From a virus, in IMG/VR virus record IMGVR_UViG_3300010430_000496, positions 1 through 22,271 of that record: a DNA stretch of 22,271 bases. One strand, given 5' to 3'. Under the pieces are notes generated by a model, which ran no database searches, had not been told where the DNA came from, and saw only the letters and a list, made by a program, of their open reading frames with translations. Every line of letters starts with the position of its first letter. The stretch's first letter is position 1. Positions 1-22,271 of this stretch are shown in pieces. Made by a program: the position numbers and the translations under genes.

Positions 1-218
1 CCTACAAGCGCATAATTAGAATCTCTTGGGTTACGCTCAACATACAGCACTTCCGCGTATGCTGAAGCAATGTCGTAAAGCTCATCCAAATCATCATCAC
101 TCATAGAGTTACCTGCCATATTGTAGACTAGTAACTCTTGATGGTCACCTTCTCTGTAGTCATCGTGAACTGCAAAATCAGGCACACGGTTAATTTCACT
201 AATAATAATCTGCGACAT
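1..218 (-). CDS. Small acidic protein, 3' end cut by window edge
   Basis: An open frame begins at an ATG at 218-216 (MSQIIISEINRVPDFAVHDD...) and stays open for 72 codons to the left edge, so the C-terminus is missing. The visible part is acidic, with a run of Asp at about residues 40-46 (SDDDLDELYD). I do not recognise a family. It is the third gene of a run whose first member is ArdA-like. The spacer and start context (TAA, 11 bases, ATG) almost exactly copy those of the gene before it. From position, acidity and the shared junction I infer a role in the same antirestriction or host-takeover block, but nothing catalytic is visible. Confidence 0.65.
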   Translation of the reverse strand, partial: MSQIIISEINRVPDFAVHDDYREGDHQELLVYNMAGNSMSDDDLDELYDIASAYAEVLYVERNPRDSNYALV

Positions 219-229
219 ATCTCTGTCGT

Positions 230-421
230 TTAAACCCAGTCATCAAGATTATCCAAAACGTAACGCTCAATTTCATTGTCAAATTTATTGACGAAATCAG
301 ATTCGATGTCTTGAACCAATCGCTGTAACTCTGAGTTACTCATTTGTGGGTAATAATCCGCGTATACACCAGTCATTGCTGCGTATACATATTCCGCTAT
401 TGCGTCATTTAAAGTATTCAT
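230..421 (-). CDS. Small acidic hypothetical protein (63 aa)
   Basis: The protein starts MNTLNDAIAEYVYAAMTGVY and ends in DNLDDWV. I chose the ATG at 421. A TTG nine codons upstream is also open, but it would lie inside the end of the ArdA-like gene. With the ATG, the gene begins 11 bases after that gene's stop, and the next gene repeats the same junction. It is rich in Asp/Glu and Tyr and looks helical. No family is recognised. Sitting directly behind an ArdA-like gene, it may be a second small DNA-mimic or an accessory protein, but that is inference from acidity and position only. Confidence 0.6.
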   Translation of the reverse strand: MNTLNDAIAEYVYAAMTGVYADYYPQMSNSELQRLVQDIESDFVNKFDNEIERYVLDNLDDWV

Positions 422-432
422 ATCTCTGTTGT

Positions 433-1146
433 TTAGTAGTTGCTCCAAATATAACCGCCTACCTCTCGATAGCCTTCGTATTCTAAGTCCCGTGCAAACT
501 TCTTGTAATCGAAGAATGTCTTGATTGTTTCCATTCCTAAGTCAGAAGTATCTCCAATTATATCAATATACCATTCTGCGATGTCTTCGTTTCGCATCGA
601 ACTTATCTCTTCGTAGATAATTTGTGCTTCCATTTCTGAGTCATACCGATCTTCCCAATCATCCATGATTAAGAAATAAACATCACCGTTAGCATTAAGC
701 GCAAGACCAAATCCATCATAATCAAAGTAGATTTCGTATTGGTCATCACTCAATTCGATTTCATCTAAGAGTCCGTGAGCGTAATCTAGAACGCTATCAT
801 CTTCTCCTCTATAGGCGTTTTCTACAAACTCCTTAAAGTCATCTTGGTAATCAGCCGCATCTACAATTACGTTCGCAGGGATGCCGTACCGTTTGGATAC
901 TTCAAATAGCTCATTCCATTTGTTCCATACATCCTCATCCATGTTCATGGAGTTAGCATCGCCTTCACTTAGATAATCCCAATCGACCACTTCATAGTCA
1001 ACGAAGCTAACTTCTTCCGCTTTTTCATTGAACTCATCTTTGAAGTCATCGAAACTCCGATAAGATAACGGCTTAAACTGAACGTCAGTACCTCCCCCTG
1101 TAGGCAGGTAAAGTCGATACCAAATGATTATGTCAGTCTTATTCAT
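433..1146 (-). CDS. ArdA-like antirestriction protein
   Basis: ArdA proteins mimic bent B-form DNA and block type I restriction enzymes, protecting incoming DNA. Here about 60 of 237 residues are Asp or Glu against roughly 20 Lys/Arg, giving a strongly negative protein. Family-like stretches are visible: DYEVVDWD near residue 50; YRGEDDSVLDYAHGLLDE near 112-129, resembling the ArdA pattern Y-G-x-x-x-S-x-x-D-[FY]-A; and a C-terminal FFDYKKFARDLEYEG that matches the usual FDYxxxARDL ending. Length (237) is above the 165-180 usual for short ArdA proteins, mostly from a longer middle. It follows the protease gene after a 41-base gap without a clear promoter. It probably acts in the cytoplasm early after DNA entry. 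Confidence 0.72.
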   Translation of the reverse strand: MNKTDIIIWYRLYLPTGGGTDVQFKPLSYRSFDDFKDEFNEKAEEVSFVDYEVVDWDYLSEGDANSMNMDEDVWNKWNELFEVSKRYGIPANVIVDAADYQDDFKEFVENAYRGEDDSVLDYAHGLLDEIELSDDQYEIYFDYDGFGLALNANGDVYFLIMDDWEDRYDSEMEAQIIYEEISSMRNEDIAEWYIDIIGDTSDLGMETIKTFFDYKKFARDLEYEGYREVGGYIWSNY

Positions 1147-1187
1147 GATTCTAAGTATTGTATCTATCTATATGAAGTGTCCCCTTT

Positions 1188-2294
1188 TTAACCCCCGTAC
1201 TTCGATTTGATACTTCCGCAGACCCTTTCGGCTGTTTCTTTATCTCCGTAAGTCGCCATTTGATCGGCTATGCAATCATCCCAAGGGTAGGCTTCGAGGT
1301 TGAACTTCTCTGAATATACCTCTTTTTTGGTGTTAATACCAAATTCTTTTTGCATTTTGATGTCCAAGTACATCCTCCAAAAATCAATTTTCTTTTGGTC
1401 AAGCTCTACAGTTTCCATTTCTACACCCTCCACGCCTAGTCCTCCGTCCTCATCATTCTCTTCCTCGCCTTGCGTTTCTTCTGCGTCTTCGACCTGACCG
1501 TCCCACTCGATTAACACACCGTCAAAAGACTCAATGTCAATACCTGCCTTTGTAATGTACTTGCCGTTTGGTAAGTCTGTAGGCATTCCCTCGTCGTCAA
1601 TCATAATAACGGTCGTACCTGGGCCAAACTCCTTGTCTTCGGTAGCTATGACCTTGCCATTATTGAGAGTGATTTCAGAATAAAACTTGCGCTTGATACT
1701 GAACCAAATCTTTTTAAGTGTCTTCATCGTGCTAGTAGGTTTTGCTTTCGTGCTGAGTTGCTCCACCTTATCAATGAAGTACCCTTCAATACTTAGGCCG
1801 CGAATGCTACCCTCCTTTACCTGCGACCATAACTCATCGTTTTCCACTTTCATACGGACGCACCAACTACCTTCTGGTAAATCCAAACCAAAGTGTTTTG
1901 ACTTGTCCATCGCTGGGTCTGCTACAATCCACGACTCCACCACATGGACATCTTCCACAGGAACTTCATGTTCAAGTGTGTGTTCGTTGGTTCGACTGTG
2001 CTTCATGTACAACTCACTCGCCAACTTGACCGTCTCCTTAGAGAAATAAACGTCATATTCCTCATCGTTTACCTCATCATAACGAGGGATGAGCTTGTCA
2101 GGAATGAGGGCTGCTCCAATTAAAGTTCGCTTGTCCTCCTCGATTTTAGCGAGAGAAAGGGCTTTCGTGTTCTTGCCTTTAGAAAAGAACAAGAAATTCT
2201 CTTCGATGGCAGGGAATTTTACGAGCGAAATTGCCTCAACGGGTAAGCCTGTGGCTTCATCTCCGATCAAAAGTTCTACTAATCTTCGTTCCAT
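1188..2294 (-). CDS. XkdF-type prohead protease with C-terminal scaffold-like region
   Basis: This protein probably matures the capsid by cleaving scaffold or capsid proteins. Residues about 55-185 follow the XkdF pattern: GAALIPDKLIPRYDE, then YDVYFSKETVKLA, a conserved His in LEHEVPVEDVHVVESWIVAD, GSWCVRMKVENDELWSQVKEG, and RGLSIEGYF. The Ser-containing GLSIEG and the preceding His are the likely catalytic elements of this serine-protease family. After a basic linker (about 190-205) comes a beta-rich stretch (EITLNNGKVIATEDKEFGPG...) that resembles scaffold tails of Bacteroidota phage proteases. Next is a very acidic segment (EETQGEEENDEDGG), and last a Cys-containing tail (WDDCIADQMATYGDKETAERVC) of a kind common in phage head proteins. 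Unusually, it lies after the tape measure and next to ArdA, with no capsid gene in view. Confidence 0.75.
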   Translation of the reverse strand: MERRLVELLIGDEATGLPVEAISLVKFPAIEENFLFFSKGKNTKALSLAKIEEDKRTLIGAALIPDKLIPRYDEVNDEEYDVYFSKETVKLASELYMKHSRTNEHTLEHEVPVEDVHVVESWIVADPAMDKSKHFGLDLPEGSWCVRMKVENDELWSQVKEGSIRGLSIEGYFIDKVEQLSTKAKPTSTMKTLKKIWFSIKRKFYSEITLNNGKVIATEDKEFGPGTTVIMIDDEGMPTDLPNGKYITKAGIDIESFDGVLIEWDGQVEDAEETQGEEENDEDGGLGVEGVEMETVELDQKKIDFWRMYLDIKMQKEFGINTKKEVYSEKFNLEAYPWDDCIADQMATYGDKETAERVCGSIKSKYGG

Positions 2295-2325
2295 GTGGTT
2301 ATTTCTATTCTTCTATATAGGCTGT

Positions 2326-4272
2326 TTACAAATATATCTGCTGATTCAATCTGTCCTGAGCTGACATTTGACCTTGGAGTTGTGATTGCACCACATACGC
2401 TTGCATTGATGGCGTGTCTGTGCGTTGAAGCATAAGTGGAACTCCTTCTGTTGTGGGGTCAATACTTCGTGGATTTGTGTATCCACCTCCCCCGCTACCT
2501 TGTTCTCCAATTCCTCCACCCGAATCACCGCTTTTTGCAAAGACACCCTTAATACTTGCAAAAGTTCCAACGATAGTAGCAAGTGCCGTTGCAATATATG
2601 CCGCCATAACAATCGGATTACCGCCTGCTTTTCCAGAGGCTTTAGCCGCGCCTGCCACAGCCGCAGCCATAGCAATAGATTGGTTTACAATGATGTCTGC
2701 TATAGCTAGTTTTCTTTGAGCTTTTTGATTTCCTTCAGCCACTCCTTGCAACTCTCTTAACAGCCCCGATACAGAATTGCCAAATTTCTGGAAGGCGGCC
2801 AATTTAGCATCTTGAGTTTTCTGTGTCGTAGCTTTTTCTTTGTCTGCGTATTTTGTTACGATGCCATCTCTTTCCTCTAGATAATCTTCTTCTATTTGCA
2901 GAAGTGCAGCAGCATCATCTACTGCAAGTAGTTGTAAAGCTAGGTATCGCTCTTTCGCTCTAAGCAGTTCGTTCTGCTCGTCTGTGTTCAGGGCTTCTAA
3001 AAGAGTGGATTTCTTTAAAGCTTCCGCTTCCTCATCAGCCTTTGCTTTGTCTTCCCTTTGCTGTTGGTAGCCGGCAATGATTGCATCTCTCTCAGCTTCA
3101 TATTCCGCATCTAAAGCTAAGACATCCAACAAGTCTCCCCCTCTATCTACAAGTTCCTGTTCAGCCGCTTTCTGTTGAATTTCAAGACGCTTCAATTCTC
3201 TCTTCTCATCGTCTTGAATCAACCTTAAACTTGCCTCGATTTGTGCTTGCACTCTCTGATTTGCAAGCCACTTAGCATCGGCTGCCGCTTCCATGTCTGC
3301 GGTTTTCTTAGCTGCTTCTGCCTCTCTTTGTAGTTGTAAAGCATCTTTATCTGCGGTTGCCGCGTCTTCTTGAAGTTTCCTTTGTGCTTCTATTTGATCG
3401 GTGATTCTCTGTTTAATTATATTGATTTCCGAATCCGTATCTCTTTGGCTTTGTTGAGCAATCTCTCTTTTTCCTCTTGCTTCTTCCTCTACTTCCGCTG
3501 TTCGTTGTGCGATAAGAGCGCGTTCCATTTCAAGGGCTTTTTCTCCTTGTCCTAGTTTTACCATATCGTTTATGGACGCTCTTTCCGAATTGGTTAGTTT
3601 CCCACGCGCTTCCTTTTCCGCATTGATTTCTGCTTCAACCTTCTTCTGATAGTCGGCTTCTTTGTTTCTAAGCGCAACCATTTCTAGGTTGTCGGCTACC
3701 GCTTGATTTATTGCCTCATTAGTTTCTAAAGAACCAATCTCTAAACCCCGTAATTGAGGCATAGCTTTGGCTAATTCTTCTAATGCTGCCTTCCTATCTA
3801 TGTCTGATGCCGCTGCATCTTGTGCTGTGATTTGATACCTCTCTAACTCAGCAGTCATTACCGATTGCTCCTCAGATATTTTCTTTTGGAGTTGTAGTTC
3901 TTTTTCCTGCTCTTTATTAGTAAAGCCTAATACTTCCGAATACTTTTCCCAGTTAGAGATAAGCTCTTCCATTGCTATCAAAATGACACCGATACCAATA
4001 GAAGCCCATGCTGCTTTAAGAACCTTAAAGGATTTAGAAAGTCGCTTTACTTGTCGCTGCGTTCCTTTAAATCCTCTAAGCAATCGCTGCATACTACGAG
4101 GAAGGACAGACCCAAACAAGTCTGAAATCTCCGAAAAGCCAGCTTTTGAATCGCGGCTCGTTTTCTTAGTTTCTTTACGGAGTTCGCGCGTTGCCTCCGT
4201 TACCTTTTTAATTGGCTCGGTAGCTGATTCCTCTGCGACAAACTCAAGTTTTATTTGCTCTACTGTAGCCAT
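2326..4272 (-). CDS. Tail tape measure protein
   Basis: Tape measure proteins set tail length and pass through the membrane on DNA entry. The 648 residues have the expected layout: a basic N-terminus (TRELRKETKKTSRDS), a hydrophobic helix at about 84-105 (AAWASIGIGVILIAMEELI), a long charged coiled coil of roughly 115-500 rich in Glu, Lys, Gln and Ala, and a second hydrophobic Ala-rich region at about 525-580 (IAMAAAVAGAA, AAYIATALATIVGTFASI), followed by a Gly/Ser-rich tail. At roughly 0.15 nm per residue this would suit a tail near 95 nm (a general rule, not measured). It lies among tail genes; the small ORF before it overlaps its start by 29 bases. The start ATGGCTACAGTAGAG has no Shine-Dalgarno sequence. 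Confidence 0.85.
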   Translation of the reverse strand: MATVEQIKLEFVAEESATEPIKKVTEATRELRKETKKTSRDSKAGFSEISDLFGSVLPRSMQRLLRGFKGTQRQVKRLSKSFKVLKAAWASIGIGVILIAMEELISNWEKYSEVLGFTNKEQEKELQLQKKISEEQSVMTAELERYQITAQDAAASDIDRKAALEELAKAMPQLRGLEIGSLETNEAINQAVADNLEMVALRNKEADYQKKVEAEINAEKEARGKLTNSERASINDMVKLGQGEKALEMERALIAQRTAEVEEEARGKREIAQQSQRDTDSEINIIKQRITDQIEAQRKLQEDAATADKDALQLQREAEAAKKTADMEAAADAKWLANQRVQAQIEASLRLIQDDEKRELKRLEIQQKAAEQELVDRGGDLLDVLALDAEYEAERDAIIAGYQQQREDKAKADEEAEALKKSTLLEALNTDEQNELLRAKERYLALQLLAVDDAAALLQIEEDYLEERDGIVTKYADKEKATTQKTQDAKLAAFQKFGNSVSGLLRELQGVAEGNQKAQRKLAIADIIVNQSIAMAAAVAGAAKASGKAGGNPIVMAAYIATALATIVGTFASIKGVFAKSGDSGGGIGEQGSGGGGYTNPRSIDPTTEGVPLMLQRTDTPSMQAYVVQSQLQGQMSAQDRLNQQIYL

Positions 4273-4429
4273 TTTGATATAGAAGTCTAATTTGTTTCCA
4301 AAACCCCACCTTCAAACTATAACGCCCATACCACAAACTAAAGAGGGGGCTTCCCTTTAGTCGCTGATGATGCATGATGCGAATTGTTTTGGGCAATGCG
4401 TACCCGACTGCGTTCATCCAATACTTCAT
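4244..4429 (-). CDS. Small basic hypothetical protein in tail operon (61 aa)
   Basis: The frame MKYWMNAVGYALPKTIRIMH... starts three bases after the stop of the large tail protein and ends 29 bases inside the tape measure gene. Without it, about 160 bases of an otherwise packed operon would be empty, which supports it. It is basic and aromatic (LWYGRYSLKVGFWKQIRLLY). Its position next to the tape measure fits a small tail assembly factor, but I cannot name a family with confidence. Confidence 0.5.
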   Translation of the reverse strand: MKYWMNAVGYALPKTIRIMHHQRLKGSPLFSLWYGRYSLKVGFWKQIRLLYQNGYSRANKT

Positions 4430-4432
4430 GAT

Positions 4433-7400
4433 TTACAAATTGTAATCCATTATGACATTTCCTGCTAAGTTGCCGTATTCCATTTCGTTAGGGTCAAGGT
4501 TGTAAAAGATCGGTCGTCCCAAGATATTAGAGTCTCCTGCAATTTGCATGGTGGTTAACTCTAAGTCAATGAACCAAGACATTTTCACATTCGTTGACCC
4601 AACACAACTCACTCCAAACGAGGTGTCACCGCCCACTCTTACTTGAGTTGAAGTGATGCTTATGGCTGCGTTCGTTGAGGCATCTTTGTTTTCAGCGAGT
4701 ACCGTTGTTGTTCCTACATTTCGAGCTGTTACTTGCGCTGAAGATGAGGTGCGAGTGTTTGCTATAGACGCTTGAGTTTGCTGTGAAACTGAGTTTCCAA
4801 TCGTCCCTGCTGTGCCTCCTGTTTCAACTGCAACTGCCTGAACCCTAACGAGCATAACGGAGTCTAGCGGAACTGTCCATGCAGACACCCCTAAATCCGT
4901 TTGAGCCGCTACGGGAGTTGTGCCATCGGTCGTCGCATAGATTCTTGCGCTAATGTTTGCACCTACTACCCCGTCTTGCTGAAACGTGGTGACCTTAGAG
5001 GTTGCAAAATCCGTGTATGAATTGGGCGTATTTATGACAGAGCCTGTTGGAGTATCGGGATTTCCAACTCCTCCCCCTCCGTTTCCTCCACCTCCATGAC
5101 CGCCACTACCTCCTCCTGCATTACGAGAGAAGCATACGTTGTTTGCATTATCCCAAACAAATCCATTGAGTACACAGCAAGTTTCAGTCGGGCTTACCGG
5201 GTCACCGGTGGAGTCGCTTACAAAACTAACTGTCCCGTCTGTATTGAATCCTGATGGATGACTCCCACATTGAGGTGAGATTCTGCCGTTCGGTTTATTT
5301 ATGACTTTAACAAGTTTGGCGTTGGCTAATCCATTGCCTCCAATTTGATAATTGGTAATGCTTAACACTTTCCAAAATGCACCGTCTAAATAAAGGTTGT
5401 CATTGAACTTGAGATTGTACACCTCAGCATAAGTCAGATTGACTTTACAAGTCATGACTCTCGAATCAGGAGAGTACACTTCATTAAATAGCCGCGACCA
5501 GTATGTATGAAAAGCATAGTTCAGAGTCGTGCCTCCTGTAATGCCTCCGCTTATAAAAGGGGAGTTGAAATTGTCAGGCCAATCATAACCCCAATTCAGA
5601 CACTTCGTGGTAAGGCTTACGCCTACTTCATTGTACTCAGAAAAGTAGGGATACGTTGAATATGGCGTTCCCCCAAAATTAAATTGACCTCCGTTTCCAA
5701 TGTCTTGCAAACCGTTATAGTAAGCGAGAACGGGCTTGTTTTCGACCCATTGTTTCTGCGCCCAGTCTTCATCAGAACCTGTTGCCCAATCCCAAAAAGT
5801 AGGGACTAAAACATTTGGAATGACGCTCGATTGTTGACCTGCCGCATCGGGGAAAATCTTGCGATTTCGGTAAGGCTGAAAGACTTGCGAAGTTGTGGCT
5901 TTCTCAGTTACAAGATCGGAATCATTCAGGTAGGTGTACTTTCCTTTAATCCAATCGTATTGGTTTTGCCACCATAGATTCAAAAAGTTCTTGCCCTCTG
6001 CATCTGTAAATTCGTATACCTTCTTTTGAAACTCTAAGGTTGACGAAATATTGATAGAGTCTTGGTCTACAATTTCTGTCCAATCTTTATTGGTCGTCCC
6101 TTCTGCCCAATAGTCTGACCACGGCTCAATCTTCATCACGCCTGGATTCTCATTGTCGCTAATGATAACTAGGTTGAACCTTTCAACTATAGCCCTCAGC
6201 CATTTACCAACTTCAATATCAGGGAAGTTTTGAGAGACATCGACAAAAGTGTCTGCATCTGTAATGAAATAAGTCAGTTGGAAGTACGTCATTGACAAGG
6301 GCGAAACCCCTGGCATTGTCTGTAGAATCGTAACCGGGTCGAGAGAGTTAGTTATAGCCGCGTAAACCACGCAACTCTGTCCTTGATAAACATATATTGA
6401 CCAAACATTATTTACAATCGTCGCTACGTTCCCCGTTACCGTGGTTTGTTGAGATGGTATAAGTATTGAGTTGTCAATGCTAATTTGGACGCTTACACTA
6501 TATGGTGAAATCGTTGAGCTTTCTACACAAATATTTGTCTCAAATGAATAAATCCCATCAAAGGGAGCGACAAAAGCATTGCCTGTTATTAGTCCGTCGG
6601 GGTCATAGAAGGTGTCGCCTGATTCCACATTGAACTGAATCGGTGTCCAAAGACTTGCCTCCCCTGCGTTTATTAAGATGTCCTCGCTTATACCGACCTT
6701 GAATCCGTATGTCGCCCTTCCAATAGTTCCTGGAGTATGAAGCGCAAGAAACATATAGACCTTCTGAAAGTCTGCTGAGTTTAAAAAGTTGCTGTCTACG
6801 GCATACCCAAAGCGATTGAAAATGTACTCAACGAGATAAGCAATCCGAATGGCCGGCTTAAATATTCTAAGTGGCAACTGCGATTCGTCCATGCCAAACG
6901 GATACACAAAACCAAGCCCTGTTCCTGTTCCTTCCTCTGTCGAAATAGTGTTCTGACCTCCATCTTGTAAAGGGTAAACAATTGTCCCATCACCCACTAA
7001 TCCCGTAGTGATGTCATTTGTAGTTACCCAAGAATCTTTGACGTTATCCCATGTTAAGGCGTGGTCTAAGTCCGTATCAATTGCTCCTGCGTCATTAGTA
7101 AAGAGTTGAGGAAAAGTCAGGTTTTGAATTTGTTCAAAGACATCTGCGATCTGCTCTAAGATGTTTACCTCATACCCCCTATCTGTGACCGAAAACATCT
7201 GAAGACTTCCTTGCATAAGCAGAATGCCATCAACATAAATAACGCATTCGGTGCTTTTTGTAGCGTTAAATGTTCCGTCAGCAATGTTTGCGTCAAAGTA
7301 GAAAGAGAAGAATTGGTCGTTCTCCTTAGTGCTTGGCAAAGTGAATCGAAACGAATAGGGGCTTGCCCTTCGCATCGGGTTGTCGATGTCCATGAACTGA

Positions 7401-7483
7401 TAGTTCAGCTCAATTGCTTTTTCAGGAACATCGAGTTCTACCTGCGTAGAATTCTCTTGAGTGAATGCTAGTACCTGTACCAT
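4433..7483 (-). CDS. Large tail hub/baseplate-like structural protein
   Basis: This 1016-residue protein has the N-terminal pattern of a large Bacteroidota phage tail protein: IELNYQFMDIDNPMRRASPYSFRFTLPSTKENDQFF, then a domain with AT..CVIYVDGILLMQGSLQ (about residues 1-130). The middle (about 130-760) is rich in Trp, Tyr and Asn and looks beta-stranded. A Cys motif (ETCCVLNGFVWD, then NNVCF, about 760-785) leads into a glycine-rich hinge of about 20 residues at 787-808. The last part contains an Ig/CHB_HEX-like repeat (ARIYATTDGTTPV, about 860-880) often found in carbohydrate-contacting proteins. It starts at a TAATG overlap with the gene before and lies just upstream of the tape measure. 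The likely role is tail-tip structure with host contact at the C-terminus; family placement is from recall. Confidence 0.7.
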   Translation of the reverse strand: MVQVLAFTQENSTQVELDVPEKAIELNYQFMDIDNPMRRASPYSFRFTLPSTKENDQFFSFYFDANIADGTFNATKSTECVIYVDGILLMQGSLQMFSVTDRGYEVNILEQIADVFEQIQNLTFPQLFTNDAGAIDTDLDHALTWDNVKDSWVTTNDITTGLVGDGTIVYPLQDGGQNTISTEEGTGTGLGFVYPFGMDESQLPLRIFKPAIRIAYLVEYIFNRFGYAVDSNFLNSADFQKVYMFLALHTPGTIGRATYGFKVGISEDILINAGEASLWTPIQFNVESGDTFYDPDGLITGNAFVAPFDGIYSFETNICVESSTISPYSVSVQISIDNSILIPSQQTTVTGNVATIVNNVWSIYVYQGQSCVVYAAITNSLDPVTILQTMPGVSPLSMTYFQLTYFITDADTFVDVSQNFPDIEVGKWLRAIVERFNLVIISDNENPGVMKIEPWSDYWAEGTTNKDWTEIVDQDSINISSTLEFQKKVYEFTDAEGKNFLNLWWQNQYDWIKGKYTYLNDSDLVTEKATTSQVFQPYRNRKIFPDAAGQQSSVIPNVLVPTFWDWATGSDEDWAQKQWVENKPVLAYYNGLQDIGNGGQFNFGGTPYSTYPYFSEYNEVGVSLTTKCLNWGYDWPDNFNSPFISGGITGGTTLNYAFHTYWSRLFNEVYSPDSRVMTCKVNLTYAEVYNLKFNDNLYLDGAFWKVLSITNYQIGGNGLANAKLVKVINKPNGRISPQCGSHPSGFNTDGTVSFVSDSTGDPVSPTETCCVLNGFVWDNANNVCFSRNAGGGSGGHGGGGNGGGGVGNPDTPTGSVINTPNSYTDFATSKVTTFQQDGVVGANISARIYATTDGTTPVAAQTDLGVSAWTVPLDSVMLVRVQAVAVETGGTAGTIGNSVSQQTQASIANTRTSSSAQVTARNVGTTTVLAENKDASTNAAISITSTQVRVGGDTSFGVSCVGSTNVKMSWFIDLELTTMQIAGDSNILGRPIFYNLDPNEMEYGNLAGNVIMDYNL

Positions 7484-8874
7484 TAACCGTTGACTCTACG
7501 TCTGCTGATTTCAACTACCACTTTATAACTCGATGCTTGGTCATTAACTCCTGACTTCATCACAAGTCTCGTGTCAGTTACACACGCTTGAACAAGACCT
7601 GTACTTGCTTCACCTTGATTTAAACCAAACAAACTATTTCCCCAAAGGAATACACGAGGGCTGTTTAATAGTGATTTAATCAAGGGAGTTAAGTTTTCGG
7701 GGTCGCCTCCAATCGTACTTAACTCATAGGTCGTAGTCGTGTGGACATCCGTACTTCTTTTGCCTCCTGAATAAGAATTCCGCTTGTATGCTGTATTGCC
7801 TGTCCCGGTAGCATCAAAACTGTTTCCCCCTGATGTTCTATAGGTCTTCTTGTCCATAGCTTGAGACTCCATGACTTTGCCTAGCATGGGTAAGTTGTCA
7901 ACCCCTCCTTTGCTATTCCACCAATGAAGCGAAAAAACCTGGTCATCTGTGACATATCTACCACATGAAACCCTCTCGAATCTATAAACAGAAGACACTT
8001 CGTTACCTGATAGGGTTGTGCTGCTTGCCATTTGAACATCATAGTGCGTCCAACCTGAGTTGCCTGCATCACTTGGTCTAAGGCTCGTGTCTATAGATTG
8101 GCTCTTTAAATTGTAAGTCCCCACACCTGCGTAAATGAGAGACTGAGCATCGGTTAATCCGACTGTAGGAAACGCCCCTCCTTGGAGCGCATCATTATCA
8201 AAGTACCCCGTGTTCAAAGCAATCGCTCCTTCAAAATAGCTTACGTGCATATAAGCTCCATTTGAATTCAAGTCTGTTCCATTTATAAAAGCTAAGGCAC
8301 TTGGCATTGACACGCTTGCGCTCGTATATAGAATGCTTGTTTTATATAATTCTGATGACAATTCTTTAATGTCACTCAGGAAGCGATCGCGCGAGTCAAC
8401 GAATTTATAGCGCGTAGAATTCGTATTTGGTGAAGATTGAGTTGCGCTAACAAACTGACCATTGACAACAACAACGTCTGTATCGAAAGCATCTGTCAAC
8501 ACTACCGTTGGAGCAGTCCCAGGAGAGGTGGTAAACTCATAACCAAAACGCATGGTAAAAGTCTTGAGTGCAGAAGTGTTGATTGAGAAAATCTCCGTTG
8601 TATCAACTGAACCATTTATATCGATTGCTCCTAATTGGTACGGGTTGTCATCTTGGTAGACATACCCCTCACACACTCTTTGCGTATTGAAGACTGCCGC
8701 GTTTGCGTTGTTAGGCAATTGCTTTAGCTTCATCAACTCAGCACCCCCTACCCTGATTGAGCATATATATCTATAGTCAGGTTCAGCCGTGTTCGTCGTG
8801 TCATTGACAACGTAGATAAGGTCATCCCATGCGCCTTGCAGACCTGTGGTGGATTGATTTACTGTATACGCCAT
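7483..8874 (-). CDS. Phage structural protein, tail-associated (463 aa)
   Basis: The N-terminus (GLQGAWDDLIYVVNDT..., PDYRYICSIRVGGAELMKLKQLPNNANAAVFNTQRV) matches a pattern I associate with tail-associated structural proteins of marine and gut Bacteroidota phages: a Trp-containing strand, an R-Y-x-x-x-V/I strand, a P-N-x-x-x-x-x-F/V-[ND] turn, then a Y-V strand. The rest is Ser/Thr/Asn-rich and beta-like, with no membrane segment or enzyme motif. Its start shares the TAATG overlap with the connector gene upstream, and its stop overlaps the start of the 1016-residue protein in the same way, so the three are probably co-translated. It could be a major tail or tail-tip protein; no closer call is possible by eye. 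Confidence 0.6.
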   Translation of the reverse strand: MAYTVNQSTTGLQGAWDDLIYVVNDTTNTAEPDYRYICSIRVGGAELMKLKQLPNNANAAVFNTQRVCEGYVYQDDNPYQLGAIDINGSVDTTEIFSINTSALKTFTMRFGYEFTTSPGTAPTVVLTDAFDTDVVVVNGQFVSATQSSPNTNSTRYKFVDSRDRFLSDIKELSSELYKTSILYTSASVSMPSALAFINGTDLNSNGAYMHVSYFEGAIALNTGYFDNDALQGGAFPTVGLTDAQSLIYAGVGTYNLKSQSIDTSLRPSDAGNSGWTHYDVQMASSTTLSGNEVSSVYRFERVSCGRYVTDDQVFSLHWWNSKGGVDNLPMLGKVMESQAMDKKTYRTSGGNSFDATGTGNTAYKRNSYSGGKRSTDVHTTTTYELSTIGGDPENLTPLIKSLLNSPRVFLWGNSLFGLNQGEASTGLVQACVTDTRLVMKSGVNDQASSYKVVVEISRRRVNG

Positions 8875-9533
8875 TATAGAGATATTTTAATAGTATATAT
8901 ACCCGTGATGTTTTTTTGTACGAACATGGCAACATCCTTTCCAATTGCGACCCTAAGCCTTCTCTTTGAACGCTTCCAACCTTTGTCTAAAGCTATTGCA
9001 TAGTAGTCACTTGGAGCGATTCCATAGTTATAAATGTTCCCACTAATTGCCCTCACCAATTGACTCCGTTTTACGAACCTTCCTTTTTCATCTCGCACCT
9101 TACCAAATGGCTTTTGAACTACCCACCGATCAATGCCTCCTCTTAGAGTTCCTGATGATTCTTGCTTCTTACCTGAGCCAAACTTAAATGGACTTTTGGG
9201 TGCGCGGTTACTATACGGCAACTTGCTCTTCCCGTTCTTGGGCTTGGGCTTGTTGGGGTTAGCACCTTGAACTCCTTGTTCTACAAAGTCCCAATAAGGA
9301 ACTTCACCTTGGAACACGAGTTCAATGCTATTCTTCGACCCCTCGATGGAATAGTAAAGCGACTTGCTTAGGTTTCCCGTTACAACCTTACCTTGTTTTT
9401 TCAGTTCCTTCCTTGCAATACTTACAACGGTATCACCCATGCGGTTCAGGGCTTTGGCTAGAAAGTCAAACTCAATAGGGGTTTTCTCCCCGTCAATATC
9501 AATAAAGAATTGGAGTTTATTGGTACGGCGCAT
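8874..9533 (-). CDS. HK97 gp10-like connector/tail protein
   Basis: About 219 residues from the ATG at 9533 (MRRTNKLQFFIDIDG). An upstream ATG at 9569 is open but would overlap the previous gene more. HK97-gp10-like proteins sit at the head-tail interface or cap the tail. Supporting features are a helix with MGDTVVSIARKELKKQG, the phrase VVTGNLSKSLYYSIEG (family pattern TGxLxxSL), then YWDFVEQGVQGANP and a C-terminal region with AISGNIYNYGIAPSDYYAIALDKG. A very basic insert (KPKPKNGKSKLPYSNRAPKSP, about residues 95-115) is a notable feature. It lies between the 154-residue virion protein and the 463-residue structural protein. The exact place in the virion is inferred. Confidence 0.65.
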   Translation of the reverse strand: MRRTNKLQFFIDIDGEKTPIEFDFLAKALNRMGDTVVSIARKELKKQGKVVTGNLSKSLYYSIEGSKNSIELVFQGEVPYWDFVEQGVQGANPNKPKPKNGKSKLPYSNRAPKSPFKFGSGKKQESSGTLRGGIDRWVVQKPFGKVRDEKGRFVKRSQLVRAISGNIYNYGIAPSDYYAIALDKGWKRSKRRLRVAIGKDVAMFVQKNITGIYTIKISL

Positions 9534-9981
9534 CACACAGGTTGATGACGTTTGGAAGCCTGATGTCAAACTGTGTAGACCATCCGGTTAGGAGGTTGTC
9601 GAACCTTGCCGTAAATGGGTCACACGCTATAGGCAAGTCAAAGTTCCACATACTGTCAACTGTGGTGTTGCCATCGTAAATCGCAAAGCGAAACTTGGCT
9701 GCTACGTCTTGGAGGATGAGAAAGGTTTCAGCATAAATCTGGGTCAGAAGCTCATCCTGTTTTTCAATGCATAGGTCAGCGACTATGATTTCATAGGTGA
9801 AGGTCGTAACGCTTGCATCCAAATCAGCCGCACTACATTGAGCATATAGAAGGGGGTACTTGTCAACGTCAAGTTTCTCCATGTCTAACCTCTCTAGGCT
9901 AAAGGTGTGAAAGCTCTTGAGTTGGTCGTGTTCGTTAACTATATCTTGGAACGTCTTGTTTATGTCAACTACTGTTTGCAT
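9517..9981 (-). CDS. Phage virion protein, tail-completion-like (154 aa)
   Basis: I chose the start at 9981 (MQTVVDINKTFQDIVNEHDQ). It overlaps the stop of the frameshift extension upstream as TGATG, whereas the longer open frame to 10125 runs through the chaperone gene. The protein shows a pattern seen in small head-tail proteins of Bacteroidota phages: a helix (FQDIVNEHDQLKSF), YPLLYAQ, a strand pair FTYEIIVADLCIEKQDELL, a helix with AETFLILQDVAAKF, and an end with F-x-x-x-L-x-G-W (ARFDNLLTGWSTQFDIRLP). This is consistent with a tail terminator or connector, but that is inferred from neighbours. Confidence 0.6.
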   Translation of the reverse strand: MQTVVDINKTFQDIVNEHDQLKSFHTFSLERLDMEKLDVDKYPLLYAQCSAADLDASVTTFTYEIIVADLCIEKQDELLTQIYAETFLILQDVAAKFRFAIYDGNTTVDSMWNFDLPIACDPFTARFDNLLTGWSTQFDIRLPNVINLCDAPYQ

Positions 9982-10717
9982 CAGATTTTCACTTTGTCTT
10001 GGAGGTTCAGGTCTTTCTCGTAAGCCATAAAAGTAAGGGCTTGCTCTATATATATATTTTGGACGGCATCCATTTTTAAAATATCGCCTTGAGCCAACTG
10101 ATAGAGGATGCCATACCACCCCCACTTTTGATGGAGGCCATCTCCTGAGCCTTCTCCATCTCCTGCAAAGAGCGTTGCGTAGTGGAAATTAATTCCTCTT
10201 CTATGCGACAAAAAAAAACAATCGCAGCAACTGCTATGTTCATGGGCAAATCAAGCATGGCCTCAGACCTCCTCTTGCTGTTTGTATAAGATCGGATGTT
10301 GTATCCCTCGCCCTTCTCTTCGACCACCTCTCTGAATAGACACGCACAAACCTTTTCCAATACCTCAAACATACCATCTCGACAAAGCGTCTCAAGGTCT
10401 GCATACTCTCCAACCGTCAACCTCGACCAATCAGGAATGAATCCGTAGTCCACATCCTTCAATCGAAATCTCCTCACCAAAGGAAGCTTCAAAGCAAAGG
10501 GGTCGGGTTCACTTATTAGCCAATTGATTGTTCCCGATGCTTTCTCAATGCTTTCCCAGGATGCATTTTTCAACGTGCCTTCTGGTAGGTCGGCAAGAAG
10601 TTCAATGCACTTGCGCTGTGCGACGTAGGCATCTTCCTCTTTCTCGTAGAGTTTCCATAGCTTCTTGTATTGACCAACGGTGATTTCCGAATAGTCGTCA
10701 GGTAATATGATTTTCAT
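9981..10717 (-). CDS. Putative -1 frameshift product (GT-like form) of the tail chaperone
   Basis: The short form's codons GTT TTT TTT TGT lie in a run of nine T (10210-10218). A -1 slip at T TTT TTT joins its first 169 residues to a second frame that reads LSHRRGINFHY..., GDGEGSGDGLHQKWGWYGILYQLAQGDILKMDAVQ and ends EKDLNLQDKVKI at 9981, giving about 245 residues. The second frame's only in-frame start near its beginning is a TTG inside the T run. Its last 45 residues look like real protein, and its stop overlaps the next gene's ATG (TGATG), as in a coupled operon. Sequencing error in the homopolymer is the main alternative; both frames beyond the run look protein-like, which argues against it. 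Confidence 0.55.
10076..10717 (-). CDS. Tail assembly chaperone-like protein, short (G-like) form
   Basis: The start at 10717 (MKIILPDDYSEITVGQYKKLWK) overlaps the terminase stop as ATGA; the longer frame to 10762 would run inside the terminase gene. The 213-residue protein has a helical N-terminal half, then YGFIPDWSRLTVGEYADLETL, VCACLFREV, and a C-terminal LPMNIAVAAIVFF followed by a charged helix (IEEELISTTQRSLQEMEKAQ). I recall this layout in chaperone-like proteins of Bacteroidota phages, which coat the tape measure before tail tube assembly. The call rests on that recall, the tail neighbours, and the -1 frame that extends it exactly as lambda gpG becomes gpGT. Its placement directly behind the terminase is unusual. 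Confidence 0.6.
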   Translation of the reverse strand: MKIILPDDYSEITVGQYKKLWKLYEKEEDAYVAQRKCIELLADLPEGTLKNASWESIEKASGTINWLISEPDPFALKLPLVRRFRLKDVDYGFIPDWSRLTVGEYADLETLCRDGMFEVLEKVCACLFREVVEEKGEGYNIRSYTNSKRRSEAMLDLPMNIAVAAIVFFCRIEEELISTTQRSLQEMEKAQEMASIKSGGGMASSISWLKAIF

Positions 10718-11877
10718 TGGATAACGTAAGTGCCTTTCTTTCGCAGAAGTTTGTTGAGACATACATAGCGTACAGCGTCCACCGCGTGATTGAAAGAATC
10801 GACGGGAATTGGAAGTGTTCTCAGGTCTTTATCTTGCTTCCACTTATAGTTCCTAAACTCCTTCTGAATGTTTATGCTCGTATCCTTGATGTAGAGCTTG
10901 TGTCTTCGCATCAAGTCAATGCCTATGCGTATTGAGTCAGCCCCCTTTTTAGCAGGCTTAATATTAAACCCTCCTTGGCTGTCTCCTCGGTGTATCTCGT
11001 GAATCGCTTTGGGTTCTGCTGAGTCTGCAATTATCTCTTCGTGTCTTGCAATTCCGCACTCTCTCAAATGAGCGATGATGTCTGAGTTGGTCATGCCTCC
11101 TTGATACAGATGCTCCTCAATGTATAGTTCGTTGTCACGAATCGACACCTTCACTAATGCTGTTGGGTCTGCACTAAAGCCCCAATCAATTCCCCATGCG
11201 ACTAGCTTTGCATCTTCAGGAAGTTCTGTATAGATGTGACTGTTGAAGATGGTCGCCCTACTCTTACCCCTCTCTCCCAATCCGTAAACTCTCCAGTAGT
11301 CTTCATCTGTTTCTTTGAGTCGTTCGATCTCCTTAATTGTTTCTTCCCCAAGGAAGGGATTATCCAAGTAGGTGCTTTTAAAGAACGAGCAGTCATCCCT
11401 CGGAATGACCTCATCGTACAACCAATGAAACTCCATCGACGGGTTGAAATCGCAGATGAGTTTGTCCGTACAACGAAGGCTGATTTGACGAAAGGATTCC
11501 AATGACAGTTCATTAGCCTCATTCAGAAAAGCAAAATTTCGTTTCGCTCCCCTTAATTTCTGAGGCTCGGAAGCGGCAATGAAACACCATGTATTTCCAA
11601 AGAGGTTATATGTGTTCTCGGTCTTGTTGTGGTTTCGCTCATCATACCAATCTTCATTGTTTAGTATGGTGAAGAAGTCACGCATGACTGATGCCCTCAA
11701 AGACGGAAAACTCTCCCTAATTACGTCAATCGAGTAGCCTGCATTTTGATAGGTGTAACACCATTGAATCAAGCAAGTAAGGATTGACCATGTCTTGCCC
11801 GATCTTGTGCCGCCCTGGAAAACAGCCACCCTAGTTTTGCAACCTAGAAGGTCATAGTACGTCTTCGATTGTTTCAT
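10714..11877 (-). CDS. terL: Terminase large subunit
   Basis: This is the DNA-packaging ATPase and headful/cos nuclease that docks on the portal. The start at 11877 (MKQSKTYYDLL) is preferred to 11907, which overlaps the small-subunit gene more. With this start there are 387 residues. The Walker A motif GGTRSGKT is at 22-29 and the Walker B FAFLNEAN has its catalytic Glu near 120. The RNase H-like nuclease domain has Asp in WGIDWGFSADPT (about 231), IADSAEP (about 285), and DSFNHAVDAVRY (about 360-367). The stop forms an ATGA overlap with the chaperone-like gene. No portal gene follows, which is atypical. The family is clear; the packaging type (cos or pac) cannot be read from sequence. Confidence 0.95.
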   Translation of the reverse strand: MKQSKTYYDLLGCKTRVAVFQGGTRSGKTWSILTCLIQWCYTYQNAGYSIDVIRESFPSLRASVMRDFFTILNNEDWYDERNHNKTENTYNLFGNTWCFIAASEPQKLRGAKRNFAFLNEANELSLESFRQISLRCTDKLICDFNPSMEFHWLYDEVIPRDDCSFFKSTYLDNPFLGEETIKEIERLKETDEDYWRVYGLGERGKSRATIFNSHIYTELPEDAKLVAWGIDWGFSADPTALVKVSIRDNELYIEEHLYQGGMTNSDIIAHLRECGIARHEEIIADSAEPKAIHEIHRGDSQGGFNIKPAKKGADSIRIGIDLMRRHKLYIKDTSINIQKEFRNYKWKQDKDLRTLPIPVDSFNHAVDAVRYVCLNKLLRKKGTYVIQ

Positions 11878-12145
11878 CTTCGAACCATGACGGAGGTTTG
11901 ATTTCATCGTTTATAGTCACATCCATCTCTGATTGCTTAGGCATGAAGTAAGGGAAGAGAGAGCTGAGGGCTTTCAGATACTTCTCTGTAGACTCCTCAC
12001 GAAGCAACTGAAGGGAGTCTTTGATGTTTCCGACCTCACCCTCCATCACCGCCACAAAGATGACTCTCGCCTCCTCTGTGACCTTGCTCTTTAATCCCTT
12101 TGGTTTCCCTTTTGGATTTCCGCTTGTTCCTTTTTTAAATGGCAT
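11852..12145 (-). CDS. Terminase small subunit (putative)
   Basis: The 97-residue protein starts MPFKKGTSGNPKGKPKGLKS. I took the ATG at 12145 rather than 12160 because the basic K-G-x-S-G-N-P-K-G-[KR]-P-K-G motif is the usual N-terminus of this family. The rest is helical (TEEARVIFVAVMEGEVGNIKDSLQLL, YLKALSSLFPYFMPKQ), with an acidic tail. Such proteins sit just upstream of terL and bind the packaging site. The gene overlaps the terL start by 26 bases. No enzymatic motif is expected. The call depends partly on position; the basic motif also occurs in uncharacterised phage proteins. Confidence 0.7.
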   Translation of the reverse strand: MPFKKGTSGNPKGKPKGLKSKVTEEARVIFVAVMEGEVGNIKDSLQLLREESTEKYLKALSSLFPYFMPKQSEMDVTINDEIKPPSWFEDETIEDVL

Positions 12146-12296
12146 CTTCAAAAAATTCAATGTTGTCTTCGCATATCTCCTCTAAGTCTCTCCCCGATTC
12201 GTCTTGCAAAATGTCAGGGTACATCCCATTCGTGTACCACTCAAGTACCACATTCCACACCTCAAGGTTCGTTAAATCTTTATCGCCTATTCTCAT
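12135..12296 (-). CDS. Small acidic hypothetical protein (53 aa)
   Basis: An uninterrupted frame runs from ATG at 12296 (MRIGDKDLTNLEVWNVVLEW) to TAA at 12135, overlapping the small terminase start by 11 bases. It fills what would be a 150-base gap between two genes, and its acidic C-terminus (DLEEICEDNIEFFEDAI) reads like real protein. No family is recognised. Position suggests a packaging or late-control accessory. Confidence 0.6.
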   Translation of the reverse strand: MRIGDKDLTNLEVWNVVLEWYTNGMYPDILQDESGRDLEEICEDNIEFFEDAI

Positions 12297-12314
12297 TGCA
12301 TTTCATTGATATTA

Positions 12315-12527
12315 TCAATAGGACTCACAGACTTGACGTAACCAAATTGCCATCTCCGTTTGAGTAGGAGCATAGAAGAAATTAGGCGTGAGTTTATTCA
12401 TGTTGTATCTCCACAAGTCTACGAAGTCTGCGTGTTCATAGCAGTAAGGGCAAAGCTCGCTGTCCCCATGCCTCTCACCTCCACAACATTCGCTTACCCT
12501 GAGTCCTTCCTTATAGTCCTTTTCCAT
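12315..12527 (-). CDS. Small putative zinc-binding protein (70 aa)
   Basis: The protein MEKDYKEGLRVSECCGGERH... carries two Cys pairs: CC at about residues 14-15 and CPYC at 27-30, the second followed by YEHADFVDLW. This spacing fits a small zinc ribbon found in many phage early regions, often annotated as hypothetical. The C-terminus (TQTEMAIWLRQVC) looks like an amphipathic helix. It overlaps the HTH gene upstream by 17 bases. It may help DNA binding by its neighbour; function is unknown. Confidence 0.65.
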   Translation of the reverse strand: MEKDYKEGLRVSECCGGERHGDSELCPYCYEHADFVDLWRYNMNKLTPNFFYAPTQTEMAIWLRQVCESY

Positions 12528-12774
12528 ACTGCTTGATTTTCTGAAACAAAGTGAGTGAAGTTGAAAGAGTGTACTTGGTTACATGGGTTGTTCCTCCCCA
12601 CCTGTTGCCTACCTCAATTGTCTGCGTGGTTATCTCGTGACCATCTGCTTTCAATTTAAATATGGTCTGCGCTAACCTTGTGTTTCCTAAGTCCTGAATT
12701 GCTTGAAGCGATGTAATCGAATCGTGTTCCTTCATGTACTCTAGGCATCTTGTCTTGTGTGTTTCTTTAGGCAT
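12511..12774 (-). CDS. Helix-turn-helix protein (HTH_39-like)
   Basis: The N-terminal half (THKTRCLEYMKEHDSITSLQAIQDLGNTRLAQTIFKLKADGHEI) fits the short phage helix-turn-helix family in which S-I-T-S-x-x-A-I/x-x-L-G is followed by R-L-[AS]-x-x-I-x-x-L-[KR]-x-x-G. The second half (IEVGNRWGGTTHVTKYTL) looks like the beta-wing. At 87 residues the length is normal. It probably binds DNA as a regulator or as a replication/packaging helper. It overlaps the 120-residue unknown by eight bases. No operator is identified. Confidence 0.7.
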   Translation of the reverse strand: MPKETHKTRCLEYMKEHDSITSLQAIQDLGNTRLAQTIFKLKADGHEITTQTIEVGNRWGGTTHVTKYTLSTSLTLFQKIKQYGKGL

Positions 12775-13129
12775 CTTCTAGCTTGTTTTTAAAGTGTTGA
12801 ATTATCTGTTCAGTCTTCTGTTTGTAGAAGGTTTTAAAGTCACCCTTCTCTCCCTCCTGTTTCCATGTGATGAACAACACATTTCTCAACCTCTGACTCT
12901 GTGTCTTTGGCTCATCGAAAACATCCAACTCCAGCTTATCTAACTCTTCAACCTCCTCATGATTTACTTGCTCCTCAGCTCTAAAGTAAACCACACCAAA
13001 ACTATTAAGCATGGAGTCAATCTCCATCATCTCAGAACTTGTCTTCTCTTGAGTGATGAATCTTAGGCTCACCGATCTGTCCTTCCTTCTTTGATATCCA
13101 TCAAGGATTCCTGTGCTTAGGATTCGCAT
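12767..13129 (-). CDS. Conserved phage hypothetical protein (120 aa)
   Basis: I chose the ATG at 13129 (MRILSTGILDGYQRRKDRSV) over 13186, since the longer frame starts far inside the previous gene. The protein has a beta-rich N-terminus ending in LRFITQEKTSSEMMEIDSMLNSFGVVYFRAEE. The pattern T-Q-E-x-[ST]-x-E-x-M-x-x-[IL]-x-x-x-x-N-x-F-G recurs, from memory, in uncharacterised Bacteroidota phage proteins of about 130 residues. Its C-terminus (SQRLRNVLFITWKQE..., FYKQKTEQIIQHFKNKL) is helical and may carry an interaction surface. Such genes lie in early regions with recombination or replication genes. No catalytic motif is seen and no function can be assigned. Confidence 0.65.
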   Translation of the reverse strand: MRILSTGILDGYQRRKDRSVSLRFITQEKTSSEMMEIDSMLNSFGVVYFRAEEQVNHEEVEELDKLELDVFDEPKTQSQRLRNVLFITWKQEGEKGDFKTFYKQKTEQIIQHFKNKLEDA

Positions 13130-13533
13130 GAAGCCTCGTATGCCTTTTCCAGTTCTAACATCCTTGCTTCTACGCACGAACCGCAATGGGTTTTCTTGTG
13201 TCGCTTTGCAAATGTCCTTTGATACAAGTCAATGATAGCTTCCTGGTCACCTCTTACCAACTGACCTTTCCTTAATGCAGGTGCAAGTTTTTCCTCCCAT
13301 AGTTTTTTGTCTGCCTCGTTAAACGGTTCAAAGTATCTGAACTTTTTATTCAACCACTCCTTGCGCTTGTCGCACCCACAATCTTCTCCTGCGATTTTCT
13401 CAACTACCTCCTTGACTACATCGGGAATCAAGTTCTCGATAGTGTCACCTAATCCTTTTGGTGTTTTCTTGGAGGTGAGCTTTCGCTTTTTGGATACTTT
13501 TGTAGAGGGTATTTTTGGGGATTCCTGTGGCAT
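13117..13533 (-). CDS. Conserved Cys-containing phage protein (138 aa)
   Basis: The N-terminus is very basic (STKVSKKRKLTSKKTPKG), and the rest starts GLGDTIENLIPDVVKEVVEKI, followed by EDCGCDKRKEWLNKKF and, near the end, THCGSCVEARMLELEKAYE. The CGC and CGSC pairs could bind one zinc ion. I recall a GxGDxxEx...C-x-C...R-K-x-x-x-N-x-x-F pattern in small proteins of Bacteroidota phages and prophages. It overlaps the sigma-like gene by 89 bases; the conserved part begins inside that overlap, so the overlap is probably genuine. Possibly a DNA- or polymerase-binding accessory; this is inference. Confidence 0.6.
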   Translation of the reverse strand: MPQESPKIPSTKVSKKRKLTSKKTPKGLGDTIENLIPDVVKEVVEKIAGEDCGCDKRKEWLNKKFRYFEPFNEADKKLWEEKLAPALRKGQLVRGDQEAIIDLYQRTFAKRHKKTHCGSCVEARMLELEKAYEASCES

Positions 13534-13969
13534 CTGATAGGGTTCTTAGTGAATGTGAATGTAGATAGTAAGACTTAAAGACGTTTGCATCAAACCATCT
13601 TACCTCTTCTAATATAGAAAAGACCATGTTCATTTGATTCTCAACGTTTTTTTCTCCTGTCTCTGTTTCGTTATTTAGATTTGATCGGACAATTTCAATC
13701 GGGTATCGGTCAGCATGGCGTTCTCTATGCTTCTTGTATTTGTAATAGAATCTTGACGACTTGCTGAATCCACAAATTGCCAAAGTCCTACAGATATATT
13801 TCATCAACTCACCCCTCTCGCACATCTCCTCGTGTTTCTCGTCTCCTTCCAGGTAGATTAAAAACAAGTCGTTGAGCAAGTCACCGCCATACTCTTCGCC
13901 CACATACTTGTTCGCTAACCCAAGCAAATAATCATAGTTCGAATTGATGAAGAGCCTCACGCAACTCAT
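13445..13969 (-). CDS. Sigma-70-like phage transcription regulator
   Basis: The 174-residue protein has the two-part layout of a small sigma factor. The N-terminal region has GGDLLNDLFLIYLEG (like the region 2 helix D-L-x-x-[ED]-x-F-L) and then MKYICRTLAICGFSKSSRFYYKYKK. After a variable linker comes a region-4-like HTH: WFDANVFKSYYLHSHSLRTLSDATGIPKNTLYKSIQKAKAHL. Proteins like this occur in Bacteroidota phages and probably direct host RNA polymerase to late promoters; no promoter for it can be proved here. It starts at an ATGA overlap with the NinG-like gene and stands between the early and packaging blocks, a good place for a late switch. Confidence 0.65.
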   Translation of the reverse strand: MSCVRLFINSNYDYLLGLANKYVGEEYGGDLLNDLFLIYLEGDEKHEEMCERGELMKYICRTLAICGFSKSSRFYYKYKKHRERHADRYPIEIVRSNLNNETETGEKNVENQMNMVFSILEEVRWFDANVFKSYYLHSHSLRTLSDATGIPKNTLYKSIQKAKAHLQENTKRIR

Positions 13970-14361
13970 CCCTCAAACAGCTTCTCGTAATGTTTCCGCA
14001 TCTCTATAATTTCAGCGGTCGCAAACTTCTTCGTTTGGTTTGACAACCTTATAACTTCATCGGCTGTACCTTCACCAAACTCTTTATCTAACCTCTGACC
14101 AAACAAGTATTGTTGACCCCCGTTTGTCATGTTACATTTCTTACATTGCGGAGCCATATTGACTAGCCCTTCTGATGGCTTATACAACCACCGGGTAGAA
14201 TATTTGGCTCTTGTTTGGAAGTGACCGTTGTCAACCTCTTGCCATTTTTTTACCCTAGAGCAAGTCCAACAAGTCACATATCCTGAGTCGTCTGCGTTAC
14301 TACTTCGAACGTATCGGCTCAAAGCAGCGTCAAGCTTTCGGATTTCTGTGGCTCTACCCAT
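13966..14361 (-). CDS. ninG: NinG/Rap-like recombination nuclease
   Basis: NinG (Rap) of lambda resolves branched DNA in phage recombination. This 131-residue protein matches the core: a Cys pair C31-x-x-C34 (TCWTCSRVKKWQEVDNGHF), His47 in the NGHF motif, and a second pair C73-x-x-C76 in MAPQCKKCNMTNGGQQYLFG, a zinc-finger/HNH-like arrangement. Lambda NinG is near 200 residues, so this is a short form lacking N-terminal sequence, which is common in Bacteroidota phages. It begins four bases after the methyltransferase stop and overlaps the sigma-like gene by an ATGA, so it is probably in the same transcript. The family call is firm; substrate is inferred. Confidence 0.82.
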   Translation of the reverse strand: MGRATEIRKLDAALSRYVRSSNADDSGYVTCWTCSRVKKWQEVDNGHFQTRAKYSTRWLYKPSEGLVNMAPQCKKCNMTNGGQQYLFGQRLDKEFGEGTADEVIRLSNQTKKFATAEIIEMRKHYEKLFEG

Positions 14362-14365
14362 GTAG

Positions 14366-15229
14366 CTAATTTACGTCTAAAGCATTAAATTCCCTATCCA
14401 TTATGTCAATTGCTTCAAAAATACTGTGTGCAATCTGTGGCACTATTGCGTTCCCGTAAGCCGCTACACTTTGTCTTCTCCATTTTGGAAAGGTAATGCC
14501 GTCCAGTTCTTGGGGAAGCCCATCATCTCCTCCACAAACAGGGGGGACAGTTGGGAAGTCTTCCCACCTATTTCGTATCGTTTGGCTATCTCGTCCGATA
14601 GATTCCCCTTGCCCCTGTCTACTGATGGGTTCGATCTTTCCTGTTGAGCTATCGGTGTCGGGAGCATTCCCGATTCGATCAAGGCTGTAAACATCGACTT
14701 TCCTCCCTGCTTGAAGTCGCTCTTTCTGCCCGTCTCCGTCGTGATTGTGGGCAACAAACCAAACTCGCATCCGTCGGTGGGGAGCGTTCTTGGCACAAGC
14801 TGGTATAAGATACGGTTGTACGGAGTACCCAAGATTTTCCAAGTCAACGCACACCTCTTCGAAAACCATTCCGTCTGACCACCCAACAAGACCTTTGACA
14901 TTTTCGCCAACCACGTATCGTGGACGACACTCTCTGATAACTCTAAGCATCGACGGCCACAAGTGGCGGTCGTCTTCTGTTCCCTTGCGTTTTCCTGCGA
15001 CGCTAAACGGTTGACAGGGGAATCCTCCGCTGAGGACATCAATTCGTCCTCGATACTTATTTGCGTCCATCGTTCTGACATCATCATATAGTTTAGAATT
15101 TGGGAAATGGTGGGCTAGAACTTTCTGACCAAACTCATCGCGCTCACAATGGAAGATGTTTTCCCATCCCATCCATGAGGCTGCAAGATCGAATCCTCCT
15201 ATGCCCGAAAATAGAGAACCATGTGTCAT
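14366..15229 (-). CDS. DNA C5-cytosine methyltransferase, orphan
   Basis: It transfers a methyl group from S-adenosylmethionine to C5 of cytosine. All key motifs are present: motif I FSGIGGFD (residues 7-14), motif IV GGFPCQPFS with catalytic Cys72, motif VI GENV (Glu109), motif VIII NAPHRRMRVWFVA (148-160), and a C-terminal motif IX/X RRQSVAAYGNAIVPQIA (about 251-267). The target-recognition part between VIII and IX is short (about 90 residues) and polar. At 287 residues it is compact, as in phage enzymes. No endonuclease gene lies beside it, so it probably protects phage DNA from host restriction. A second long frame lies inside the gene (see the separate entry). The stop is four bases before ninG. 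Confidence 0.93.
   Translation of the reverse strand: MTHGSLFSGIGGFDLAASWMGWENIFHCERDEFGQKVLAHHFPNSKLYDDVRTMDANKYRGRIDVLSGGFPCQPFSVAGKRKGTEDDRHLWPSMLRVIRECRPRYVVGENVKGLVGWSDGMVFEEVCVDLENLGYSVQPYLIPACAKNAPHRRMRVWFVAHNHDGDGQKERLQAGRKVDVYSLDRIGNAPDTDSSTGKIEPISRQGQGESIGRDSQTIRNRWEDFPTVPPVCGGDDGLPQELDGITFPKWRRQSVAAYGNAIVPQIAHSIFEAIDIMDREFNALDVN
14464..15087 (-). CDS. Overprinted second-frame protein inside the methyltransferase gene (207 aa)
   Basis: A +1 frame within the methyltransferase gene is open for 207 codons, starting at three successive ATGs (MMMSERWTQ) and ending at a TAG inside methyltransferase motif IX/X. The translation looks like a real phage protein: VNRLASQENAREQKTT, WLAKMSKVLL, CALTWKILGTPYNRILYQLVP, CEFGLLPT, then LSPLFVEEMMGFPKNWTALPF. 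I recall stand-alone phage proteins with the same order (LASQEN, TWK, LYFQLV, GLLPTP, FVEEMMGFP-x-x-W), usually unannotated and often next to methyltransferases. So the frame is likely translated, or is a record of how that family arose. Function is unknown. It is the only long alternative frame I believe. Confidence 0.45.
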   Translation of the reverse strand: MMMSERWTQISIEDELMSSAEDSPVNRLASQENAREQKTTATCGRRCLELSESVVHDTWLAKMSKVLLGGQTEWFSKRCALTWKILGTPYNRILYQLVPRTLPTDGCEFGLLPTITTETGRKSDFKQGGKSMFTALIESGMLPTPIAQQERSNPSVDRGKGNLSDEIAKRYEIGGKTSQLSPLFVEEMMGFPKNWTALPFQNGEDKV

Positions 15230-15813
15230 TCTTCAGGAGAGTAATCATCCAACTTCTTCCTCAGCCGTGTGCCTATACCGTCTCCTTTTAGTTCAGGGTC
15301 TTTGACTTCTACCTTCTCGACCACATCCCGAATAGCAGATGAGCCAACCCTTTCCACTACTTGGTCTTGCCAAGTATACTTTGAATCGTGCAGGGTACGC
15401 TCCATGATTTCGACGCGAACTTCACCCTCATACCTACGGAGGTATTCTAAAATTTCAGGTGTCTTGAGTCGCTCAAACATTTTTCCAAACTTGCCCTTCC
15501 TTACCATAGTGAAGCACTCCCTCAACTCCTCAAGTTTTAGAGTTGGGTGTTCCTCCATTATAGAGTTGCAACAAAATATGAGTTCCGCATCTCCTGAGAT
15601 GGTTGTCTTTGCATTCAACTCTTTAATCAAACCGCCTACTTCTGACATTACCCATGCCCGAATCATACTAGGTGCTTCATTTAAAGCCTTGCGTATGTTC
15701 GTCCCTTCGTGCCAAGCGATCGCAGGAGTAAGTTTTACGTCACCCCCCGTTAGCAATAAACTGCTCAAGGGCGTTAGAGTCGAAATTGTCTTTGTTAAAT
15801 CCTCGTTTTTCAT
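15226..15813 (-). CDS. Putative replication-associated protein (195 aa)
   Basis: The start at 15813 (MKNEDLTKTISTLTPL) lies 74 bases inside the end of the replication initiator gene. An overlap that long is unusual, so a later non-ATG start is possible. The protein is mainly helical: IRKALNEAPSMIRAWVMSEVGGLIKELNAK, then AELIFCCNSIMEEHPTLKLEELRECFTMVRKGKFGKMFERLKTPEILEYLRRYEGEV. This last stretch recurs, from memory, in Bacteroidota phage and mobile-element proteins beside a winged-helix initiator. Position suggests a helicase-loader or initiator partner, but no ATPase motif is present, so the role is inferred. Its stop forms an ATGA overlap with the methyltransferase start. Confidence 0.6.
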   Translation of the reverse strand: MKNEDLTKTISTLTPLSSLLLTGGDVKLTPAIAWHEGTNIRKALNEAPSMIRAWVMSEVGGLIKELNAKTTISGDAELIFCCNSIMEEHPTLKLEELRECFTMVRKGKFGKMFERLKTPEILEYLRRYEGEVRVEIMERTLHDSKYTWQDQVVERVGSSAIRDVVEKVEVKDPELKGDGIGTRLRKKLDDYSPEE

Positions 15814-16378
15814 TCTTCTGTGTTAAGGTTCTACGTTTCCAGGTTCTTGCTGTTGCCTTCCAATCTACAATAGGATTTCCTCCTTTAAGTTTCCATCCTG
15901 TTTGCTCATACCAATCCCAAAACTTCATTGCTTCCTCAGCCTCTAATCCAAGTTCTCTGAAGTGTTCAATGACATCTCCCTCTGATGAGGGCTTCCCTTC
16001 TTTAGTTGGTTTATTATTTGATTTAGTCATTGTATTAGTATGGCTCACTTGAGTGAGGTTGGTAACCACCCTTGAGTGAGGTTCATGTTCTCCCTCTAGT
16101 GAGGTAGTCAACCGTAAAATTCGACGGTTTACACCGTAAGTCACCCTACGATTCCGAGTCACCCAACCCATCTGAACCAATTGCCTCAATGCTTTTTCCA
16201 CTCCACTCTCAGAAATCTGTAAGTGTTCGGCAAGATGCTCGTTGCTTACAAAGCAATCAAGGTTGTTTTTACTAAAGCTGTCTATCTCTACTAGCAATAG
16301 CTTCTGTGTCCATGTTAAGTCGGATGCCTCATAAAGTTTGGCAGGAATCCAAACCCCTCTAAATCTGCGTTTCGTCAT
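15740..16378 (-). CDS. Winged-helix replication initiator-like protein
   Basis: Residues about 1-100 form a winged-helix domain: RGVWIPAKLYEASDLTWTQKLLLVEIDSF, then NLDCFVSNEHLAEHLQISESGVEKALRQLVQMGWVTRNRRV. This is the start-of-replication-protein pattern in which a helix-turn-helix is used to bind the origin. A polar linker (about 115-130) leads to EHFRELGLEAEEAMKFWDWYEQTGWKLKGGNPIVDWKATARTWKRR, a module seen at the C-terminus of phage replication proteins. At 212 residues it is typical in length. It joins the gene before by ATGA. It probably opens the phage origin and recruits the host helicase; the origin itself is not recognised, and may lie within the gene. Confidence 0.75.
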   Translation of the reverse strand: MTKRRFRGVWIPAKLYEASDLTWTQKLLLVEIDSFSKNNLDCFVSNEHLAEHLQISESGVEKALRQLVQMGWVTRNRRVTYGVNRRILRLTTSLEGEHEPHSRVVTNLTQVSHTNTMTKSNNKPTKEGKPSSEGDVIEHFRELGLEAEEAMKFWDWYEQTGWKLKGGNPIVDWKATARTWKRRTLTQKNEKRGFNKDNFDSNALEQFIANGG

Positions 16379-16551
16379 AGCTTGTATTTTGTTTCTCCTG
16401 TCCTTCTGTTCAGCTCATGCCCGATCTCATCAATTTCCTCTCCATATCGGAGATGCTTTGCTTGTCCTAAAGTGTCTGCATAGCGAAACATCAGATAACG
16501 TCTGAGCTTCCTAAGTTCAAACGTCGAGACTTCGGAGTGCTTTGACATCAT
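16375..16551 (-). CDS. Small hypothetical protein (58 aa)
   Basis: The frame starts at two successive ATGs at 16551/16548 (MMSKHSEVSTFELRKLRRYL) and overlaps the HTH gene by 35 bases; a TTG at 16566 is the longer alternative. It is basic and helical, ending RRTGETKYKL. The stop forms an ATGA overlap with the replication initiator, which supports translation. No family is recognised. Confidence 0.5.
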   Translation of the reverse strand: MMSKHSEVSTFELRKLRRYLMFRYADTLGQAKHLRYGEEIDEIGHELNRRTGETKYKL

Positions 16552-16747
16552 CAACTCTTTGTTCAATCATTCCAATCAACTCTTTCGGGTCTGTGTCTGA
16601 CCACTTAGCCATCTGAGGGAGATACATGAAGAATCGTTTGGGGTCTGTATTGTACCACCGATTCACGGTGTTCTTACCTAAGCCAAGAGATTCGTTCAAT
16701 CTCTGATGCGTTCCAAATTTTATCTTAATCCAGGTTTGAAGAGTCAT
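16517..16747 (-). CDS. Small HTH DNA-binding protein (76 aa)
   Basis: A classic helix-turn-helix is visible at about residues 13-35: THQRLNESLGLGKNTVNRWYN, where N-x-x-L-G-L-x-x-x-T-V-x-R-W is the turn and recognition helix. A short tail (ELIGMIEQRVDDVKAL) may dimerise. The length and shape fit a Cro-like phage regulator or a primase/initiator helper. It lies one gene upstream of the replication initiator, so it may control the early block; no operator has been identified. The call of DNA binding is stronger than any specific role. Confidence 0.7.
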   Translation of the reverse strand: MTLQTWIKIKFGTHQRLNESLGLGKNTVNRWYNTDPKRFFMYLPQMAKWSDTDPKELIGMIEQRVDDVKALRSLDV

Positions 16748-16955
16748 TTCTGATTTCGTTAAGTGTTTTCAATATATGCTTTGCGTAGCGTTTTAAACGT
16801 GCAAAGTAAGCATTTGTTTGCTCTCCTTGAATAGAGCCGCAAACATGAACAGCAGTTTCTAAAGCCCATGCCTCGTCTTTACATTCAGGCATTGGTTCAT
16901 CATAAATGAATTCAACTGTTGGGTGGTCAGGAAGGGTAGCTTTTACCTTTCCCAT
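16725..16955 (-). CDS. Small hypothetical protein (76 aa)
   Basis: The protein begins MGKVKATLPDHPTVEFIYDE and has CKDEAWALETAVHVCGSIQG with two Cys, then a basic helical end (YFARLKRYAKHILKTLNEIR). It starts at a TAATG overlap with the gene before and ends 23 bases inside the HTH gene, so translation is likely coupled. No family is recognised; location suggests a replication accessory. Confidence 0.55.
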   Translation of the reverse strand: MGKVKATLPDHPTVEFIYDEPMPECKDEAWALETAVHVCGSIQGEQTNAYFARLKRYAKHILKTLNEIRNDSSNLD

Positions 16956-17434
16956 TACTTAAAAGGGTTTTCCCCAAGACCTGCCATTTGACCATCTACA
17001 CTTGCACGATTTAAAACATCTGGCTCAATTTTAGGAAATGAATCCCTTGCAAAAAGAATCGCTTGGGCAAGTTCACAAGCCTCCTTTAAGTATTCAAACT
17101 TTGCTTTCATATCTCTTGAAGGACACGCGCCCATCATTTGAATTGCACATTTAAATGCCCATGACCTTTCGATTACCTCGCCCCTGTCCCCATCACCTTC
17201 TCCTTGTTTTTGGTAGCCGCCAGGTTTGCTTACTGAACCCCACGAGCCATAAGAGTTTGACCCCTTGACTTCATATTCTGCTTCATCTCCAACCTTAAAC
17301 TTTGGTTGATCGGTCTTGTGGTTTGCACTCACTTCTGTACCGTCCTCAAAAGTGTATAGGAACTTAAATAGGCGACCGTGTGATGGGTGGTCGTATGTTC
17401 CATTTCCTGTAACGTCTGTAATTTTTGCTATCAT
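16955..17434 (-). CDS. Putative ssDNA-binding-like phage protein (159 aa)
   Basis: The N-terminal 65 residues look like a small beta-barrel: IAKITDVTGNGTY, RLFKFLYTFEDGTEVSANHKTD, PKFKVGDEAEYEVKGSNSYGSWGSV. The repeated strand-turn pattern with Gly, Lys and aromatic residues resembles an OB fold. A Gly/Asp-rich linker (GEGDGDRGE) leads to a helix-rich C-terminal half (SWAFKCAIQMMG, EYLKEACELAQAILFARDSF) ending GLGENPFK. I recall this two-part layout in Bacteroidota phages, near recombination or replication genes. Single-strand DNA binding is inferred from the fold-like pattern and neighbours; an alternative is a recombination cofactor. Confidence 0.5.
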   Translation of the reverse strand: MIAKITDVTGNGTYDHPSHGRLFKFLYTFEDGTEVSANHKTDQPKFKVGDEAEYEVKGSNSYGSWGSVSKPGGYQKQGEGDGDRGEVIERSWAFKCAIQMMGACPSRDMKAKFEYLKEACELAQAILFARDSFPKIEPDVLNRASVDGQMAGLGENPFK

Positions 17435-17437
17435 AGC

Positions 17438-17704
17438 TTAACTATTTAAAATGTTTTCTTCTATTGCACTTGTCATCACATTCCAATCAAGGATGCGACT
17501 CAAGTCCTCGGACACGTTTGTGATGTCCACTCTAATCTCCACGACCTCACCATTTACTCTAGATGAGGTGTGAAGCCATATCTTATCTATCTCAAATCCT
17601 GATGGGTCGGGTGGCACATCGTAGCTATTGGATGCTTCTACATCCCAAGCATTGTATTCAACCACCACAACTACATCATCTGATATTTTAAACTCTTTCG
17701 TCAT
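17438..17704 (-). CDS. Hypothetical protein (88 aa)
   Basis: I chose the ATG at 17704 (MTKEFKISDDVVVVVEYNAW); the base triplet before it is TTG, so the longer start is weak. The protein is beta-rich and acidic, with DVPPDPSGFEIDKIWLHTSSRVNGEVVEIRVDITN. It starts 13 bases after the T-run of a terminator, so it needs its own promoter or readthrough. I see no TAnnTTTG box before it. No family is recognised. Confidence 0.55.
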   Translation of the reverse strand: MTKEFKISDDVVVVVEYNAWDVEASNSYDVPPDPSGFEIDKIWLHTSSRVNGEVVEIRVDITNVSEDLSRILDWNVMTSAIEENILNS

Positions 17705-17717
17705 CAAATAACGATTT

Positions 17718-17749
17718 AAAAAAAGCCCCCTACTTATCGGTGAGGAGGC
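17718..17749 (-). terminator. Intrinsic terminator
   Basis: Read on the minus strand, GCCTCCT (17749-17743) pairs with AGGGGGC (17731-17725): seven base pairs including one G-U. This is followed by seven T (17724-17718). It would end transcripts coming from the 18697-17837 genes. The stem's first bases also abut the hairpin at 17749-17786. Confidence 0.7.
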
Positions 17750-17828
17750 GAAACCTGAGATGTATTTACTAGTCTGCTCGGTTTCGTCAGATGCCCATCT
17801 CTCGGCTGTTGTACGATTAGCGGAATCG
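17749..17828 (-). other. Structured non-coding stretch before a terminator
   Basis: No gene lies between 17836 and 17705. On the minus strand this stretch holds a hairpin CGATT-CCGCT-AATCG (17828-17814) and a longer one with arms CGAAACCGAG (17786-17777) and CTC-A-GGTTTCG (17759-17749), ten pairs with one bulged A. Both sit just ahead of the terminator. A 3' untranslated structure protecting the transcript, or a processed small RNA, are both possible. An 11-base match to the tRNA T-arm consensus is present, but no cloverleaf. Confidence 0.4.
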
Positions 17829-17836
17829 AACCACCA

Positions 17837-17989
17837 TCAACCATTATCGCTTTCTTCATGTGCCTTTGCTTTTTTTAATACAGCCATTAGCACCTCATGC
17901 TCATGCAATTTTTCCTTATGGTAATCAATTTGCCATTGCGCGTTTTTAATCAATGTCTCAAACGCTTCTACTTCTTCTAAATTCTTCAT
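17837..17989 (-). CDS. Small helical protein (50 aa)
   Basis: The frame MKNLEEVEAFETLIKNAQWQ... starts at an ATGA overlap with the stop of the 86-residue gene and ends at TGA at 17837. It is charged, with HKEKLHEHEVLMAVLKKAKAHEE forming a likely single amphipathic helix or coiled coil. No family is recognised. The coupled start supports translation. Confidence 0.55.
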   Translation of the reverse strand: MKNLEEVEAFETLIKNAQWQIDYHKEKLHEHEVLMAVLKKAKAHEESDNG

Positions 17990-18246
17990 CCTTCGATCCA
18001 TTTTTTGAGTGTTACTTGCATATCCTTTACTGCATTCATTAGCTTATCTGTTTCTTCATAGCGCATGGTCACATACATTGCTAGTTTTGCTTCAGCCATT
18101 TCCAGCATTGCGTGTATGCCATCATGAAACATCTCCTCCACTAAATCATTTGCCTCTCTTCGTTTGATTTCCGCAACGATTGACGCAAGGTCAATGGCTG
18201 CGTTCATCCAAAACTGTTCGCTCTCTCTCTCTTTGATACTCATCAT
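17986..18246 (-). CDS. Helical hypothetical protein (86 aa)
   Basis: The protein starts at two ATGs (MMSIKERESEQFWMNAAIDL) and is almost wholly helical (LASIVAEIKRREANDLVEEM, AMLEMAEAKLAMYVTMRYEE). It follows the 146-residue gene by ten bases. No motif or family is recognised; it may form a dimeric coil. Confidence 0.5.
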   Translation of the reverse strand: MMSIKERESEQFWMNAAIDLASIVAEIKRREANDLVEEMFHDGIHAMLEMAEAKLAMYVTMRYEETDKLMNAVKDMQVTLKKWIEG

Positions 18247-18256
18247 AGCACATCAA

Positions 18257-18697
18257 TTAGACGACAACCCCAACGCTTTGTAGGTAGTCCAAGTTTAAAA
18301 TGTTCTCTTTTTCTTTTACGGCCTTGCTGTAGGTCTTTTGTAAGACCTCTAATCCATTGCTATACTTCTTCAAAAGAGTAGGTATTTGAACATTGAATTC
18401 AAGGATTGCATATCCAAACTCACGTTTAACAATAATACCTTTCTTGACATCCTTCTTCATGCCCTCTTGCTCTACAAGTTCAGAAATGATTATCTCTAAA
18501 TCTTGGTAAGGCTTGCCCCAACCTATGTGTTCTCCAAAGAATCCAATCTCTATCTCACCGCCTCGTGCGTCATCATAGCAAGTTGCATATTTCTTACCAT
18601 CCTTATAGAGAATGCAATTAAAGCCGTCCATGCCGTCATGCCCTTTGTGGAATTTCAAGGATTTAATTCCGTAACCTTCTGTAGTGTGTTTCATCAT
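18257..18697 (-). CDS. Early hypothetical protein (146 aa), first gene of the early block
   Basis: The N-terminal half (IKSLKFHKGHDGMDGFNCILYKDGKKYATCYDDARGGEIEI) matches a pattern I recall in small phage proteins of many groups: [FY]-x-C-x-L-Y-x-D-G-K-K-x-A-x-x-x-D-D-x-x-G-G. The rest is mixed alpha/beta. The function of that group is unknown. It lies directly after the terminator at 18753-18783 and four bases after a TATATTTG box (18702-18709). It begins with two ATGs, so the transcript may be nearly leaderless. That position marks it as the first gene of the early/replication transcript and hence probably an early host-takeover or regulatory protein; this is inference. Confidence 0.6.
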   Translation of the reverse strand: MMKHTTEGYGIKSLKFHKGHDGMDGFNCILYKDGKKYATCYDDARGGEIEIGFFGEHIGWGKPYQDLEIIISELVEQEGMKKDVKKGIIVKREFGYAILEFNVQIPTLLKKYSNGLEVLQKTYSKAVKEKENILNLDYLQSVGVVV

Positions 18698-18701
18698 GAC
18701 A

Positions 18702-18709
18702 CAAATATA
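18702..18709 (-). promoter_or_regulatory. -7 promoter box (TATATTTG) for the early gene block
   Basis: The minus strand reads TATATTTG, an exact match to the Bacteroidota -7 consensus TAnnTTTG, four bases before the ATG at 18697. The expected start of transcription would fall on or beside that ATG. No TTTG is found at the -33 distance, so the call is tentative. Position right after a terminator supports it. Confidence 0.4.
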
Positions 18710-18752
18710 AGGTATTTACCCCATACTTTTACATCCTACCTTATATAAATGC

Positions 18753-18783
18753 AAAAACCCCTAGCTTTTTACAGCTAAGGGTT
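18753..18783 (-). terminator. Intrinsic terminator after the lysis block
   Basis: The minus-strand arms AACCCTTAGCT (18783-18773) and AGCTAGGGGTT (18766-18756) pair over 11 positions with one G-U, around a six-base loop, and run into five T (18757-18753). It separates the tail/lysis transcript and the promoter at 18829-18860 from the early gene at 18697. Confidence 0.8.
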
Positions 18784-18825
18784 CGCTATGATGAATAGCA
18801 AAGCAGAAGGATTTGCTTAACACAA
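18753..18825 (-). ncRNA. Possible small RNA between promoter and terminator
   Basis: If the promoter at 18829-18860 starts transcription near 18825, the transcript would be about 70 bases and end at the terminator. It has no ATG-started frame on the minus strand. It contains a hairpin GCTAT-TCATC-ATAGC (18799-18785) just before the terminator stem. No known RNA family is recognised. Alternatively this is an attenuated leader of the early operon, opened by an antiterminator. Confidence 0.35.
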
Positions 18826-18828
18826 GCC

Positions 18829-18860
18829 CAAATCTAACAATTTACTCTCTCCTTTGCAAA
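18829..18860 (-). promoter_or_regulatory. Bacteroidota-type promoter candidate
   Basis: The minus strand reads TTTG (18860-18857), 20 bases, then TAGATTTG (18836-18829). This fits the Bacteroidota primary sigma consensus of TTTG near -33 and TAnnTTTG near -7 with the expected spacing. It lies just below the holin-like gene and drives towards the terminator and the early genes. An inverted repeat is two bases upstream. Confidence 0.5.
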
Positions 18861-18861
18861 T

Positions 18862-18887
18862 GTCCAAGAAGGGTTACCCTGTTGGAC
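18862..18887. promoter_or_regulatory. Inverted repeat upstream of promoter, possible operator
   Basis: The plus strand reads GTCCAA-GA-AGGGT-T-ACCCT-G-TTGGAC: outer arms of six bases, an inner arm pair of five bases around a single T, and an offset of one base between them. It ends two bases from the -33 element. It could bind a dimeric regulator, or fold in the 3' end of the lysis transcript. There is no T-run, so it is not a standard terminator. Confidence 0.45.
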
Positions 18888-18900
18888 TTATCTCGAACCG

Positions 18901-19062
18901 CTATTTCTTTCGGTTCTTTCCAAACACAACTGCCTGAAGGATGCGAGACAACACGTTTACGATTCGATCGTCTTTCTTTGTCTCGGTCAAGGCCGTGTAA
19001 CTACCTAAAAAAGTGATTGCGGCCAACGCTAGGCTTGCCCAATTTTCAATAATGAATTCCAT
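18901..19062 (-). CDS. Holin-like membrane protein (53 aa)
   Basis: This short gene runs from ATG at 19062 to TAG at 18901: MEFIIENWASLALAAITFLG..., ending FGKNRKK. It has one hydrophobic segment (about residues 8-26), then TETKKDDRIVNVLSRILQ and a basic tail. I recall TM plus [ST]-x-T-K-K-D-D-x-I-V as a common pattern in holin-like proteins of Bacteroidota phages. It overlaps the amidase end by 17 bases and is the last gene of the lysis cassette, which fits a protein that permeabilises the inner membrane to release the amidase. Holin activity is inferred; only the membrane segment and context are seen. Confidence 0.65.
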   Translation of the reverse strand: MEFIIENWASLALAAITFLGSYTALTETKKDDRIVNVLSRILQAVVFGKNRKK

Positions 19063-19486
19063 TGTTCTGATTTAAAAATGAATATTTCTGTTTAACACTA
19101 AACGAAGGGCAAGCCTTCGAGCTGTATTCGTTGTGTCCATGCACACTCATGTGACCAAAAATTAACCGAGCGCAATCGACTATCCTTAGAAAGCTAATCT
19201 CCTGCTCCATAGTCATTGTATCTTTTGGTTCTTGGGTGTCCTTATTTAAGCCCCCAACGTATGCCACACCAATTGAATCATGGTTCTCTCCCTTGGTATG
19301 CGCTCCTATCTTATCTATTGGACGACCAGGCTCAATCGTTCCGTCAATTCCTATGATGTAATGATAGCCAATGTCTGACCAATTGCGAGGTGATGAGGTA
19401 TGCCATTTGCGAATCTCATTTACACTTACCCTCCTTCCTTCAGGGGTAGCTGTGCAATGCAATATGATTCTTTCTAGTTCACGCAT
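19046..19486 (-). CDS. N-acetylmuramoyl-L-alanine amidase (endolysin)
   Basis: This T7 lysozyme-type zinc amidase cleaves the bond between muramic acid and the peptide stem, releasing phage progeny. Start at 19486 (MRELERIILHCTATPEG) is preferred to 19504, giving 146 residues. Zinc ligands and catalytic residues match the family: His10 (LHCTAT), Tyr41 (GYHYII), His118 (GHNEYSS), Lys124, Cys126 (SKACPSF). The His118-Lys-Cys spacing (+6, +2) equals T7 H122/K128/C130. HTKGENHDSIGVAYVGG is the usual substrate-side loop. There is no signal peptide, so it needs a holin; it overlaps the 53-residue membrane gene. No cell-wall-binding domain is attached. Confidence 0.93.
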   Translation of the reverse strand: MRELERIILHCTATPEGRRVSVNEIRKWHTSSPRNWSDIGYHYIIGIDGTIEPGRPIDKIGAHTKGENHDSIGVAYVGGLNKDTQEPKDTMTMEQEISFLRIVDCARLIFGHMSVHGHNEYSSKACPSFSVKQKYSFLNQNNGIHY

Positions 19487-19868
19487 ATTCGCTGTAAAAA
19501 TCACTAAAATCTTCTACGCTTACCATTCCCGAATTGAATCGAACATTTGGGATTTTCTGCCATGTGTACCCGTACCCAACTTCGTAATTGCTTGGGTGTA
19601 TATCTACCTTAATTAAACCTTGAATTTCATCTATTTGAACAAATACTGAGGTATGAGTATCGTATTCGTTGTATTGACTGTACGCATTTAAACGCAATTT
19701 TCGAGTAATTACTTCTGCCATTTCATGCGCTATGTCATCACATATACCGCCTGTACCATACGCTTCACTATAGCCGTCAATTTGATCCCAATCATCATAA
19801 ACATCTTGGGCTACCATAGCTAGGTTTCGTGCTATTCGCTCAATATCATAGATTACATCGTCTATCAT
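19479..19868 (-). CDS. Lysis-cassette protein with possible Cys-His-Asp triad (129 aa)
   Basis: The gene sits between the TM/coil protein (ATGA overlap) and the amidase (eight-base overlap). The protein has an acidic helical N-terminus, then YGTGGICDDIAHEMAEVI (Cys43), DTHTSVFVQID (His72), KVDIHPSNYEVGYGYTWQKIPNVRF (Asp89). Cys, His, Asp in that order, with Cys at a helix start and His at a strand, is the papain/NlpC-like arrangement. I recall G-G-x-C-x-x-I-A ... V-D-I-[PH]-P-x-x-Y-E-x-G-x-G-Y-x-W in unannotated proteins from various phages, always small and without known activity. A cysteine peptidase, amidase or wall-acting helper is inferred; no activity can be shown. Confidence 0.55.
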   Translation of the reverse strand: MIDDVIYDIERIARNLAMVAQDVYDDWDQIDGYSEAYGTGGICDDIAHEMAEVITRKLRLNAYSQYNEYDTHTSVFVQIDEIQGLIKVDIHPSNYEVGYGYTWQKIPNVRFNSGMVSVEDFSDFYSEYA

Positions 19869-20071
19869 TCGATTCCTTTTTTAGCTAGTAGCAATTTAAT
19901 TTCGTTCACCCCTTCCACCAATACTTCCAGCGTTTGTTGCGCCTTTGTTTCGGTCTTCTCCAACGCATAAAGCCGGGCTTTAATCTTGGTAACATCGTTG
20001 GTCATCTTAACCCATGTAGCAAGGATACCCCCACCCGACCCCAAGACCATTCCTATAAATTCGTAGTTCAT
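19865..20071 (-). CDS. Membrane/coiled-coil lysis-region protein (68 aa)
   Basis: The N-terminal segment (EFIGMVLGSGGGILATWVKM, residues about 4-23) is a likely single membrane helix; the rest (DVTKIKARLYALEKTETKAQQTLEVLVEGVNEIKLLL) is a coiled coil. The layout resembles XhlA-type or spanin-like accessory proteins found beside phage amidases. It starts at an ATGA overlap with the small gene before it and ends in an ATGA overlap with the next. A holin partner or lysis regulator is inferred from membrane segment and place. Confidence 0.55.
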   Translation of the reverse strand: MNYEFIGMVLGSGGGILATWVKMTNDVTKIKARLYALEKTETKAQQTLEVLVEGVNEIKLLLAKKGIE

Positions 20072-20247
20072 GGCATTAATGATTGTATAGCTTCTATATC
20101 CTCCTGCGTTAGCTGACCGTTTTCGTCATGGCTGAGTTGCATCCCAACCATTACCGCGTCACAGTATATTCCAAGGACATGATTTATAAATAATTCAGAA
20201 CCCGTAATTACCACCACCGCGTCAATTTGTTCTTGCGTGTATCCCAT
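20068..20247 (-). CDS. Small protein downstream of fibre genes (59 aa)
   Basis: The ATG at 20247 (MGYTQEQIDAVVVITGSELF) overlaps the previous stop as TAATG; a GTG at 20283 is also open but lies inside that gene. It is acidic and mostly helical, with a C-terminal SHDENGQLTQEDIEAIQ that could be a second short helix. Position just after the fibre gene would fit a fibre-assembly helper, but no family is recognised. Confidence 0.5.
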   Translation of the reverse strand: MGYTQEQIDAVVVITGSELFINHVLGIYCDAVMVGMQLSHDENGQLTQEDIEAIQSLMP

Positions 20248-21056
20248 TACATTAAGGATTGATATGTATTTGTCTGGTCGCACAGGACTGCCGTATTCAA
20301 ATAGACTTGTTCACCTGTAAATGCTCCCGTATTGGATGCCATCATTGTAAAATATGCTAAACTCTGACCTGAATAAAACATTATCCTACCCGATAGCATT
20401 GTGGTCTGTGCGCCCATGTCAATTGTAAGGTGATTCAATGCCGCACTACTAACGCTTAACGACCACCACCAACTAGAGATGCCAATATCGAAAGCCTTGT
20501 AAGGTGAATACGAGCCAAATTGATAACCCGATGCGACGAAAGGCGTAGGTAAAGAGTCCGTGGTCATGACGCTAGGGTACGCTGTCCCTCCCAAACTTGC
20601 CCCCGTATAGTACCTCCAATCCCTGACACCCATATGTAAACTACTTGCAGCCCCGTTAATGTCCACACCTTGAATCCTAAAATACCTAAAGCTAGTCGCA
20701 AGTTTTTCGTAGGTATCTGTCGCCTCGGCTGATTCAATAAAGTTCCCAAACTCTTGCGCTCTTAGCTTCACGGTTCGCGTACCCGATAACGCGGAAGTAT
20801 CTGCCCACCCGATGGTTGCTCCGTCTTTTGTCGTTAGCGAATTCGCCACGATAAGAGTTGCCCCTACATATACTTCACATTCAAAGGTTACGTTCGTGTA
20901 TGAAGCGAAATTACCAACTACCAAAGAACCAAGTCCATAGGTATCTGCTAACGCGGTAATCGTCGGCGTTGTTGTTGCCGTTCCTCCCCCTGATGTAGTA
21001 AAAAAGCCATCTACTCCGTCAATGTTTGCCGTACTTTGTCCGCTTATACTAGCCAT
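20247..21056 (-). CDS. Host-recognition protein with F5/8 type C-like domain (269 aa)
   Basis: The first part (to about residue 120) is Thr/Gly-rich beta sequence like a tail-fibre repeat (TTSGGGTATTTPTITALADTYG). From about 120 it reads FRYFRIQGVDINGAASSLHMGVRDWRYY..., PYKAFDIGISSWWWS, LTIDMGAQTTMLSGRIMFYSG, MMASNTGAFTGEQVYL. The order Y/A-F-D, W-W, L-x-I-D-x-G, R-I-x-x-[FY] and the S/A-x-T-G-x-[FW] turn is that of a discoidin (F5/8 type C) galactose-binding-like domain. It probably binds surface glycans on the host. It follows the partial fibre gene by four bases. The domain call is by pattern only. Confidence 0.65.
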   Translation of the reverse strand: MASISGQSTANIDGVDGFFTTSGGGTATTTPTITALADTYGLGSLVVGNFASYTNVTFECEVYVGATLIVANSLTTKDGATIGWADTSALSGTRTVKLRAQEFGNFIESAEATDTYEKLATSFRYFRIQGVDINGAASSLHMGVRDWRYYTGASLGGTAYPSVMTTDSLPTPFVASGYQFGSYSPYKAFDIGISSWWWSLSVSSAALNHLTIDMGAQTTMLSGRIMFYSGQSLAYFTMMASNTGAFTGEQVYLNTAVLCDQTNTYQSLM

Positions 21057-21060
21057 CTTT

Positions 21061-22271
21061 TTAACTTATTTCGATCCATTCTTGAGATGGGTTAAAGAAC
21101 ATTTTGTAAGAAGCTACCTTATAGCCCATTACACGATTTACATTACCTGTACTACTTACAGCCGTTGTTGTCATGCGCCCTGTTGCTGTGCTTAAATAAA
21201 CCACATCACCAATGCTACCTCCTAAAGCCGTGGCAACACACACAATACCCCGTATGCACATTCCGTCAGCACTTGAAGTTCCCGTAGCCACACCCATCAT
21301 TCCCGATGCTGCTGCAACCGAAGTTGCTACTGCACTTGTCCATGCACTTGCACCTAAATAATAAACGTATCCTGCTGTTAATCCTGTCGTTGTTGTAATC
21401 GTTACTACTTCTGCATTTAGACCTAAGTCACCTGCGCTACTCGCTGCACCAATAGATGTTTCAAGTTTGCTTACAGCAACCGAAGACCCGTTACCGCTAA
21501 TCTGTCCTGTTACTGTAATATCTCCCGTCACACCTAGAGTACCTACTACGTCTACATAGCCCGTACCCGTGTTAGAATCACCGACCGTGAGGTAGGCGAC
21601 ATCTTCTACGTGCAGGCTTACGGTGTTCGCGGTGTTGTCAAACTTTATGTACTCTTCATCTGTTCCATTTCCGACTTTGTCATTCCCTACGTTCACAAGA
21701 CCGTTGCCGCTATTTAAGGTCAGCGAACCGTTAGATATAGTGACATGAGTTGGTGAGCCATCAAAATCCGAAAGCTTTAGGGTTGATGATTGAATCTTTA
21801 AATCACCTGTTCCAGCGTCTGTAATGAAGCTGTCGCTACCGCTGTGATAGATTTGCAAATCACCCCCTGCTCCAAATGTCGCTTTGTCATTGTCACGATA
21901 GTTGATGTCGTGACCATTTGTATCTAGGCTACCGCCTAACTGAGGGGTCGTGTCATCAACGACTGCGGCAATACCTCCACCACCTGAGCCGTTTGCGGCT
22001 GATGTTATTCTTCCTTGTGCATCAACAGTAATATCTGCTGCTGTATAAACACCTGCTGTTACCGCTGTGTTGTCTAAGCTAACTACAACGTTTCCCGTAG
22101 TTGGACTTGCTGTTAATCCTGTGCCACCCGTAACATCATCAACAGGTACACTTGGAAGGTCAGTAGTCAAGGCAAGCGTTCCACCCGTAGCAGGAAGACC
22201 AACTGTAATGTTTGCGGCTGCTGAAGGGTTTTGTCTTAGCCATGTTTCATACCCTCCTGCGTTCTCTAACC
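21061..22271 (-). CDS. Tail fibre protein, 5' end cut by window edge
   Basis: The frame is open to the right edge. Before the first TTG-like codon it already reads LENAGGYETWLRQNPSAAANITVGLPATGGTLA, so the real N-terminus lies outside the window. The visible part has repeats typical of marine-type phage fibres: VTGGTGLTASPTTGNVVVSL, YTAADITVDAQGRITSAANG, GGDLQIYHSGSDSFITDAGTG. A C-terminal stretch (GDVVYLSTATGRMTTTAVSS, VNRVMGYKVAS, WIEIS) recurs at the ends of such fibres, probably packing on a trimer tip. No intramolecular chaperone motif is seen. Together with the next gene it probably forms the host-binding apparatus. Confidence 0.75.
   Translation of the reverse strand, partial: LENAGGYETWLRQNPSAAANITVGLPATGGTLALTTDLPSVPVDDVTGGTGLTASPTTGNVVVSLDNTAVTAGVYTAADITVDAQGRITSAANGSGGGGIAAVVDDTTPQLGGSLDTNGHDINYRDNDKATFGAGGDLQIYHSGSDSFITDAGTGDLKIQSSTLKLSDFDGSPTHVTISNGSLTLNSGNGLVNVGNDKVGNGTDEEYIKFDNTANTVSLHVEDVAYLTVGDSNTGTGYVDVVGTLGVTGDITVTGQISGNGSSVAVSKLETSIGAASSAGDLGLNAEVVTITTTTGLTAGYVYYLGASAWTSAVATSVAAASGMMGVATGTSSADGMCIRGIVCVATALGGSIGDVVYLSTATGRMTTTAVSSTGNVNRVMGYKVASYKMFFNPSQEWIEIS

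Follow-up and report, generated by a model that had tools for sequence, protein, structure and literature searches.

The stretch of DNA that is analysed here, which we refer to as "the window", is the whole of an IMG/VR virus record (22,271 bases) and corresponds to a tailed-phage genome or part of one: its genes, mostly located on the minus strand, include those of a large terminase, a head protease, a NinG-like nuclease, a replication initiator and an amidase. Two further ORFs of the minus strand, at positions 4433-7483 (1016 aa) and 7483-8874 (463 aa), are without any PHROG match. Our analysis is concerned with a gene for a C5-cytosine DNA methyltransferase, the product of which we call "alpha", and with a second ORF that is located wholly within it, the product of which we call "beta"; the features of both are listed in Table 1.

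Table 1. Coordinates of the methyltransferase gene, the nested ORF and their sequence features in the window.
Feature	Position	Strand	Basis
Alpha (large chain), C5-cytosine DNA methyltransferase, 287 aa	14366..15229	-	PF00145 E=5.2e-44; phrog_363 3.5e-71
Beta (nested ORF, putative small chain), 207 aa, ATG start, +1 frame of alpha	14464..15087	-	phrog_1008 5.7e-21
Proposed beta start ATG; window sequence ATGATGATG	15085..15087	-	ATG column conserved in relatives
Alpha motif I, SLFSGIGGFDLA	15182..15217	-	Sequence
Alpha motif IV, catalytic Cys72, GGFPCQPFS	15002..15028	-	Aligned to M.HhaI
Alpha motif VIII region, APHRRMRVWFVA	14750..14785	-	Sequence
Alpha motif X, GNAIVPQIAHSI, just downstream of the beta stop	14420..14455	-	Sequence and profile alignment
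Conserved N-terminal block of beta, residues 68-100, W..S..C.LTWK...NR.LYQL	14788..14886	-	Overlaps alpha motifs VI-VIII
Variable LLPT...MLPTP region of beta, residues 110-176, proposed target-recognition region	14560..14760	-	Variability, selection, Silvy-type comparison
Motif IX-like segment of beta, residues 178-200, SQLSPLFVEEMMGFPKNWTALPF	14488..14556	-	Profile match to canonical motif IX

Alpha contains motifs I, IV (PCQ), VI (ENV) and VIII, and aligns with M.HhaI (E=3e-22). The beta ORF starts upstream of alpha motif IV and stops just before motif X, i.e. its end does not overlap motif X, in contrast to what had been stated in a preliminary description of the window that was made from the sequence alone. 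The existence of a 207-codon +1 ORF within the methyltransferase gene had been recognised in the same description, although the minus strand was left unstated, and the phrases that were quoted from its translation, i.e. LASQEN, TWK...LYQLVP, GLLPT and FVEEMMGFPKNW, are all found in beta. The plus strand is full of stops over the positions of the beta ORF.

A search of IMG/VR with the nested protein has returned 80 loci, and in all 80 the nested frame is open and always at +1. As this set is biased by construction, the search was repeated with the main frame only: all of the 80 nearest viral methyltransferases found in this way have a homologue of the nested protein in the +1 frame, with 174-317 open +1 codons, except for one locus (L122), where an interrupted main frame cut the scan short, while their +2 frame contains 11-38 stops. 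Ascertainment bias is countered by the main-frame search together with the use of a fixed region, from motif IV to just before motif X: over this region, the +1 frame of 127 non-identical loci has no stop in 24,833 codons, compared with 366 stops that are expected from within-gene synonymous shuffles, and the +2 frame has 1,740. For the window alone, the preliminary description had put the probability of such an open frame at about 1 in 40,000, a figure that equals 0.95^207; synonymous shuffling of the gene's own codons instead keeps the 217-codon stretch open in 13 of 5000 shuffles (4.0 stops expected, none seen), and this test errs on the cautious side, since selection has already shaped the set of codons that is shuffled.

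The selection on the two frames has been measured by classing substitutions according to their effect in both, using 53 disjoint pairs with bootstrap in place of non-independent pairs. The dN/dS of the nested frame is 0.172 (0.134-0.212) for changes that are nonsynonymous in the main frame and 0.317 (0.247-0.417) for changes that are synonymous in it, and that of the main frame is 0.104 (0.084-0.125); the +2 control gives 5.4 and 0.96 for the same two classes of changes, and a value of 0.79 (0.48-1.57) is obtained for +1 outside the overlap. Each third codon position in the main frame coincides with a second position in the nested frame, and its usual freedom is lost inside the overlap: in close pairs, the differences per main-frame codon position are 0.156/0.088/0.336 outside the overlap and 0.240/0.147/0.253 inside it. 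From motif IV to the end of motif VIII, the main frame dominates (dN/dS 0.07, against 0.25 (0.17-0.34) for the nested frame), whereas past motif VIII the constraint is stronger on the nested frame (0.11, against 0.29 for the main frame), which indicates that the region of the would-be recognition domain is selected mainly for its nested reading. Purifying selection acts on both frames, the main frame dominating in one half and the nested frame in the other, so that the extra synonymous constraint across relatives, the lack of which was named in the preliminary description as evidence against a second gene, is present.

The 13 open shuffles of the window are the one result that accords with an untranslated open frame, produced by accident of composition or by the constraint on the methyltransferase. 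We assign a negligible probability to this explanation, given the 0 stops where 366 are expected, the nested dN/dS far below 1 next to a +2 control that is neutral or above, and the separate beta gene of Porphyromonas somerae that is described below; chance or composition as the origin of the open frame is rejected on the stop counts, the dN/dS values and the shuffles. The beta ORF is a conserved protein-coding gene, and the suggestion of a still-translated, dual-coding gene has been borne out by the conservation of the open frame, the two-frame dN/dS, the conserved ATG and the natural separation of the two genes.

The start of the nested gene is also conserved: in almost every one of the 134 loci, an ATG is located close to one and the same alignment column, mostly within 4 columns and almost always within 0-12. 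At the start site of the window, the main frame has a tyrosine, the TAT codon of which is required for the nested ATG; TAT is found there at a ratio of 66:23, compared with 364:546 at the other tyrosine codons of the same genes (P=8.6e-10). The leader of the beta ATG is usually AT-rich and without a Shine-Dalgarno sequence, as it is in the window, and in Paenibacillus phages GGGAGGTG is located upstream of the ATG. These features are consistent with translation being initiated at the conserved internal ATG. The nested frame could alternatively be entered by a programmed ribosomal frameshift, giving one fused chain with motifs I-VIII, the recognition region and motif IX; this was left open for gp6/gp7 of Corndog by the authors who described the Cluster O mycobacteriophages (PMC4351075), and single-chain relatives with everything in one frame do exist. 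We consider the frameshift very unlikely, as the ATG near the 5' end of beta is conserved, selection on the nested frame is already seen in its N-terminal half, which precedes any useful shift point (the value of 0.25 given above), beta of P. somerae is a gene of its own directly after the alpha stop, and the fused product would be without motif X in the nested loci.

Searches of Pfam, NCBIfam and PADLOC with beta have given no match, and neither has a search of the PDB with the profile of the nested family; by profile, beta is assigned to a PHROG family (phrog_1008) that is labelled 'DNA methyltransferase'. The clue to its identity is located at the C-terminus of the nested family, LNPxFVEEMMGFPxNWT, the best profile match of which is motif IX of canonical C5 methyltransferases: the match is short (24 columns), with an E-value of 0.012 for the whole profile and 5e-4 for the C-terminal segment, and its score of 25.4 can be compared with column shuffles (n=60) of mean 11.5, SD 2.2 and maximum 19.7. 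An HMM scan of single nested sequences for motif IX is weak (median -0.6 bits), with the same position found in 100 of 100 members, and the usable evidence for motif IX is the profile-profile comparison rather than the single-sequence scan. AlphaFold2 has modelled beta alone poorly (pLDDT 55.5, pTM 0.24), too poorly for a fold search; in a model of a single-chain relative, the catalytic domain is confident and the recognition region is of low confidence, and the comparison of this model with M.HhaI by Foldseek, in which only about 183 columns are aligned, adds nothing on the small domain.

The counterpart of this match is a gap in alpha. When the alpha profile is aligned globally to the canonical profile, the gap falls at motif IX, and when alpha of the window is aligned with single-chain phage enzymes by MAFFT, it falls opposite MMGWPAGWVT; in contrast to the preliminary description, the main frame does not keep every methyltransferase motif, and alpha lacks the canonical motif IX that C5-cytosine methyltransferases (PF00145) have in the same chain. 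Conversely, 34 canonical single-chain methyltransferases from Bacteroidia have no long +1 ORF (median 56 codons, maximum 104, as in shuffles). The nested ORF and an in-frame motif IX are thus alternatives to each other.

The two genes occur naturally separated in P. somerae (L241), where they are arranged in tandem, with the beta ATG 1 nt after the alpha stop; the +1 frame of this alpha is filled with stops, as are the other frames of this beta, which includes the conserved N-terminal block, and besides alpha, no PF00145 gene has been found in the genome. Among 80 loci found in bacterial genomes with the nested profile (L175-L254), it is the sole one without overlap. That both genes have been kept, adjoining each other, after the overlap was resolved implies that both proteins are wanted. 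The linker between motifs VIII and X of alpha is 62 aa long in P. somerae, compared with a minimum of 63 and a median of 120 in the nested loci, which is suggestive, but only suggestive, of a linker that shrinks when beta is unnested.

A series of further architectures is found in phages. In the single-chain Silvy 53, the LLPTP repeats, AFPEWMMGWPAGW and GNGV are in one frame, and the nested profile matches its in-frame recognition/motif IX part (E=4.4e-7, the best of 200 shuffles being 5.9). The methyltransferase is split into two adjacent genes in TaylorSipht (40/41), into genes with a 23-nt overlap in Happiness (78/77) and into genes with a 209-nt overlap in YungJamal (7/6). In the mycobacteriophage relatives of Silvy 53 (L319-L350), the LPTP repeats form a frame mosaic: within a single gene, some of them are read in +1 and others in frame 0, which suggests that this segment has switched frames during evolution. 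The main frame of gene 38 in Streptomyces phage Darolandstone (L318) includes motifs IX and X, while a series of LLPTP repeats is located in +1. Distant +1 forms nested inside annotated methyltransferases are found in Synechococcus, Vibrio, Salmonella, Acinetobacter, Sulfitobacter, Mycobacterium and Porphyromonas phages. The preliminary description had mentioned stand-alone phage proteins that contain the phrases quoted above, which is partly right: several annotated entries, among them DBA55433.1 of Porphyromonas phage018a and TADHANA_55 of a Paenibacillus phage, have turned out to be nested ORFs themselves, but beta homologues outside the methyltransferase gene do exist, as separate genes in P. 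somerae and in TaylorSipht (41) and Happiness (77). A restriction of homologues to the methyltransferase locus, which the preliminary description had also named as evidence against a second gene, is thus not observed.

A few loci depart from two intact frames. In Bacteroides finegoldii plasmid 36 (L171) and the fecal phage MT835926 (L086), the main frame has a TGA at the conserved tryptophan just before motif X, and L171 has another after motif VIII (positions 1986-1988 and 2484-2486 in L171, 2960-2962 in L086), while the nested frame is open for about 350 codons despite the interruption; this main frame may represent a pseudogene, a truncated alpha or recoding. In a Bacteroidia genome (G043, locus L305), a frameshift divides the main frame into two ORFs and three stops interrupt the nested frame, giving the impression that the two frames are decaying together. 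In Mycobacterium phage Llama (genes 74/75, L255), a frameshift splits the main frame into two genes that are both annotated as 'DNA methylase'.

Beta could also be a real gene with an unrelated role, e.g. in anti-restriction, regulation or takeover, that merely happens to be located in a methyltransferase gene: overprinted genes are often accessory, and the lack of a known domain in beta (Pfam, NCBIfam, PADLOC) fits this explanation as well. We find it unlikely nonetheless, since beta accompanies methyltransferases that are without motif IX and is absent from the 34 that have it, shares homology with the second genes of split enzymes as well as with the recognition/motif IX part that single-chain enzymes have in frame, and still adjoins the methyltransferase where it is unnested, in P. 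somerae.

The function of beta, given as unknown in the preliminary description, can be replaced by a specific proposal: with a probability of about 0.85, the DNA encodes a split, two-subunit C5-cytosine methyltransferase of the M.EcoHK31I type, of which beta is the small subunit. According to this proposal, frame 0 would give a large chain with AdoMet binding, the catalytic cysteine and motifs I-VIII and X, while the internal +1 ATG would give a separate small chain with the variable target-recognition region and motif IX, i.e. the counterpart of the small domain of ordinary C5 methyltransferases. The two chains are predicted to associate into a heterodimer that would be the working enzyme, and this enzyme would probably protect the phage DNA from host restriction. 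At positions 433-1146 of the minus strand, the window has a 237-aa ORF, the C-terminus of which matches an anti-restriction protein family (phrog_2059, E=1.2e-7); together with the methyltransferase, it would be the second putative anti-restriction gene of the window.

Most likely, beta carries the DNA-recognition part that alpha lacks, as we infer from the dominance of the nested frame in selection after motif VIII, from the Corndog-type pair, the large chain of which terminates immediately past motif VIII, and from the single-chain enzymes, which have the LLPTP region in frame. On balance, we also favour a broader reading, i.e. that there is a very large class of phage methyltransferases, mostly unannotated, with beta as the subunit that determines DNA specificity, in which the two frames dominate upstream and downstream of motif VIII, respectively, and the lineages switch between nested, overlapping, adjacent and single-chain forms through frame changes in the LPTP-repeat region.

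Outside small viruses, overlaps of at least 200 codons in which selection has been measured on both frames are, to our knowledge, rare. The two-subunit C5 methyltransferase is already known as a kind of enzyme; what appears to be new is the breadth of the nested family, the quantified dual selection, the shift of dominance between the frames and the natural separation. In the open-access literature, we have not found a description of the nested family, its breadth or its dual selection, apart from the remark on Corndog (PMC4351075). The arrangement recurs in phages of Bacteroidota, Bacillota, Actinomycetota, Proteobacteria and Cyanobacteria, as judged by the hosts in phage and prophage records and not by the window. 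Gene callers usually drop one of the two frames, and annotation mostly overlooks the double coding; if the small chain sets the specificity, many phage methyltransferases that are now recorded as single, complete genes would show no activity if they were cloned in their annotated form. The separated pair of P. somerae makes the two-subunit proposal directly testable.

Among the known systems, M.EcoHK31I (specificity YGGCCR), of which M.EaeI is a relative, is the closest to our proposal: its small chain was reportedly shown by Lee, Kam and Shaw in 1995 to be translated from another frame within the large-chain gene, and the nested ORFs of the window and its relatives are arranged in this way. 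Both M.EcoHK31I and M.AquI have been described as naturally split C5 methyltransferases, one chain of M.EcoHK31I containing motifs I-VIII and X and the other just motif IX (PMC3404938); the pair of the window corresponds to this published distribution of motifs. The recognition domain of M.EcoHK31I, however, is predicted to be in its large chain (PMC3404938), whereas in the window the selection after motif VIII favours the nested frame; moreover, M.EcoHK31I is one restriction-modification system, and the kind found in the window is a large phage and prophage family. M.AquI is, like our proposal for the window, a natural two-polypeptide C5 methyltransferase, but its small chain contains both motifs IX and X and half of the variable region (PMC3404938), whereas motif X of the window is in the large chain, which sets the window pair apart from the M.AquI type. 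The genes of gp7 and gp6 in the Cluster O mycobacteriophages Corndog and YungJamal resemble the window in that the methyltransferase extends over two genes overlapping in +1, the second of which belongs to phrog_1008, as does beta, a family whose label is silent on its members being small or nested chains without catalytic motifs; they differ from the window in that the overlap is only 209 nt and motif X is in the second gene, compared with full nesting and a motif X in alpha. The Cluster O authors noted coding potential in the Corndog overlap and left it undecided whether the enzyme is assembled from two products or fused by a frameshift (PMC4351075), a question to which the two-subunit reading of the window offers an answer.
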